A DNA stretch of 64,000 nucleotides from Myxococcota bacterium. GTDB taxonomy: Bacteria; Myxococcota_A; Bradymonadia; UBA7976; UBA1532. Position numbers and translations under genes: made by a program. Location of the stretch: assembly GCA_963169045.1 (NCBI GenBank), contig CAUJDF010000008.1, positions 1-64,000 on the forward strand, in the 5' to 3' direction. Every line of letters begins with the position of its first letter. Positions within the stretch are counted from its first letter, which is position 1. Under the pieces are notes generated by a model. It was not told the origin of the DNA and ran no database searches. It saw nothing but the letters and a program-made list of their open reading frames with translations. Shown here piece after piece: positions 1-64,000 of the stretch.

Positions 1-1985
1 AGGTCGACCTCGTCTACATCGACCCGCCGTTCATGGTGAACAACGACTTCCGCGCCGACAACGCCATCGACATCGAGCTCGACGGCGACGAGGGCGTGCA
101 GGCGCGCAAGGAGCCGTCGCTCGTCGAGATCCTCGCGTACAAGGACACGTGGCGGCAGGGCCTCGACAGCTTCCTGTCGATGTTGCGACGCCGGCTCGAG
201 CTGCTGAAGGAGCTGCTCGCGCCGACCGGGAGCATCTACGTCCATCTCGACTGGCATGCGGTGCACTATGTGAAGGTGCTGATGGACGAGGTGTTCGGCT
301 ACGAGAACTTCGTCAACGAGATCGTGTGGAAGCGCACGTCCTCGCGCTCGGGGACAGAGGGTGCGAACCATGTTCACGATGTGCTTCTCAGCTTCGGAAT
401 GGGGGCGCAACCGTGGTTCCAGCAGATCATGACGCCCTACGAAGCGGCGTACGTGCGACAGCATTACGGCCTGAGCGACGATCATGGCCGCTACCAGACG
501 ATCACACTTACCGCTCCGGGCACCCGAAACGGCGAGACCGGGCGTCCGTGGCGAGGCTTCGACCCGAATCGCATCGGCAGGCATTGGGCATACACGCACG
601 GCGAGCTCGATAGACTCGATGCGACCGGCATGATCGCGTGGTCGCAGACAGGCGGCCAACCGCGGCTCAAGCAGTACCTCGGCGCGATGGACGGGGTTGC
701 CCTGCAGTCGATCTGGACAGACATCCCGGCGGTCAACTCACAGGCCGTTGAGCGCCTCGGCTACCCGACTCAGAAGCCCGTCGCCCTTCTCGAGCGCATC
801 ATCACCGCCTCGTGCCCGCCCGGCGGCCTCGTCCTCGACTGCTTCATGGGCAGCGGCACCACCTGCGAAGCCGCCGAGCGCCTCGGCCGCCGCTTCATCG
901 GCATCGACAACGGCAAGTACGCGGTCCACCTCGCCCGCAAGCGCCTCATCCAGCTCCACGGCCAGCCGCGCCCGCCCGAGAAGGCGCAGCACGACTACGT
1001 CGAGTGCGAGCACTGCAAGAACATCGAGCGCAAGGAGAAGCGGCAGCGGTCCCCGGGGCCGTTCGACGTGCGCCCGTTCACCGTCGAGAACATGGGCGTC
1101 TACCAGCGCGCCGAGCAGTGGCAGGACTTCCAAACGGAAGCGAGCGGATACCGCAGCGAAATGATCAAGGTGTTCGGCGGCGAGCCCGTCGACCACTCGA
1201 CGTTCCTGCATGGCTTCAAGGGCGCGAGCTGGGTCCACGTCGGCCCGCTGGACGGCGCGATCTCTTCGCCGCAGGTCTGGTCGATCGCCCGGGCCGCCCG
1301 CGACACGCACCGCAAGGCGGTCACGATCCTCTCCGCCGACTTCGACACGCTGTCCGGCAGCGAGAAGGACGACATCAAGGACGCGCTCGGCGTCTCGGTC
1401 ACCGTCCGCGTCATCCCGCAGAGCGCGATTGACGAGGTGCGGCGCCGCATCGAGCTGGCCCGGAAGTCCGGCGAGGCGATCGAGTCGATGGCGATCCCGG
1501 CGTTCTACGCGCCGCTCTCGATCCGCCTCGAAGCGGCGACCGACGGCCGCCTCGTCCGCCTCGACCTCGCCCGCTGCGAGATCGACATCGAGTCGTTCCT
1601 CACGAGCCAGCAGCCGGCGCTCAAGCCGATCACCGACAAGATGAGCGCCGCCGCGAAGAAGCGCGCCCAGGCCGAGGCGGACAAGTGGACCGCGCGCCAG
1701 AAGGCGCTGCACGGCTGGCTCGACAAGGCGGACACCTGGAAGAAGTTCATCGACTTCTGGGCGATCGACTGGGACTACGGCCGCCGCGTCGGGCTCGACG
1801 GCAAGCCGATCTTCGTCACCGACTGGCAGAGCTTCCGGGTGCGCAAGAGCAAGAGCCAGGTCGAGGACCTCGTCTTCACGGCCGAGTTTCGCTACGCCGA
1901 GCCCGGCCACTACCGCGTGGCCGCGCGCGTCACCGACGTGTTCGGGAACGACGGCATCGCGACCGTGAACGTGGAGGTGCGCTGA
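1..1985 (+). CDS. Type III-like site-specific DNA methyltransferase (Mod), 5' end outside window
   Basis: Adenine- or cytosine-N4 DNA methyltransferase of the beta class, expected to modify the sites cut by the downstream Res protein. The reading frame is open from base 3 and starts with motif IV, VYIDPPF, so the true start lies left of the window; the ATG at 33 is internal. The SAM-binding motif I follows much later (FMGSGTT, about 280 codons in) after YPTQKPV, the order typical of type III Mod proteins. A CEHC pair follows at about nt 1008-1020. The C-terminal half is not recognised except for its last 40 residues, which read like a PKD/Ig beta-sandwich (EPGHYRVAARVTDVFGND). The stop codon overlaps the Res start (TGATG), so the two are translationally coupled. 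Family assignment is firm; target sequence is unknown. Confidence 0.9.
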   Translation, partial: VDLVYIDPPFMVNNDFRADNAIDIELDGDEGVQARKEPSLVEILAYKDTWRQGLDSFLSMLRRRLELLKELLAPTGSIYVHLDWHAVHYVKVLMDEVFGYENFVNEIVWKRTSSRSGTEGANHVHDVLLSFGMGAQPWFQQIMTPYEAAYVRQHYGLSDDHGRYQTITLTAPGTRNGETGRPWRGFDPNRIGRHWAYTHGELDRLDATGMIAWSQTGGQPRLKQYLGAMDGVALQSIWTDIPAVNSQAVERLGYPTQKPVALLERIITASCPPGGLVLDCFMGSGTTCEAAERLGRRFIGIDNGKYAVHLARKRLIQLHGQPRPPEKAQHDYVECEHCKNIERKEKRQRSPGPFDVRPFTVENMGVYQRAEQWQDFQTEASGYRSEMIKVFGGEPVDHSTFLHGFKGASWVHVGPLDGAISSPQVWSIARAARDTHRKAVTILSADFDTLSGSEKDDIKDALGVSVTVRVIPQSAIDEVRRRIELARKSGEAIESMAIPAFYAPLSIRLEAATDGRLVRLDLARCEIDIESFLTSQQPALKPITDKMSAAAKKRAQAEADKWTARQKALHGWLDKADTWKKFIDFWAIDWDYGRRVGLDGKPIFVTDWQSFRVRKSKSQVEDLVFTAEFRYAEPGHYRVAARVTDVFGNDGIATVNVEVR

Positions 1986-4900
1986 TGGGCCAGGAGCAGC
2001 TCTTCGGCCGGCGCGAGGCGCACGGGCATCCGCGCGTCATCGCCGAGATCCGGCGCATGGTGGACGCGTGGCGCGGCTTCGAGCTGGGCGCGGCCGCCGA
2101 CGCGTACCCGGACGTCGAGCCGCGCTACGCGCCGGTCGTCCCGGGCGAGCACGAGACGAGCGCGACGACCCAGACGCTGCTGCGCCACTGGTTCCGGCGC
2201 GAGCCGCACGCCGTCCGCGCGAGCAACGCGGCGCAGACGATGCTGTTCAGGTACTGGCCGCACCAGCGCCGGCTCGTGGAGACGTTCGTCTACCTGTACG
2301 AGGTCCGGCGCGTGCGCCGCACCGAGGACCTGTGGCGGCTCGTCGGCGAGGAGCCGCTGACGACGCAGCGCGACCCGTGGACGAAGCTCGGCGGCCAGCT
2401 CGCGACCGGCTCCGGCAAGACCAAGATGATGAGCCTCGTCATCGCGTGGTCCTACCTGAACGCGAAGCTCGAAGGGCCGCAGCACCTCGGCCTCGGCCAG
2501 CACGCGCTCCTGATCGCGCCGGGCCTGTTCGTGCGCGACCGCCTGTTCCAGGACTTCGACCCGAGCCACGGCCTGAGCCCCGAGGAGCGCGCGACCGGCG
2601 CGACGAAGTCTTCGGTGTTCTTCGCCGATCCGGTCGTCCCGCCGGCGTTCGAGCAGGTGTGGGACGTCAGCGTGTACGGCCCCGACGACTGCCCGCGGCA
2701 GCTCGACCCGGAGCGCGGCGCGCTCGTCGTGACCAACTACCACCAGCTCCTGCGGCTGCCCGAGGAGGCGGCGCCGGTCACCACCGGGCACCTCCACCAG
2801 ATGAAGATCCTGTTCGAGGACGACGAGCCGGCGCGGCTCGAGTCCGTCGAGACGCCGCTCGTGAAGCGCTTCGAGCGCTCGCGCGGCCTGCTCGTGCTCA
2901 ACGACGAGGCCCACCACGTCTGGGACGAGACCGGCCACGCGCGCTTCGAGGAGCGCGCTCGCGCCCGCGTGGAGGCGGAGGGCAGCGACGCCGCGACCGA
3001 GATGGCCTGGATCCGCTCCATCCGCCGCCTGCACGACAAGGTGGGCCGCGTCGGCCTGCAGGTCGACCTGTCGGCGACGCTGTTCGAGGAGCAGGGCGCG
3101 TCGAAGAAGCCGTCCGGGAAGAAGGCGGCGATCACGACGTTCAAGGGCGCCGAGCTGTTCCGGCACACCGTCGTCGACTACCCGCTGAGCGAGGCCATTC
3201 GCGACGGCATCGTAAAGCGGCCGCACCTCGAGCGCGTCGAGGTCACGAGCGGCGGCAAGGTCGAAGAGCTGGTGCGCGAGGGCCAGCCGAACGCGTGGGA
3301 GAAGTACCGCAACCTGCTCGTCACCGGCATCCAGCGCTGGAAGAAGGTGCGCGACGAGCTCCGCACCGAAGGCGACCGGCGCAAGCCGCTGCTGTTCATC
3401 CTGTGCAACGACCGGAACGAGGCGCGCGAGGTCGCCAACTACCTCGCGCACGGCCAGGCGACCCGGGAAGACATCCGCACGCCGCCCACCGGCTACCACG
3501 ACCCCGACGCGCCCGAGGGCGCGCCGCCGCTGTTCGTGGAGGACGGCCGCTCGACCGTGGTCGAGATCCACATCGGCCAGAAGGAGGAGTCGAACGAGGA
3601 GGCGTGGGAGGCGGTGCGCCGCGCCGTCAACGAGGTCGACCGCGACGAGATCCCCGACGGCAAGGGCGGCGTCGTCCCGAACCCGTACAACGTCGTGGTC
3701 AGCGTGATGATGCTCAAGGAGGGCTGGGACGTCCGCAACGTGAAGGTCATCGTGCCGCTGCGCCCCTGCGACTCGCGCACGCTGACCGAACAGACGCTCG
3801 GGCGCGGCCTGCGCAAGATGCACCCGCCGCTGCTCGACGACGACGGCGCCGCGACGCTCACCCCCGAGCACCTGTACGTGATCGAGCACCCGTCTTTCCG
3901 GGCGATCATCGACCAGATCTCGGACCTGGTGGACGTCATCGAGCCGGGGGAGCCGCCCCCGCCGCCGCAGTACCTGCCCATCCGGCCGCTCGAGGACGAC
4001 GCGGCGCGGGGCGCGCGCGACGTGCGCCTGCTGCGGTACGCCGGGCAGCGCGCCGTGAGCGCCGAGTGGCGCGGTCGGCTCGACGTGAATCGGCTGCCGC
4101 CGCTGCAGCCCGCGCTCCCCTGGATGGAGGAGGTGCCGGAGACCGAGATCCGGACGTGGCTCAAGGCGGCGCTCGTCCGCGGCGAGCAGGAGGGTCAGCA
4201 GTTCGTGCTGCCCGCCGGATCGTCCTTCCGCGACTTCGACCACGTGATCGAGACGGCGTACGCCCTGCCCATCCTGCGCGAGCTGCGCGCGAGCCACGTC
4301 CAGAAGAACGCGGTGAAGAGCGTCGTTCGCGAGTTCCTCGAGCGCCGCACGTTCAAGCTGCCCGCCGGCCTGCCGCTGTCGTTCGACCACGTCGCCGCGC
4401 ACGGCGCCGGGCGTATCGCGCTGGCGAACCTCGCCCGGCCGGACGTGATGGAGGGCGTGCGCAAGGCGCTGCTGCCGGTCGTCGCCGAGGCCCTCCAGGC
4501 CGAGCGTGCGACGCTGGAGCCGATCATGGTGGAGCGCCACGCGGCGGAGCTGCCGGCGTACCAGGCGCTCAAGAAGCACGTCTTCGCCGAGCCCGGGCGC
4601 ACGACCTTCCAGACGGCGGCGCTCGAGAACGAGGACGAGCGACGCGTGGCCATACTGCTGGACCGCGCGACGGACGTCACCGGCTGGGTCTACAACCATC
4701 GCAGCGGCGTGGGGTACGGCATCGACTACGCGTGGCAGGGCTTCTCGGCGCAGTACTTCCCCGACTTCGTCGCGCGAGCGAAGCTCGGCGCCCTCCACCA
4801 CAACGTCATCATCGAGGTGAAGGGCCGCCTCGACGACCGCGACCGCGCGAAGGCGCAGCGCGGCCGCGAGTACGCCGCGCTGCTCGCGGAGCACGACCCG

Positions 4901-5560
4901 CGCCGCGAGCCGTGGCACTACGTGATCCTCATCGAGAACGGCGACCTGAACCGCGCCGACATCGCGTGGTGGGAGGGCCGGTCGCGCCTCCGGATCGCCG
5001 ACCTGCTCGACCACCACGAGACGCTGCCGCTCGTGCCGACCGGCTTCCTCGGGGACGTGCGGTCGTTCGAGATCGCGCAGAGCGTGCCGGCGAGCGCCCG
5101 CCACAAGGAGGCGGTGCCGGTGCTGTCGCTGGCCGCCGCCGCGGGCCGCTTCGGCGGGACACAGGTGGTCGAGCCGCAGGAGGCGTGGGCGTGGCTGCCC
5201 CGGCCGCGCAAGCACGACACGCATCTGTTCGTCGCGCGGATCCAGGGCAGGAGCATGGAGCCGGGCGTACCCGATGGCAGCTGGTGCCTGTTCCGGGCCT
5301 TCCCGGCCGGCCGCGCCCCTTCCGCGTCGGCGCTCGACGGGCGGCGCGTCGTCGTCGGCATCGGCGAGGCGACGCTCGACGACGCCGCCTACGTGGTCAA
5401 GCGCTGGCGCGTCGCCGAAGCCGAGGCGGGCGACGACGGCGCCGTCGCGGTGAGGTCCGTCCGGCTCGTCTCCGACAACCGCGCCTTCGATGACATCGTC
5501 GTCACGCCGGCCGACGGCGAGGTGCGCGTCGTCGCCGAGCTCCTCGAGGTCGTCGGCTGA
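1985..5560 (+). CDS. Type III-like restriction helicase-nuclease (Res) with C-terminal S24/LexA-like domain
   Basis: ATP-driven restriction subunit of about 1191 residues. SF2 helicase motifs are visible: Walker A ATGSGKT (Lys145), DEAH at 307-310, and motif VI EQTLGRGLRK near 601-612. A PD-(D/E)xK nuclease signature follows, with Asp927 in FPDF and Glu944-Val-Lys946 in IIEVKGR. The last 130 or so residues are unusual for a Res subunit: VARIQGRSMEPGVPDGSW followed by YVVKRW, the Ser (1090) and Lys (1139) arrangement of LexA/UmuD-like S24 peptidases. The start was chosen at 1985 because it overlaps the Mod stop by one base; longer upstream frames overlap Mod. The S24-like domain may sense damage, regulate or self-cleave, but only the motif is seen. 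Confidence 0.9.
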   Translation: MGQEQLFGRREAHGHPRVIAEIRRMVDAWRGFELGAAADAYPDVEPRYAPVVPGEHETSATTQTLLRHWFRREPHAVRASNAAQTMLFRYWPHQRRLVETFVYLYEVRRVRRTEDLWRLVGEEPLTTQRDPWTKLGGQLATGSGKTKMMSLVIAWSYLNAKLEGPQHLGLGQHALLIAPGLFVRDRLFQDFDPSHGLSPEERATGATKSSVFFADPVVPPAFEQVWDVSVYGPDDCPRQLDPERGALVVTNYHQLLRLPEEAAPVTTGHLHQMKILFEDDEPARLESVETPLVKRFERSRGLLVLNDEAHHVWDETGHARFEERARARVEAEGSDAATEMAWIRSIRRLHDKVGRVGLQVDLSATLFEEQGASKKPSGKKAAITTFKGAELFRHTVVDYPLSEAIRDGIVKRPHLERVEVTSGGKVEELVREGQPNAWEKYRNLLVTGIQRWKKVRDELRTEGDRRKPLLFILCNDRNEAREVANYLAHGQATREDIRTPPTGYHDPDAPEGAPPLFVEDGRSTVVEIHIGQKEESNEEAWEAVRRAVNEVDRDEIPDGKGGVVPNPYNVVVSVMMLKEGWDVRNVKVIVPLRPCDSRTLTEQTLGRGLRKMHPPLLDDDGAATLTPEHLYVIEHPSFRAIIDQISDLVDVIEPGEPPPPPQYLPIRPLEDDAARGARDVRLLRYAGQRAVSAEWRGRLDVNRLPPLQPALPWMEEVPETEIRTWLKAALVRGEQEGQQFVLPAGSSFRDFDHVIETAYALPILRELRASHVQKNAVKSVVREFLERRTFKLPAGLPLSFDHVAAHGAGRIALANLARPDVMEGVRKALLPVVAEALQAERATLEPIMVERHAAELPAYQALKKHVFAEPGRTTFQTAALENEDERRVAILLDRATDVTGWVYNHRSGVGYGIDYAWQGFSAQYFPDFVARAKLGALHHNVIIEVKGRLDDRDRAKAQRGREYAALLAEHDPRREPWHYVILIENGDLNRADIAWWEGRSRLRIADLLDHHETLPLVPTGFLGDVRSFEIAQSVPASARHKEAVPVLSLAAAAGRFGGTQVVEPQEAWAWLPRPRKHDTHLFVARIQGRSMEPGVPDGSWCLFRAFPAGRAPSASALDGRRVVVGIGEATLDDAAYVVKRWRVAEAEAGDDGAVAVRSVRLVSDNRAFDDIVVTPADGEVRVVAELLEVVG

Positions 5561-5622
5561 CCGCGGGCGGCTTGACGCCCCCGCCTTCGACCACCAGATC
5601 GGAACCACAATGGAGGCAGACG

Positions 5623-5865
5623 ATGCGCAACATCACGCTCAAGCAGATCCCGGACGAGCTCTACGAACGCCTTCGCGAGCGCGCCGACCGGAACCACCGC
5701 AGCCTGAACGGCGAGGTCATCGCATGCCTCGAGATCGCGCTGGGCCGCCCGTCCCCCGACGTCGCGGGCGTCCTCGCGCAGGCCCGCCGCTTCCGCCAGC
5801 TGACCGCCGCGGCGCCGCTCACCGACGAAGTGTTCGAGCGGCTCGCGGGTGAAGGGCGGCCGTGA
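5623..5865 (+). CDS. Ribbon-helix-helix FitA/Arc-type antitoxin
   Basis: Small DNA-binding protein of 80 residues. The N-terminus MRNITLKQIPDELYERL begins a ribbon-helix-helix fold as in FitA-type antitoxins that pair with PIN-domain (VapC) toxins; the basic RSLNGEV turn follows. The C-terminal part with RRFRQLTAAAPLTDEV resembles toxin-neutralising tails. The ATG at 5623 was chosen over an earlier in-frame ATG at 5572 because a purine-rich GGAGGCAGA lies just upstream and the RHH strand starts directly after it. It lies 62 bases downstream of Res. The expected toxin gene follows with a GTG overlapping the stop region but is reduced to a stub, so this may be an orphan antitoxin. Confidence 0.8.
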   Translation: MRNITLKQIPDELYERLRERADRNHRSLNGEVIACLEIALGRPSPDVAGVLAQARRFRQLTAAAPLTDEVFERLAGEGRP

Positions 5866-5939
5866 TCGTCGTCGACACGACGAAGGCGGAAGAGCTGCTC
5901 GAACGCATCGTCGCCATGCTGACCAAGATGTGCCGCTGA
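5862..5939 (+). pseudogene. Remnant of a PIN-domain (VapC-like) toxin
   Basis: A GTG at 5862, overlapping the antitoxin stop by four bases (GTGA), opens a 25-codon frame beginning MIVVDTT. This matches the usual start of VapC/PIN toxins (IVVDTN, carrying the first catalytic Asp). It then continues KAEELLERIVAMLTKMCR and stops, so the other acidic residues of a PIN nuclease are absent. The second half has the character of a short amphipathic helix and may derive from the toxin's own C-terminus or an unrelated gene through an internal deletion. Position and coupling are what an intact antitoxin-toxin pair would show. Assignment rests on only a few residues. Confidence 0.5.
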
Positions 5940-6059
5940 CCGGCCGTGCGCGTGGCGCGTGGCGCGTCACCGAGCGCGGCCACGTTCACCTCCATTCACG
6001 ACCGGCGTCGCAGTCGCGCCCCGCTCAGGCGGTCTTGTCAGGCGCTCTGAGGGCCGCGC

Positions 6060-6713
6060 TCACCCCTCGGCCGGCGCCTCCATCTGTTTGACGAAGGCAT
6101 CCGCCTCGGCGATCGCCGCCTGCATCTCCTTCACGAGCCGCGCCACGTCCTGCTCGAGCGAGTCGGCGACGCCGCGCAGCTGCGCCACCGCCTGCGCGTT
6201 CAGGTTGTGCTTCAGATAGAGCACCTGGTCGCGGAACGCCTTCAGCACCGGCTCCATGCTCTTTTCGGCGCGGCGCATGGCACGCGACAGATCGTCGAAG
6301 CGGCGGCGCGTGTCCTTCATCTGTCGCTCGCTCTTCTGGCGCAGCTCTCGGCTCTCGTACTGGTCGAGCTCGTCTTCCCACTCGTCGAAGAGGTCCTCGC
6401 CCACGTTTTCGACGGCGTCCACGCGCTCGCGTACGTCCTTCGCGTCGGCCTCGCAGTCCTCGAGCTTGCCGCTCAGCTCGTCGTACATCTCCTGGAGCTC
6501 CGAGGGCTTCGCCTCGGGGCCGAGCAGCGCCTGGAAGCGCTCGAGCGCGCTCTCGAACTCCTCCTGGGCCTCCTTCTGGTCCTCGCGCGCGTCCTTCACG
6601 CGCGAAGACAGGATGTCGCGCTTCTCCTTCCCGAACGCCTTCATCGTCGAGTAGTAGGCGCGCGAGCACCCGACCGCCGAAAAGCACACCAGCACCAGCG
6701 CGAGCACCCGCAT
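6060..6713 (-). CDS. DUF2959 family lipoprotein
   Basis: Predicted lipoprotein of 217 residues. The signal sequence ends in the lipobox AVGC (Cys16), followed by SRAYYSTMKAFGKEKRDIL, the conserved opening of DUF2959 proteins. Most of the remaining sequence is charged and heptad-like, consistent with a long helical coiled coil. Conserved blocks include DELSGKLEDCEADAKDV and FRDQVLYLKHNLNAQAV. Function of the family is unknown; an envelope location is inferred from the lipobox. A purine-rich GGAGGTGAC precedes the start. It is transcribed away from ppc, with 139 bases between the two starts. Confidence 0.85.
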   Translation of the reverse strand: MRVLALVLVCFSAVGCSRAYYSTMKAFGKEKRDILSSRVKDAREDQKEAQEEFESALERFQALLGPEAKPSELQEMYDELSGKLEDCEADAKDVRERVDAVENVGEDLFDEWEDELDQYESRELRQKSERQMKDTRRRFDDLSRAMRRAEKSMEPVLKAFRDQVLYLKHNLNAQAVAQLRGVADSLEQDVARLVKEMQAAIAEADAFVKQMEAPAEG

Positions 6714-6852
6714 CGTGTCACCTCCGCTCCACGATCGGAGATGCGCGGACCCGCCCGTTCAGTCGTACCAGTTCGCGACGGCGCGGCGCGGACGCGCAAT
6801 CGGCGCGGCCCTCGCCCCCCGACCCGCGTCGATCGCTGAACGGAGGCTGCCC

Positions 6853-9624
6853 ATGATCCCGCTCCCCGACCGCCGCGAGGCGGACCGCACGCTGCGCGAG
6901 GACGTGCGCTGGCTCGCGTCCACGCTCGGCCGCGTCGTCGAGCGCCACGCCGGCGGCGACGTGTTCCGCGCCGTCGAGGACCTGCGCCGCGCCTGCCGCG
7001 CGCGCCGCCTCGACGAGGCCGACGCGCCCGATCTCGAGGCGCTCTTCGCCCGCGTCGACGCGATGCCGCTCGAGGTCGCCGCGCCGGTGGCCCGCGCCTT
7101 CACGTTGTTCTTCCTGCTGATCAACACCGCGGAGCAGGTGCAGCGCGTCCGCCGCCGCCGCGAGCGCGCCCGCGGCCACGCCGGGCCGCCGCCGGCGCAC
7201 ACGCTGCTCGGCGCCTTCACCCGCCTGCGCGACGCCGGGCACCCGCCCGAGGCCGTCGAGGAGGCGCTCGGCCACCTCACCGTGCAGCCGGTGCTCACCG
7301 CGCACCCGACCGAGGCCACGCGGCGCACGGTGCTGACGCTGCAGGCGCGCGTCGCCGACCTGCTCCTCGAGCGCACGGACGCCGGCCCCGCCGAGCGCCG
7401 CGAGATCGAGGAGGCGCTCGAGGCCGAGGTGGAGCTGCTCTGGCTCACGTCCGAGGTGCGCCGCGACCGCCCGTCGGTCCTGGACGAGGTGGCCAGCGTG
7501 CTCTGGTACCTCGAGGACCGCCTGCTCGACGCCGCGCCGCGCGTGCAGTCGGCGATGCACCGCGGCTTCCTCGACGTATTCGGGCGTCCCGTCGACGCGC
7601 CGCCGCTCGTGCGCGCCGGCAGCTGGGTGGGCGGCGACCGGGACGGCAACCCGTTCGTCACGCCGGCGGTCACGCTGCGCGCGGCGCGCCGCACCGCCCA
7701 CGCCGTGCTCGGCCACTACCGCCACGAGGTCGACGCGCTCATCGGCCGCCTCTCGCTCTCGACGCGCGTCGCGCACGTCGGCGAGGCCCTGCGCGCGTCG
7801 ATCGAGGCCGATCGCCAGCGCCTGCCGGAGGTCTACGAGGCCAACCGCCGTCGCGACGCCGACGAGCCGCTGCGCCTGAAGCTCTCCTTCATCGCCGCGC
7901 GCCTCGACGCCACGCGGCGCCTCATCGCCGCCCGCGACGGCGGGCATGTCGTCGAGGAGCCCGCCGCCTACCCCGGCCCCGACGCGCTGCTCGCCGACCT
8001 CGAGGTGGTGCGCGAGGCGATGCTCGCCGCCGGGGCCCGGCGCGCGACCGAGGTCTGCGTCGATCCGCTGGCGCGCCAGGTGCGCTCGACCGGGTTCCAC
8101 GGCTACCGGCTCGATGTGCGCGAGGACGCCGGCGTCCACGCGCAGGCGCTCGACGACGTCGCCGCCGCCGCCGGCGTGCCGCCGCTCGACGGCGAGGCGC
8201 TCCGCCGCGAGCTGCTGGGCCGCCGCCCGCTGATCAGCGCGCACCGCGAGCTGCCGGAGCGCAGCGAGCGCACGGTGCAGGTGTTCAGGACGATCGCCGA
8301 AGTCCACCGCGAGCTCGGCGGTGCGGCCGCCTCGACCTACATCATCTCGATGTGCCGCACCGCCGAGGACATGCTCCGGGTGCTGCTGCTCGCCCGCGAG
8401 GCCGGCCTCGTGGACCTCACCGCCGAGCCGCCCTGCTCGCGCCTCGACGTGGTGCCGCTCTTCGAGACGCGCGACGACCTGATCCACGCCCCCGAGGTGA
8501 TGCGCCGCCTGTTCGCCGATCCCGCCTACCGCCGCCAGCTGCGCGCCCGCGGCGACCGGCAGGAGGTCATGATCGGCTACTCCGACTCGAGCAAGGACGC
8601 GGGCATGCTGCCCGCCGCGTGGGCCCTCTATCGTGCGCAGGAGGCGCTCGCCGACGTGTGCCGCGACGCCGGCGTGCGCCTCACGCTGTTCCACGGCCGC
8701 GGCGGCACCGTCGGCCGCGGCGGCGGCTCGCCGGTGTACCGCGCGCTCACCGCGCTGCCGCCGGGCACCCTCGGCGACACCATCAAGATCACGGAGCAGG
8801 GCGAGGTCATCTCCCAGAAGTTCGGCCTGCGCCCGCTCGCCGAGCGCTCGCTCGAGGTGCTCGTCGCCGGCTCGCTGATGGCGAAGTTCCACGACTGGCG
8901 GCAGTTCGCCGACGCCGACGAGCCGGAGCGCTTCGCCCGGGTCATGGACCGCATGGCGGAGGCCGCGCTGCCCGTCTTCCGGGCGCTCGTGCACGAGCAC
9001 CAGGACGTGTTCCGCATGTTCCTCGACTGCACGCCGGTGCGGGAGCTCGCCGGCGTGCACTTCGGATCGCGCCCGGCCTACCGCGAGGCGGGCTCGGGCA
9101 CGATGAGCGGCATCCGCGCCATCCCGTGGGTGTTCGGCTGGACGCAGAACCGCTCGATGCTGCCCGCGTGGCTCGGCGTCGGCACCGCCTTCCGCGCCGT
9201 CGCCGACGAGCCGGGCGGCCTCGAGCTTCTGCGCCGCATGGCGAACGTGTGGCCGTTCTTCGACGACCTCGTCGGCAAGGTGGAGATGGTCTGCGCGAAG
9301 GCCGACCCGGAGATCGCGGCGCTGTACGTGCGCCACCTCGGCGGCGACGACACGCTCCTGCGGCGCCTCGACGACGAGCTCCGCCTGACGATCGAGATGA
9401 CCCTCGCCATCCGCCAGTCGGCGTACCTGCTGAGCGACGACCCGTCGCTGCAGTCGGCCATCGGCCTGCGCAACCCCTACATCGACCCGCTCTCGCTGTT
9501 GCAGGTCAGCCTGCTGCGCCGCAAGCGCGCGCTCGGCGAGGACGAGCCGGTGCCGCCCCTGCTCGCCGAGGCCATGGGCGCGACCCTGAACGGCATCGCC
9601 CAGGGACTGCGCAACACCGGCTGA
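6853..9624 (+). CDS. ppc: Phosphoenolpyruvate carboxylase
   Basis: Cytoplasmic enzyme carboxylating PEP with bicarbonate to oxaloacetate, an anaplerotic feed to the TCA cycle. The 923-residue length is normal. Conserved catalytic blocks are present: [12 protein letters not shown] with His151, [19 protein letters not shown] with Lys581, [13 protein letters not shown] with His614, and the C-terminal GLRNTG tail that completes the allosteric site in the family. The ATG at 6853 is preceded by CGGAGG and starts the usual N-terminal helical region; the longer upstream frame is low-complexity and overlaps the promoter zone of the divergent DUF2959 gene. Downstream nrfHA may be separately transcribed. 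Confidence 0.97.
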
Positions 9625-9683
9625 TCGGGACTGTCTCGCCGATTTGGCGAAACTCGGACCGCCTGATACACGTCTTGGCCGCG

Positions 9684-10145
9684 ATGAAGCTGCGCATCGG
9701 CATCCTGGGCTTCTTGTTGGCGGCCGGCGTGGGCGCGCTGGTGGGCGTCGGCGGCTTCACCTTCGGCTACGCCGAGGGGTGGAGCTACTTCAGCCCCGAC
9801 CCGCGCGCCTGCGTCAATTGTCACATCATGAACCCGCAGTACGACTCGTGGCAGAAGAGCAGCCATCACACCGTCGCGGTGTGCAACGACTGCCACCTGC
9901 CGCACGACTTCTTCGGCAAGTACGTCGCCAAGGCGCGCAACGGCTTCAACCACTCCTGGGCGTTCACGTTCCAGGACTTCCCGGAGCCGATCCGCATCAC
10001 GCCGAAGAACGCCGAGATCCTGCAGGACAACTGCGTCGAGTGCCACGCGGGCTTCGTGCACCCGATCCTGGTCTCGGGCGAGCCGCAGTGCGTGCGCTGC
10101 CACGCCGACGTCGGACACGGGCCGCGGACCGGCCTGGGCCGTTAG
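9684..10145 (+). CDS. nrfH: NrfH, membrane tetraheme cytochrome c of nitrite reductase
   Basis: Small quinol dehydrogenase subunit of 153 residues that anchors NrfA and hands it electrons from menaquinol at the outer face of the inner membrane. One N-terminal membrane helix (residues about 4-26) is followed by four heme c sites: CVNCH, CNDCH, CVECH and CVRCH. The first lies in [14 protein letters not shown], with the Met typical of NrfH heme 1. Length and order fit the NapC/NirT family short form. nrfA starts 12 bases downstream behind a GGGAGGA box, so the pair forms one transcription unit. Confidence 0.95.
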
Positions 10146-10157
10146 GGAGGACAACGC

Positions 10158-11819
10158 ATGCGCCGCGTGTGGGGCTACCTGATCGCCATCGTGCTGACCG
10201 CCGCGGTCACGTTCGCGGTGACCGCGCTCCTCATCAACATCTTCACGCGCAAGCAGGAGGAGCGGACGCCCTTCGCGCGCCTCGTCGAAGTGACCGAGAT
10301 CACGACGGATCCGGCGCCGTGGGGCACGAACTGGCCGCGCGAGTACGACAGCTACAAGCGCACGGTCGACGTGACGCGCACGCGCTACGGCGGCTCGAGC
10401 GCGATGCCCGAACAGAAGCTGGACCGCGAGCCGTGGCTGCGGCGCATGTACGCGGGCTACGCCTTCGCGCTCGACTTCCGCGACCGGCGCGGCCACGCCT
10501 ACATGCTCTACGACCAGGAGCACACCGAGCGCGTGACGAAGAAGCCGCAGCCCGGCGCGTGCCTGCACTGCCACGCCTCGATGGCGCCCACGTGGCGGCG
10601 CATCGGCCTCGAAGCGGAGGGCAAGCCGGCGACGCCGGAGATCCTCGCGAAGGCCTTCGACTGGCCGGCGGTGATGAAGGGCTTCGAGACGCTCTCGACG
10701 AAGCCCTACGCGGAGGCGAACGCCGAGCTGCGCAAGACGCCGGACGGCACCCCCGGCGAGCCCGACGCGCACCCCGTGGCGTGCATCGACTGCCACGACC
10801 CCGAGACGATGGCCATCCGCGTGACGCGCCCCGGCTTCGTGCGCGGCATCCAGGCGCTCGCCGCCGGCGACGCCCCGGTGCCGCACCTGCCGAGCCTCGA
10901 GCGGTGGCGCGAGGGCGACCGCAAGACGCCGTACGATCCCAACGCCGACGCCACCCGCCAGGAGATGCGCTCGTTCGTCTGCGGCCAGTGCCACGTCGAG
11001 TACTACTGCGGCCCGAAGATGACCCTGTTCTTCCCCTGGAACAAAGGCATGACCGCCGACCAGATCGAGGCGACGTACGCCGAGACGAAGTTCCCCGACG
11101 GCGAGCCCTTCTACGACTGGAAGCACGGTGAGACCGGCGCGCTCGTGCTCAAGGCACAGCACCCCGAGTTCGAGATGTGGTCCCAGGGGACGCACGCGCG
11201 CGCGGGCGTCGCCTGCGCCGACTGCCACATGCCCTACGTGCGCGAGGGCGCGATGAAGGTCTCCGACCACTGGGTGCGCAGCCCGCTGCTGATGGTCAAC
11301 CGCGCATGCCAGACGTGTCACAACGTCGACGAGGACGAGCTGACGGCGCGCGTCGCCAAGATCCAGGACCGCACGCGCGAGCTGCTCGACCGCTCGGCGA
11401 CGGCGCTGACCGACATGCTCGACGGCATCCGGGCGGCGAAGGCGGCGGGCGCGACGCCCGAGCAGCTCGCGCCCCTGTTCGCGCTGCAGCGCAAGGCCCA
11501 GTGGCGCATCGACTTCGTCAGCAGCGAGAACTCGATGGGGTTCCACGCCGACCAGGAGACGGCGCGCGTGCTCGCCGAGGCGCTCGACTACGCGCGCCAG
11601 GCCCAGGCGATGGCGGTGACGCTGCGCGCGCCGGCGGCCCCCGCGGGCGAGCAGCCCACCGAACCCGTCGAGGGCGTCACGCCCACCGGCAAGTCGCCGC
11701 CCGGCCCGTACAGCCAGCCGGGCAGCCCGCAGGGCGCCGCCGCCCCCGCGGCGCCCGCGCCCGCCACCGAGGCGCCGCCACCCGCCTCGGCGCCGACCCC
11801 GGCCCCGTCCGCCCCGTAA
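10158..11819 (+). CDS. nrfA: NrfA, ammonia-forming cytochrome c nitrite reductase
   Basis: Periplasmic pentaheme enzyme reducing nitrite to ammonia with six electrons supplied by NrfH. The 553-residue protein has an N-terminal membrane/signal helix and five heme motifs: CLHCH (about residue 135), CIDCH (209), CGQCH (275), CADCH (about 353) and CQTCH (about 384). The block [10 protein letters not shown] provides the Tyr near the active site and Ca site. The first, catalytic heme usually carries CxxCK; here the fifth residue is His, a variant known in some NrfA lineages. The C-terminus extends into about 60 residues rich in Pro and Ala, probably disordered and not part of the core enzyme. Confidence 0.94.
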
Positions 11820-11828
11820 CGCAACGCG

Positions 11829-11849
11829 GCGCGCCCGACGCGCAATTTT
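11829..11849 (+). terminator. Weak intrinsic terminator candidate after nrfA
   Basis: Just after the nrfA stop, GCGCG (11829-11833) pairs with CGCGC (11839-11843) across a five-base loop and is followed by AATTTT. The stem is short but GC-only and the T run is the only one nearby. It sits between nrfA and the next gene, 40 bases before that gene's start. Support is modest. Confidence 0.35.
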
Positions 11850-11889
11850 CTGCTTGTGGCGCGCGTTCGATTTCGACATCGTGGGGGGC

Positions 11890-12630
11890 ATGAAGAACGC
11901 GCCCCTCTCCGTACTCGAGCTGCAGCGACGCCTCGTATACTCGCTGCTGCGGCCGGCCGCGCGCCTGAGCCGGCTGTTCCGCCTGCCGCTCAAGACGCTC
12001 GAGGAGCTCATCCGCCTCGCCTACTTCGAGGAGCTGCGGCGCGGCGGCGCGGTGCCGCAGAGCGAGGTGGCGCGCGTGTTCGGCAAGTCGCTGCGCACGG
12101 TCGTCCAGCTCGAGCGCGAATACCGCGACGACTTTCTGGCGCCGGCGCACGAGGTGGAGCGCACGCGCCGCGTCGAGGACGCTCTCGAGGGCGGCCCGCT
12201 GCGCGCCGCCGAGGTGGCCGGCCGGCTCGGCGAGCCCGCCGACGAGGTGCGCTGCCTGCTCGAGGGCCTCGCCGCCGCCGGCCGCGTCGCGCGCGACGCC
12301 GACGACCGCTACGTGCTGAACCGCGCGTTCGTGTCGCTCGTGCGCGACGAGATCGGGGCGCGCGTCGACGGCCTGCACCACCAGCTCGACGTGGTCACGG
12401 CGGCGGTGGTGACGCGGTTCCTCGACGGGGCGCGGCCGACGGTGGCGCGCACCCTGTCGTTCGTCGCCGCCCCCGAGGACGTGGAGCGGCTGGGGCAGAC
12501 GCTGGCGCGCGCCTTCCGCGAGGCGTGCGGCGCCGCGGAGGACGCGGCCCTGCACAAGGGCGGGCACGCCCGCTTTGGCGCCACCTTCGCGCTGGCGCCG
12601 ATGGACGCGATCGAAGAACGGGACGTCTGA
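11890..12630 (+). CDS. Predicted helix-turn-helix regulator, DUF6502-like
   Basis: Protein of 246 residues, no signal peptide. The first 90 residues (LLRPAARLSRLFRLPLKTLEELIRLAYFEELRR, then SEVARVFGKSLRTVVQLEREY; given in parts) look like a DNA-binding helical domain of the DUF6502 type, in which a tract of LLRP is followed by a winged helix. Residues 95-140 (GPLRAAEVAGRLGEPADEV) suggest a second winged helix reading low-complexity operators. The C-terminal third has FVSLVRDEIGARVDGLHHQLD, also typical of that group. The ATG at 11890 follows GTGGGGGG; an earlier in-frame codon at 11854 adds a poorly coding stretch. No target or partner can be named from sequence. Confidence 0.6.
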   Translation: MKNAPLSVLELQRRLVYSLLRPAARLSRLFRLPLKTLEELIRLAYFEELRRGGAVPQSEVARVFGKSLRTVVQLEREYRDDFLAPAHEVERTRRVEDALEGGPLRAAEVAGRLGEPADEVRCLLEGLAAAGRVARDADDRYVLNRAFVSLVRDEIGARVDGLHHQLDVVTAAVVTRFLDGARPTVARTLSFVAAPEDVERLGQTLARAFREACGAAEDAALHKGGHARFGATFALAPMDAIEERDV

Positions 12631-12693
12631 CCGCCGCGTGCGGCAGGCATTGGGGAGCGCGGGCCGCGGGGCCCGGGCCGAAAGGGGTGAGCC

Positions 12694-14370
12694 ATGCGTG
12701 CTTGGGGCGGAGTGGCCCTGGCGCTGCTGCTGGCGGGGTGCATCCAGGAATCGCACGATGACGGCGATCCGGGCATCCGCGAGACCGGCTATCTGTCGTG
12801 CCGCAAGGACGGCGACGCGTGCGGGGCGCGGTGGACGTGCTTCGGCGCAGACGGCGCGACGACCTGCGTCGAGCCGGCCGCGGGCTGCGACGCGCTCACG
12901 TGCGACTGCGCGGGCGAGGCGCTGTGCGGCGAGCGGGCGTGCCGCGACGTCGAGGGCGGCGTGGCGTGCGGCGGCGGGCCGGACGCGGCGCCGCCGCCCG
13001 ACTTCGGCCTGCTGCCCCGGACCGACGACGCGGCGCTGCCCGACTTCGGCGGCCCGTGGGACGGCGCCCCGCCCGACGCCGGCCTGCTCGAGCCGCACTG
13101 GGAGCTGCGCGTCGTCCACGTGTCGTCCGAGGCGATCCGCGTGCGCGGGGGCGGCGAGGACCGGGCCGTCCTGCGCTTCGGGGTCCGGCGCAACGGCCTG
13201 CCGCCCGATCCGCCGGTGGCGCTGCGCGTCACGCTCCCGGCGGACAGCGACGCCGCGCTGTCCGTCGAGAGCGCCGTGACCGACGCGGCCGGCGAGGTGC
13301 GCGTCGACGTCCAGGGCGGCACCCGCGTGGGCCCCCTGGCCGTCGCGGCGCGGCTGGACGACCCGCTCCCGCCGGTCGGCGTCCAGGCGACGCTGCAGGT
13401 GCTGGCCGGGCCACCGAGCGCCGCCTCTCTGGCCGTGTCGTGCGCCGATCCGGTGCTGGCGGCGTTCCTCGAGCGGACGCCGTGGCGGTTCGCGGCCGGG
13501 CCGCCGTCGACCGCCTGCCAGGCGACGATCGCCGACCGCTTCGGCAACGCCGTCGAGGCCCCCCAGGTCGAGCTGTGGGCCGAGGCCGGCGAGGTCCGCG
13601 TCCTCGAGCTGGCCATGCCGCCCGGCCTGTTCACCGGCGACCTGCTCGCGACGGCGCCGCCCCCGGTCGACGTCGCGCCGGCGGGCCCCTCCCCCGAGGA
13701 CGGCCTGGTGACGATGGTGGCGGTCGTCCGCGGGGAGGAGCGCTTCACCGATCTCGACGGCAACGGCGTGTGGGACGACGGCATCGACCTGCTCGAGCCC
13801 GAGGACGACCGGCCCGAGCCCTACCTCGACACCAACGGCAACGGCACCCGGGACGAGGACGAGCCCTTCCGCGACGCGAACGAGAACGGGCTCTGGGACG
13901 AGGGCAACGGCCTGTGGGACACCGACGCCGAGATCTGGGCGGCGACCACGGTGCTGTGGGTCGGGCCGCACGTCGAGGCGCCGGACGTCACGGGCGTCGA
14001 GTGCATCGACCTCTGCGCGCTCGCGCCGCCGGAGTGCCCCGGCGCCGACTTCCGCCTCCTGCCGCGCGGCTCGGCGAGCGTCTGGAGCCTCTTCACCGAT
14101 GCGAACGGCAACTGCGTCGGTGGCGATGGGGGCGCCGTGACGTTCGGCGCCACGAGCGAGGCGGTCGACGTCGAAGGCGAGGCCCAGCCCCTCTCGCAGA
14201 CGTGCTTCGTCGAGGGGGCGCCCCGCGCCCGGCCGTTGGCGGCGCTCCTGACCGACGGCGGGGCGATGACGGCCGAGCGCGAGTACTTCCAGGTCGAGAT
14301 CCGCGCCGAGTACCCGCTCGCCGACGGCACCGCCGCCCGCGTCGTGCGCACGCTCACGGGCTGCCGCTGA
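12694..14370 (+). CDS. Large lipoprotein with Asp-rich calcium-loop repeats
   Basis: Predicted outer-membrane lipoprotein of 558 residues; lipobox LAGC at residue about 13. A Cys-rich segment follows (residues 30-95, eight or more Cys with CDCAGEALCGERAC spacing), then a Pro/Asp linker and beta-rich Ig-like sequence with an invasin-like flavour (VTDAAGEVRVDVQGG). Residues about 350-410 hold successive DxDGNG-type loops: DLDGNGVWDDG, DTNGNGTRDEDE, DANENGLWDEG, which match calcium-binding EF-hand-like loops of surface proteins. Function is not recognised; surface display and calcium binding are inferred. RBS-like AAAGGGG precedes the start. Confidence 0.75.
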   Translation: MRAWGGVALALLLAGCIQESHDDGDPGIRETGYLSCRKDGDACGARWTCFGADGATTCVEPAAGCDALTCDCAGEALCGERACRDVEGGVACGGGPDAAPPPDFGLLPRTDDAALPDFGGPWDGAPPDAGLLEPHWELRVVHVSSEAIRVRGGGEDRAVLRFGVRRNGLPPDPPVALRVTLPADSDAALSVESAVTDAAGEVRVDVQGGTRVGPLAVAARLDDPLPPVGVQATLQVLAGPPSAASLAVSCADPVLAAFLERTPWRFAAGPPSTACQATIADRFGNAVEAPQVELWAEAGEVRVLELAMPPGLFTGDLLATAPPPVDVAPAGPSPEDGLVTMVAVVRGEERFTDLDGNGVWDDGIDLLEPEDDRPEPYLDTNGNGTRDEDEPFRDANENGLWDEGNGLWDTDAEIWAATTVLWVGPHVEAPDVTGVECIDLCALAPPECPGADFRLLPRGSASVWSLFTDANGNCVGGDGGAVTFGATSEAVDVEGEAQPLSQTCFVEGAPRARPLAALLTDGGAMTAEREYFQVEIRAEYPLADGTAARVVRTLTGCR

Positions 14371-14371
14371 C

Positions 14372-14388
14372 CGGGGCAGGACGCCCCG
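14372..14388 (+). terminator. GC hairpin directly after the lipoprotein stop
   Basis: CGGGGC (14372-14377) and GCCCCG (14383-14388) form a six-base-pair stem with loop AGGAC, beginning two bases after the stop codon. There is no T run, so it may be a rho-assisted end or only a GC-rich coincidence. Confidence 0.3.
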
Positions 14389-14426
14389 CCCGGGGCTGGC
14401 ACGCGCGTTGAATCCTCAATTAGATC

Positions 14427-15773
14427 ATGGTGTTCCCGCAGCTGGTGCTGGCCGTCCTGCTCGCGATCGCGCCCGGCGACCGCGCGATCACGCGGGCCGT
14501 GGAGCGACTGATCGAGGCCGAGGACCCGGCGCGGGCGGCGCGGCTCGAAGTGACGACGGAGCAGGGCGTGGTCACGCTGCGCGGCGTCACCGACACGCCG
14601 CTCCACACCGCGCGCGCCGCGGACCTCGCCGCCGGCGTGCGCGGCGTGCGCGACGTCGTCGACCGGATCGAGGTGGTGCCGACGCCCCGCGCCGACGCCG
14701 CCGTGGGGCGCGACGTGGAGGCCGCGCTGCGCGAGCACCCCGCCACCGAGGCGGCGTCGTTCGGCGTGCGCGTCGAGGGGGGCATCGTCACGCTCTCCGG
14801 CGCCGTGGAGACGCCCGCCGAGCGCGCGATGGCGGGCGAGCTGGCGCGGGCCGTGCGCGGGGCGCGCGCGGTGGTCGACCGGGTGGTCGTCGCGTCGCAG
14901 GCGCCCCGCACCGACGAGGAGGTCCGCGCCGATGTGCGCGCCCGCCTCGACATGTCGGCGCGTCTGCGGGCCGGCGCGGTGCGGGTCGACGTCCTCGGCG
15001 GCCGCGTGCGCCTCTCCGGCGCCGTGCCGAGCGCCGCCGAGCGGGACGCGGCGATCGCGCTGGCGCGCGTCCCCGGCGTGCGCGCCGTGCTCGCCGACCG
15101 CCTCGCGGTCGATCCCGCCGCGCGCCCCCTCCCCGCGCCGACGCCGGGGGACGCCGCCATCCGCGAGGCCATCCGCCGCGCATTGGCGCTCGATGCGCGC
15201 GTGCCGGGGGAGGGCGTCGACGTCGACGTCCGCGACGGCGAGGTGATGCTCTCCGGCGCGGTGGACCTGCTCGAGGCGAAGTGGGCCGCGGTCGAAAATG
15301 CCCGTGCGATCAATGGGGTACGGGCGGTCGTCGACCGGCTCGTCGTCCGCTCGGCGCCGCCGCTCCCCGAGCCCGTCGTGCAGCGGCGCCTCGACGCCGC
15401 CATCACCCGCGACCCGTACGTCGACGGCGGCGGCGTCGTCGGGCGCGTGGAGGGCGGCGTGGCCCGCCTCGAGGGCCGCGTCGAGTCCCTCGCCGCGCGC
15501 CGGCGCGCCCACGTGGTCACCGCCGCCGTCGCCGGCATCGACACGATCGACGACCGCCTGCAGGGGCCCGCGCCGGCGCTGGCCGACGCCGTGCGGCAGC
15601 GCCTCGCCCGGAGCGCGCTCGTCGAGGGCGGCCGCGTCCGCGTCGAGGTGAAGGGCGACGTCGTCACGCTGCGCGGCGAGGTGCCCTCGTGGGCCGCGCG
15701 CCACGCGGCGGCGCGGTTCGCGCGCGAGGCCGGCGCCGCCCGCGTCGAGAACCGGATCGAGGTGCGGCGCTGA
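14427..15773 (+). CDS. Six-BON-domain protein
   Basis: A 448-residue protein starting with a hydrophobic segment (VFPQLVLAVLLAIAP) that is probably an export signal. The rest consists of six consecutive BON units of about 65-70 residues, each with a helix, a V(x)VxxGxVTLxGxV strand pair and a GVRxVxDR-like end: roughly residues 20-88, 90-158, 160-228, 235-308, 310-378 and 380-448. BON domains occur in OsmY and in envelope proteins that bind phospholipid. Most relatives carry one to three copies, so this is an extended array. A stress or envelope-stabilising role is inferred. TTAGAT lies one base before the ATG, so the exact start is uncertain. Confidence 0.85.
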   Translation: MVFPQLVLAVLLAIAPGDRAITRAVERLIEAEDPARAARLEVTTEQGVVTLRGVTDTPLHTARAADLAAGVRGVRDVVDRIEVVPTPRADAAVGRDVEAALREHPATEAASFGVRVEGGIVTLSGAVETPAERAMAGELARAVRGARAVVDRVVVASQAPRTDEEVRADVRARLDMSARLRAGAVRVDVLGGRVRLSGAVPSAAERDAAIALARVPGVRAVLADRLAVDPAARPLPAPTPGDAAIREAIRRALALDARVPGEGVDVDVRDGEVMLSGAVDLLEAKWAAVENARAINGVRAVVDRLVVRSAPPLPEPVVQRRLDAAITRDPYVDGGGVVGRVEGGVARLEGRVESLAARRRAHVVTAAVAGIDTIDDRLQGPAPALADAVRQRLARSALVEGGRVRVEVKGDVVTLRGEVPSWAARHAAARFAREAGAARVENRIEVRR

Positions 15774-15899
15774 TGCCGCGCCTCGGCCCGTGCGGCACCG
15801 CACGCCATCGGCGCCTTCCGCGTCGGGACGGCCTGGTGGACGGAGGCCGCGGCGCCCTGACGCTGGCGCGCGGCACGCCCCCATGCGACAGTCGCCCGC

Positions 15900-16352
15900 A
15901 TGGCCTGGTTCGTCGCCGACCTGGTGGTCCTGATCACCGTCGAAGGAGCGGAGGCGAACGTCGTCCACGTCAACACGGTGCTGATCGAGGCCGACGACGC
16001 CGAGGACGCCTGGGATCGCGCCCACGCGCTCGGCCGCGAGGGCGACCAGGACTACCCGAACATGTCGGGCCAGCGCGTCACGTGCCGCTTCCAGGGCGTG
16101 CGCGAGCTGACCGAGCTGTGGGAGGCCCGTCCCGAGCACGGCGCCGAGCTCTTCTTCGAGGAGCAGGTCGACGTGCCCCCCGAGACGCTCCTCCGCCCGA
16201 AGTGCGAGATGAGCGTCTTCCGCGTGCACTGCGAGCCGCCCGACCCGCGCCGCCCCGACTACACCTGCGGCGAGGTCGTCGCCGACGCGGTGGAGGCGCT
16301 GCGCGCCGCGGGCGTCCCCCACCTGCGCCTCGTCACCGAAGACGACGACTGA
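15900..16352 (+). CDS. DUF4288-like protein
   Basis: Cytoplasmic-looking protein of 150 residues. The opening MAWFVADLVVLITVEGAE and the segment VNTVLIEADDAEDAWDRAHALG resemble DUF4288, a small alpha/beta family of unknown role; VTCRFQGVRELTEL also fits. Possible leaderless transcription: a -10-like GACAGT ends seven bases before the ATG and no Shine-Dalgarno box is visible. The last 59 bases of the gene are repeated downstream at 16450-16508, separated by two hairpins. The protein's own function is unknown. Confidence 0.65.
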   Translation: MAWFVADLVVLITVEGAEANVVHVNTVLIEADDAEDAWDRAHALGREGDQDYPNMSGQRVTCRFQGVRELTELWEARPEHGAELFFEEQVDVPPETLLRPKCEMSVFRVHCEPPDPRRPDYTCGEVVADAVEALRAAGVPHLRLVTEDDD

Positions 16353-16508
16353 GCGGCGGCGTTCGGCCCCGGCCGGAGGCCTCCGGGATTCACTCCCGGA
16401 GGCCGAGAGCACTCGCGAAGGCGAGTGCGGATCCGAGCGACCGTGGTGCAGGCGCTGCGCGCCGCGGGCGTCCCCCACCTGCGCCTCGTCACCGAAGACG
16501 ACGAGTGA
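16294..16508. repeat. 59-bp direct repeat of a gene 3' end flanking twin hairpins
   Basis: Bases 16294-16352 (the final codons and stop of the DUF4288 gene) recur at 16450-16508 with a single mismatch (16349 C versus 16505 G). The 97 bases between them contain two perfect stem-loops: 11 bp with loop TTCAC (16378-16388 with 16394-16404) and 8 bp with loop GAAG (16409-16416 with 16421-16428). The second copy ends exactly one base before the stop of the convergent deoxynucleoside kinase gene. The arrangement looks like insertion or duplication of a hairpin element that copied its target, or a duplicated terminator region. Confidence 0.85.
16378..16428. terminator. Tandem stem-loops between convergent genes
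   Basis: An 11-bp perfect stem (GGCCTCCGGGA with its complement) with a five-base loop is followed five bases later by an 8-bp stem (GCACTCGC with GCGAGTGC) and a four-base loop. They lie between the convergent DUF4288 and kinase genes, where a two-way terminator is expected. No T tract follows either, so REP-like intergenic hairpins are an alternative. Confidence 0.5.
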
Positions 16509-17171
16509 TCACACCCCGCGGGTGGGCCGCCACTCGGCGTCGCGCAGGAACGAGCCGTTGAGATACTCGCGTTCGATCACCTCGGCCATCTCGTGTGCGT
16601 CGCGGAACTCCTCCCACGAGACGCGGATGACCGGCACGGTGCGCGCGATGTCGTGGATGAAGTCCTCGTATTCGCGGTGGAGCGCCCGCAGGTAGTCCAT
16701 GCCGATGCCGGACTCCACGTCGCGGCTGCGCGTCTGGATGCGCTCCATCGACGACTCGGGCTTCAGGTCGAGGTACACGATGACGTTGGGACGGCACATG
16801 AAGTTGCTCATGTGCCGGAACAACTGCAGGTACGTGCGGTAGTCGCGCTCGTCCATCAGGTCCTGGTTCACGAGCGTCTTGGCGAAGACCGCGTCCTCGT
16901 AGATCGTGCGGTCCTGCACCCCGCCGCCGCCGCGCCAGATGATCTCCTGGTGCTGCTGGAAGCGCCGGTTCAGCAGATAGATCTGCGTCGCGAACGCATA
17001 CTGCTTCGTGTCTCGGTAGAAGTCGGCGAGATACTCGTTGTCGGTCACCGGCTCGAAGTAGACCGGCAGCCCGAGGTGCTCGCCGAGCGCCCTGGCGAGC
17101 GTCGTCTTGCCGGCGCCGATGAGGCCGGCGATGCCGATGAAGAGGTCCTGCAGCCGCTCTGCGCGTTTCAT
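16509..17171 (-). CDS. Deoxynucleoside kinase (dGK/dAK family)
   Basis: Salvage enzyme that phosphorylates deoxynucleosides to monophosphates using ATP. The 220-residue length is typical. The P-loop is GLIGAGKTT (residues 16-24), followed by FEPVTDNEYL, the substrate-binding VQDRTIYED with the conserved Asp-Arg pair, and the lid region ERIQTRSRDVE. QIYLLNRRFQQHQEI matches the family helix lining the nucleoside site. Substrate preference cannot be told from these motifs. Start chosen at the ATG opening MKRAERLQ; transcribed divergently from the CDP-alcohol phosphatidyltransferase gene across a 315-base gap. Confidence 0.92.
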   Translation of the reverse strand: MKRAERLQDLFIGIAGLIGAGKTTLARALGEHLGLPVYFEPVTDNEYLADFYRDTKQYAFATQIYLLNRRFQQHQEIIWRGGGGVQDRTIYEDAVFAKTLVNQDLMDERDYRTYLQLFRHMSNFMCRPNVIVYLDLKPESSMERIQTRSRDVESGIGMDYLRALHREYEDFIHDIARTVPVIRVSWEEFRDAHEMAEVIEREYLNGSFLRDAEWRPTRGV

Positions 17172-17486
17172 GTCCGGCGTTGTATCGCGTTGTGCCGCCG
17201 CGCTGAACTGGCCGGACGTTCAGGGGCCCGACGTGAAGAATTTCCTGACACCGACCGCCCCTCGCGTGTAAAGTTGCAGCCAGTTCGAAAACGAAAGGGG
17301 CGCGTGGGCATCAGGGGGGCTCGCGCGCTCTTTTCGTTTCCGGCCCCCGCACCTCCGACCCGGAGCATGCACACCCCACGGTCCCGGCGCACGTCTGCCG
17401 CAGGCTCGCACGTCCGCGGCCGTCGCGCCGCGCGGCACGCGCCTTGAAATTCCCGCCCGGCAGCACAGCACACCGAGGGGGAAACG
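17172..17486. other. 315-base divergent intergenic region
   Basis: No coding frame is convincing here. The region separates the divergent deoxynucleoside kinase and CDP-alcohol phosphatidyltransferase genes and should hold both promoters. It contains the long stem-loop at 17289-17339 and a 7-bp inverted repeat GTCCGGC/GCCGGAC (17172-17178 and 17211-17217) next to the kinase start. AT content is locally raised around 17236-17300 compared with the surrounding coding DNA. The plus-strand gene has a GAGGGGGAAA box right before its ATG. Confidence 0.7.
17289..17339 (+). promoter_or_regulatory. Long imperfect stem-loop in divergent leader
   Basis: Bases 17289-17306 and 17322-17339 are complementary over 18 positions when read as plus-strand RNA: all Watson-Crick except three G-U pairs, with a 15-base loop. 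Read as minus-strand RNA those three become A-C mismatches, so the fold favours the transcript toward the phosphatidyltransferase gene. The right arm ends in CTCTTTTCGTTT. It could be an attenuator, an upstream terminator, a small RNA, or a protein-binding palindrome centred on AAACGAAA/TTTCGTTT. Confidence 0.5.
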
Positions 17487-18629
17487 ATGCGCGCCTACGT
17501 CGTGACGGCGGGCGATGGGGATCCTCTGCGCCGCGTGGCCGGGTTGACGGTGCTCGAGCGGTGCGCGCGCCTGGCGCGGCTCGCCGGCGCCGCGTCCGTC
17601 GAGGTGGTGGAGCCGGACGACGCTCGCCGGGCGCGCCTCGCCGCGGCGCTGCCGGGCCTGACCTTCGCCGCGCGGCTCGCCGACGATCCGTCGCGCCCGC
17701 GCCTTCTGCTCGACGGCACCGTGGTCTTCGGCCGGCAGGTCGCGCGCGCCCTCGCGGCCCACGAGCCGCCGGCGGGCGGCGCGCTCGCGCTGTGCGACGG
17801 CGACGGCGGCCGCCTCGGGGCCTGGCGCGTGGCGCCCGGCGTCGTCCTCGGGCCGATGGGCGGCGTCGTCGGCGCCGTGCGCGACGTGCGCCTCGACGGA
17901 ACGCCCGCCGCCGCGGCCGCCGACGACCCGGCCGCCGAGGCGCTCGTGTGGGCCGCGGGCCGCAAGCCCTTCGACGGCCTCGTCGCGCGCCATCTCAACC
18001 GGCCCGTCTCGCTGGCGATCAGCCGCGTGCTCGTGCACACGCCCGTGACGCCGAACCACGTGACGATCGCCTGCATGGTCCTGGGCCTGATCGGCGCCGC
18101 CTGCATCGCGCGCGGCGGCTACGAGTGGACGCTGCTCGGCGCGCTCCTCTTCCAGCTCAACTCGATCGTGGACGGCGTCGACGGCGAGCTCGCGCGCGTG
18201 AAGCTGGCCGAGTCCCGGCTGGGACAACTGCTCGACAACCTGTGCGACGGGGTCACGCTGCACGCGACGTTCGCCGCGGTGCTCGTGAACGCGGCGCAGG
18301 GCGGGATGGGGCTGGCGGTGGGCTTCGGGGCGGTCGGCCTCGCGCTCAACCTCGCGTTCTTGCTGGCGGTCGGGCGCAAGCTGCGCCGCGTGGGGCGATG
18401 CGACATCCGCGCCCTGACGCGTCCGCTCGGCGGCGACCCGCCCGTCGTCGCGATCGCCGTCCGCCTCGGCTGGATCGTGCTGCGCCGCGACACGCTCACG
18501 TTCCTGGTGCTGCTGCTCGCGGCGGCCGACGCCCTGCCCGTCCTGCTGTACCTCGCGCCGCTCGGCAGCGTGGCCGCGCTCGTCGCCCTCGCGCTGCGTC
18601 TCCCAGCGCCGGCGGTTCACTGCGCCTGA
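17487..18629 (+). CDS. CDP-alcohol phosphatidyltransferase with N-terminal nucleotidyltransferase-like domain
   Basis: Membrane enzyme of 380 residues that transfers a phospho-group from a CDP-alcohol to another alcohol, as in phospholipid or inositol-phosphate synthesis. The hallmark DGVDGELAR...G...D...D motif lies at residues about 229-254 (DGVDGELAR, then GQLLDNLCD), followed by several membrane helices. The first 150 residues (VVTAGDGDPLRRVAGLTVLERCARLA) resemble a sugar-phosphate cytidylyltransferase but lack a clear GxGxRL nucleotide motif, so that domain may be inactive. The architecture recalls bifunctional inositol-phosphate cytidylyltransferase/transferase proteins; the substrate is not proven. 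Its last 13 bases overlap the convergent msrA gene. Confidence 0.85.
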   Translation: MRAYVVTAGDGDPLRRVAGLTVLERCARLARLAGAASVEVVEPDDARRARLAAALPGLTFAARLADDPSRPRLLLDGTVVFGRQVARALAAHEPPAGGALALCDGDGGRLGAWRVAPGVVLGPMGGVVGAVRDVRLDGTPAAAAADDPAAEALVWAAGRKPFDGLVARHLNRPVSLAISRVLVHTPVTPNHVTIACMVLGLIGAACIARGGYEWTLLGALLFQLNSIVDGVDGELARVKLAESRLGQLLDNLCDGVTLHATFAAVLVNAAQGGMGLAVGFGAVGLALNLAFLLAVGRKLRRVGRCDIRALTRPLGGDPPVVAIAVRLGWIVLRRDTLTFLVLLLAAADALPVLLYLAPLGSVAALVALALRLPAPAVHCA

Positions 18630-19267
18630 CCCCAGAGCTGCTTCAGGCGCCGATCGCGCCCGCAGCCCTCGCGGTACGAGTGATAGCGGGTGGGGTTCGT
18701 CCGGTAGAAGTCCTGGTGGTAGTTCTCCGCCGCCCAGAAGGGACCGCGCGGCAACACCTCGGTGACGACCTTCGCGTTCAGCGCCTTCTCGGCGGCGGCC
18801 TTCGTGCGCTCCGCCGCCGCCTTCTCGGCGTCGCCGGCGTAGAAGACGGCGGAGCGGTACTGCGGTCCCCGGTCGCAGAACTGGCCGTCGGCCTGGGTGG
18901 GATCGATGTTGCGCCAGTACACGGCCAGCAGCTGCTCGTAGGTCACCTTCTTCGGGTCGTAGATCACGCGGACGCTCTCGGTGTGTCCGGTGCGGCCGCC
19001 GCTGACCTGGTCGTAGCTCGGCTCGGGCTCCGGGCCGCCGGCGTAGCCGCTGATGGCGGCGACCACGCCCTCGGTCTTCTCGAAGGGGCCCTCCATGCAC
19101 CAGAAGCAGCCGCCGGCGAACACAGCGTCCGCGAGCGCGCCGCTCTTCACCTTCGCCTCGAGGTCGGCAGGCGCGACGTAGCGGGCGTGGCCCTCGCCGG
19201 GCGGACCGCCCGCCGGCGCCCGTGAGCATGCCAGGAGGGCCAGCACGAACACACAGAGCGATGTCAT
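18617..19267 (-). CDS. msrA: Peptide methionine sulfoxide reductase A, lipoprotein form
   Basis: Reduces the S epimer of methionine sulfoxide in damaged proteins. The catalytic signature GGCFWCMEGPFEK (Cys54) and downstream GYAGG, GHTE(S)VRVIYDP and ENYHQDFY blocks are complete. The N-terminus is a signal with lipobox LLAC, so the 216-residue protein is probably anchored in the envelope rather than cytosolic. It lies 17 bases downstream of msrB in the same orientation, giving an envelope repair pair for both sulfoxide epimers. The start at 19267 was chosen for its signal peptide; a GTG two codons earlier is possible. Confidence 0.95.
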   Translation of the reverse strand: MTSLCVFVLALLACSRAPAGGPPGEGHARYVAPADLEAKVKSGALADAVFAGGCFWCMEGPFEKTEGVVAAISGYAGGPEPEPSYDQVSGGRTGHTESVRVIYDPKKVTYEQLLAVYWRNIDPTQADGQFCDRGPQYRSAVFYAGDAEKAAAERTKAAAEKALNAKVVTEVLPRGPFWAAENYHQDFYRTNPTRYHSYREGCGRDRRLKQLWGQAQ

Positions 19268-19284
19268 GCGCACGGCGCGCCCCC

Positions 19285-19776
19285 TCACTTCGCCGGCTCG
19301 AACACGAGCGAGACCGAGTTGATGCAGAAGCGCCTGCCCGTCGGCGGCGGCCCGTCGTCGAACACATGGCCGAGGTGCCCGCCGCAGCGCGCGCAGTGCA
19401 CCTCCTCGCGCTTCATGCCATGGCTGAGGTCGACGTCGCTCTCGACGTGTGCCGCGTGGACGGGCCGCGTGTAGCTCGGCCAGCCGGTGCCCGAGTCGAA
19501 CTTGTCGGCGGACGAGAAGAGCTCGAGGCCGCACGCGGCGCACTTGTAGACGCCCTTCCGGTGGTGGTCCCAGAGGGCGCCCGAGAAGGCGCGCTCCGTC
19601 CCCTGCTCGCGCAGGACCTCGTACTGCTGGGGCGTCAGCAGCTTCTTCCACTCCTCGTTCGAGCGCGTGAGCTTCTCGACCTTCGCCGGCTTCGCGGGCA
19701 GGTCCACGGCGGGCTTCGTTGCCTCCGCTGGCGTGCATCCCAGCGCGAAGATGACGATCAGGCATCGGAACTTCAT
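19285..19776 (-). CDS. msrB: Peptide methionine sulfoxide reductase B, lipoprotein form
   Basis: Reduces the R epimer of methionine sulfoxide. Zinc ligands are in CAAC and CARC, the substrate-binding GTGWPSYTRP and the catalytic Cys in RRFCINSVSL near the C-terminus. The 163-residue protein has a signal ending in lipobox ALGC, so it should share an envelope location with the MsrA encoded just downstream. GGAGGGAGTGCC immediately precedes the ATG as a strong ribosome site. Both genes appear to be one operon transcribed away from the GNAT gene. Confidence 0.95.
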   Translation of the reverse strand: MKFRCLIVIFALGCTPAEATKPAVDLPAKPAKVEKLTRSNEEWKKLLTPQQYEVLREQGTERAFSGALWDHHRKGVYKCAACGLELFSSADKFDSGTGWPSYTRPVHAAHVESDVDLSHGMKREEVHCARCGGHLGHVFDDGPPPTGRRFCINSVSLVFEPAK

Positions 19777-19864
19777 GGCACTCCCTCCGGGCTCTCGGTC
19801 CTTTGTACGCGTCGGGCGGAGAAAACGTTACGTGCGCGGCGGCGGACGGCGCAGAATGCCGGGC

Positions 19865-20917
19865 ATGAGACACTTCGAGATTCGTCCGGTCGAGCCGCAC
19901 GACACGCGCGACGTCTGGTCCCTGCGCACGCGCCCCGAGGTGGCCCGCTGGCTCGGCGGCACGCCCTGGGACGCGCCCGATCCCAAGGCGCACGGCAACG
20001 AGGGCGCCGATCCCGACCGCGTCCACGCCCTCGCCGCCGTGGTCGGCGGCCGCGTCGTCGGCGTGGCGCACCTGACGATCCCGCCGGCGCCGCGCCTGCG
20101 GCACCTCGGTCGGTCGTGGCTCGCCGTCCACCCCGACCACCAGCGCCAGGGCCTCGGCGGCGCGCTGCTCCGCGCGCTGCTCGACGCCGCCGACCGCTGG
20201 CTGAATCTGCTGCGCGTCGAGGTGGAGGTCCACGCCGACAACGAAGTGGCGACGGACTTCTACGCACGGCACGGCTTCGTCGCCGAGGTCCGCCGCGCGC
20301 GCGACGTCGTGCGCGACGGGCGCCTCGTCGACGTCCTGTGCCTCGGGCGCCTCCGGCCTGGCTTCACGCCGCCGGCCGACGTGCTGCGGCCACCGCCGGT
20401 CTGGCCGGCGAAGGGGCGCACGCCGCCGGGGGAGATCGCGATCCGCCCCGCCACCGTCGACGACGCGGCCGGGTACGCCGACCTCTTCCGGGAGGAGTCG
20501 GTGGTGTGGGGCACCCTGCAGGTCCCGACCGCGCCGACGACGCTGTCCCGGCAGCGGCTCGCCGCGCCGAACCGGCCGTATGTGCTCCTCGCCGAGCTCG
20601 GCGGTCGCCTCGCCGGCGACCTCGTGCTCGTGCCGTCCGGTCAGCCGCGCCGCCAGCACGTCACGGGCATCGGCATGGGGGTCGCGCCCGAGTTCCAGGG
20701 CATGGGCGTCGGCGACCGCCTGCTGCGCGCCGCCCTGCACCTCGCCGACGACTGGCTCGGTTGCGCGCGCGTGCAGCTCGAGGTCTACCCCGACAACACA
20801 CGCGCCCGCCGCCTCTACGAGAAGCACGGCTTCGTCGAGGAGGGCGCGCGCCGCCTCGCCGCCTTCCGCGACGGCGCCTACGTCGACTCCGTGGTCATGG
20901 GCCGCTGCCGCCCGTGA
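19865..20917 (+). CDS. Double GNAT-domain N-acetyltransferase
   Basis: Predicted acetyl-CoA-dependent acetyltransferase with two tandem GNAT domains (residues about 3-160 and 190-350). Each holds a motif A acetyl-CoA loop: VHPDHQRQGLGGALL in the first and VAPEFQGMGVGDRLL in the second, and each ends in the family's xNxxAxxxYxxxGF helix (ADNEVATDFYARHGFV; PDNTRARRLYEKHGFV). The two halves are related, pointing to internal duplication. Substrate is unknown. The ATG at 19865 was preferred to one three codons upstream. The stop overlaps the GTG of the following transporter (GTGA), implying coupling. Confidence 0.88.
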   Translation: MRHFEIRPVEPHDTRDVWSLRTRPEVARWLGGTPWDAPDPKAHGNEGADPDRVHALAAVVGGRVVGVAHLTIPPAPRLRHLGRSWLAVHPDHQRQGLGGALLRALLDAADRWLNLLRVEVEVHADNEVATDFYARHGFVAEVRRARDVVRDGRLVDVLCLGRLRPGFTPPADVLRPPPVWPAKGRTPPGEIAIRPATVDDAAGYADLFREESVVWGTLQVPTAPTTLSRQRLAAPNRPYVLLAELGGRLAGDLVLVPSGQPRRQHVTGIGMGVAPEFQGMGVGDRLLRAALHLADDWLGCARVQLEVYPDNTRARRLYEKHGFVEEGARRLAAFRDGAYVDSVVMGRCRP

Positions 20918-22308
20918 AGCCGGTCGCCTGCGCCGTCGTCGCGTCGCTGGCGCTCGCCGCCGGCCTGCTGCCGCTCGACCTCGCCCCCGCCGCCCAGCGC
21001 GCGCTCGTCGTTCTGGTGGCCGCCGGCGGCCTGTGGATGACCGAGGCTCTGCCCATCCCGCTCGTGGCGTTGATGATCCCCGTCCTCGGCGTCGCGCTCG
21101 GGGTCGCGCCGGCGAAGGCGGCGTTCGCCGGGTTCGGCGACCCGATCGTCTTCATGTTCCTGGGGACGTTCCTGCTCACCGACGCCGCGGAGCGCCACGG
21201 GCTGAACGCGCGCCTGGCCCGCTCGGTGCTCTCGTGGCGGCGCGTGCGCGCGCGCCCGGTGCTGCTGCTGTGGGCGGTGGCGGGCATCGGGTGCCTGCTG
21301 TCGGCGTGGGTCAACAACACGGCGACGACGGCGGTGCTGCTGCCGCTCGCGCTGACCGCGGAGCGCTTCGGATCGCGGCGCCTGCTGGTCGCCGTCCTGC
21401 TCATCACCGCGTGGGCGCCCTCGCTGGGCGGCCTCGCGACCCCGGTGGGCACGGCGCCGAACCTCATCGGGCTGCGCCTGCTCGAGCAGGCCACCGGGGC
21501 GCGGCCGTCCTTCGCCGCGTGGTCGGCGATGATGGCGCCGTTGGCGGTCGTCGCGACGGTGATCGCCGCGCTCTGGCTCTCGACGCGGGTGCGCGGCGAC
21601 GGCGACCGGGACGCGCGGACGCCACATGACGCGCCGCCGGGCCCCTGGTCGCGCGCCGAGCGCACGATCGTCCCCGTCTTCTTCGTCGTGGTCCTGCTGT
21701 GGATCACGCCCGGCATCCTGGCGGCGACGCCGCTCAAGGGCGCCGAGTGGGTGCAGGCGTGGCAGCGCCACCTGCCGGAGCCGGTCGTGCCGCTGCTCGG
21801 CGGCCTCGCGCTCTTCCTGTTGCCGAGCGGCGCGCGCCGCGAGCGCATCCTCGACGCCGGCGTCTTCCAGCGCCTCGACTGGGGCACGCTCCTGCTCTTC
21901 GGCGGCGGCCTCTCGCTCGGCGCCATGATGTTCGAGACCGGCCTCGCCCGAGCCATCGGCGAGGCCATCTTCGCCGTCGTCCCCGTCTCGACGACCTTCG
22001 GCGTCGTGGTCGCGTCGACGTTGATGGCGGTCGTCGTCAGCGAGCTCACGAGCAACACCGCCAGCGCCTCGCTCGTCGTGCCGGTCGTGCTCGCGCTGGC
22101 CACCGCCGCCGGCGTCGATCCGGTCAAGCCGGCCCTCGCCGCCACCGTCGGATGCTCGTTCGGCTTCATGCTGCCGGTGTCGACGCCGCCGAACGCGCTC
22201 GTCTACGCGACCGGTCGTCTGACGATGCGCGAGATGGTCGTCCACGGCGCGTTGCTCGACCTGATCGGGGTTCTGCTGGTGTCGGCGTGGGTGACTTTTC
22301 TGGCGTGA
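20914..22308 (+). CDS. DASS/SLC13-type anion:sodium symporter
   Basis: Inner-membrane carrier of about 464 residues with roughly 11-12 hydrophobic segments, of the divalent anion:Na+ symporter family (dicarboxylate, sulfate or phosphate). Conserved family signatures are visible twice, as expected for the inverted repeat fold: WVNNTATTAVLLPL in the first half and ELTSNTASASLVVPV in the second, each with the SNT-like sodium/substrate motif (NNT and SNT), plus PVGTAPN and PVSTPPNA. The start is a GTG overlapping the GNAT stop. Which anion it moves cannot be said from sequence. Confidence 0.88.
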   Translation: MKPVACAVVASLALAAGLLPLDLAPAAQRALVVLVAAGGLWMTEALPIPLVALMIPVLGVALGVAPAKAAFAGFGDPIVFMFLGTFLLTDAAERHGLNARLARSVLSWRRVRARPVLLLWAVAGIGCLLSAWVNNTATTAVLLPLALTAERFGSRRLLVAVLLITAWAPSLGGLATPVGTAPNLIGLRLLEQATGARPSFAAWSAMMAPLAVVATVIAALWLSTRVRGDGDRDARTPHDAPPGPWSRAERTIVPVFFVVVLLWITPGILAATPLKGAEWVQAWQRHLPEPVVPLLGGLALFLLPSGARRERILDAGVFQRLDWGTLLLFGGGLSLGAMMFETGLARAIGEAIFAVVPVSTTFGVVVASTLMAVVVSELTSNTASASLVVPVVLALATAAGVDPVKPALAATVGCSFGFMLPVSTPPNALVYATGRLTMREMVVHGALLDLIGVLLVSAWVTFLA

Positions 22309-22381
22309 TCCCGCGCATTTGGGGATTGTGGCCCGCGACGGACGGTGCCATGTTCGCCGCACATTACACAGGGGGTCCCCA

Positions 22382-23161
22382 ATGTTTGCACAGGCGCAGA
22401 ATCAGATGACGCCGCAGAAGGTATCGGTGGGCGAGCTGCTGAGCGGCTCCATGAGCGCGCTCGGCGCGAACTTCGTCTCGTTCACGCTGGTCACGGCGCT
22501 CGCGACGTCGCCGATGCTGATCTTCCTCGCGTACATGTACGCGACCGTCGAGCCGACGCTCTCGAGCCTGAGCTCGTTCCAGACGACGGCGATCATCGCC
22601 GCGATCGGCGAGATGGCGCTCGCCTTCATCGCCCAGGCGGCGGTCGTCTACGGCACCGTCGAGCACCTCGCCGGCCGCAAGGTGTCCACCGGCGCCTCGC
22701 TGGCCCGCGGCCTCTCGATGGTCGGCCCGGTGCTCGGCGTCGCCATCGCGACCACCCTCTGCGTGGCCGCCGGCCTCGTGGCGCTCGTGATCCCCGGCAT
22801 CATCGTCATGTGCATGTTCTTCGTCGCCGTGCCCGCCGCCGTCGTCGAGCGCATCGGCGTCGGCGAGGCGATGAAGCGCAGCATCGAGCTCACCAAGGGC
22901 TACCGCTGGCACATCTTCGGCGCCGCCTTCGTGATCGGCTTGTTCGAGAACATCGTCACCCGCGTCCTCAGCGGCGTGCTCATCAGCGGCTCGTCGATGG
23001 AGGCGATCGTCTCGGGCCTGCGTACGTTCGGGTACATCACGATCGTCCTCAGCATCTTCTTCGGCGCGTTCCGCGCGGTGCTCAGCGCCGTCGCCTACTC
23101 CAAGCTCCGCCGCAGCCGCGAAGGCGTCGACGCCTACCAGCTCGCCAAGATCTTCGAGTAA
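22382..23161 (+). CDS. Multi-pass membrane protein, YciC/GlpQ-membrane-domain type
   Basis: Integral membrane protein of 259 residues with six or so hydrophobic segments. The layout (short polar N-terminus KVSVGELLSGSMSALGANF, then helices, then VPAAVVERIGVGEAMKRSIELTKGYRWHI; given in parts) matches proteins related to the membrane part of glycerophosphodiester phosphodiesterases and YciC. The AVVxERxGxxxAxxRSxxLTKG block is the family's most conserved cytoplasmic loop. Function is unknown. The ATG at 22382 follows AGGGGG and is preferred to an upstream ATG at 22319. Confidence 0.75.
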   Translation: MFAQAQNQMTPQKVSVGELLSGSMSALGANFVSFTLVTALATSPMLIFLAYMYATVEPTLSSLSSFQTTAIIAAIGEMALAFIAQAAVVYGTVEHLAGRKVSTGASLARGLSMVGPVLGVAIATTLCVAAGLVALVIPGIIVMCMFFVAVPAAVVERIGVGEAMKRSIELTKGYRWHIFGAAFVIGLFENIVTRVLSGVLISGSSMEAIVSGLRTFGYITIVLSIFFGAFRAVLSAVAYSKLRRSREGVDAYQLAKIFE

Positions 23162-23211
23162 CCGCCCACCACCGGTCGCCTGCCGGGCCGACACGCCTCG
23201 AGCGGACGCCG

Positions 23212-23751
23212 TCACTCGCCGTAGGCCACGAGGAACGCGATCGGTCGCTCCCCGTGGCGCGTCACGAGCGCCATCGGGACGAGCCGCAAGCCCAGCTCGA
23301 CGCCGGGCAGGCCGTCGCCCGGCCGCAGGCGGCGCTCCGCGCGCCGCCAGACGGCGAGCGGCACCCGGAACGCGACGATGCCGCCGGGCAGGGCTTCCGC
23401 GGCGGCGATCGTCCGGCCGCCGACACGGACCGCCCGCGGCTCGTCGCGGGCCGACGCGAAGACGACCACGTCGTGGGACGGGTTCCACTCCGCGTCGAGC
23501 GGCCCGCCGCCACCGATGCGCAGCCACCGCTCGAGGCTCGGCGCGAGCGGCGCGGTCGCCAGCCAGCGTCGCCAGACCTCGCTGCCCGGATCGCAGGCAT
23601 CCAGGGCGTGCTTGTCGTCGCACGCGTAGCGCAGGTCCACCTCGCCTGGCGCCAGCGTGGCGAGCGGCGTCGGAAAGCCCGTCTCGGCGCGCGCCGCGCC
23701 CCCACACAGCAGCAGGGCAGCGAGCCATCCGATCGCGGTCCGAGCAGGCAT
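23212..23751 (-). CDS. Small secreted protein of unknown function
   Basis: A 179-residue protein with a clear signal peptide (MPARTAIGWLAALLLCGG, cleavage after ARA). The mature part has two Cys (YACDDKHALDACDPGS) and an otherwise beta-like sequence, ending GERPIAFLVAYGE. No family is recognised. The start at 23751 was chosen because the signal peptide begins there; the frame stays open upstream but reads as low-complexity sequence. It is transcribed divergently from the MopE-repeat lipoprotein with 181 bases between starts. Confidence 0.65.
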   Translation of the reverse strand: MPARTAIGWLAALLLCGGAARAETGFPTPLATLAPGEVDLRYACDDKHALDACDPGSEVWRRWLATAPLAPSLERWLRIGGGGPLDAEWNPSHDVVVFASARDEPRAVRVGGRTIAAAEALPGGIVAFRVPLAVWRRAERRLRPGDGLPGVELGLRLVPMALVTRHGERPIAFLVAYGE

Positions 23752-23932
23752 ACGCGCGAGCGTCGCCCGCGCGCCGGCGGAATGCAATCGGGCGCGCCCA
23801 AGGCGTCGAGATCGGACCGCCATGCCCGAAGAGGAGGGGGTCGTCCCGCATGGGCGCTCGGATGCGCGGGCGACGGCGGCCCGATCCCGCGCCGTTGCCA
23901 CAGCGCCGCGCGGCGGGATACCTTCGGCGTTC

Positions 23933-26900
23933 ATGAGGCATCTCGCCAAGGTGTTCGTGGCGGCGCTGGTCGCCGGCGTGTTCGGCGGCTGTGTGCCGGA
24001 CGTCGCCGACGAGTGCGACGACGACGGCGACTGCCCCGGCGCACGCTGCGGGCCGGCGGGCGTGTGCGTGGCGCCCGACGCCGGCGCGCCCGACGGCGCG
24101 GCGCCCGACGCCGGCGCACCCGACGGGGCGGCGCCCGGCGACGCCGCGCCCCCGCGGGACGGCGCGATGGACGCTCAGGCGCCCGACGCCCGGGTGGCCG
24201 ACGCGGCCCCCGCCGACGCCGCGCCGCGCGCCGACGCGTGCGTCCCGCCGGCGTTCCCCGTGTTCGACGACTGCGACGGGCTCGACGCCGACTGCGACGG
24301 CCGGACCGACGAGGGCGACGGCGCCGAGCCGCCCCTCCGCGGCTGCTTCGACGCGCCGCCGGACCTGGCGGGCCGCGGCCGCTGCCGCGCCGGCGTGCAG
24401 GCCTGCGAGGGCGGTCGCTGGGCCGACTGCCTCGGCGCCGTGCTGCCGGCGATCGAGACGTGCAACGGCGTCGACGACGACTGCGACGACGCCACCGACG
24501 AGGGGCCCGGCGGCGGGACGCTCGTCGAGACCTGCTACGGCGGCCCCGAGGGCACCGCCGACGTCGGCGCGTGCCGGTCTGGCGTGCGCTTCTGCCTCGA
24601 GGGCCGCCCCGAGAACCCGTGCGAGGGCGAGATCCGACCCGGCCGGGAGATCTGCGACGGCGCCGACAACGACTGCGACGACGAGGTCGACGAAGTCGAC
24701 GGCGGGTGCGCCTGCGAGCCCGGCACCGAGCGCCCCTGCTATCCCGGGGCGGCCGGCACCGAGGGCGTCGGGATCTGCACCGGCGGTACCCAGCGGTGCC
24801 GCGACGACGGCTCGGGCTACGACGCCTGCCACGGCGCGGTCGTGCCCGCCGCCGAGACCTGCAACGACGCCGACGACGACTGCGACGGCGCGCTCGACGA
24901 CGTCGAGGGCAAGGGCGCGGTCTGTCGGGTGGGCGTCGGCGCCTGCGCGCGCCAGGGCATCACGATCTGCGGCAACGGCGCGCTCGCCTGCGATGCGAGC
25001 CCGGGGATGCCGACCGCCGAGGTCTGCGACGGCGCCGACAACGACTGCGACGGGCGCGTCGACCAGGGTCCCGACGGCGCGGCGCTGCGCCGTCCGTGCG
25101 ACGAGGGCGCGCCGCCGGACGTCGGCCTCTGTCGCGCCGGTCGGCAGGTGTGTCGCGAGGGGGTCTGGGGCGCCTGCGAGGGCGAGACGCTGCCGGCCGC
25201 GGAGATCTGCGACGGCGCCGACAACGACTGCGACGGCTCGATCGACGAGCTCGACGGCGCGACCTGCGAGTGCGCGTCCGGCGACGAGCGCGACTGCTAC
25301 TCCGGCCCCGACGGAACGGCGGGCAACGGCCCGTGCCGCGGCGGGCGGCAACGCTGCCTCGCGGCGGGCACGTGGGGGCCCTGCGAGGGCGAGGTGACGC
25401 CGCGCTCGGAGGTCTGCAACGGCGTCGACGACGACTGCGACGGCCTCGTCGACGCGGGCGTGGCCGGCACCGGCGTCGCGTGCGCGGTCGGCACGGGCGT
25501 CTGCCGCGCCGAGGGCCTCACGCGCTGTGGCGGCGCCGGCGTGGTGTGCGGGGCGACGCCCGGCGCGCCCGGCCCGGAGGCCTGCGACGGCGAGGACGAC
25601 GACTGCGACGGCGCCACCGACGAGGGCGATCCCGGCGGAGGCGTGGCGTGCGACACCGGCGAGCCCGGCGTCTGCGGCGCCGGCCGTACGCAGTGCGCCG
25701 GCGGGCAGCTGGCCTGCAGCGCGGTGAGCGCGGCGATGGCGGAGCGCTGCAACGGTGCCGACGACGACTGCGACGGCACCTCCGACGAGGGCGCGTCGAG
25801 CGCCTGCGTCGCGCCCCACGCCACCACCGCCTGCGTCGAGGGCCGCTGCCGCATCGGCACCTGCACGGCGCGCTGGTTCGACCTCGACGGGCTCGCCGAA
25901 ACGGGCTGCGAGCGCGGCTGCGATGCGGTCGATCGCGGGGTGGCGGTCGGCGGGTCGTTCGCGGTCGACGTCGACCACCTGCCGGCGATCGCCCTCGGAC
26001 CGCAGCGCTGGGCGGTGGCCTGGGCGGCGCAGGACCACGCCCTCGTCGCGGCGGCCGACGGGCTGCTCGGTCCCCTGTCGGTGCAGGAGGAGGGGCAGCG
26101 CCTCGTCGTCATCGAGACGGACCCGCGGTACGCCCTGGAGCGGCCGGCCATCGCCGCCGTGGGCGACGACTTCACCGTCGCGGCGCTCAAGCACGGGTTG
26201 CTCTCGCGCGAGGCCGAGGCGGTGACGCTGGCGCGCGTCGGCGGCGGCCAGCTCATCGGCGCGGCCGTGGACACGCCCGCGGAGGATCCGGCGGCGCCGG
26301 CGGTCGTCTCGCTCCGCGGGGAGCGGGGCGGCACGTCGACGGCGTTCTACTTCGCCCGCGTGCCCGGTACGCAGCAGCGCGCCCTGTACGCGATCACCGC
26401 GAACTGGTTCGAAGGCGTGCAGGCCCCGCAGGTCGCGCACACCATGATCGGCATGCACCGCGACTACCCCGACGGCGCCTCGCTCCGCCCCGCGGTGATG
26501 GTCGAGGGCGGCCGCTACATCGTCCTGGCGCCGTTCAGCGTCGTCGGCGGCGTCTCGCTGCGGCTGCTCGTCATCGGCGTCGAGCGCGGCGCGCTGCGCG
26601 TCGAGGGCATGGCCGAGCAATTCGCCGGCGTCGGCACGATCGCGGGGCCGGTGGGGGCGGCCCTGCGCGATGGGCAGGGCATCGCCCAGTGGATCCACCA
26701 GGACGGGACGATCGTGAGCCGCGCGGCCTTCGACGTGCGCGACCCGGCGGCGCCGGCCATCGTTGCCGCCGGTTCCTCGGCGGCGGGCGGCACGACCTGG
26801 TACGGGCCGTCGGTGGTGGCGACCGAGCGCGGCTTCGTCGCGTTCGCCACGCGGGCGAACGCCGGCGGGACGCGCGCGGTGTTCCAGGCGGTCGCCGCCG

Positions 26901-27058
26901 GCGGCGCCACGTCGAGCCCCGCCACACCGCTGTTCGAGCCCGCCGACATCACCTACGGCATCCAGGTGATCGGTCGCGCGGGCGCGCTGAGGGCGGTGGT
27001 CGGTCGCCAGGGCCCGATCCTGGTGGACCTCTCCGCCCACTCGCCGACCTGCTTCTGA
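23933..27058 (+). CDS. Surface lipoprotein with nine MopE-type metal-binding motifs
   Basis: Lipoprotein of 1041 residues with lipobox FGGC. A short Ala/Asp/Pro-rich linker (residues 40-105) leads to nine copies of the putative metal-binding motif CxGxDxDCDGxxDEG, of which CDGADNDCDG is the commonest version; they fall between residues about 108 and 625 and are spaced by 50-65 residues, each spacer containing CRxGxQxC-like pairs. The motif is the one named for copper-binding MopE and is abundant in myxobacteria. The C-terminal 400 residues lack Cys and look beta-propeller-like (repeated WAVAWAAQD, VVVxAxG segments). Metal binding at the cell surface is inferred from the family. A -10-like TACCTT ends eight bases before the ATG, with no ribosome-binding box. 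Confidence 0.88.
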   Translation: MRHLAKVFVAALVAGVFGGCVPDVADECDDDGDCPGARCGPAGVCVAPDAGAPDGAAPDAGAPDGAAPGDAAPPRDGAMDAQAPDARVADAAPADAAPRADACVPPAFPVFDDCDGLDADCDGRTDEGDGAEPPLRGCFDAPPDLAGRGRCRAGVQACEGGRWADCLGAVLPAIETCNGVDDDCDDATDEGPGGGTLVETCYGGPEGTADVGACRSGVRFCLEGRPENPCEGEIRPGREICDGADNDCDDEVDEVDGGCACEPGTERPCYPGAAGTEGVGICTGGTQRCRDDGSGYDACHGAVVPAAETCNDADDDCDGALDDVEGKGAVCRVGVGACARQGITICGNGALACDASPGMPTAEVCDGADNDCDGRVDQGPDGAALRRPCDEGAPPDVGLCRAGRQVCREGVWGACEGETLPAAEICDGADNDCDGSIDELDGATCECASGDERDCYSGPDGTAGNGPCRGGRQRCLAAGTWGPCEGEVTPRSEVCNGVDDDCDGLVDAGVAGTGVACAVGTGVCRAEGLTRCGGAGVVCGATPGAPGPEACDGEDDDCDGATDEGDPGGGVACDTGEPGVCGAGRTQCAGGQLACSAVSAAMAERCNGADDDCDGTSDEGASSACVAPHATTACVEGRCRIGTCTARWFDLDGLAETGCERGCDAVDRGVAVGGSFAVDVDHLPAIALGPQRWAVAWAAQDHALVAAADGLLGPLSVQEEGQRLVVIETDPRYALERPAIAAVGDDFTVAALKHGLLSREAEAVTLARVGGGQLIGAAVDTPAEDPAAPAVVSLRGERGGTSTAFYFARVPGTQQRALYAITANWFEGVQAPQVAHTMIGMHRDYPDGASLRPAVMVEGGRYIVLAPFSVVGGVSLRLLVIGVERGALRVEGMAEQFAGVGTIAGPVGAALRDGQGIAQWIHQDGTIVSRAAFDVRDPAAPAIVAAGSSAAGGTTWYGPSVVATERGFVAFATRANAGGTRAVFQAVAAGGATSSPATPLFEPADITYGIQVIGRAGALRAVVGRQGPILVDLSAHSPTCF

Positions 27059-27198
27059 ACGCGCGGCGCCGCCGGGCGGTACGCACAACCCCAGAGCGCC
27101 GTCCCCCTGCGCTCGCCGCCGGATCTGGAAAGAAGCGGGCCCACGGGCGGCGATCTATGCTCCCGCGCGCGGCGGCGCGCCGCGTTCAGGAGGCGCTC

Positions 27199-27882
27199 AT
27201 GTTCAAGAAGATCCTGTTGGCCCTGGTGGTGCTCGTCGGCGGCTTCTGCGCGTTCGTCGCCACGCGGCCGTCGCAGTTCAAGGTCGAGCGCTCGGTCACC
27301 ACGACCGCTCGGGCGGAGACGACGTTCGCCTTCGTGAACGACCTGCGCAAGTGGGGCGACTGGTCCCCCTGGGAGAAGATGGACCCGTCGATGAAGAAGA
27401 CCTTCGGCGGCGCCGAGGCCGGCGTGGGCGCCACCTACGCGTGGCAGGGCAACGACGAGGTCGGCAAGGGTCAGATGACGATCACCGGCAGCGAGCCGGG
27501 GAAGATCAGCATCAAGCTCGAGTTCTTCGAGCCCTGGGCCGCCACCAACACCACGGTCTTCACCTTCGCGCCCGCCGGCGACGCCACCCGCGTCACGTGG
27601 AGCATGGAGGGCGAGAACAACTTCGTCGGCAAGGCGGCGTCGCTGTTCTTGGACATGGACGGGATGATCGGCGGCGACTTCGAGAAGGGCCTCGCCGCGC
27701 TGAAGGGCCTCGCCGAGGCCGAGCAGAAGAAGGCCGACGAGGCGGCGAAGGCCGAAGCGGAGCGCGCCGCCGCCGCAGCCGCCGCGCCGCCCTCGGGCCC
27801 GGAGGGCGCGCCCGCCCCCGCCAGCGAAGCCGCCGCGCCCGGGGCCGTCCCCGCGGTCCCCGCCGCCGCCGCCAGGCCCTGA
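27199..27882 (+). CDS. Membrane-anchored SRPBCC-fold protein
   Basis: Protein of 227 residues with an N-terminal membrane helix (ILLALVVLVGGFCAFVATRP). Residues 30-165 match the SRPBCC (START/Bet v1-like) ligand-binding fold: ERSVTTTARAETTFAFVNDL, WGDWSPWEKMDPSM, and VTWSMEGENNFVGKAASLF are typical of polyketide-cyclase/YndB-like members. The C-terminal 50 residues are Ala/Pro/Glu-rich and probably disordered. A hydrophobic ligand is likely but unknown. An AGGAGG box precedes the ATG; TATGCT about 40 bases upstream is a possible -10. Confidence 0.85.
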   Translation: MFKKILLALVVLVGGFCAFVATRPSQFKVERSVTTTARAETTFAFVNDLRKWGDWSPWEKMDPSMKKTFGGAEAGVGATYAWQGNDEVGKGQMTITGSEPGKISIKLEFFEPWAATNTTVFTFAPAGDATRVTWSMEGENNFVGKAASLFLDMDGMIGGDFEKGLAALKGLAEAEQKKADEAAKAEAERAAAAAAAPPSGPEGAPAPASEAAAPGAVPAVPAAAARP

Positions 27883-27949
27883 CGGGCTTCTGCCCGCGAC
27901 GCCGCGTGCCGTAGACTCCTCCGCGTCGAACAGCGGAGCGGAGCAGCAC

Positions 27950-30185
<2,236 letters not shown>

Positions 30186-30208
<23 letters not shown>

Positions 30209-30575
30209 AGCGATCGAGCAGCGCCGCCGGGCTGCCCACGCGGGCGCCGAGCTTGCGGACGCGGCGGCGCAGGTCCTCGTCGAGCGTGACCACCTCGATC
30301 GACGTGGGGTCGCGGTCGGCCTCGAGCCACTCCACGACGCGGTCGTCGGCGGCGTCGGGGCCGCCGCGGCGGGCGAAGACGACGCGCACCGCGCCCTGCT
30401 TCGGCAGCCCCGGGATCTTCGCGCCGTCGACGACGAGGACGAGCTCGTCGCCGGTGCGTGCGGCGAAGGCCACGGCGCGCTCGACGAGGTGGCGGACGGC
30501 GGCCTCGCGATCCGCCGGCCAGTCCGCGGGCACGGCGCCGATCACGTTGAGGGCGTCGAGGACGTAGCGCGCCAT
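30186..30575 (-). CDS. NYN-domain protein, YacP-like predicted RNase
   Basis: A 129-residue protein opening MARYVLDALNVIGAVPADW, the first strand of the NYN/PIN-like fold with its conserved Asp and Asn. Other acidic blocks are VLVVDGAK, ADDRVVEWLEA and VTLDEDLRRRVRKLGA, placed as in YacP/NYN nucleases. Expected to be a metal-dependent RNA nuclease, perhaps in RNA processing. The ATG at 30575 was chosen because the fold begins there; two earlier in-frame ATGs exist. Convergent with ppk. Confidence 0.8.
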
Positions 30576-30663
30576 GGCCCGCATCATGCCCTGCCCCGCG
30601 CCGTCGTGGCACGGAAAGCGCCGCGCGGTTACAGTACGAGCACCACGAGGGAGGTCTGGCGGA

Positions 30664-30945
30664 ATGTCGAAGCGCGACAGCGACGGCCGGGACAGCGCGG
30701 TCCGCGATCCGAGCCGGAACGTGCCCCGCGGCGGAGTGCCCACCGTCCGCCCCGACGAGGTGGCGAAGGAGCGCCGGCGCGCCGAGGAGGAGGGCCAGGC
30801 GCCCCCGCCCGAGGGCAACCGCTGGTGGCGCATCGACCCGAACGACCCGTTCGCCGGCACGCCCGGCGCCGCCGTCGCCACCGACGAGCCGCCGCGCCAG
30901 CCGCGCCGCGTCCTGCCCGGCCCCGGCATCCCGAGAAAACCCTAA
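30664..30945 (+). CDS. Small Pro/Arg-rich protein of unknown function
   Basis: A 93-residue hydrophilic protein (MSKRDSDGRDSAVRDP..., with EGNRWWRIDPNDPFAG in the middle). The pair of Trp in a short ordered block amid a low-complexity background suggests a disordered protein with one binding segment. No family is recognised. Support for being real comes from GGGAGG seven bases before the ATG, a -10-like TACAGT about 30 bases upstream, and the gap it fills between neighbours. Its stop overlaps the convergent HupE stop by four bases. Confidence 0.55.
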   Translation: MSKRDSDGRDSAVRDPSRNVPRGGVPTVRPDEVAKERRRAEEEGQAPPPEGNRWWRIDPNDPFAGTPGAAVATDEPPRQPRRVLPGPGIPRKP

Positions 30946-31904
30946 CCCACGAAGTCGAGGACGATCGGCGCCGCGCGGTCGATCAGCCACCACGCGGACA
31001 CACCGCCCATCGCGTAGACGACGAAGCGCCGCGCCGGCGAGCGCTCGCTGCCCCGCAGCAGCAGCGCGGCGAAGGCGACGAAGCCGAGCTGGCCCAGCTC
31101 GACGCCGACGTTGAACAGCACGAGCGCCACGGCCACGTCGCCCGCCGGCAGGCCGATCTCGGAGAGCGCGCCGGCGAAGCCGAGGCCGTGCAGCAGGCCG
31201 CACACCAGCGCGAAGACCCACGGCCAGCGCGCGGCCAGCGACGGCACGGCGCCGGCGGGTCGCGAGAGCTCGACGGCCAGCAGCAGGATGCTCAGCGCGA
31301 TGACCGCTTCGACGGCGCGCGTCGGGAAGTCCATCCAGCCGAGCGCGGCGATGACCAGCGTGACGCTGTGGGCGAGCGTGAAGGCGGTGACCGTCCAGAG
31401 GAGCAACCGCCAGCGCTGCCCCACGAGCAGCAGCAGGCCGAGCACGAAGAGCAGGTGGTCGGCGCCGAGCAGGATGTGCTCGACCCCGAGCGGCAGGTAG
31501 GCCGACGCGCCGGGGCCCTCGCCCGGGACCGGCAGCATGGCCTCGGGGACGTCGGCGCTCAGGACGAGCGTCGCCCCGCCGACGCGGACGAGCACGTCGG
31601 TGCCGCTACGGTCGAGGCCCTCGACCCGGACCGTGCCGCCGGCAAGGCCCTCGGCGCCGCAGTCCGCCGTCCAGCGCGAGACGCGGGCGCTCGGCGTGAG
31701 CGTCGCCACGGGCGGCGCCACCGGCTTGCAGCGCGACGGCAGCACGACCTCGAGCGGCATCGGCGCGCCGCTCGCGACGGCCGTTCGCCAGACCACGTCG
31801 ACGCGGCCGCCCTCACCCGGCACGAGCTCGAGGTACGACGGCCGCAGCTCGTGCGCGACGGCCGCGGTCGGCAGCAGCAGGAGCAGAAAGGTCAGCCGTT
31901 TCAA
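30942..31904 (-). CDS. HupE/UreJ family membrane protein
   Basis: Protein of 320 residues; signal peptide ends at VAH, so the mature protein begins with His as is common in this family (AHELRPSYLELV). After a 120-residue exported beta-rich domain, six or so membrane helices carry the metal-associated family signatures GVEHILLGADHLLFVLGLL, FTLAHSVTL and GLLHGLGFAG, rich in His and Asp. HupE/UreJ proteins are thought to transport nickel or cobalt for hydrogenase or urease. No such enzyme lies nearby. Its ATG overlaps the stop of the upstream PpiC-type gene by four bases. Confidence 0.88.
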   Translation of the reverse strand: MKRLTFLLLLLPTAAVAHELRPSYLELVPGEGGRVDVVWRTAVASGAPMPLEVVLPSRCKPVAPPVATLTPSARVSRWTADCGAEGLAGGTVRVEGLDRSGTDVLVRVGGATLVLSADVPEAMLPVPGEGPGASAYLPLGVEHILLGADHLLFVLGLLLLVGQRWRLLLWTVTAFTLAHSVTLVIAALGWMDFPTRAVEAVIALSILLLAVELSRPAGAVPSLAARWPWVFALVCGLLHGLGFAGALSEIGLPAGDVAVALVLFNVGVELGQLGFVAFAALLLRGSERSPARRFVVYAMGGVSAWWLIDRAAPIVLDFVG

Positions 31905-32668
31905 TGCTTTGACCGCTCGACCGGGTATCGGCCGACGATCTCGGCGCGCGCCTTCGCCGCGGCCTCGCGCCGGCGCGCCTCGACGACGTCGGCCAGGACG
32001 CGCGGGCGCACGTCCTCGAGGCGAGCCGTCGCCGCCGGCGCGACCGCCTCGACCCGCACGAGGTGGCGCCCGTAGGCCGAGGCGATCGGCCCCGCCCAGG
32101 CGCCCGGCGCGAGCTTCACCACCGCCGCCGCGAAGTCGGCGCCGAAGGTGCGCGCGAGATCCTGCTCGGTGCGGTGCTCGAGGCGCCGGCCGCTGAGGAA
32201 CGGGTCGCCCGCGGCCGCCGCGGGGTCCGCCAGCGCCGCGCGCGCGTCGGCCTCGGCCGCGTCCTTGCGGCGGTCCCGGCTGAAGTAGACGTGCTCGATC
32301 GTCACCCGCGCCGGCGCCCTATACTTCTCGGGGTGCGCCGCGAGCCACGCCTGCAGCTCGGCGTCGGTCGGCGGCGACGGGGCGGCGAGGTCCTCGAGCA
32401 GGAGCTCCATCTTCTGCACCAGGCGGCGGCGGACGACGAGGTCGCCCTGGTCGAGGCCCAGTCGGCGCGCCTCGCGGAAGAGCGCCTCCTCCTCGACGAA
32501 CTGGCGCGCCGCCTCCGACGGCATGGACGGCAACACGACGATCGGCGCCACGTCGTCGGCGGCGGCGGGCTGCCGCGCCACGTCGAGTGCGTAGAGCGCC
32601 GCCCCGATGACCAGGAAGTGCAGCAGCGGCTCGCGCCAGAGCGGCCGCCGGCTCGGTGGCTTCGACAT
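31901..32668 (-). CDS. PpiC-type peptidyl-prolyl isomerase, membrane-anchored
   Basis: A 255-residue protein with one N-terminal membrane helix (LLHFLVIGAALYALDVA). A SurA/PpiC-like N domain (FVEEEALFREARRLGLDQGDLVVRRRLVQKM in the helical part) is followed by the parvulin-like domain (VTIEHVYFSRDR ... PGAWAGPIASAYGRHLVRVE). Probably a periplasmic folding helper. It is coupled to the HupE gene by a four-base overlap; this PpiC-HupE pairing suggests the isomerase assists assembly or metal loading of that protein. Confidence 0.82.
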   Translation of the reverse strand: MSKPPSRRPLWREPLLHFLVIGAALYALDVARQPAAADDVAPIVVLPSMPSEAARQFVEEEALFREARRLGLDQGDLVVRRRLVQKMELLLEDLAAPSPPTDAELQAWLAAHPEKYRAPARVTIEHVYFSRDRRKDAAEADARAALADPAAAAGDPFLSGRRLEHRTEQDLARTFGADFAAAVVKLAPGAWAGPIASAYGRHLVRVEAVAPAATARLEDVRPRVLADVVEARRREAAAKARAEIVGRYPVERSKH

Positions 32669-32709
32669 GCGCGAGGGCTACCGCGTCGGCGGCGCGGCGT
32701 CCAGCGGCG

Positions 32710-33387
32710 TTACCGGCCGCAGGCGCGGTTGGCGGGCACGGCGACGTCGATGAGCTTCGGCCTCGGCAGCCCGAGGCCGTCCATGAGCGCCACGAACTCG
32801 TCGCGGGAGCGTCCGGCGACCCGCGCGTTGAAGCGCTTCTCCTCGCCGATGGTGCTGACCGCGTGGCCCTTGTAGTCGTGGGCCGGGTAGACCAGCGTCG
32901 AGGCGGGCAGGTCGTAGAGCACGCCGGTGATCGAGTGGTAGAGCGTCGCCGCGTCGCCGTTCTGGAAGTCGGTGCGGCCGCAGCCCCGGATGAGCAGGGC
33001 GTCGCCGGTGAAGACGCGGTCGCCGGCGACGTAGCTGACGCTGTCGTCCGTGTGTCCCGGCGTCTCGAGGACGCGCAGGCGCAGTCGGCCGAGGGAGACC
33101 ACATCGCCGTGCCGCACGGGCAGGTCGACGCACGTGCCGGCGCGGTGTCCGCCCACGATGCGGGCGCCGGTGCGGTCGGCGATGGGGCCGGTGGCCGTGA
33201 CGTGATCCGCGTGCACGTGGGTGTCGAGGACGTACCGCAGCGTCAGGCCGAGCTGGTCGACGAGCTGCAGGTCGCGGTCGATCTGCTCGCGGACCGGGTC
33301 GATGAGCGCCGCGTCGCGCGTGACGTCGTCGCCGATCAGGTACGTGTAGGTGGACGACTCGCGGTCGAAGAGCTGGCGGAACCACAT
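32710..33387 (-). CDS. MBL-fold persulfide dioxygenase-like hydrolase
   Basis: Metallo-beta-lactamase-fold protein of 225 residues. The metal site HVHADHVTATG, VLETPGHTDDSVSYV, FTGDALLIRGCGRTDFQNGD and LVYPAHDYKG match ETHE1-type sulfur (persulfide) dioxygenases, in which a mononuclear iron oxidises glutathione persulfide. The RGCGRTDFQ block distinguishes this group from glyoxalase II. The ATG at 33387 fits the family start MWFRQLFDRESSTYTYL. It lies 32 bases downstream of the SLOG-like gene and 41 upstream of the PpiC gene, all on the same strand. Confidence 0.88.
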   Translation of the reverse strand: MWFRQLFDRESSTYTYLIGDDVTRDAALIDPVREQIDRDLQLVDQLGLTLRYVLDTHVHADHVTATGPIADRTGARIVGGHRAGTCVDLPVRHGDVVSLGRLRLRVLETPGHTDDSVSYVAGDRVFTGDALLIRGCGRTDFQNGDAATLYHSITGVLYDLPASTLVYPAHDYKGHAVSTIGEEKRFNARVAGRSRDEFVALMDGLGLPRPKLIDVAVPANRACGR

Positions 33388-33419
33388 GCGATTCCGACGA
33401 ACACCGCCGGGGCGGCGTT

Positions 33420-33974
33420 TCAGCGGAACGAGCGCTCGAAGAGCTCGACGATGGCGCGGCGGCCGTTGTCCTCGAGGAAGCGCGAGCCGGTGCCGGTGAA
33501 ATGGGCGTGGTCGATGACCGGCGCGCCGGCGTCCTGCCAGTCGGTGCCGCCCCAGCGGAACCACACGTCCTTCTCCTGGTCGAAGACGAACAGCGGCTTG
33601 TTGCACAGCTTGGCGAACTCGGCGCCCCAGCCGGTGCCGCCCTTCACCGTGCCGTCCTCGAGGATCCAGCCGACGACGTAGATCGCCTGTCCGTTGTTGA
33701 TCTGATGCCAGATGCTCTGCAGCACCTTCTTGAACAGAGGTGTGTTCGGATATGAGCGGTGCATCAGGTTCGAGACATAGGCCAGGCTGACGTCGCCCTG
33801 GCGCAGCTCGTCGCTCGTCAGCACCCGGATGCCACGGCGGCGCGCGTCGTTGTGGCCCTCGAAGCTGAAGTTCACTTCCTGGACGCCGTAGGCCTCGGCC
33901 TGCTCGCCGAAGGCCGCCTCCGCCCCTTGGGCGGCGCCGCTGAAGAGGACACAGTCCTGCGGATCGAGCTTCAT
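33420..33974 (-). CDS. SLOG-like Rossmann-fold nucleotide-binding protein
   Basis: A 184-residue protein whose layout resembles LOG/SLOG nucleotide-binding proteins: a first strand with small residues (VLFSGAAQGAEAAFGEQAE), EVNFSFEGH, AIYVVGWI, then GGTGWGAEFAKLCNKPLFVFDQEKD, given here in parts. The GGTGWG element corresponds to the phosphate-binding GGxGT loop of that fold. Many Trp and Phe follow (VWFRWGGTDWQ). SLOG proteins bind or cleave nucleotide-derived ligands, often in defence or signalling; the ligand here is unknown. It heads a minus-strand run with the sulfur dioxygenase, PpiC and HupE genes. Family assignment is inference from pattern. Confidence 0.55.
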   Translation of the reverse strand: MKLDPQDCVLFSGAAQGAEAAFGEQAEAYGVQEVNFSFEGHNDARRRGIRVLTSDELRQGDVSLAYVSNLMHRSYPNTPLFKKVLQSIWHQINNGQAIYVVGWILEDGTVKGGTGWGAEFAKLCNKPLFVFDQEKDVWFRWGGTDWQDAGAPVIDHAHFTGTGSRFLEDNGRRAIVELFERSFR

Positions 33975-34007
33975 CGCGGGTCCCTTTCCTCGGCCGCACG
34001 CGGCCCA

Positions 34008-34037
34008 CGTTGACGCCCGTGGCCGCCGACGTCAACG
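34008..34037. promoter_or_regulatory. 8-bp inverted repeat between divergent starts
   Basis: CGTTGACG (34008-34015) and CGTCAACG (34030-34037) are perfect inverted copies separated by 14 bases, placed between the divergent SLOG-like and Uma2 genes. Each half contains a -35-like TTGACG pointing outward from the other. It could be an operator shared by the two genes. A -10-like TATCAT lies at 34071-34076. Confidence 0.4.
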
Positions 34038-34082
34038 GAAGATCGATGAACGGGGGCAGGGACCCGCTGCTATCATCCGGCC

Positions 34083-34619
34083 ATGAGCGAGCCGCAGCCC
34101 ACGTTCGTCTCCGAGGCCGAGTTCCTCGCCTTGCCCGAGTCGCTCGATCGGGTGGAGCTCATCGACGGGGAGGTCGTCGTGTCGCCGGCGCCGAGCTACG
34201 GACACCAGGAGGTCGCGCGGCGGCTTCTCCTCGCGCTGGGACGCTGGGCCGAGGACCACGCCGGGCCCGTCGTGATCGGTCAGGCGCCGCTCGACGTGCG
34301 CTTCGGCGACGGTCGCATCCTGCAGCCCGACGTGTTCGTGCTCTTCGGACGCCTCGCGCTCGACCACGAGGGCCCCATCGAGCAGACCCCTGCCCTCTGC
34401 GTCGAGATCGTGTCGCGCGACCGGGTGTACGACCGCGTCACGAAGCGCGCCGTCTATGCCGCGGCGGGCGTGCGCGAGTGCTGGACGGTCCATCCCGCCG
34501 GCCTCGTCGAGCGCTGGACGGGCGCGAACCTGATGGACCGCGAGGAGGTCCGCGGCGTCCTCGCGAGCGCGCTCCTGCCCGGCTTCGCGATGCCCCTGGC
34601 GAAGCTGTTCGCCGCCTGA
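34083..34619 (+). CDS. Uma2 family (DUF820) putative nuclease
   Basis: A 178-residue protein of the Uma2 family, which shares the PD-(D/E)xK restriction-endonuclease fold. Visible blocks: VELIDGEVVVSPAPSYGHQ, ILQPDVFVLF with the catalytic Asp, and CVEIVSRDRVYDRVTKR with the Glu and downstream Lys. Closed by ECWTVHP, another family element. The cellular role of Uma2 proteins is unclear; they are often present in many copies in genomes. TATCAT ends six bases before the ATG with no ribosome box, consistent with a leaderless mRNA. Confidence 0.85.
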   Translation: MSEPQPTFVSEAEFLALPESLDRVELIDGEVVVSPAPSYGHQEVARRLLLALGRWAEDHAGPVVIGQAPLDVRFGDGRILQPDVFVLFGRLALDHEGPIEQTPALCVEIVSRDRVYDRVTKRAVYAAAGVRECWTVHPAGLVERWTGANLMDREEVRGVLASALLPGFAMPLAKLFAA

Positions 34620-34623
34620 GGCC

Positions 34624-35532
34624 TCAGGCGCGCCGCCGGCCGGCGAGCACGAGCGCCACGGCGACGACGATGAGCGCGGCGGCCACGCCGGTGCGCGGAC
34701 CGACCGGTTCGTCGAGAAAGGCCCACCCCAGCAGCACGGCGACCACCGGGTTCACGAACGAGTACGTCGACACCGCCGTCGGCGAGGCGTGGCGCACGAG
34801 CCAGATGTAGGCGCTGAAGGTCACGACCGAGCCGACGAGGGCGAGCACGAGCATCGCCGCCAGGGACGCCGCCGAGATCGCGGCGGGGTCGACGCGCGTC
34901 CACTCCCCTGCCGCGCCGCCGACGAGCCACAGCAGGCCGCCGCCGCACAGCATCTGCACCGCCGACGAGAGCAGCGGCGACTTCGGCATCGGCCCGCTGC
35001 GGCCGTACAGCGTCCCGAACGCCCAGCAGAGCGGCGAGATCGCCAGCGCCACCATGCCCCAGAAGGCGGCGGGCACCGAGGCGTCGACGAGCACGGCGAC
35101 GCCGGCCAGCCCGACGCCGAGCCCCGCGAGCACCGGCAGCGTCGGCCGCGGGCCGCCGAAGAAGCGCCAGTCGACGAGCATGATCCACACGGGCGAGGTG
35201 GCCACCATCAGCGCCGCCGTGCCGCTCGGCACCGTCTTCTCGGCCCACGTCACCGCGCCGTTGCCGCCGAGCATGAGCAGCGCCCCGCCGACGGCGCCCG
35301 CCGTCCACTCCCGGCGCGTCGGGGACGCGTCGCCGCGCAACCTCGCGATCACAAAGAGGATCGCACCCGCGAGCAGGAAGCGCGTCCCCGCCATGACGAA
35401 CGGCGGGATCGTCTCGATCGCCACCGCGATGGCGAGGTACGTCGAGCCCCACACCACGTAGAGCAGCGCGAAGGCCCCGAGCAGCGCCCAGGGAGCCGGC
35501 GCCGTGGCGACGACGGGCGGGTTCCTGCTCAG
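34624..35532 (-). CDS. EamA/RhaT family transporter
   Basis: Drug/metabolite transporter superfamily protein with about ten membrane helices and two EamA repeats. The first begins LYVVWGSTYLAIAVAIETIPPF, the classic EamA opening, and the second is near GTLYGRSGPMPKSP. Substrate unknown; such proteins export metabolites. The start is a problem: no ATG, GTG or TTG precedes the first helix in frame. A CTG at 35530-35532 overlapping the stop of the upstream GH92 gene (CTGA) would give 302 residues and a natural coupled start; the next candidate is a GTG inside the first helix. Confidence 0.82.
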   Translation of the reverse strand: MSRNPPVVATAPAPWALLGAFALLYVVWGSTYLAIAVAIETIPPFVMAGTRFLLAGAILFVIARLRGDASPTRREWTAGAVGGALLMLGGNGAVTWAEKTVPSGTAALMVATSPVWIMLVDWRFFGGPRPTLPVLAGLGVGLAGVAVLVDASVPAAFWGMVALAISPLCWAFGTLYGRSGPMPKSPLLSSAVQMLCGGGLLWLVGGAAGEWTRVDPAAISAASLAAMLVLALVGSVVTFSAYIWLVRHASPTAVSTYSFVNPVVAVLLGWAFLDEPVGPRTGVAAALIVVAVALVLAGRRRA

Positions 35533-37946
35533 GGAGACGTCCGCGACATCGTGAAATGGAAGGTGGGGCCGCCGAGCAGGTCGGCGTGCTTCAGCTCGCG
35601 GCCGGCCACCGGCGCGCCGTCGCGGGTCAGCGCGTGCACGTAGCGGCGCTCGTGGTCGGCGCCCGGCGCCTCGATCTTCAGGACGGTGCCGTCGGGCGTG
35701 TCGACCTCGACGCGCGGGAACAGCGGCGTCGAGACGATGTAGCGGTCGGTGCCGGCGAGCGGGAACGCGCCGATGGCCGAGAACGTGAACCAGGTCGAGA
35801 GCGCGCCGCCGTCGTCGTTGCCGGGGATGCCGTCGGCCTCGTTCCAGTAGAGGCGCGTCTGGATCTCGCGCACCCAGTGGTCCTGGCGCGACGGCCGGTC
35901 GGTGAACGCGAAGAGGAAGGGCACGTGCAGGTCCACCTCGTTGCCGTGCCAGTAGTACGGGTCCGGCAGCGTGGTGCGGATGGGGCCCTCCTTGCCGAGG
36001 CCCGAGCGAGAGAACATCTCCTCGAGGATGGCGCCGAAGCCCTCCGCGCCGCCGTGCGCGTCGCGCAGGCCCTCGGGGTCGTGGGGCGCGTACATCCGCC
36101 AGTTCCAGGCGGTGCCCTCGCGGTACTCGTGGTCGTCGAAGCCGCGGGCGGGATCGCCGAGCTCGTCCCACGTGCCGTCCTCGTGGCGGGCCCGCAGGAA
36201 CTTCGTCTCGGGATCGAAGTGGTTGCGCCAGTTGAACGATCGCTGGCGATAGCGCGCCTCGTCGTCCGCGAGGCCCAGGTGCCCCGCCAGGTTCGCGAGC
36301 GCACCGTCGTCGTAGGCGAACTCGAGCGTGGTCGAGACGCTGGCGCCGGCGTGGCTGACGGGCACGTACCCGAGGCGCAGGTAGCTCTCGATGCCGCGGC
36401 GGCCGGAGTACGGGTGACCGGCCTCGGTGGGCGCGTCGGCCGTCGTCTTCAGCTCGGCGAAGGCCGCCCCGTAGTCGACGCCCTCGACGCCCTTGAGCGC
36501 GCTGTCGGCGAAGACGACGTCGGCGGAGGTGCCGAGCATGCCGTTGGTATAGCTGATCGCGGCCGGCCACTTCGGGATGTAGCCGCCATCACGTCCCATC
36601 GCCATCAGCGACTGCAGACAGTCGCGCTGCAGGTCGTGGTCCGTCAGCGCCAGCCACGGGTGCAGCGTGCGGAACGTGTCCCAGAGCGAGAGGTCGGTGT
36701 AGTAGGCGAAGCCGTCGATCGAGTGGACCTCGCCGTCGAGGCCGCGGTAGCGCCCGTCGACGTCGTCGAGCCGCGACGGCATGCGGTACGCGTTGTACAT
36801 CGCGGTGAAGAAGATCACGCGGTCGTCGGGCGTGCCGCCGGCGACGCGCACGCGGCGCAGCTTGTCGCGCCACGCGTCGCGCGCCGCCGCCGCCACCGTA
36901 TCGAAGTCGCGGCCCTCGAGCTCCTGCTCGCGGTTGGCGCGCGCGCCCTCGAGGTCGGTCATCGACACGCCGACGCGCATCGTGATCGGCGTGCCCGCGA
37001 CGTCGGCGAACTCGAGGATCGCCCCGCCCCTGCTCGTGCCTTCGGCGTGGGTCGTGTCGACCTGCAGCCCCTCGCCGTTCCAGACGTGGACCGCGGCGGC
37101 CGGCGGGTCCACCGTCGCCGAAAAGTGCAGGGTGAACGGGCGGGTACGGCCGGTGTACGCGCCCTTGTAGACGACGTGCCCCTCGAGAAGGCCGGGGGCG
37201 GCGTCGACGATGACCGCCTGGGCGTCGCCGAAGACCGAGGCGGCGACGTCGAACGCGAGGTAGCGCGGCCCGGCGTCGGCGAAGGTGTAGCGGTGCAGGC
37301 CGCCGCGCAGCGTCGCCGTCAGGTCCACCTGCACGTCGGGGTCGGTCAGCCGCACCTGGTAGCGGCCGGGCGAGGCGCGCTCCGACGACTTGTCCATCGG
37401 CGCCCAGCGCTCGTCGGGCGTGTCGCCCTCGATCGTAGCCAGCGGCAGGACGCGCAGGTTGCCGTAGTCGGCGACGCCGGTGCCGACGAAGTGCAGGTGG
37501 CTGAAGCCGCGCACGTCGGGGTAATCGAAGTGGTAGCCGCCGAAGAGGAACCAGGGGTGCGCCGATCCGCGCGTGCTGTCGGGGCCGAGCTTCACGAGGC
37601 CGTTGGGCAGCTGCGCGGCGGGGGTGAGCGCCGAGAAGCCGCCGGCGAGGCCGCCGGTGCCGATGAAGGCGTTCACCGCGTCGAGGGCCTCGTCGGGCGC
37701 GTTGACCGGCCCCGGATCGGGCGGCGGCGCCGCGTCGGGCTCGACGGCGGCGTCGGACGGCGCGCCGTCGGCGGCCGCGTCGGGGGCGCCGAGGTCGGGC
37801 GGCACCGCGTCGGGGGCGCCGAGATCGACGGCCACCGCCGCGTCGGGGGCCACGCCGAGGTCGGCCGCCGGGTCGTCGTCTCCACCGCCGCCCTCGCCGC
37901 ACCCGGCCAGCAGCAGCACCGCCACGCTTGCGCTCCACCGCCCCAT
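35529..37946 (-). CDS. GH92 family alpha-mannosidase-like lipoprotein
   Basis: Glycoside hydrolase of about 805 residues; lipobox LAGC, then a 65-residue Asp/Ala/Pro linker to the enzyme. GH92 enzymes are calcium-dependent exo-alpha-mannosidases. Family blocks are intact: NAFIGTGG, GFSHLHFVGTGVADYG, SLWDTFRTLHPWLAL, EVDLHVPFLFAF, GIPGNDDGGALSTWFTFSAIG. The acidic pair GNDDGG holds the catalytic and metal residues. Linkage preference cannot be told. Surface anchoring suggests scavenging of yeast or plant mannans or of prey glycans. GGAGGAGCGAC precedes the ATG, and TATCCT upstream is a likely -10. Confidence 0.92.
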   Translation of the reverse strand: MGRWSASVAVLLLAGCGEGGGGDDDPAADLGVAPDAAVAVDLGAPDAVPPDLGAPDAAADGAPSDAAVEPDAAPPPDPGPVNAPDEALDAVNAFIGTGGLAGGFSALTPAAQLPNGLVKLGPDSTRGSAHPWFLFGGYHFDYPDVRGFSHLHFVGTGVADYGNLRVLPLATIEGDTPDERWAPMDKSSERASPGRYQVRLTDPDVQVDLTATLRGGLHRYTFADAGPRYLAFDVAASVFGDAQAVIVDAAPGLLEGHVVYKGAYTGRTRPFTLHFSATVDPPAAAVHVWNGEGLQVDTTHAEGTSRGGAILEFADVAGTPITMRVGVSMTDLEGARANREQELEGRDFDTVAAAARDAWRDKLRRVRVAGGTPDDRVIFFTAMYNAYRMPSRLDDVDGRYRGLDGEVHSIDGFAYYTDLSLWDTFRTLHPWLALTDHDLQRDCLQSLMAMGRDGGYIPKWPAAISYTNGMLGTSADVVFADSALKGVEGVDYGAAFAELKTTADAPTEAGHPYSGRRGIESYLRLGYVPVSHAGASVSTTLEFAYDDGALANLAGHLGLADDEARYRQRSFNWRNHFDPETKFLRARHEDGTWDELGDPARGFDDHEYREGTAWNWRMYAPHDPEGLRDAHGGAEGFGAILEEMFSRSGLGKEGPIRTTLPDPYYWHGNEVDLHVPFLFAFTDRPSRQDHWVREIQTRLYWNEADGIPGNDDGGALSTWFTFSAIGAFPLAGTDRYIVSTPLFPRVEVDTPDGTVLKIEAPGADHERRYVHALTRDGAPVAGRELKHADLLGGPTFHFTMSRTSP

Positions 37947-37986
37947 GTCGCTCCTCCGCGGCGCGGAGGATAGCGCAGTTGCGGGA

Positions 37987-39342
37987 TCAGCCGCTGCGAT
38001 CGACGGGCGCGAAGAGCCGCTCGATCTCTTCGAAGAGGCCGGACCACGTCCACACGTAGGCCCGTGCGCCCAGGCGCGTCGCGGCGTGCTTGCGGCGCTC
38101 GGCGCCGTTCGGCTCGGAGAACACGATCACCGGCGCGCGCAGGTCGCGGTGGCGCATCTCCTCGAGCAGGCGCTCCGCGTTCGCGCAGCGGCCGCCACCC
38201 TGGCGGGACATGGCCGCGCCCTCGCCCCAGTGGGTGACGACGAGATCGTGGCCGCCGGGCGCCGACTCGAGCGCGGCGACGGCCTCGTCGACGGTCGTGA
38301 CGCGGTCGAAGCGGCAGGGCTCGCCGCCGCCCTCGCGCGCGGCCTCGTCGAGGAAGCTCGTGCCGTAGTCGTGATTGCGCGGCAGCGGGTCGAGCCAGAG
38401 GAGGCGCCGCCCGGCGATCAGCGCGCCGAGGATGCGCGCCGGGCTCGTCTGCGCGTGCAGCGCCTCGAGCCACGCGTCGAAGCCGGCGAAGTCGCGCCCG
38501 CCCCGGCTGTCGTAGGTCAGCAGCTCCATGCCCTCGTGGTCCCGGTAGAACTGCGCGGCGTCGGCGTCGACGTCGTTGATCACCGCGTAGGCCACCGGCC
38601 GGTCGCCCGGATCGTGCCCGATCAGCGCCAGCAGCTCGGAGCGCAGCTCCCCGAAGTACGCGTCCGTAAAGGAGAATCCGAGGTAGAGCACCGTGTGCCG
38701 CGCGAAGAGCGCCCGCAGGAAGTTCAGGTAGCCCGGGTCGCGGTAGAGGCGGTCGCGGTAGTCGCGGCGGCAGAAGACGAGCGACTCGTGGTGGCCGTGG
38801 GCCACGTCGCCGTGCAGCTTGAGCACGGTGGGCCCCGCGTCGCCGTCGGCGCGCCAGTAGCGCTCCTCGTGCCAGCGGGACCGCTGCGGGCGCAGCAGCT
38901 CGCGGTAGGCGCGCGGCCCCGGGAGGATACCCGGCAGCAGCTCGTCGAAGTTCGTGGTGACGACCGCCGCGAAGGGCGTGCCGCGCAGCCAGCGGAGACG
39001 GTCCTCGGCGCGGCGGCGCTGCTCGGCGTCGAGCGCCTCGAGCGGGCGGCCGATGAGGCCGCGCAGCGCCGCCATGAAGCGGTCGGGCTCGACGGCGTCG
39101 CGGATGATCTGCGCGGCGACCTCGCGCTCGAAGTGGCGCGTGTGGCCGGCCTGCACGATGCGCTCGACGCGCTCGGCGACGTCGCTCGGCGCGACTTCGC
39201 GGGCGAGCCGCAAGAGCAGCTCGCGCCAGTCGGGCAGCGCGCAGGCCGAGAAGCCCGCGCCCACGAAGGCCACGCAGTTGCCGGCCGTCACCTCGGTCAC
39301 GAGGCGCTCCGGCAGGACGGGGCGCCAGGCTTGTCGCGACAT
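37987..39342 (-). CDS. SIR2-like protein with receiver-like C-terminal domain
   Basis: A 451-residue protein. Residues 1-290 form a SIR2-type NAD-binding domain: VAFVGAGFSACALPDW (GAGFS at 28-32), VVTTNFDELL (Asn131, Asp133) and VLKLHGD (His177), the residues of the NAD hydrolase/deacetylase site. The group with LYLGFSFTD is the SIR2_2 type common in antiphage systems. From about residue 305, RRLLWLDPLPRNHDYG, HDLVVTHWGEGA, APVIVFSEPNGAERRK and GARAYVWTWSGLF read like a response-regulator receiver fold, with an Asp at the end of strand 1 but no certain phospho-acceptor. Function as an NAD-depleting defence effector is inference. It begins 17 bases after a small secreted protein gene. Confidence 0.8.
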   Translation of the reverse strand: MSRQAWRPVLPERLVTEVTAGNCVAFVGAGFSACALPDWRELLLRLAREVAPSDVAERVERIVQAGHTRHFEREVAAQIIRDAVEPDRFMAALRGLIGRPLEALDAEQRRRAEDRLRWLRGTPFAAVVTTNFDELLPGILPGPRAYRELLRPQRSRWHEERYWRADGDAGPTVLKLHGDVAHGHHESLVFCRRDYRDRLYRDPGYLNFLRALFARHTVLYLGFSFTDAYFGELRSELLALIGHDPGDRPVAYAVINDVDADAAQFYRDHEGMELLTYDSRGGRDFAGFDAWLEALHAQTSPARILGALIAGRRLLWLDPLPRNHDYGTSFLDEAAREGGGEPCRFDRVTTVDEAVAALESAPGGHDLVVTHWGEGAAMSRQGGGRCANAERLLEEMRHRDLRAPVIVFSEPNGAERRKHAATRLGARAYVWTWSGLFEEIERLFAPVDRSG

Positions 39343-39359
39343 GCGCCCTCGAACGCTCC

Positions 39360-39608
39360 CTAGTACTCGACGTCTTCCTCGAGGACGCGGTCGCCGTCGT
39401 CGACGGGGAGATCGTCGGCATCGGGGTCGTCGAGCGGGACGGACGGGGGCGCGGGCGGCTTCGACGCGGGCTTCTTTTCGGGCGCGGGCCCGGACGCGGG
39501 CGCAGGTGGCGCGGACGGCGCCGGCGGCGCGGACGGCGGCGCCTGCTGGGCCGACGCGGCGGCGGCGAGCGCAACGCCGAGCAGCACGGGGACCATGGAT
39601 CGGAACAT
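39360..39608 (-). CDS. Small secreted Pro/Ala-rich protein
   Basis: An 82-residue protein with a signal peptide (MFRSMVPVLLGVALAAAASA, then QQ). The mature part is Pro/Ala/Ser-rich with a Lys segment (EKKPASKPP) and an acidic tail ending DGDRVLEEDVEY. It is probably disordered; no family is recognised. GAAGGATT precedes the start, and TTATCC upstream on this strand is a possible -10. The downstream SIR2 gene could be cotranscribed. Confidence 0.6.
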   Translation of the reverse strand: MFRSMVPVLLGVALAAAASAQQAPPSAPPAPSAPPAPASGPAPEKKPASKPPAPPSVPLDDPDADDLPVDDGDRVLEEDVEY

Positions 39609-39696
39609 CGCGGAATCCTTCGGGACGGGGCGCCGGGCAGGATAACACGGCGGCGCGTGCATCCGGGCGTGCGCCGCGCGTACGATGTCGCCACGC

Positions 39697-40767
39697 ATGT
39701 CGCCGCGGAACCTCGCCCGCATCGCCGTCTCATGGGTCCTGCTCGCGGGCGCCGCGCTCGCGGCCGCGCCCGAGGGCGCCGACGCGCCGTCGGGGCCGGG
39801 TCCGGTGCCCGACTTCGCGCCGGTGGCGGCCATCACCACCCACGCGAGCCTCGCCGAGCTGGTGCCCGAGCTGCCTCGGACGCTGTCGGCGCTCCTCGGC
39901 CCGCGGCACGCCGTGGCCGCCGCGTCGGGCGACGACACCACCCTGCTGTGGATGCGCGACTACCAGCCGTTGTATGTGCGCCGCGCCGACGGTTCGCTCG
40001 CCGCGCTGCGCTCTCTGTCGCCGAACCCCAACCGCATGCGCCCGACCACCGCCGGCGAGCGCGTCCTGCCGCTGCTGCACGAGAACGGCAACCTCGTCTC
40101 CACCGGCCGCACGGTCTTCGTCACCGACCGGCTGCTCGAGGACAACGCGCGGCCCCTCCCCGAGCTCGCCGCCCGGGGCTACCGGCCGCGTAAACCAGCG
40201 GAAGTGCTGAAGATTCTCGCGCGCGCCGTCGGGCGTCCCCTCCGCGACGTCGTCGTGCTGCCGCCGCTGCCGCGCGAGGCGACCGGGCACGTGGACCTCT
40301 ACCTGATGGCGCTGGGGCCGAAGACGCTCCTGGTGCCCGAGGTACGCGACGAGGCGATCGCGCTGCTCGGCGACGAGGAGGAAGAGGCGCTCGCGCTCGA
40401 CGTGCGCAACTTCCTCGACGATCAGGCCGCCCGCCTGACGAAGCGGGGCTTCACCGTGCGCCGGCTGCCGATGATGCCGCCGCTGCTGATGCCGAGCGTC
40501 GAGGCCGACGCCGACGAGCGCGACATGGTCGTCTACTCGCCGACGAACGCCGTGCTCGTCCGCACCGCCGACGTCGCCGCCGTGGTGCTGCCGTCCTTCG
40601 ACGCCCCGGACCGCGCCGAGCCCTGGCGCGCGCTCATCCGCGAGTACGAGCGGACGTGGGCCGAGTTCTTCCGCGAGCGCGGCTGGGCGCCCCGCTTCGT
40701 CGACGCCACGCTGCTCGGGCGCTACCTGGGCCTGTTCCGCTGCGTCACGGCGATGGTCCCGCGCTGA
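39697..40767 (+). CDS. Secreted agmatine/peptidyl-arginine deiminase-like protein
   Basis: Exported protein of 356 residues with a signal peptide ending around ALAA. It belongs to the guanidine-modifying fold: LLWMRDYQPLYV (WxRD), LHENGNLVS (GGN-like, here ENGN), ATGHVDLYLM (GHxD) and, near the C-terminus, LFRCVTAMVP with the nucleophilic Cys, matching agmatine deiminase and bacterial PAD. Substrate could be free agmatine/arginine or peptide arginine. The start at 39697 is favoured because a -10-like TACGAT lies just upstream; an ATG at 39685 is the alternative. Confidence 0.8.
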   Translation: MSPRNLARIAVSWVLLAGAALAAAPEGADAPSGPGPVPDFAPVAAITTHASLAELVPELPRTLSALLGPRHAVAAASGDDTTLLWMRDYQPLYVRRADGSLAALRSLSPNPNRMRPTTAGERVLPLLHENGNLVSTGRTVFVTDRLLEDNARPLPELAARGYRPRKPAEVLKILARAVGRPLRDVVVLPPLPREATGHVDLYLMALGPKTLLVPEVRDEAIALLGDEEEEALALDVRNFLDDQAARLTKRGFTVRRLPMMPPLLMPSVEADADERDMVVYSPTNAVLVRTADVAAVVLPSFDAPDRAEPWRALIREYERTWAEFFRERGWAPRFVDATLLGRYLGLFRCVTAMVPR

Positions 40768-40779
40768 GAGGTCGGATCG

Positions 40780-42738
40780 ATGGCGAGCCCCCTGGCCGAG
40801 CAGACTCTCGATGAGCTCCGCAGACTGCTGGAGCTCGAGCGCGACGAGGAGATCGCGCGCCACGGCGCGCTGCTGCGCGAGCGCGGCCTCCAGGCCTTCC
40901 TCGACGCCGGCCTCGCGCTGCGCGACCTCGTGGGGCGCGACGAGGGCCACGGCCTCGGTGGCCGCGCGCTCGTCTCGTTCCGCCACAAGCGCGAGGGGGC
41001 GCCGCTCGGCGACACGCGGCTCGGCGTCGGCGACATCGTGCGCGTGGCGTGGATCGACCGCGGCGCCACCGTCGAGGGCCCCGCCGGCACCATCGCCGAG
41101 CGCAGCGCCGAGCGCGTGCTCGTGGCCTTCGACGATCCGCCCCCCGATCCCGTCCTGAACGACCGCGTCGCGCTCGTCCAGGCGCCGGACCAGGTCACTT
41201 TCCGCCGTCAGGTCGAGGGGTTGCGCACCTTCGGCCAGGCGAAGAGCCGCACGCGCGTCGGCCGCCTGCGCGAGCTGCTGTTCGGCGAGGGGCAGGGCGA
41301 TCCGCGGTTCGAGCCGGAGGTGCCCGAGGTCGACTTCCTCGACGCGCACCTCAACGACTCGCAGCGGCACGCGGTGCGGCGCGTGCTGGCCGCGCGCGAC
41401 CTGGCGCTCGTGCACGGGCCGCCGGGCACCGGCAAGACGACGGCGCTCGTGGAGGTGCTGCGCCAGGCGCGCCGGCGCGACGGCCGCGTCCTGCTCGTCG
41501 CCGCCAGCAACACCGCCGTCGACAACGTCGTCGAGCGTCTGCTCGCCCAAGGCGAGCCCGTCCTGCGCGTCGGCCACCCCGCGCGCGTCACCCCCGCCCT
41601 GCGCCACGCCACCCTCGACCTCGTGGTGCAGGAGGACGAGACCTACCAGCTCTCGCGCACGTTCCTGGGCGCCGCCCGCCGCCTGATGATGGCCCGCGAC
41701 CACCTCGACGAGCGCGTCCGGCGCGGCCGCCTGCACCCCGCCGACGCGCGCGACGAGCGCCGCGGCCTCGGCCGCGAGATCGGCCGCCTGCTCGCCGACA
41801 CCAAGCGCATGGAGAAGCAGGCCGTCGAGCACATCCTCGACCGCGCCCGCATCGTCTGCACGACGCTGACGGGCGCCGGCTCGACGCTGCTGGACGAGCG
41901 CACCTTCGACTGGATCGTCGTCGACGAGGCGACGCAGGCCACGGCGCCGGCGGTGATCCTCGCGCTGCTGCACGCGAACGAGGAGGCGCGCCTCGTGCTC
42001 GCCGGCGACCACCACCAGCTGCCGCCGACCATCCTCAGCCTCGACGCGCAGCGCCAGGGGCTCGGCGTCACCCTGTTCGAGCGCGCCGTCGCGCAGTGGG
42101 GCGACCGCGTGCGCAGCCTGCTCGAGATCCAGTACCGCATGCACGCCGCGATCATGGATTTCCCCTCGATGCACTTCTACGAGGGGCGCCTGCACGCGTC
42201 TCCATCGGTGGCGGGGCACCTGCTGCGCGATCTCGAGGGCGTAAAGGACGTGCCGCTGACGTCGACGCCGCTCGAGTGGATCGACACGGCGGGCATGGGC
42301 TTCTCCGAGGAGCGCGGCGCCGACGGAGAGAGCGTGGCCAACCCGGAGGAGGCCGCGCTCGTCTCGCGGCTGGTCCGCGACCTGATCGACGCGGGCCTCA
42401 CCGGACCGCAGATGGCCGTGATCGCGCCGTATTCGGCGCAGGTGCGCCTGCTGCGGGACCTGCTGCGGGGCGTCGACGGCATCGAGGTGGGCACCGTCGA
42501 CGGCTTTCAGGGCCGTGAGAAAGAGGCCGTCGTCGTCTCGATGGTGCGGTCGAACGACGTGGGCGAGGTCGGCTTCCTCGCGGACGTGCGCCGCATGAAC
42601 GTGGCCTGGACGCGGGCGCGCCGGAAGCTGCTCGTCGTGGGCGACACGGGCACGCTGTGCGCGCTCGAGTTCTACCGCGAGATGCTGGCGTACGTGGAGA
42701 TGGCGGGCGTGTACCGGACCGCCTGGGAGCTGCAGTAG
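40780..42738 (+). CDS. SF1B helicase, IGHMBP2/SMUBP-2-like
   Basis: DNA/RNA helicase of 652 residues. After an N-terminal OB/beta-barrel-like part (residues 60-150), helicase motifs follow in order: GPPGTGKTTALVE (I), AASNTAVDNVVERL (Ia), WIVVDEATQATAPA (II), LAGDHHQLPPT (III), LEIQYRMH (IV), VGTVDGFQGREKEAVVVSMVRSN in parts (V) and MNVAWTRARRKLLVVGD (VI). The QYRMH and DGFQGRE elements are diagnostic of the Upf1/IGHMBP2 branch. The substrate is unknown; bacterial members act in nucleic-acid maintenance. It begins 12 bases after the deiminase gene and may be cotranscribed. Convergent with hutH across four bases. Confidence 0.92.
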   Translation: MASPLAEQTLDELRRLLELERDEEIARHGALLRERGLQAFLDAGLALRDLVGRDEGHGLGGRALVSFRHKREGAPLGDTRLGVGDIVRVAWIDRGATVEGPAGTIAERSAERVLVAFDDPPPDPVLNDRVALVQAPDQVTFRRQVEGLRTFGQAKSRTRVGRLRELLFGEGQGDPRFEPEVPEVDFLDAHLNDSQRHAVRRVLAARDLALVHGPPGTGKTTALVEVLRQARRRDGRVLLVAASNTAVDNVVERLLAQGEPVLRVGHPARVTPALRHATLDLVVQEDETYQLSRTFLGAARRLMMARDHLDERVRRGRLHPADARDERRGLGREIGRLLADTKRMEKQAVEHILDRARIVCTTLTGAGSTLLDERTFDWIVVDEATQATAPAVILALLHANEEARLVLAGDHHQLPPTILSLDAQRQGLGVTLFERAVAQWGDRVRSLLEIQYRMHAAIMDFPSMHFYEGRLHASPSVAGHLLRDLEGVKDVPLTSTPLEWIDTAGMGFSEERGADGESVANPEEAALVSRLVRDLIDAGLTGPQMAVIAPYSAQVRLLRDLLRGVDGIEVGTVDGFQGREKEAVVVSMVRSNDVGEVGFLADVRRMNVAWTRARRKLLVVGDTGTLCALEFYREMLAYVEMAGVYRTAWELQ

Positions 42739-42742
42739 GCGG

Positions 42743-44791
42743 TCACTCGGGCGGCAGCAGGCAGGCCCGCAGCGCCGGCGAATCCAGCAGGCCCTCCACC
42801 CGCGCCATGATCGGCGCCATCACGGCGTCCTCCTCGAGCGGATGCACACCGCCCGCCTCGAGCGCGTCGACGAACCGGCGCAGCATCGTCCCCGGCCGCA
42901 GCGGCCGCCGGAAGTGCAGGCCCTGGAACGCGGACAGCACCTCGATCGCCACCACGCGCCGCACGTTCGTCACCACCAGCGCGGCCTTGCGCGAGGCGAT
43001 GCTCCCCATGCTGTTGTGGTCCTCGGAGTTCGCGCACGTGGGGATCGAGTCGACGCTCGCCGGGTGGCACAGCACCTTGTTCTCGGACACCAGCGCCGCC
43101 GCCGTGTACTGCGGGATCATGAAGCCGGAGTTGAGGCCCGTCGCTTCGATCAGGAAGCCCGGCAGCCCGCGCGACACGGCCTCGTCGACGAGGTGCGCCA
43201 CGCGCCGCTCCGAGATCGAACCGATCTCGGCCATCGCGATCGCCAGGTAGTCCATGCCGATGGCGATCGGCTCGCCGTGGAAGTTGCCGCCGCCGAGCAC
43301 GCCGCGCGCGACCTCGTCCCACGCCTCGGTCGCGAGCCACGCCCGGTACGACGCGAGATCCATGGGGCCCGGCGGATCCGGCGGAAACAGCAGCGGATTG
43401 TCGGTCGCGGCGTTGATCTCCACCTCGATGACCGAGACCACGTGCTCGACGGCGCGCCACGCGCACGCCGCCACCTGCGGGAAGCAGCGGATCGAGTAGT
43501 CGTCCTGCACGAGCGGGGCGCGCGGCACCGCCTCGCGCAGGTGCGCCAGCGCGCGGACGAGCGCCTCCTCGACCTTGGCGCGCGCCGGCGTGTCCGGGAA
43601 GTCGGGCGCCTGCACGGCGCGCAGGCACGACGACGCGTCGCGGCGGACCGCCGCCAGGTGCGCGTCGCCCCACGCGATCTGCTCGCGGGGCGTCAGCGCC
43701 GACAGCCGCGCGATCTCGGCCTCGTCCGGGAAGAGGTGCGGCAGGCGCGCGTCGAGCTCGGACACCTTGCGCCGCAGCTCGAGGGTGGCCTCGGACGTGC
43801 CCTGCGCCTCGGCGACCTCCTCGAGGTGGTCGAGCGCCGCGTCGAGGTCGTGCCGCGCGCGCAGCACGTACCCCGAGTTCAGGTAGAGGCCGAGGATCTC
43901 GCTGCCGCCCACGTACCGGGCGACGCGACGCGCGCACGCGGCCTGCCCCGGCAGGTCGCGGACCGCGTGCAGGCGCGGGTCGTACGCGTCGAGCACGCCG
44001 CGGTTCGCCTCGAGCGAGAGCGAAGCCGCCAACTCCGCGTAACGCAAGGTGATCCAGGCGTCGTGAAGCGTCAGGCAGGCCTGCCCGGTCATGAACTGCG
44101 TGCCGTTGTTCGCCGCGAGGCCCTCCTTGGCCTGCAGCCGGACCGGGCGGAACGCGCGCCAGCCCTGCGCGGCGGCGACCGCGTCGAGGTCTTCCGGCGC
44201 GGGGAACGCCACGAAGTCGCCGTCGCGCGGGTCCGCGACGCAGGCCGCCGCCGGGCCCCGGCGTTCGTAGAACCGCGCCTGCGGGTGCCCCATGAGCAGC
44301 AGCGCCACGTGCGAGAGCGGGGCGAGGTCGCCGCTGCAGCCGACGGAGCCCTGCTCCGGCACGTGCGGGTAGACGTCGTCGTTGAGCATGTCGACGAAGA
44401 CCTGCACCACCTCGGGCCGGATGCCGGAGTTGCCGCGGCACAGCGTGTTGGCGCGCAGCAGGATGGCGGCGCGCACCACGTCCTCGGCGAACGGGCGCCC
44501 CACGCCGGCGGCGTGGCTGACGATGAGGTTCTCCTGCAGCCTCTCGGTGCGGCTGGGGTCGATGGCGACGTCGCGCAGCTTCCCGAAGCCCGTGGTGAGG
44601 CCGTAGACCTTCTCGCCGCGCTCGACGAGGAGCTCGACCATCTGGCGGCAGCGCGCCATGCGCTCCACCGCCTCGGGCGCGATGGCGACGCGGCGGCGGT
44701 GGCGGGCGACGGCCACGACGTCGGGGATGGCGAGCGAGCGGCCGTCGAGGACGAGCGGCGCGTCCGTCGCGGTGGGGGTCAGATCCAGCAT
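42743..44791 (-). CDS. hutH: Histidine ammonia-lyase, long form with CSG cofactor triad
   Basis: Removes ammonia from histidine to give urocanate. At 682 residues it is far longer than the usual 500-510. Signature segments are present: LIVSHAAGVG (Ser-His pair that selects histidine), GSVGCSGDLAPLSH, QDDYSIRCFPQV, EINAATDNPLLF, NFHGEPIAI, SEDHNSMGS. The MIO-forming triad is Cys152-Ser153-Gly154 rather than Ala-Ser-Gly. An extra 120-140 residues, mostly helical and charged, sit between the VGGSEI region and the QDDYS block (about 43515-43905). The start at 44791 was chosen for its closeness to the fold; a longer start at 44827 would overlap hisZ's promoter. Other hut genes are absent from the window. 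Confidence 0.92.
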   Translation of the reverse strand: MLDLTPTATDAPLVLDGRSLAIPDVVAVARHRRRVAIAPEAVERMARCRQMVELLVERGEKVYGLTTGFGKLRDVAIDPSRTERLQENLIVSHAAGVGRPFAEDVVRAAILLRANTLCRGNSGIRPEVVQVFVDMLNDDVYPHVPEQGSVGCSGDLAPLSHVALLLMGHPQARFYERRGPAAACVADPRDGDFVAFPAPEDLDAVAAAQGWRAFRPVRLQAKEGLAANNGTQFMTGQACLTLHDAWITLRYAELAASLSLEANRGVLDAYDPRLHAVRDLPGQAACARRVARYVGGSEILGLYLNSGYVLRARHDLDAALDHLEEVAEAQGTSEATLELRRKVSELDARLPHLFPDEAEIARLSALTPREQIAWGDAHLAAVRRDASSCLRAVQAPDFPDTPARAKVEEALVRALAHLREAVPRAPLVQDDYSIRCFPQVAACAWRAVEHVVSVIEVEINAATDNPLLFPPDPPGPMDLASYRAWLATEAWDEVARGVLGGGNFHGEPIAIGMDYLAIAMAEIGSISERRVAHLVDEAVSRGLPGFLIEATGLNSGFMIPQYTAAALVSENKVLCHPASVDSIPTCANSEDHNSMGSIASRKAALVVTNVRRVVAIEVLSAFQGLHFRRPLRPGTMLRRFVDALEAGGVHPLEEDAVMAPIMARVEGLLDSPALRACLLPPE

Positions 44792-44847
44792 GCGGGTCAC
44801 CGGGCGTTTCTGCCTTTCGGGACGCACATGTACTAGACTCGCGCGCC

Positions 44848-46194
44848 GTGCGCGACCCCGTCCCCGCCCCCATTCTCGCCGACCTGCGCGCGCGCCTGAC
44901 GCGCGCCGGCTACGAGGAGGTCCCGCCCGACCTCGTCGTGCCCGGCGGCGAGCCCGAAGCGCCGCGGTCGGTGCCCGTGCACCAGCGCGCGCAGTTCCGC
45001 ACGCGCCGCGACGAGCCGGTCATGCTGCCGGCGGAGCTCGCCGGCGGGCTCGTGCGCCACGCCGGGGCCCGCCGGCCGCGGCGGCTCTTCCAGATCGGCG
45101 CCGTCGCCCGCTACCGGCCCGAGCACCCCAACGACCTCGCGGTCGAGCACCGCCTCGGCGTGCAGCTCGTCGGCGCCGCGGGGACGGCGGCGTTTCTGGA
45201 GGTGGTCGACCTCGCGCGGGACCTGCGCGCCGAGGGCGCGCCGCTCGCGTTCAACACCGGGGCGCTCGCCGCCACGCTCTTCGATCGGCACGGCGTGCCG
45301 CCGGAGCGCCGCCGCGACGCGTTCGCCGACCTTCGGTCGCCGCCGGCGCCGGTGAACGACGGCGGGCGGCAGCGCACGGTCGAGGCCGCCCTGGCCACGC
45401 TCGGCGCGCCGGGCGCCGAGGCGCTCGGCCACCTGCCCGCCGAGCAGCAGCGCGCCGTCCTCCTCGACCTGCTCGCGGCGCTCGACGTGCGCTTCATCGG
45501 GCGGCGTCGCCCCGAGGACGTCGTCGACAACCTGCTGCGACGCATCGAGGCCGCGCGCCACCGCGAACGCGGCCGCGAGGCGCTCGGGCCCCTCGGCGCG
45601 CTCGTCGGGCTGCGCAAGGCCTGGGTGATGGCCCGGCCGACCCTGGTCCAGCTGCTCGGCGACGCGCTGGCGCCGGTCGACGCCGTCGCCGGCGGCCTCG
45701 GCGCGCTCGGCTTCTCGGCCGACGGGCTCGTCTTCGACGGCGGGCTGCGCGCCGGCGAGCTGCGCGACGACGAGCTCGCCTTCACGCTGGACGCCGTCGA
45801 AGGGTGGTGCGGGCGCGTGTCCGGTCCCGACGGCGACGAGGTGCCGGTGGCGGGCTTCGAGGGGCGGCTGGCCGAGTTCGTCGGCGACGCCGTCGCCCCG
45901 CCGCCGCAGGTCCTGGTCGTCCCGGTCGCCGAGGGCGAGGTGGGACCGGCGCTCGCGCTCGCCCGCGACCTGCGCGCCGCCGGCCTCGTCGCCGAGCTCG
46001 AGGTCGCCGTCCGCGGCCCGCGCGCCGCCCTCCAGTACGCGGTGGCGCGCGACATCCCCTACGTCGCGCTGATCGGCGAGGCCGAAGTGTCCGAAAACCG
46101 CTTTCTGCTCAAGGACATGGCGCGCCGCACCCAGCAGTCGCTGCCGCTCGGCGACGTCGACGCCGTCCGCAGGTGGTTCTGGCCCCATGGCTGA
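44848..46194 (+). CDS. hisZ: HisZ-type ATP phosphoribosyltransferase regulatory subunit
   Basis: Class II aminoacyl-tRNA-synthetase-like protein of 448 residues. The catalytic core has LMLPAELAGGL-type sequence (VMLPAELAGGLVRHAGARRP in parts), FQIGAVARYRPEHP and a motif 2 lacking synthetase residues. The C-terminal 95 residues (VLVVPVAEGE..., VARDIPYVALIGEAEV) resemble the HisRS anticodon-binding domain, which most HisZ proteins lack. The eight-base overlap with hisG and the degenerate core favour HisZ over HisRS. HisZ confers histidine feedback on short HisG. The start is a GTG; TAGACT ends eight bases before it with no ribosome box. Confidence 0.8.
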   Translation: MRDPVPAPILADLRARLTRAGYEEVPPDLVVPGGEPEAPRSVPVHQRAQFRTRRDEPVMLPAELAGGLVRHAGARRPRRLFQIGAVARYRPEHPNDLAVEHRLGVQLVGAAGTAAFLEVVDLARDLRAEGAPLAFNTGALAATLFDRHGVPPERRRDAFADLRSPPAPVNDGGRQRTVEAALATLGAPGAEALGHLPAEQQRAVLLDLLAALDVRFIGRRRPEDVVDNLLRRIEAARHRERGREALGPLGALVGLRKAWVMARPTLVQLLGDALAPVDAVAGGLGALGFSADGLVFDGGLRAGELRDDELAFTLDAVEGWCGRVSGPDGDEVPVAGFEGRLAEFVGDAVAPPPQVLVVPVAEGEVGPALALARDLRAAGLVAELEVAVRGPRAALQYAVARDIPYVALIGEAEVSENRFLLKDMARRTQQSLPLGDVDAVRRWFWPHG

Positions 46195-47212
46195 ACGCGC
46201 CGAGCCGCTCCGCTTCGCCATCCCGAGCAAGGGCGCCCTCGCCGACGCCACGCTCGAGCACCTGCGCGCCGCCGGCCTCAAGATCAAGCGCAGCTCATCG
46301 CGCAGCTACCGCGGCCTCCTCGACCTCGACCCGCCCGTCGAGGTGTGGTTCCAGCGGGCGTCCGAGATCGTGGTGAAGCTCGACGCGGGCGAGCTCGACG
46401 CCGGTGTCACGGGCCGCGATCTGTACGAAGAGAGCCGCGGCCGCCGCAGCCCGACCCGCCTGCTGATCGAGGGATTGGGATACGGCGACGCGAAGCTCGT
46501 GCTGGCGGCCCCCGAGAGCTGGATCGACGTGCGATCGCTCGACGACCTGCGCGACCTGGCATCGGCGTGGCACGTGCGCGGCCAGACGCTGCGCGTGGCG
46601 ACGAAGTTCCACAACCTGACGCGGTCCTTCCTGGTGCGCCACGGCATCGAGCCGTTCGAGCTCGTCGACAGCCAGGGCGCCACCGAGATGACGCCGGAGC
46701 TGGGGGTCGCCGATCTCATCGCCGATCTCACCTCGACGGGCACCACGCTGCGGGAGCACAACCTCGCGATGGTCGACGGCGGGACGATCCTCGAGAGCGA
46801 GGCGTGCCTGCTCGTCAACCGCGACACGCTGGCGCCGGCGCGCGGCAAGCTGCGGTCGCTGCGGCAGATCCTGGAGCTGCTCGAGGCGCACCGCCGCGCG
46901 CGGCGCACCCGCGAGCTGGTGTTCACGTTCCCGGCGGACGATCCCGAGGCGTGGCTGGCGAAGGCGGCGGCGACGGCGCGGCCGGCGAGCGCGCCCTCCT
47001 GGCAGGCGGTGGTCTCCCGGCGCGGCCCGCAGGGCGCCGCCCCCGTGTGGCGCGGCACGCTGGTCGTCGAGACACGCAACCCATTGAAGACGGTGTATCA
47101 GCTGCGCGATCTCGGCGCGCGAGACGTCCAGGTGCGAACGTGCGAGTATGCGTTCGCCGAAACCTGCGAGTACTTCGAGCGTCTGCGCTCTCTACTGAAG
47201 CACGCGGGGTGA
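46187..47212 (+). CDS. hisG: ATP phosphoribosyltransferase, HisG
   Basis: First enzyme of histidine synthesis, joining ATP and PRPP. The 341-residue protein contains FAIPSKGALADATLEHL, DAGVTGRDLYEE, and the PRPP-binding ADLIADLTSTGTTLREHNL. Compared with short HisG (about 210 residues) it carries a C-terminal segment of about 100 residues (WRGTLVVETRNPLKTVYQL, RDVQVRTCEYAFAE) resembling the regulatory HisG_C domain of long forms. Long HisG normally acts without HisZ, so the presence of both is unusual. It overlaps hisZ by eight bases. No other his genes follow. Confidence 0.92.
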   Translation: MAERAEPLRFAIPSKGALADATLEHLRAAGLKIKRSSSRSYRGLLDLDPPVEVWFQRASEIVVKLDAGELDAGVTGRDLYEESRGRRSPTRLLIEGLGYGDAKLVLAAPESWIDVRSLDDLRDLASAWHVRGQTLRVATKFHNLTRSFLVRHGIEPFELVDSQGATEMTPELGVADLIADLTSTGTTLREHNLAMVDGGTILESEACLLVNRDTLAPARGKLRSLRQILELLEAHRRARRTRELVFTFPADDPEAWLAKAAATARPASAPSWQAVVSRRGPQGAAPVWRGTLVVETRNPLKTVYQLRDLGARDVQVRTCEYAFAETCEYFERLRSLLKHAG

Positions 47213-47283
47213 GGCGCGATCCGAGGTGGACGCGGCCAACCTAACATTGCTATAGAGCCCGCAGACCCTGAGGGAGGGAACAG

Positions 47284-48114
47284 ATGAAGCTACGGCACAT
47301 CTTTCCAGTTTTCCTGACGCTGGCCGCGTGCGGCGGCGCCCAGAAGCGCGAGGGCGAGACGCTCGACGACGGCGCCGCCGAAGACGGCGACGGCAAGACG
47401 TCGGTGCAGATCGTCGAGTACGAGAAGAAGACGAAGGAGCTGATGGAGGCCACGCGGCAGCTCGGCGACCTGCGCGACCAGGTCGACGAGCAGTCGCGCC
47501 GGCTGCAGGTCATCTGCCTCGACTACCCCGACCACGAGATCTGCCAGCCCGAGACGCGCTTCAACTTCGCGCGCAAGGCCTTCTGCGAGGACCCCGACTT
47601 CACGAAGCACGTGGACGAGGTCGTCGCGGCGTGCCATCAGGGCGAGTGCAAGCAGGTCGACGAGGCGGCGCAGATCTCGCGCAGCAACTACATGCTGCTG
47701 ACGCAGCGCCTGCCGCACCAGCTCATCACCTTCCGCGCGTCGCAGACCGAGCTCGACACGAATGACAAGAAGGACCTGCAGCACTTCCTCGAGACGATCG
47801 GCGGCGAGAACGGCTACGTGATCATCGTCGGGCGCGCGAGCAAGGACGGGCAGTGGCGCAAGAACCTCGAGCTGGCGCTGGGCCGCGCCGAGAAGACGCG
47901 CCGCTATCTCGTCGAGAACCTCGGCATGGACCAGACGCGCGTCGGCTACATCACCTACGGCCAGGACAAGATGTACCTGACCGAGCTCGACGCGAAGCGG
48001 CTCAGCGAGAAGAAGCTGACCGAGACGCAGGCGAACCGCAGCGCGCTGATCTTCAGCTACCCGTGTTACCAGGGGAAGCCGAGTGAGACCTCTCTCGCGC
48101 CCGCGGTGCCCTGA
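47284..48114 (+). CDS. OmpA-family peptidoglycan-binding lipoprotein
   Basis: Lipoprotein of 276 residues; lipobox LAAC (Cys16). A coiled-coil part (residues 42-80, EYEKKTKELMEATRQLGDL) leads to a Cys-bearing middle (VICLDYPDHEICQPET, FCEDPDF, ACHQGECKQ) and an OmpA-type domain from about 155 (ELDTNDKKDLQHFLETIG, GRASKDGQWRKNLELALGRAEKTRRYL in parts, then NRSALIFSYPC). The OmpA domain tethers outer-membrane proteins to peptidoglycan. GAGGGAGGGAAC precedes the ATG; TATAGA about 30 bases upstream may be a -10. The next gene starts inside this one. Confidence 0.86.
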   Translation: MKLRHIFPVFLTLAACGGAQKREGETLDDGAAEDGDGKTSVQIVEYEKKTKELMEATRQLGDLRDQVDEQSRRLQVICLDYPDHEICQPETRFNFARKAFCEDPDFTKHVDEVVAACHQGECKQVDEAAQISRSNYMLLTQRLPHQLITFRASQTELDTNDKKDLQHFLETIGGENGYVIIVGRASKDGQWRKNLELALGRAEKTRRYLVENLGMDQTRVGYITYGQDKMYLTELDAKRLSEKKLTETQANRSALIFSYPCYQGKPSETSLAPAVP

Positions 48115-48826
48115 GCTGGTGGCGCTGCTGCTGCTGCTGACCGCGTGCGGCGCCTCGGCGCCGGCGCCCGCGCAGGCCGCCGACGAGGGCGACCCGCTGG
48201 CGGCGGCGCAGCAGCAGGTCCAGGCGCTGACGCAGCAGCTGCAGGCGCTGCAGACCGAGAACGCCGCCCTCCGGGCGCGCCTCGACGCCGCCGAGCAGCG
48301 CCTGGGCCTCTCGCCCTATCGTCCGGCGGCGCTGAAGCCGCTTCAGGGCGAGGAGCGCGCGCTCGAGGCCGGCGGCGACTCGATCTTCGTCGGCGAGGCC
48401 GGCGGCCGCCCGGCGAAGCGCAACCTCTCGAAGCTGCTGGGCGCCGCGGACGTGACCGTCGTCAGCTTCTGGGCGACGTGGTGCGGCCCGTGCACCAGCG
48501 ACCCCGAGCTCGAGCACCTGCGCAAGCTCCAGGCGCAGCTCGCCCGCCACGGCGTCGGCCTCGTCAGCCTCGCCGTCGACGAGGTGGCGAAGGTCCAGGG
48601 CCACGCCAAGGCCGACCGCTGGCTGTACCCCCTCTGGCAGCGGCAGGACGGGCACCTGAAGATGCTGCCCCGCGCCCTGATGCAGAAGGTCGGCGTCGGC
48701 CTGCCCGTGTTCCTCGTCGTTGACCGCGCCGGCCAGGTCGCGTGGTTCCGCAACCAGGCCCTCGACGACGCCGCCGTCGGCGAGCTCGTCACCGCCGCCC
48801 TCGAGGTCCGCGCCGCCCGGCCCTGA
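48083..48826 (+). CDS. TlpA-like thioredoxin-fold lipoprotein
   Basis: Envelope thiol-disulfide protein of 247 residues. Signal with lipobox LTAC, then an Ala/Gln coiled coil (QQQVQALTQQLQALQTENA in two halves) that may form oligomers, then the thioredoxin fold with SFWATWCGPCTSDPELEHL (active Cys about 134 and 137) and a cis-Pro element GLPVFLVVDRAGQVAWFR. Acts probably as a reductase or oxidase of periplasmic disulfides; the upstream OmpA lipoprotein has several Cys and could be a client. The GTG start lies 32 bases inside the OmpA gene in another frame, so translation is coupled. Confidence 0.88.
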   Translation: MRPLSRPRCPELVALLLLLTACGASAPAPAQAADEGDPLAAAQQQVQALTQQLQALQTENAALRARLDAAEQRLGLSPYRPAALKPLQGEERALEAGGDSIFVGEAGGRPAKRNLSKLLGAADVTVVSFWATWCGPCTSDPELEHLRKLQAQLARHGVGLVSLAVDEVAKVQGHAKADRWLYPLWQRQDGHLKMLPRALMQKVGVGLPVFLVVDRAGQVAWFRNQALDDAAVGELVTAALEVRAARP

Positions 48827-48840
48827 CGGACGCCGTCAGG
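48822..48840. terminator. Compact bidirectional hairpin over two convergent stops
   Basis: CCTGACGG (48822-48829) and CCGTCAGG (48833-48840) form a perfect 8-bp stem with a three-base loop. The stem arms contain the TGA of the TlpA gene and the stop of the convergent phosphoesterase gene, so one element serves both. No T run follows on either side. Confidence 0.5.
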
Positions 48841-49585
48841 TCGTGCCGCCCTGCAGCGGGATGTCGACGACGCGGATCGGCGGCTGGTCGGGGAAGCTGC
48901 GCAGCAAGAGCGGCATCGAGACGTTGTAGACGGGGATGCCGCGCGTCGTGCGGCCCTCGAGGCTGCCGACGTGCGCGTGGCCGTGGAAGACGACATTCAC
49001 CCGGAAGCGGTTGATCGGCTCCTCGAAGCGGGTCGATCCGAGAAACGGATAGATCTCGGGGGCTTCGCCCTCGACCGTCTCGCGGATCGGCGCGTAGTGG
49101 AGCACCGCGACGCGGTGGGACGTGTGCAGGCGCGAGAGCGCGCGCTCGAGCTTGAGCGCCTCGTCGACGGCCTCGTGCACGAAGCCCTTGATGGCGCGCT
49201 CGCCCCAGGGCTCGAGGGCGCGCCGGCCGAAGCCGCCGCCGAAGCCCTTGATGCCGGCGAAGCCGATGCCGTCGATGACGATGCTGTCCCCATCGAGCAC
49301 CTTGACGCCGACGTCGGCGAGGATGCGCCGCACGGCCTCCTCCTGGCCCGACTCGTAGTCATGGTTGCCGAGCACGGCGACGACGGGCACGGGCGCGGCC
49401 CGCAGGTCCTCGGCGAGCGCCTGGGCCTCTTCGGGCAGGCCGAAGTCGGTGAGGTCGCCGCAGAGCAGCAGGACGTCCGCCTGGCCGGCGAGACCGCGGA
49501 CGGGACCTTGCAGCAGGCCGCGCGACGTGCGCGTGTAATGGATGTCACCCACCGCCGCCAGGCGTATCACTTCGCGGTCCGGCAT
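48836..49585 (-). CDS. Calcineurin-like metallophosphoesterase
   Basis: Di-metal phosphoesterase of 249 residues. All family motifs are present: AVGDIHYT, LLCGDLTDFG, LGNHDYES, VLHYAP and FHGHAHVGS, providing the Asp, His and Asn metal ligands. Expected to cleave phosphodiesters or monoesters; cyclic nucleotides and nucleotide sugars are candidate substrates. It starts inside the 3' end of the nucleotidyltransferase gene (41-base overlap), so the pair is cotranslated. Convergent with the TlpA gene through a shared hairpin. Confidence 0.9.
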   Translation of the reverse strand: MPDREVIRLAAVGDIHYTRTSRGLLQGPVRGLAGQADVLLLCGDLTDFGLPEEAQALAEDLRAAPVPVVAVLGNHDYESGQEEAVRRILADVGVKVLDGDSIVIDGIGFAGIKGFGGGFGRRALEPWGERAIKGFVHEAVDEALKLERALSRLHTSHRVAVLHYAPIRETVEGEAPEIYPFLGSTRFEEPINRFRVNVVFHGHAHVGSLEGRTTRGIPVYNVSMPLLLRSFPDQPPIRVVDIPLQGGTT

Positions 49586-50384
49586 GCTGTCCGTCCTTTT
49601 CGCGCGCGCCGCGATCGAAGATGTGCACCTCCTCCGGCGTGAGGGTGCCCGTCGGGAACAGGCGGGCGTCGTGGTAGCCCCACTCGTGGACGTCCACCCA
49701 GTACTGCGATCCCGACGTGAAGGTGCCCTGGCAGATCTTCTCCTTCGGGGCCGGTGTGTCGAGCTCCGCGCGCAGACGGCGCGTCAGCTCGTCCACGACC
49801 CGGCGTGGCACCCGATTGCGTTCGCTCGGATAGACGAACCCGAACATGACGACGTGGGACAGGAGCACGCGCCAGTGTCGGCCGAAGCGATCCAGCAGGC
49901 GATCCCAGTCCAGCTTGTCGGCGCAGCTGCGCAACAGATGCGCCACGTCGGCGCCGTCGTAGCGGTGCCGCTCCATGATCGTCGACTTGGACCAGAGCAG
50001 CTCCTCGGCCGGGCACAGATGCACCTCCCGGTCGAGCACGTGGTCGACCACCGCGTGCTCGAACCAGCCGTCGTCGACCGTGGCGATGCCGTTGCCCGAG
50101 CTGAAGATGAGGTCGACGAAGGCCTCGTCGGGCGCGTGGACCTTGGCCAGCCAGTGGGCCTGCGTGACCTCGCTGCGGTAGCCGGCGTTGGCCATCACGC
50201 GGATGCAGCGCCCGGTGTCGCGTGGGCGGATGAACAGATCGAGGTCCTTCGTCCGGCGCGCGATCCCGGCGAAGCGTTCGAGCGCGAACGCGCCGCCGAC
50301 GAGGTAGGGAATGCGACCCGCCTCGAGGATGTCGAGCACGCGCCGATAGAAATCGGCGGTTTCCGGTTCCAGGATCATGACCAT
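49545..50384 (-). CDS. Minimal nucleotidyltransferase-fold protein
   Basis: A 279-residue protein of the nucleotidyltransferase superfamily: LVGGAFALERF followed by RRTKDLDLFI gives the GG and D-x-D metal motif. VDLIFSSGNGI supplies the third acidic residue. The C-terminal half (YWVDVHEWGYHDARLFPTG) is not recognised. Similar proteins transfer NMP to proteins or small molecules. Start assigned to the ATG at 50384; another in-frame ATG lies two codons later, and a GC-rich stem-loop (50389-50404) sits directly before it and could mask the ribosome site. Overlaps the phosphoesterase gene by 41 bases, suggesting modifier and de-modifier roles, which is inference. Confidence 0.75.
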   Translation of the reverse strand: MVMILEPETADFYRRVLDILEAGRIPYLVGGAFALERFAGIARRTKDLDLFIRPRDTGRCIRVMANAGYRSEVTQAHWLAKVHAPDEAFVDLIFSSGNGIATVDDGWFEHAVVDHVLDREVHLCPAEELLWSKSTIMERHRYDGADVAHLLRSCADKLDWDRLLDRFGRHWRVLLSHVVMFGFVYPSERNRVPRRVVDELTRRLRAELDTPAPKEKICQGTFTSGSQYWVDVHEWGYHDARLFPTGTLTPEEVHIFDRGAREKDGQHAGPRSDTPGGGG

Positions 50385-50503
50385 TCCCGGCCCCTGTGGG
50401 GGCCCCGGCGTCCGTTCGCCTGAGTCGGGGGTTTTGCAGGAAGCGCGCCCGGCCCGCATCGGTGCCCGCCGCGTGGGCCCGGGGCGTTGTGCCCCGATGG
50501 GCG

Positions 50504-51532
50504 TCAGGCCATCGCGCCGCGGGGCGCCGTCAGGCGGAGCGTGGCGCGGGCCAGCTCGCGCGCGTCGAGCCGCAGGGCCTCGCTGGCTTGCAGGCGCAGC
50601 CCGCGCAGGCGCGCCTCGTCGACCCCGCGCAGCCCGAGCAGGCCCGTGCCGATGGCCGTCACGACGCCGATTGGGTCCGCGCACAGGTCCTCGTAGCGCA
50701 CGACCCGCACGCGCCGGCCGAGACGGGTCGCCGCGGCGTCGAGGCGCTCGTCGATGAGCGCCACCTGGTCGCAGACGGCGTCGACGTAGCCGAGCGGGTC
50801 GGACGCGTCGGGCTCGTCGCGGCTCCAGAGGCCCCAGCCGAACGCCCGGTCCCCCTGGACGAAGCGGCGCGCCTGGATCAGCGACTGCGCGATGCGCAGC
50901 GGGTCGCGCCGCACGATGACGAAGCGGGCCTCGGGGAAGACGTCGGCCAGCAGCTCGACACATGCCACATTGCGGATGTTCTTGTTGAGCAGCGGGCGGT
51001 CGAAGGCGGTCGTCCAGGCGTCGAACAGACGGCGCATGTCCTCTCGCGCCGCTCCCGAAAGCTCGACGGGCGCGGCATAGCGATCGCCGCCCAGCCAGCG
51101 ATCCCAGATGAAGAAGGCATCATTGGGCGCCCGGAGGCGCGCCGTATTGCCATAGAAGTTCTCGAAGGCCAGTGGCGGGGCCGCGCAGAAGCGCTCGAAT
51201 AAAGTCCGCGCTGCCAACGGCGAACGCGGGAAGAGCGCGCTCAGGTTGTCGAAATACGTCACCGGGAGCGCGTGCGCGAGCACCTGGTACATCAACGTCG
51301 TGCCGGAGCGTGGGGGGCCCACCACGAGCAGCAGGGGGTGCAATCCCCGGCGACCCCGCGAGAGCAGGCGGCGCTCCAGCGGCTGCAGCGCGGCGTCCAG
51401 CGGCGCGAGCGCGGGCGCCACCGCGGCCCGGCCGAGCGCCGCGTGGGCGGCGCGGTTGCGCGAGCGGAGCATGCGGAAGGCAAGGCCGAGCGGATCCCGG
51501 AAGTTCTCGTAGCGCGGCAGAGCCAGTGCCAT
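50504..51532 (-). CDS. Sulfotransferase family protein
   Basis: Predicted PAPS-dependent sulfotransferase of 342 residues. The 5'-phosphosulfate loop is VVGPPRSGTTLMYQ (residues about 70-84), and the 3'-phosphate motif is RFVIVRRDPLRIAQSLI, both in the expected order and spacing. VRYEDLCADP is another family element. Substrate is not evident; bacterial members sulfate glycans, lipids or secondary metabolites. It follows the membrane glycosyltransferase gene by 43 bases on the same strand, so a sulfated envelope glycan or glycolipid is plausible. Confidence 0.86.
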   Translation of the reverse strand: MALALPRYENFRDPLGLAFRMLRSRNRAAHAALGRAAVAPALAPLDAALQPLERRLLSRGRRGLHPLLLVVGPPRSGTTLMYQVLAHALPVTYFDNLSALFPRSPLAARTLFERFCAAPPLAFENFYGNTARLRAPNDAFFIWDRWLGGDRYAAPVELSGAAREDMRRLFDAWTTAFDRPLLNKNIRNVACVELLADVFPEARFVIVRRDPLRIAQSLIQARRFVQGDRAFGWGLWSRDEPDASDPLGYVDAVCDQVALIDERLDAAATRLGRRVRVVRYEDLCADPIGVVTAIGTGLLGLRGVDEARLRGLRLQASEALRLDARELARATLRLTAPRGAMA

Positions 51533-51575
51533 CGAGGTCTCCTGCTTCAGGTCTCTCAGGATGGATGCTCGGGGA

Positions 51576-53093
51576 TCACTCTACGAAGCGGGCGACCTCG
51601 GCGGGTGGCTTGCGCATCAACCTGGGATGAGTGGCGCGCATCTCTTCGGGCAACAGATACGCGAAGGCACGCCAGGTGGGCGCGGAGACCGGGGCCCGCC
51701 GCAGGCCTTCGAGCGCGCGCTCGAAGCGGGCGGCCTTGCGCCGGCCCGACTGCAGCACGTTGACGAGGAGCTCGTAGTCGCCGGGCCGGCCATCGCGGCG
51801 CGTGGCGGCGGAGGGGGCGCCGAAGGCCGGGTCGTCCTCGGGCGGTCCCGCGAGCAGCGTCACGTTGGGCGGCGGGTCCATGTCGGTCAGGATGAGCATC
51901 TCGTCATAGGTGTACGGGTCGGTCACGAAGGTCTGCGCCGGGCGCGTACGGGCGTAGGCGAGGAGCTCGCGCGTGATCTCGACGTTCTGGCCCCAGGGGC
52001 CGCTCGCGAGCAGGAGCAGCGGGCCGGGCAGCAGCAGGGCGGCGGCGTAGACGCGGCGCCAGCGGATCGTCGCGAGCAGGCGCGCGGCCAGCAGGCACGC
52101 GGGCGCCGCCAGCGGGTACCAGTAGCGCACCTGGTGGTTCAGCGGCTGGTACGCGAGCGGGTGCTGCGTCCCCCAGTTGATCCAGGCGAAGGCGCCGACG
52201 ACCACCGCGACCAGCAGCCTGTCGGCGCGCTCGAGGCGGCGCCAGCGCGCGACGGCGAGCAGCACGGGCACGCTCAGGAGCAGGCCGAACGCCTTCGAGA
52301 ACAGGAACGTGGCCGGGGGCCACCAGAACCAGGCGGGGTTCCAGGCGCCCGAGGGCAGGAAGGGCGGCATCGTGTACGGCTGGTGCTCGAGGTGCGTCGT
52401 GCGCACGAGGTGCAGGTGGTGCAGCGGGTCGCCGGCGACGATCCACTGCGGCAGCGGATCCAGCAGCGCGTAGGCGAGCAGCGCGGCGCCGAGCATGGGC
52501 AGCGCCTGGCGCCGGTCGCCGAGCAGCGGGAAGACGGCGAGGAACGGCGCGAAGTAGAAGGCCGCGGTCAGGTGCGAGGCGACGGCGGCGCCGAACGCGA
52601 GGCCGCCGAGCCACGGACGGCGGCCGGCGACGGCGAGGGCGGTCCCGAGGGCGGCGAAGGCGTTGGCGAGGCCGTTGGCGAGCGGGTCGGTGGCGAGGAC
52701 GACGTCCTGGGCGAACGTGGCGCAGAGCAGGCCGGCGAAGAGCCCGGCGGGACCGCCGGCGAGGCGCCGGGCCGCCCACCACACCGAGAGCGTGAAGCCG
52801 AGCGAGGCGAGCATCGTGGGGAGCGCCAGCGCCCACTCGCTGCCGCCGAAGAGGCGGTAGGCGCCGATGAGCAGCCCGTTGTACAGCAGACGCCCCTCCC
52901 ACACGTCGACCGGCACGCGCGGCCGCATCGCGAAGTGCGCGTGGTACAGGTCGTCGTAGCCCCACAGGCCCTCGAAGAAGACGACGCGCAGCAACAGCCA
53001 GACCGCCACCAGCAGCGGCACGGCGAGACGCGGCCGCGCGAGCGTCGGCTCGAAGACGACGGCGGTGCCCGGGACGCTCGGCGGGGCGTTCAT
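51576..53093 (-). CDS. ArnT/PMT-type membrane glycosyltransferase
   Basis: Integral membrane protein of 505 residues with about 10-12 helices. The first extracytoplasmic loop holds LWGYDDLYHAHFA, the acidic signature of GT39/GT83-type transferases that take a lipid-linked sugar as donor. HPLAYQPLNHQVRYWYPLA in the middle and a soluble C-terminal domain of about 130 residues complete the typical layout. Acceptor and sugar are unknown. The ATG at 53093 opens MNAPPSVPG before the first helix; longer frames upstream lack coding character. Same strand as the sulfotransferase gene. Confidence 0.82.
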   Translation of the reverse strand: MNAPPSVPGTAVVFEPTLARPRLAVPLLVAVWLLLRVVFFEGLWGYDDLYHAHFAMRPRVPVDVWEGRLLYNGLLIGAYRLFGGSEWALALPTMLASLGFTLSVWWAARRLAGGPAGLFAGLLCATFAQDVVLATDPLANGLANAFAALGTALAVAGRRPWLGGLAFGAAVASHLTAAFYFAPFLAVFPLLGDRRQALPMLGAALLAYALLDPLPQWIVAGDPLHHLHLVRTTHLEHQPYTMPPFLPSGAWNPAWFWWPPATFLFSKAFGLLLSVPVLLAVARWRRLERADRLLVAVVVGAFAWINWGTQHPLAYQPLNHQVRYWYPLAAPACLLAARLLATIRWRRVYAAALLLPGPLLLLASGPWGQNVEITRELLAYARTRPAQTFVTDPYTYDEMLILTDMDPPPNVTLLAGPPEDDPAFGAPSAATRRDGRPGDYELLVNVLQSGRRKAARFERALEGLRRAPVSAPTWRAFAYLLPEEMRATHPRLMRKPPAEVARFVE

Positions 53094-53210
53094 CTCGGCC
53101 CTCCGGCTCCCCGCGCGGGAGCCTCCGTCACGCCCACTTGGAGGCGCGGGGCCGCGGCGGCGTCGCGTCCCCTGCCCGCTCCGCGGCATCCTTCGAGGAA
53201 GGAGGACGCG

Positions 53211-53588
53211 ATGCACGCCGAGGACTTCTGGGAGGCGCTCCGCGACCGATGGACGCCGGGTTCCGAGGAGGAGCTGCGCTCGGTGACGCACCACGTGCTG
53301 CTGCACCTGAGCCGCGCCCTGCCCCCCGAGGAGGCGGAGGTCGTCTTCGGCGTGCTGCCCACCGAGCTCGTCTCGATCGGCCTCGGCGGCGCGGCCCCGG
53401 ACGCGCTGGACGCGCCCGCGTTCTACGCGCACGTCGGCCGGGAGGCCCACGTCCCGGCCGAGATGGCGGCCGAGGCCACCGACGCCGTCTTCGCGGTGGT
53501 GCGCGGCCTGCTGCCGCCTTCGACCACGGCGCGCGTCGAGCGGCGGCTCCCGCGTCGGCTCGGCCAGGTCTGGAGGGCCGCGGCGTAG
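53211..53588 (+). CDS. DUF2267 family protein
   Basis: Helical protein of 125 residues. ALRDRW...SEEELRSVTHHVLLHLSRALPPEEAEVVFGVLP (given in parts) is the core of DUF2267, a family of tandem helical bundles of unknown role, often linked to stress genes. A second half (VPAEMAAEATDAVFAVVRGLL) repeats the pattern. GAGGAAGGAGG sits just before the ATG, a strong ribosome site that settles the start. Divergent from the glycosyltransferase gene and convergent with the pseudokinase gene. Confidence 0.8.
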   Translation: MHAEDFWEALRDRWTPGSEEELRSVTHHVLLHLSRALPPEEAEVVFGVLPTELVSIGLGGAAPDALDAPAFYAHVGREAHVPAEMAAEATDAVFAVVRGLLPPSTTARVERRLPRRLGQVWRAAA

Positions 53589-53613
53589 TGGCCCGCCACC
53601 GACCGGCGCGCGC

Positions 53614-54672
53614 CTACTCTTCGAGCAGGTCGGCGTCGTGGATGGTCAACGTCTCGATCGACTGCAGCGCCTCTTCGCTGAGGACGGCGGGGGGGCCCAC
53701 GACGCCGGGCTGCGTCTCGACGAAGCCCAGCGCCTCGTCGGTGCGGGCGCGCTGCTGACCGGGGACGGGCGGCGGACGCGAGCCGCTGCGCTCGGGCAGC
53801 AGCGAAAGGACCGCGCGGCGCGCCTGCGGCGAGAGGCGGTGCAGGTCGCGCAGGCCCCGCAGCGAGCGCCCGAGCTGCAGCATGTCCGAGAACCGCCCGC
53901 CGTCCGGCGCCTCGGTCGCCGAGAGCGCCGCGAGCACCAGCCCGTCCAGGAAGTGCGCGAACGGGCCGAGGGGGCGCTCCCGGCTCGGCAGCTTGTCGGA
54001 GGGCGGCAGGCCCGTCAGCAGGAAGCGCAGGAGCGCGCCGAGCGCGTGGACGTCGTCGTGCGCGTCGGGGGGCGCGCCGGCAAAGACGCGCGGCGAGGCG
54101 TAGCGGGCATCGGGCCGCGGCGGCGCGATGCACTGCGCGAAGAGGCCGCGCGTGATGCCGAGGTCGATCACGCGCAGCGGCTCGCTGCGATCCTCGGGGA
54201 GCAGCACCGACTCGGGCGCGAGCTCGCCGAGGTGGCGACCGCGGGCGTGGAGCCGGGTGAGCGCGTCGGCGACCACCACCGCGACCTGGAGCGCCGCCAC
54301 GGGCTTGAGCGGCCCGTCGGCCCCGATCTTGTCGGCGAGCGTGCGCCCCTGGACCGGCGGCAACACGAGGAACGCCCGCCGGTCCACCGTCTGCCCGGCG
54401 TGCACGAACGAGAGCACCGGCAGGCCCGCCAGCACGTCGGCAGCGGCGACCTCGCGCTCGACGTTGGCCAGGAACGGCTCGACGTCCCCGCCGATCACGT
54501 CGGGGAACAGGATGGTGCACGGCTCGTGATCGGGCAGGATCTCCCCGGTGAACACCGGCCCGACGCTCCAGCGCGCCACGCGGCGCAGCGCCTTGTAGCG
54601 GCGCTCGGCCGTGCGCAGCGGCTTGATCATGCCGGCGCGCGGCGCGACCGGGAGCGGCGGTGGCTTCGGCAT
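53614..54672 (-). CDS. Ser/Thr protein-kinase-fold pseudokinase
   Basis: A 352-residue protein with the C-lobe pattern of bacterial Ser/Thr kinases: LTRLHARGRHLGELAPESVLL, VIDLGITRG, RYASPRVFAG and DDVHALGALLRFLLTGLPP correspond to catalytic loop, DFG, APE and helix F. The catalytic Asp of HRD is replaced (LGE), the following Lys is Ala, DFG is DLG and no ATP-binding Lys is seen in the CTILFP strand, so it is likely inactive and may bind partners. The C-terminus (RTDEALGFVETQPG) is not recognised. It is coupled to trpS by a one-base TGATG overlap. Regulation of translation enzymes is only a guess from position. Confidence 0.78.
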   Translation of the reverse strand: MPKPPPLPVAPRAGMIKPLRTAERRYKALRRVARWSVGPVFTGEILPDHEPCTILFPDVIGGDVEPFLANVEREVAAADVLAGLPVLSFVHAGQTVDRRAFLVLPPVQGRTLADKIGADGPLKPVAALQVAVVVADALTRLHARGRHLGELAPESVLLPEDRSEPLRVIDLGITRGLFAQCIAPPRPDARYASPRVFAGAPPDAHDDVHALGALLRFLLTGLPPSDKLPSRERPLGPFAHFLDGLVLAALSATEAPDGGRFSDMLQLGRSLRGLRDLHRLSPQARRAVLSLLPERSGSRPPPVPGQQRARTDEALGFVETQPGVVGPPAVLSEEALQSIETLTIHDADLLEE

Positions 54673-55646
54673 CAGACCAGCCCGCAGGCGCGGCGGGCGC
54701 GTTCGGTCACGGCCCGCGCCACCTCGCGCGCGCGGCGCGCGCCGTCCCGCAGGATGTCTTCGACGTCGTCGGGGTGTCTCTCGAGCTCGGCGAGGCGCTC
54801 GTGCGCCGGCGCGAACGTCGCCTCGATCTCCTTGAGCAGATCGAGCTTGGCATGGCCGTAGCCGTAGCCGCCGCGCTCGTACTTGTCGCGCAGCGCCGCC
54901 ACCTTCTCGGGCGTGGCGAACAGGGAGTAGAGCGCGAAGACGGTGTCGCCGTCGGGGTTCTTGGGCGCCTCGAGCGGCGTCGAGTCGGTCTTGATCGCCA
55001 TGACGAGCGCCTTGAGCTCCTTGCCGCGCGCGAAGATCGGGATGTGGTTCCCGTAGCTCTTCGACATCTTGGCGCCGTCGAGGCCGGGCACGGGCTGCGG
55101 CGTGCCGAGCTGCGTCTTCGGCAGCTTGAACACCGGCGGCTCGCCCTCGCCGCAGAACGTGTTGTTGAAGTAGCCGGCCATGTCGCGGGTCATCTCGAGG
55201 TGCTGCACCTGGTCGGTGCCCACCGGGACGACGTCGGCGTCGTAGGCGAGGATGTCGGCGGCCATGAGCACGGGGTAGTAGAACAGACCGACGTTGGGTG
55301 TGATGCCGCGCTCCACCTTCTCTTTGTAGGAGACGGCGCGCTCGAGGAGCCCCATGCCGGTGACGGTCGACAGCAGCCACGACAGCTCGGTGACCTCGGG
55401 CACGTCCGACTGCCGGAAGAACACGGCGCGGTTCGGATCGAGGCCGAGCGCGAGGTAGGTCGTCGCGGCCTCGAAGGTGTTCCGGCGCAGCTTCGCGGCG
55501 TCGTGCAGCGTGGTCATCGCGTGGTAGTTCGCGATGAAGTAGAAGGCGTCGTCCTGGTGCAGGATGTGCGGTCGGATCGCCCCGAAGTAGTTGCCCAGGT
55601 GGAGCTGGCCGGACGGCTGCACGCCCGACAGATAACGGGTGCTCAT
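54672..55646 (-). CDS. trpS: Tryptophanyl-tRNA synthetase
   Basis: Class I synthetase of 324 residues charging tRNA-Trp. The HIGH-type motif is PSGQLHLGNYFGA, the tryptophan site has YYPVLMAADILAYDADVVPVG in parts, with GTDQVQHLEMTRD, and the KMSKS motif is GAKMSKSYGN. Length is normal. It overlaps def by four bases (ATGA) and the downstream pseudokinase gene by one base. Being embedded in an operon with methionine-salvage genes is unusual. Confidence 0.96.
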   Translation of the reverse strand: MSTRYLSGVQPSGQLHLGNYFGAIRPHILHQDDAFYFIANYHAMTTLHDAAKLRRNTFEAATTYLALGLDPNRAVFFRQSDVPEVTELSWLLSTVTGMGLLERAVSYKEKVERGITPNVGLFYYPVLMAADILAYDADVVPVGTDQVQHLEMTRDMAGYFNNTFCGEGEPPVFKLPKTQLGTPQPVPGLDGAKMSKSYGNHIPIFARGKELKALVMAIKTDSTPLEAPKNPDGDTVFALYSLFATPEKVAALRDKYERGGYGYGHAKLDLLKEIEATFAPAHERLAELERHPDDVEDILRDGARRAREVARAVTERARRACGLV

Positions 55647-56224
55647 GACTTCCCCAGATAGCGGGCGTTGATCGCCTCGGCGCGGGCGACGAATGCCTCC
55701 CGGTGATAGCGGTCGAAGTTGGCCCAGGTCGTGAGCGTGCGGGCGTCGGCGACCCGGTCGAGGAACAGCAGGCCGTCGAGGTGGTCGAGCTCGTGCTGCA
55801 GCGTGCCCGCCGTCAGGCCGCGCTCCTCGACGACGAACGGCCGGCCGTGGCGGTCGTGCGCCTCGACGCGCACGTGCATCGCGCGCCGGACGACGCCGCG
55901 CAGGTCGGGCACGCTCAGGCAACCCTCGTAGATGTCCTCGGCCTCGGGCGACAGCACGGTCACGTGCGGGTTGACGAAGATCGTCAACGGATACGGGGGC
56001 TTGTAGGGGTACCGCGGGTTGCGGTCCACGTGGACCGCCGCGATGCGCAGCGGCTCGCCGATCTGAGGCGCGGCGATGCCCGCGCCGTTCGCGTGGTGCA
56101 TCGTGTCGACGAGGTCGTCGATCAGCGCCTGCACCGCCGGGGTGGCGAGTTCCTCGGGCGACACCTCGCGCGCGCGTTGACGCAGCACGGGGTCGCCGAC
56201 GATGCGGATCGGGCGGACGGCCAT
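55643..56224 (-). CDS. def: Peptide deformylase
   Basis: Removes the formyl group from the N-terminal methionine of new proteins. Three metal/catalytic motifs are intact: GAGIAAPQIG, EGCLSVPDL (metal Cys) and QHELDHLDG (two His and the catalytic Glu). 193 residues. It starts on the stop of mtnD (TGATG) and its end overlaps trpS (ATGA), so it is translated as part of one chain of coupled genes. Confidence 0.96.
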   Translation of the reverse strand: MAVRPIRIVGDPVLRQRAREVSPEELATPAVQALIDDLVDTMHHANGAGIAAPQIGEPLRIAAVHVDRNPRYPYKPPYPLTIFVNPHVTVLSPEAEDIYEGCLSVPDLRGVVRRAMHVRVEAHDRHGRPFVVEERGLTAGTLQHELDHLDGLLFLDRVADARTLTTWANFDRYHREAFVARAEAINARYLGKS

Positions 56225-56673
56225 CAGCTCGCCTTGCTGCGATAGTGCGGCACCCAGCCGCTGGCATCTTTGAACAGACGGACGCAGCGGATGTGTCTCG
56301 CGTCCGTCAGCAGGAAGCGGTGGTTCCGGCCCGCCGGCACGACGATGAGATCGCCCGTCTCGACCTTCACGCGCATCCAGCGGTCGTCGTGGGAGCGGAT
56401 GTCGAAGATGCCTTCGCCGTCGAGGACGAAGCGCACCTCGTCGTCGTCGTGGATGTGCTCGTCGACGAACTTCGCGCAGATGGCCTCGAGGTTGGGCGTC
56501 GCCGGTGAGAGCGCGACGACGTCCTGCTCGACGTAGCCGTTCGCGGCCTTCAGGGCGTCGAGCGGCGCCTGGTACGCGGCGGCGTCGGTCGGCAGCGCCT
56601 CGTAGCGCACGCCCTGCGCGTTCAGCTCGGCGGCGGGGATGGCGCCGCCCTCTTCCAGCCAGTACGCCTGCAC
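56224..56673 (-). CDS. mtnD: Acireductone dioxygenase
   Basis: Cupin enzyme of the methionine salvage pathway that oxidises acireductone to the keto-acid precursor of methionine (or CO and an alternative acid, depending on the metal). The metal ligands are in HIHDDDEVRFVLDGEG (His, His, Glu) and in GRNHRFLL (His). 149 residues. The start is a GTG with GAGGAGG seven bases upstream. It follows mtnB by 11 bases, giving two steps of the same pathway side by side. mtnA and mtnC are not in the window. Confidence 0.94.
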   Translation of the reverse strand: MQAYWLEEGGAIPAAELNAQGVRYEALPTDAAAYQAPLDALKAANGYVEQDVVALSPATPNLEAICAKFVDEHIHDDDEVRFVLDGEGIFDIRSHDDRWMRVKVETGDLIVVPAGRNHRFLLTDARHIRCVRLFKDASGWVPHYRSKAS

Positions 56674-56684
56674 GGGATGCCTCC

Positions 56685-57317
56685 TCAGTGGACCGGGATC
56701 GCGGCCGGGTCGAGGCCGAGCTGGCGCATGCGCACCGCCGCCCCGAACAGATAGTCGTAACACTCGGCCTGGGTCTTGGCCTCGACCCACGTGCGGCCCC
56801 ACACATAGACGCCGTGGCGGCGCACCAGCACCGCGTCGGACCGCGGGTACCGCCGCATGGCGTCGGCCATCGCGTCGGCGAGGTCGCACTCGTGCGCGGT
56901 GTTCTCGATGATCGGCACGACGAGGGTGTCGTGGTAGCCGGTGCCGCGGATGCCCTTCATCATCTCGAGGTGCGTGCAGCGGAACTCGTCGGCGGCGACC
57001 AGCGTGGCCAGCATCGCGTTCAGGCTGTGGCTGTGCAGGACCGCGCCGGCGTCGCGCTGGTTGAACGCCTCGAGGAAGAGCGGCAGGCACGCGCTGACCT
57101 TCAGCGCCGGGTCGGCCGGGCGCTCGCGGATGGCGCCGTCGCGGCCGGTGACGAACAGATCCTCGGGTTGCAGGCGCTCCTTCTGCACGCCGCTCGGCGC
57201 GACGTAGACCGTCTCGCCGTCGCGGATGGAGATGCCGCCGCCGGTGCCGGACACCCAGCCCTGGGCGTAGAACTGCCGGCACAGATCGACGATGAGGGCG
57301 CGCGGGTCGAAGCTCAT
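56685..57317 (-). CDS. mtnB: Methylthioribulose-1-phosphate dehydratase
   Basis: Class II aldolase-fold enzyme of methionine salvage, dehydrating methylthioribulose-1-phosphate. 210 residues. [13 protein letters not shown] and [11 protein letters not shown] contact substrate; the zinc ligands are HSHS (about residue 92-95) and the later RRHGVYVWG His. The catalytic Glu is in [10 protein letters not shown]. It leads the coupled minus-strand chain mtnB-mtnD-def-trpS-pseudokinase; the promoter should lie in the 41 bases before its ATG, next to the end of the glycosyltransferase gene. Confidence 0.94.
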
Positions 57318-57358
57318 GCCCGCTGGGGATACCAGAAGCGGCGGGCGCCGTACAGCGG

Positions 57359-58774
57359 TCAGGTGGGGAGGAGGACGAGCAGCTCGGCGTACTTCACGAG
57401 GGACTCGAGACCGAGAAAGCGGCCGCGGACGGACTCGCGGGCGGCGCTGCCGAGGCGCGCGGCGAGCGGCGGGTCTTCGAGCAGGCGGCGCAGCGCGACG
57501 GCGAAGGCCGCAAGATCGGTGGGGTCCGCGAGGAGCAGGCCGTCGACGCCGTCGGTGATCTGGTCCTGGATGCCGCCGACGGCGCTGGCCACCACGGGGC
57601 GGGCCTTCCACATGGCTTCGGTGACGGTGAGGCCGAAGCCTTCGTGCAGGCTCTTCTGGACGACGATGGCCGCGTGGCGCTGCAGGGCGTTCACGATGGC
57701 CGCGTTCTCGTCGGCGTCGGCCATCGGCAGGTTGACGAGGTGGACGCGGCGGCGCTGGTGGTGCGGGAGCGCGCGCCAGGTGTCGACGACCTCGTTGAAC
57801 ACCTCGGCGCCCTCGGGGTCGTCGGCCACGGCGTGCACCGTCGGGCCGGCGAGGACGAGATCGCACGGGGCGAGCAGCGTCGGCGACGAGACGAAGCCGC
57901 GCAGCACGCCCAGCGGGTCCTTGAGCCGGTCCCAGCGCGAGACCTGCACCACCATCGGCGTCTCGGGGAGCGTGGGGCCGCCGAGACGGATGACGTCGGC
58001 GGCCCGATCGACGCGGCCGGGGGTGCCGTCCCCGCGGACGAAGCAGGCGCCGGCCGGCTCCGCAGCGCCGGCCAGGAGGCCGGTGTGCACGAGGATGGTC
58101 CGCACGCAACTCTCGGCGATCTCCTGGTTCTTCGGGGTGAAGGGGTCGATGCTCGGCGGGACGAACACGACCGACCGCCCGGCGAGCTCGGGCGGAACGT
58201 ACGCGCGGCGGGTGAAGATGAGCGCGTGCACCGCCTCGAGCGGCGGCAGCAGGAAGCGCCACGCGCGGCGGACGTCGTCGGTCATGCGGTCGTGACCGAT
58301 GTGGCAGCGCCAGACCACGCGGGCGCCGACGCGGGCCAGGTCCGGGGCGAGGCCGGCGGTCTGCGGGTCGTGCAGCACCACCGCGTCGCCCGGACGGATC
58401 ATGCTCGCGAGCTCGAGCGCGTTGCGGAAGGACGTCTCTTCGTAGAGCCGCCGGTCCGCGTCGCTCGGCGGCGGGCCCTCGACGCCGTGGAGCGCGTTGT
58501 GCAGGCGCTTCGTGAAGCGGAAGAAGTCGGGCGTGCCGTCGATCACGATCCAGCGCACGTCGATGCCCGCGCCGCGCACGTACCCCAGCAGCGCGTGCAG
58601 CAACTCGGCGACGCCCCCGCCGACGCGCGTCGAGCTGACCATCCAGAGGACGCGGCCCTGCAGGCGCGCGCGCGCCGACGCGACGGCGCCTTGCAGCGCC
58701 TTCATGCGCTCGGGCGTCGCGTGCTCGGCCCACCGCTCGAACGACCGGAGCGGGATCGGGACCTCTTGCAGCAT
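57359..58774 (-). CDS. GT4 glycosyltransferase, trehalose synthase (TreT)-like
   Basis: Retaining glycosyltransferase of 471 residues with two Rossmann domains. [37 protein letters not shown], and [16 protein letters not shown] match the trehalose glycosyltransferring synthase group (TreT), which joins glucose with an NDP-glucose. The donor-site EX7E-type block is [21 protein letters not shown] in parts. Most likely makes trehalose as compatible solute. The product assignment rests on overall resemblance and could be another GT4. Confidence 0.82.
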
Positions 58775-58811
58775 CTCGATCGGGACGGTCGGGCGGGGCG
58801 GGAGGTCGCGC

Positions 58812-59594
58812 CTATGGCGGGGGCTGAATCACCAGGTGCAGCCAGGAACCGGGCTGGTCGGTGCACTGGGGCTCCCCGACGAGCGTCTGCGCCTGGTCGA
58901 GGCGGACCTCGAAGGGGGCGCCGTCGAGCACGAGGGGGCCGGCCTCGCCGGGGAAGAGCGACAGGTCGCCGACGGTGACCTCGTGGTCGACCTGGTCGCC
59001 GCTGCACGCGTCGGCGCGGCGCGGGCAGTCACGGCCAGGCGCGACGGGGACGCCGAGGCCGTCGAGGGGCGGCATGCCGAGCCAGTGGAGGCCGCCGTCG
59101 ACGCCGGCGAAGAGGACGGCGCCGCCCTCTGCGTCGCGCACCACGGCGGCGCCCTCCGTCCAGAACGGGTTCCGCATGCCGATCTCGAGCCACAGGACGC
59201 GGCCCGGCGTCCAGGTCTCGGCCACGTGGCGCGGGACGTGGAGGTTGACGCGGCGCGTCGCGCCTTCGATGTCCGCCGTGAGCTCGACGGAGGGCGTGTC
59301 TTCGAGGCTGACGTGCGTCACCTCGGCGGCGAAGGCCCAGTGGTCGTCGGCGAGGCCTTCGATGAAGAGGGTGAACGGGGTGCGCCCGTCCGCCGGGCCC
59401 CTGGGGCAACGGCCGACGATGCCACCGTCCGCCGGCAGCGCGTCCGGCGTGGCGCCGTCGGCTGGCAGCGCGTCCGGCGTGGCGCCGTCGGCCGGCAGCG
59501 TGTCCGTGGCGGCGTCGGATGGCGGCGCCGCGTCCCCGCCGTCGTCCGGCGACGCGACGCAGCCGGCGAGCGCCAGCAAGCCGATCCATCGCAT
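58812..59594 (-). CDS. Lipoprotein with tandem-repeat linker
   Basis: Predicted lipoprotein of 260 residues; lipobox LAGC. The linker contains repeats of about ten residues (DALPADGATP) that come from tandem 30-bp repeats in the DNA. The folded part starts near residue 60 (CPRGPADGRTPFTLFIEG) and is beta-rich with four Cys that probably form two disulfides. No family recognised. It is next to the large secreted protease and the two may be coexpressed, both on the minus strand. Confidence 0.65.
   Translation of the reverse strand: MRWIGLLALAGCVASPDDGGDAAPPSDAATDTLPADGATPDALPADGATPDALPADGGIVGRCPRGPADGRTPFTLFIEGLADDHWAFAAEVTHVSLEDTPSVELTADIEGATRRVNLHVPRHVAETWTPGRVLWLEIGMRNPFWTEGAAVVRDAEGGAVLFAGVDGGLHWLGMPPLDGLGVPVAPGRDCPRRADACSGDQVDHEVTVGDLSLFPGEAGPLVLDGAPFEVRLDQAQTLVGEPQCTDQPGSWLHLVIQPPP
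59431..59500. repeat. Tandem 30-bp repeat in lipoprotein linker
   Basis: Two copies of a 30-base unit (59431-59460 and 59461-59490) differ at a single base, and a third partial copy starts at 59491. Each unit encodes ten residues of the disordered linker, so copy number can vary without breaking the frame. Confidence 0.85.
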
Positions 59595-59638
59595 GGCAAC
59601 CTCCTGCTCGCACCCGACGCGGCGGCGACCGCGACCTT

Positions 59639-62080
59639 TCACTGCGGCACGCAGGCCAGCGCGACCTCGACCCGGCGCTCGATGCGGCGCGCGCCGGGCA
59701 CGTCGCGGGGCGTCACGCGCAGCTCGACGGTGATCGGCAGGCCGGGCCGGTTGCAGTCGATGCCCGCGTGTCGCGGCGTAAAGCGGGCGTCGAGCGTGTC
59801 GGTCGCCACGAAGGCGCGCTGCAGACCGAGACGCTCATCCTCCCACAGGACCACCCAGTCCGCGCGGATGGGACCGCCGTCGAGGCGCGCCGCCTCGCCG
59901 AGCAGCCGGACCGGCGTGTCGGCGTCGACCAGCTCGGCGCCGTCGGACGGCTCGAGGATGCGCGCCTCGATCGCCGGGCCCTCGGGGTCGTCGACGTACA
60001 CGTCCACCGCGTCGTGTCCGAGGAAGCCCTGGTCGTCCGCGGCGACGGCCTCGAGGACGAAGTGGCCGGTGCGCGCGAAGGTGATCTCGCCCTCGCAGCC
60101 CTCCGCGACCGGCCCCTCGCCGCGCAGGTACCAGGTGATGCGATCGCACGGGAGGATCTGGTTGGGGTCGCTCACCGAGGCGAGCAGCGGCACGACCTCG
60201 CCCGCGTAGACGGTGAAGCCGAAGGGGTGGGTGATCCGCACCGTCGGCGCCGTGTTGACCACGTCGACGTTCACCGATGCGCTCGCGGTCAGGCCGGCGG
60301 CATCGGTGGCGGTCGCGGTGATGACATGGCGGCCGGGCGTGCGCAGCGTCAGCTCGGCGCCCGCGCCGAGCGGCCCGTCGAGGTCGCTGCTCCAGGTGAT
60401 CGTACAGCAGCCGGGCTGGGCGTCGTCGGCGACGGCGCGCCCCGACGTCGGCACGTTCAGGTCGATGCGGGCGCCGTCCGTTGGCGCGAGGATGCGGATC
60501 GTCGGCGGCTCCTCGGGCACCCGCCCCAGCGCCATGATCACGGCGTCGTAGGCGTTCACGTAGCGGTGGACGAGGCCGCGGCCCGGACGGGCCGTGCGAT
60601 ACAGCGCGCGCTCGACGTCCTCGGCTCGCCACGTCGGGTTCGCCGTCCACACGAGCGCGGCGACGCCCGCCACGAACGGCGAGGCGATGCTGGTGCCGTT
60701 CGCGAGCTCGACCGGATCGCCGCCGGGCGTCGGCGGCTGCAGCAGGCCGTCGGCGTCGCGGCGCATGTTCACGTAGACCTCGCCCGGTCCGAAGAGGTCG
60801 ACGCTGTCCCCGTCGTACCGGCTCGGGTAGTTCGAGTAGGCGGCCAGCGAAGGCCGGGAGAAGTCGGTGGCCCCGACGCAGATGACCCCGGTGTTCTCGC
60901 AGGGGTAGTGCCAGGTCTCCTCCCAGCAGATCGGGCCGACACAGTCGCTGGCGTCGACGTCGTCGCCGTCGTTCCCCGCCGCGGCGAAGATCAGCATGCC
61001 TTCGGCGCGCACGCTGTTCGTGGCGACGTCGAACGGGGAGACGGACCACGCGAGGGCGCCCGGGACCGGCGCGCCGAGGCTCATGTTGATGATCCGCGCG
61101 CCGGCGATGCGGTTGGCCGCCAGCGCATAGATGAGCGTGAACATGTCGCCGAGCGTCGCCGTGAGCACCGGCCGCGCGACCGGGCCCGCCGTCCCGGCGG
61201 CGCCGCGGCCGTCGTCCGCCGAAGCCATGGCGGCCAGCGTCACCGCGGTGCCGTGCCACGGGCACGCCTCACCGCCGCAAGGCATGGTGTTGGCGAAGTC
61301 GCCGGCGTCGCCGATGAACGGGATGGCCGAGACGAGCGCGCCGTCGGCGGGGTACTCGGGGTGCGTCCGGCGGAAACCGCCGTCGATGATGCCGATGGGG
61401 AAGCGCTCGCCGCCGAGGCGCCCGGCGAGGTCGAGCGCGCGCCAGGCCTCGGCCACGCCGACGTCGAGCGCGCCGCCCCGGCGGAAGTACGCCCAGTCGA
61501 ACGCGTTGCGCGACCAGCCGGCGGGCCCGGCCTCGGCCTCCATGCTCGTGCGGTCGCGGAAGGCGGCCCCCTCGGCCACCCAGTTGAGGCCGACCGCGCG
61601 CCCGGCGACGGCCTCGCTGGCGGCGATGGCGAGGAGCGAGACGGCGCTGGCCGACGACACGCGGTGGCGGCCGCGGACGTGCGGGTCGATGCGGCGGAGC
61701 AGGCCGGTGAGCTTGCGCGCGTCCCCGGTCGCCGGGTCGACACGCAGCAGCCACGTCTGCGGCAGCCCGGGCAGCTGGAAGCGCGCCGGCTCGAGCCGCC
61801 CGACGATCTCGCCGCGCCAGCGCGCCGCCGTCGCCGCCGCCTCGGCCGGATCGTCGGTCAGCAGCACCAGCTCCCGCTCGACGAACCGCGCCACGAGGCC
61901 CCGCTCGCCGGCGATCGCGGCGAGCGGCCGCTTCGCGCCGTCGGGCCCGGGCAGCGCGTGCTCCCCGGCGAGCTTGCGATCGACGGCGAAGTCGAGCGGG
62001 CGACCCTTGCCGCCGCCCGGGCCCGCGAAGGCCGGCGCCGTGAGCGCCACCAGCAACCATCCCAGCAGGATCGAGCGCAT
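59639..62080 (-). CDS. Secreted subtilisin-like (S8) protease with Ig/PKD-like domains
   Basis: Secreted serine protease of 813 residues with a signal peptide ending AFA. The catalytic triad lies in IGIIDGGF (Asp, about 230), CPWHGTAVT (His, about 276) and NGTSIASPFVAG (Ser, about 462), with the oxyanion Asn in AAAGNDGD. Residues 30-200 form a long N-terminal region that may be a propeptide. After about residue 510, three beta-sandwich domains follow (PPTIRILAPTDGARIDL; APTVRITHPFGF; EARILEPSDGAELVD). Several Cys pairs suggest disulfides. Likely role: extracellular protein digestion, or predation in a myxobacterial host. Confidence 0.92.
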   Translation of the reverse strand: MRSILLGWLLVALTAPAFAGPGGGKGRPLDFAVDRKLAGEHALPGPDGAKRPLAAIAGERGLVARFVERELVLLTDDPAEAAATAARWRGEIVGRLEPARFQLPGLPQTWLLRVDPATGDARKLTGLLRRIDPHVRGRHRVSSASAVSLLAIAASEAVAGRAVGLNWVAEGAAFRDRTSMEAEAGPAGWSRNAFDWAYFRRGGALDVGVAEAWRALDLAGRLGGERFPIGIIDGGFRRTHPEYPADGALVSAIPFIGDAGDFANTMPCGGEACPWHGTAVTLAAMASADDGRGAAGTAGPVARPVLTATLGDMFTLIYALAANRIAGARIINMSLGAPVPGALAWSVSPFDVATNSVRAEGMLIFAAAGNDGDDVDASDCVGPICWEETWHYPCENTGVICVGATDFSRPSLAAYSNYPSRYDGDSVDLFGPGEVYVNMRRDADGLLQPPTPGGDPVELANGTSIASPFVAGVAALVWTANPTWRAEDVERALYRTARPGRGLVHRYVNAYDAVIMALGRVPEEPPTIRILAPTDGARIDLNVPTSGRAVADDAQPGCCTITWSSDLDGPLGAGAELTLRTPGRHVITATATDAAGLTASASVNVDVVNTAPTVRITHPFGFTVYAGEVVPLLASVSDPNQILPCDRITWYLRGEGPVAEGCEGEITFARTGHFVLEAVAADDQGFLGHDAVDVYVDDPEGPAIEARILEPSDGAELVDADTPVRLLGEAARLDGGPIRADWVVLWEDERLGLQRAFVATDTLDARFTPRHAGIDCNRPGLPITVELRVTPRDVPGARRIERRVEVALACVPQ

Positions 62081-62193
62081 GTCCCCTCCCCGGCCGGCGG
62101 ATGGTGACCGAGGCGTCGCGCCGACACAAGCCTCTACATGCTCCACACGCACGAAACTCGCGCGCATTGACGCCAGGGCGGTGTGGGGTTCTC

Positions 62194-64000
62194 ATGGGCG
62201 CCATGTCCGGCCCGCCGCTCGCCTTCTCCTCGCCCCTCGTCGGCCGGCGCGACGCGCTGGCCCGGCTGCGCGCGCGCCTCGACGGCGGCGTGCGCCTCGT
62301 GACGCTCGTCGGCCCCGGCGGCATCGGCAAGACGCGCCTCGCCCGCGAGCTGCTGCTCGAGCGGCCCGCCGGCGTGTTCTGCGACCTGGCGCCGGCGACC
62401 TCCGGCGGCGACGTGGCGGCCGCGGTGGCGCGGGCGCTCGACGTCCGCGGCGGCGACGGCGACCTCGTGGCGCGCGTGGCGGCGGCCCTCCGCGGCCGCG
62501 AGGCGCCGCTCGTCGTCCTCGACAACTGCGAGCAGGTCAGCGCCGCTGCCGCCGAGACGGTGGGCGTCTGGATGGCCGCGGCGCCGTCCGCGCGCTTCGT
62601 GGCGACGTCGCGGCAGCCGCTGGGCCTGCCCGCCGAGGCCGTGGAGCCCGTCGAGCCGCTGCGCGCCGAAGAGGCGGCGCGCCTCTTCCGGGCGCGCGCG
62701 CCGGTGCCGGTGCCCGACGCGGCGCTGCCGCGCGTCGAGGCCGTCGTCGGCCACCTCGAGGGGCTGCCGCTGGCGATCGAGCTGGCGGCCGCGCGCCTCG
62801 CGGTCCTCTCGATCGAGGCGCTCGACGACCGGCTGCGCGACCGCTTCCGCGTGCTGCGCGACCCGACGGCGCCGCCCGACGCGCGCCACGGCACGCTCTG
62901 GCGGGCCATCGACTGGTCGTGGCAGCTGCTCGACGAGGGCGAGCAGCAGGGCCTGGCGTGCTGCGCCGTCTTCGCCGGCGAGTTCGACCTCGAGGCGGCC
63001 GAGGCGGTGCTCCCCGACGCGCCGCCGGCCATGGACGTGGTCCAGTCGCTCCTCCACAAGAGCCTCGTGCGGCTGATCCCGGGCCGGGCACCCCGCTTTG
63101 CCCTGTTCGAGAGCGTGCGGGCCTACGCGGCGGAGCGGCTCGAGGCGTCCGGCGGCGGGGCCGCGGCGGAGGCGCGGCACGCGGCGTGGTTCCTGGCCCG
63201 CGGCGAGGACTGGGCGGCGGGCGCGTATGGTCCGGACGGCGCCGCCTGCCTCGACGCGCTCGAGGGCGCCCGCGAGGAGCTGCGCGCCGTGGGGCGCCGG
63301 GCCGCCGACGCCGGGACGGCCCTGCGCGCGGCGCTGGCCCTCAGCCCGCTGCTCTCGACGCGCGACGCGCCGGGGACGCACGCCGAGGCGCTCGGCGCGG
63401 CGCTCGCGCGCGGCGAAGCGGCCCCCGATCTGCTGGCGCGGGCGCACATGGAGCACGGGCGCGCGCTGCGGCACGCGGGCCGGCTGGCGGAGGGCGAGGC
63501 CGCGATGCGGCGCGCCGTGTCGCTCGCCTGCGCCGCCGGCGATCCGCGCGCCGAGGCGGCGGCGACGGCGCAGCTGGCGAACCTGCTGATCATGGCCAAC
63601 CGGCCCGAGGACGCGCAGGCCGAGGCGGAGCGTGCACAGGCGCTCGCGAGCGCGCACGGCGAGGCGCGGGCCGAGTGCCTGGCCATGGCGGCGCTGGCGC
63701 TCGTGGCGCTCAACGCCGGCCGCCTCGACGAGGCGCAGCGTTGGTGCGAGGCCGAGCTCCGGCGGCTCGAGGCGGTCGGCGATCCGCGCCTGACGGGCAT
63801 CACGCTGATGTTCCTGGCCGACGTCCACCAGGACCGCGGCGAGCTCGAGCGGGCGTGCGCGCTGCTCGATCGCGCGCAGGCGGTGTGCGCTGCGGCGGGC
63901 CTGCGCGCAACCGAGGCGACGGCGCGGGCCACGCTGGGTAACGTCCACCACCTGCAGGGGCGCCTCGACGAGGCGCGCGCGGCGTACGAGGGCGCGCGGG
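62194..64000 (+). CDS. STAND ATPase with TPR repeats, 3' end outside window
   Basis: Signal-transduction ATPase of the AfsR/NB-ARC type, at least 602 residues, open to the window end. The N-terminus has LVGRRDALARL, Walker A GPGGIGKTR, then the Walker B-like APLVVLDNCEQV, ATSRQPLGL and GLPLAIELAAARL (GxP motif). FESVRAYAAERLEA and HAAWFLARGE follow, then TPR-like helical repeats from residue 410 on. Such proteins assemble on ligand sensing and act as transcription activators or defence switches; no effector domain is at the N-terminus, so one may lie beyond the edge. Start at 62194, second ATG at 62203. Confidence 0.88.
   Translation, partial: MGAMSGPPLAFSSPLVGRRDALARLRARLDGGVRLVTLVGPGGIGKTRLARELLLERPAGVFCDLAPATSGGDVAAAVARALDVRGGDGDLVARVAAALRGREAPLVVLDNCEQVSAAAAETVGVWMAAAPSARFVATSRQPLGLPAEAVEPVEPLRAEEAARLFRARAPVPVPDAALPRVEAVVGHLEGLPLAIELAAARLAVLSIEALDDRLRDRFRVLRDPTAPPDARHGTLWRAIDWSWQLLDEGEQQGLACCAVFAGEFDLEAAEAVLPDAPPAMDVVQSLLHKSLVRLIPGRAPRFALFESVRAYAAERLEASGGGAAAEARHAAWFLARGEDWAAGAYGPDGAACLDALEGAREELRAVGRRAADAGTALRAALALSPLLSTRDAPGTHAEALGAALARGEAAPDLLARAHMEHGRALRHAGRLAEGEAAMRRAVSLACAAGDPRAEAAATAQLANLLIMANRPEDAQAEAERAQALASAHGEARAECLAMAALALVALNAGRLDEAQRWCEAELRRLEAVGDPRLTGITLMFLADVHQDRGELERACALLDRAQAVCAAAGLRATEATARATLGNVHHLQGRLDEARAAYEGAR

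Follow-up and report, generated by a model that had tools for sequence, protein, structure and literature searches.

The window, that is the whole stretch of 64,000 nucleotides that was analysed, begins inside a DNA methyltransferase gene (Mod), which is followed directly by the gene of a helicase-nuclease (Res). The features of this locus, all on the + strand, are listed below.

1 to 1985, + strand: Mod, the N6/N4 DNA methyltransferase partner (PF01555, 5.9e-38, matched from profile position 25 of 221)
1985 to 5560, + strand: Res, a helicase-nuclease of 1191 amino acids with a C-terminal S24 module (open reading frame)
2408 to 3814, + strand: SF2 helicase motifs of Res (GSGKT 2408-2422, DEAH 2903-2914, SAT 3071-3079, GRGLR 3800-3814)
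4760 to 4825, + strand: PD-(D/E)xK nuclease motif, D927 (PDF)...E944-V-K946 (invariance in homologues, AlphaFold2 model)
5114 to 5557, + strand: S24/LexA-like module, residues 1044-1191, predicted to be self-cleaving (PF00717, structure, alignment of 114 domains)
5141 to 5146, + strand: predicted scissile bond between A1053 and G1054 (LSLAAAA/GRF; Ala before and Gly after the bond are conserved in relatives)
5252 to 5254, + strand: predicted catalytic Ser1090 (GRSM; Ser in 114/114 domains)
5399 to 5401, + strand: predicted catalytic Lys1139 (YVVKRW; Lys in 114/114 domains)

The 5' end of Mod is missing. Because the frame is open to the start of the contig and VDLVYIDPPF is read in frame upstream of the ATG at 33, the contig starts inside the gene, and this ATG is an assembly artefact and not the true start. 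The homologue of Mod in another locus (L121) has 778 amino acids. The stop codon of Mod and the ATG of Res overlap by one base (TGATG). Directly 3' of Res, at 5572-5865, there is a gene for a FitA-like ribbon-helix-helix antitoxin (PF22513, 1.9e-11); no obvious toxin partner for it was seen among the short frames downstream.

The helicase motifs of Res (GSGKT at residues 142-146, DEAH at 307-310, SAT at 363-365 and GRGLR at 606-610) are invariant in alignment A4. The nuclease motif consists of PDF 926-928 and EVKG 944-947, and its D927, E944 and K946 are invariant in eight homologues. The helicase and nuclease motifs had been noted earlier from the sequence alone, and this is borne out. The region preceding the S24 module has a pLDDT of 77 in the AlphaFold2 model, and the best PDB matches to the nuclease-region model, weak as they are (E 0.03-0.1), include many PD-(D/E)xK nucleases (among them XisH, Cap4, BstEII, TnsA and R2).

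Mod and Res are adjacent in one operon and Res combines a helicase with a PD-(D/E)xK nuclease, which is the type III organisation. The sequence-only reading had called Res "type III-like", and with respect to gene layout and motifs this can be kept, but as a likeness only: Res stays under the cut-offs of the type III Res models, with 20.6 bits against 22.5 for ResIII (PF04851, Pfam) and 17.4 against 564 for PRK15483. The nearest curated family is BPTD_3080 (NF046055), for which Res scores 243.8 bits against a cut-off of 800. Judged by these scores, Res is a sister family of BPTD_3080, related to it without being a member.

The C-terminus of Res is a real S24/LexA domain with a Ser-Lys dyad. 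In full-length Res the Peptidase_S24 profile (PF00717) matches residues 1051-1185 with 1.6e-7 and 31.5 bits, above the Pfam cut-off of 23.3, and the match improves to 1.2e-9 when the C-terminal 162 amino acids are searched alone. The motifs of the module are VPVLSLAAAAG (1044-1054), GRSM (1088-1091) and VVKRW (1137-1141). Ser1090 (in GRSMEP) and Lys1139 (in YVVKRW) had been proposed earlier as the dyad of an S24 repressor-like domain, and they are found at exactly these residue numbers. The proposal that the domain makes up the last 130 residues was right as to its C-terminal placement and too short as to its length, which is about 148 residues (1044-1191). It also lacked the third defining S24 element, the Ala-Gly site. 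In Res this is A1053-G1054, 36 residues before Ser1090, in the context VPVLSLAAAAGRFG; at the corresponding place LexA of the same genome has VLGKVAAGAPIL. When the window, translated in six frames, was searched for Ala-Gly, then GxSM, then [TV]VK at S24 spacing, a single occurrence was found; of 2000 shuffles of Res, 0 contained this pattern.

Since a sequence search of the S24 domain against the PDB gave no match, structure comparison was used. The AlphaFold2 model of the module (built on a 55-row alignment of domains) has a pLDDT of 88.4 and a pTM of 0.83. Its best 28 PDB matches in Foldseek are all LexA or lambda CI, some of them RecA-bound, with probability 1.00 and TM of 0.39-0.58 on the query. 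The S24 fold, on which the earlier proposal depended, is therefore present in the predicted structure. The domain is left unnamed by the PADLOC and NCBIfam models. Four closely related Res proteins (58-61% identity) carry an in-frame S24 domain as well. A chance resemblance or a wrongly joined frame is ruled out by these four proteins together with the Pfam score and the structure, and we give it practically no credence.

How constant are the residues on which self-cleavage would depend? In an alignment of 114 domains, the mean column identity is only 41%, against which the Ser, the Met after it, the Gly two positions before it and the Lys are each present in 114/114. Where the cleavage site is covered, P1 is Ala in 108 of 110 domains, P2 is Ala in 104, P1' is Gly in 105, and at P3 all 110 have Ala, Ile, Val, Leu or Phe. 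Gly and Ser are mostly 34-39 residues apart, and the spacing of Ser and Lys is mostly 45. In the 31 domains that came from the HMM alone, a subset without the bias of the DNA pattern search, Gly, Ser and Lys are each present in 31/31.

Variants of the site exist. Among the four nearest Res homologues there is one with Cys-Gly, which is also the cleavage site of UmuD. Ala-Thr takes the place of Ala-Gly, with Ser and Lys kept, in four domains of the set of 114, mostly from Omnitrophota, and it occurs also in two type III Res proteins, L147 and L148 (the Ala-Thr loci are L147:5271-8453, L148:4896-8441, L059, L063, L079 and L104). At L157:3-3152 and L158:65-2713 (minus strand), an S24-like module is N-terminal in frames of 883-1050 amino acids that have no Pfam match, and its site reads AAAAS. 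The Ala-Thr and AAAAS variants may not be cleaved, or may be cleaved at another site. It can be imagined from them that the module does not cleave at all and serves for dimerisation or as a dock for RecA; LexA-type C-terminal domains do dimerise. However, if the module were a mere dock, some lineages should have lost the dyad, whereas Ser and Lys are kept in every domain of the alignment and Ala-Gly in most. We consider a non-cleaving role quite improbable.

The module is dispensable for the enzyme core. In genome G215 a homologous Mod-Res pair lacks S24, and its Res has a different, unrelated end, so that S24 cannot be an essential part of Res. The genome of the window encodes a second Res-S24 (L006, 1247 amino acids) with the same C-terminal module. 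With 846 bits for BPTD_3080, where the cut-off is 800, this protein is a member of the family; S24 follows beyond residue 1042, where the match to the family stops. The arrangement is similar in L112, a type I HsdR whose operon also encodes HsdM and HsdS: its residues 19-1034 match the HsdR profile over the full length (1139 bits), and S24 comes next. By these profile boundaries, the module lies beyond a complete canonical enzyme in both HsdR and BPTD_3080 members.

In a tree of the S24 domains, a quick tree whose deep branches are weak, ten enzyme groups show 19 partner changes, compared with a minimum of 9 and a shuffled mean of 51. Some groups of mixed composition are well supported, for example those that unite an HsdR and a HATPase protein (SH-aLRT 100) or L006 and SLFN-g3 domains (100). 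As the tree mixes enzyme types, the module has moved between enzymes several times. A module that merely descended with each enzyme type is rejected by the same tree (19 changes against 9).

The sequence-only reading spoke of a minor architecture, and in this respect it has to be corrected. The module is widespread: it is present in 44 of 379 Myxococcota genomes, and among the 52 Myxococcota matches listed 31 are in open frames of at least 800 residues. A scan of one genome per species gave 231 relatives, of which 80 were kept, from at least a dozen phyla. Partner enzymes, assigned with Pfam and PADLOC on representatives, are of many types. Besides type III-like Res and type I HsdR, they include type IIG/ISP enzymes (L042 and L040), DUF3427 and HIT-ResIII helicases (L106 and L093), Druantia DruE (L058 at 370 bits; L154-L156 by similarity), SLFN-g3/DUF2075 helicases (a cluster of 40 loci) and a HATPase protein with a possible nuclease region (L131). 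The three relatives on viral contigs are all restriction enzymes, one HsdR-like by sequence (L146) and two of the ResIII type (L147 and L148). The plasmid collection yielded one relative only, an SLFN-g3 helicase of Halomonas. The same S24 subfamily is also seen, recognised by eye, on small XRE-like helix-turn-helix repressors (L026, L134 and L135); XRE-type repressors are the classic home of the S24 switch.

What might such a module do on a restriction enzyme? S24/LexA-like proteins cut themselves at Ala-Gly with a Ser-Lys dyad, usually when stimulated by a RecA filament, and the ends so produced are degrons (PMC7101444) for Clp, Lon or FtsH (PMC7101444, PMC10584840); cleaved LexA displays latent ClpX signals (PMC10584840). 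After DNA damage, ClpXP digests HsdR and thereby suppresses type IA/IB restriction (PMC12707154). The genome of the window encodes LexA, RecA (twice) and ClpX (twice), and the conserved Ala-Ala before the predicted cut resembles, by analogy, the degrons of Clp, Lon and FtsH. Because of this S24 biology, the ClpXP-HsdR precedent, the Ala-Ala end and the presence of LexA, RecA and ClpX in the genome, we read the module as built-in restriction alleviation.

The following scheme can be suggested. In an undamaged cell, Res would be intact and would restrict. Upon damage to the host chromosome, or after Res itself has cut it, RecA-coated single-stranded DNA would stimulate self-cleavage of the S24 domain between Ala1053 and Gly1054, Ser1090 serving as the nucleophile and Lys1139 as the base. 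The helicase-nuclease would be left with a new C-terminus, ...LSLAAAA, which has a likeness to ssrA- and LexA-type ClpX tags. Recognition of this end by ClpX would then lead to unfolding or degradation of the helicase-nuclease; exposure of a C-terminal ...AA tag is probably the route by which the enzyme is turned off. The outcome would be restriction alleviation encoded within the enzyme. What the computation shows is the fold, the dyad, the site with its conservation, the recurrence of the module on many enzymes and the fact that the enzyme core can do without it; we infer the cleavage, RecA as its trigger, the direction (off and not on) and the finishing role of ClpX. Of the readings considered, a self-cleaving switch linked to damage is the best, and it is strengthened by the Ala-Gly site, by the invariance of Ser and Lys in the 114 domains and by the HsdR inserts described below. 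That Res ends in a portable self-cleaving module of the LexA type, by which DNA damage turns off a DNA-cutting defence enzyme, seems to us an evenly balanced proposition. There are points against it. The variants in which Ser and Lys are kept beside Ala-Thr or AAAAS may not cleave, and a C-terminal tag could be removed without harm to the enzyme, the instability of the released helicase-nuclease being a prediction.

The same S24 domain could instead be an on switch. It would then keep the nuclease inactive until self-cleavage, induced by damage or by a phage, frees it in an active form of lower specificity, with degradation of phage DNA or death of the cell as the result. Many carriers of the module are defence effectors (Druantia DruE, SLFN-g3 helicases, DUF3427 helicases), and single-stranded DNA with RecA filaments can arise from phage infection too. 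However, Mod is retained beside a close Res homologue that has no S24, which suggests that the enzyme can be tolerated in the absence of an inhibitor, and in many carriers a modification partner already gives protection. A further argument comes from three EcoEI-type HsdR proteins (L052, L064 and L060), in which the module is inside the HSDR_N nuclease domain. It follows the N-terminal Glu-bearing segment with KSMVRTE (in L052) and precedes GRADYVL...AVIEAKR. The insert is absent from a cyanobacterial plasmid HsdR that is 71% identical to L052 downstream of the module (query residues 224-547), and also from an Aromatoleum HsdR. A self-cut at this place would separate the N-terminal segment from the D...ExK core and so break the nuclease. 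This favours, as far as the arrangement of the sequence goes, inactivation over activation, although the three proteins form one supported clade and so count as one insertion event, not three. With these points taken together we find an on switch unlikely, if still worth keeping in mind.

Even if the module cleaves itself, the trigger need not be RecA. The cut could be a response to, for example, the translocation or assembly of the enzyme on host DNA, or it could be slow and constitutive, in which case it would set the lifetime of the enzyme. IrvR of Streptococcus mutans is an S24 repressor that cleaves without RecA (PMC7101444), which by analogy speaks against simply assuming RecA dependence. 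ClpXP attacks EcoKI only while it is translocating on DNA (PMC12707154), and a cut coupled to translocation would fit this behaviour. Yet the nearest folds to the module are those of RecA-responsive proteins, and IrvR is, according to its authors, an exception among characterised members (PMC7101444). A trigger other than RecA appears to us rather unlikely.

Several known systems can be compared with damage-operated self-cleavage of Res. LexA, lambda CI and UmuD (S24, PF00717) share with it the fold, the Ser-Lys dyad, an Ala-Gly about 36 residues before the Ser and an alanine-rich C-terminus after cleavage, which in Res is predicted. They differ in the partner: in LexA and lambda CI it is a DNA-binding repressor domain and in UmuD a polymerase subunit, while here it is a restriction helicase-nuclease and elsewhere other defence enzymes. 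BPTD_3080 resembles Res in overall layout and has L006 as a member, but the family model ends before the S24 domain. In the alleviation of type IA/IB systems (EcoKI), unmodified or damaged host DNA likewise leads to the proteolytic loss of the restriction subunit (PMC12707154, PMC4231737). There the translocating complex triggers ClpXP without any self-cleaving domain, whereas here the enzyme would cut itself. In IrvR and HdiR, self-cleavage exposes a buried C-terminal degron for ClpXP (PMC7101444), as is predicted here; these proteins, however, are transcription repressors, and IrvR is RecA-independent.

No description of fusions of S24 with restriction enzymes was found in open-access PMC full text, and absence there is no proof of novelty; such fusions would be visible in domain listings to anyone looking. 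A broader suggestion is that DNA-cutting defence enzymes of almost all classes (types I, IIG/ISP and III, the DUF3427 type, Druantia and SLFN-g3) have repeatedly acquired one and the same mobile module of the LexA type, which would be a general restriction-alleviation switch, direct, post-translational, damage-responsive, bypassing transcription and undescribed before. We would put its chance of being correct at about a half. If true, a self-cleaving domain shared among unrelated defence enzymes would be a common answer, beyond the case of EcoKI and ClpXP, to the question of how bacteria protect their own DNA, when it is damaged or has newly lost its modification, from restriction enzymes and other nucleases, and it would tie anti-phage defence directly to the DNA-damage signal. 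The predictions are simple and precise and concern the exchange of a single serine, a single lysine and a single glycine. The module would also be a ready-made part for the control of nucleases.

A few of the loci have features of their own. Ahead of the ISP-type enzyme with S24 at L042:1271-4420 there is a protein that combines a PLD-nuclease with a helicase (RE_NgoFVII-like), which suggests a two-protein system. Beside the second Res-S24 of the genome of the window, at L006:8329-10232 (minus strand), an AAA_21/AAA_15 ATPase is paired with a DUF3226 protein, and the two may form another defence module. In Halomonas sp. PA16-9 (L005:5959-8426) the SLFN-g3 helicase and the S24 module are in different frames, and by its sequence this copy looks frameshifted. 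Finally, a frame of 766 residues at L102:2329-4626, upstream of an SLFN-g3-S24 protein, has towards its end a second, weaker match of the S24 type (30.9 bits), a possible case of tandem use of the module.
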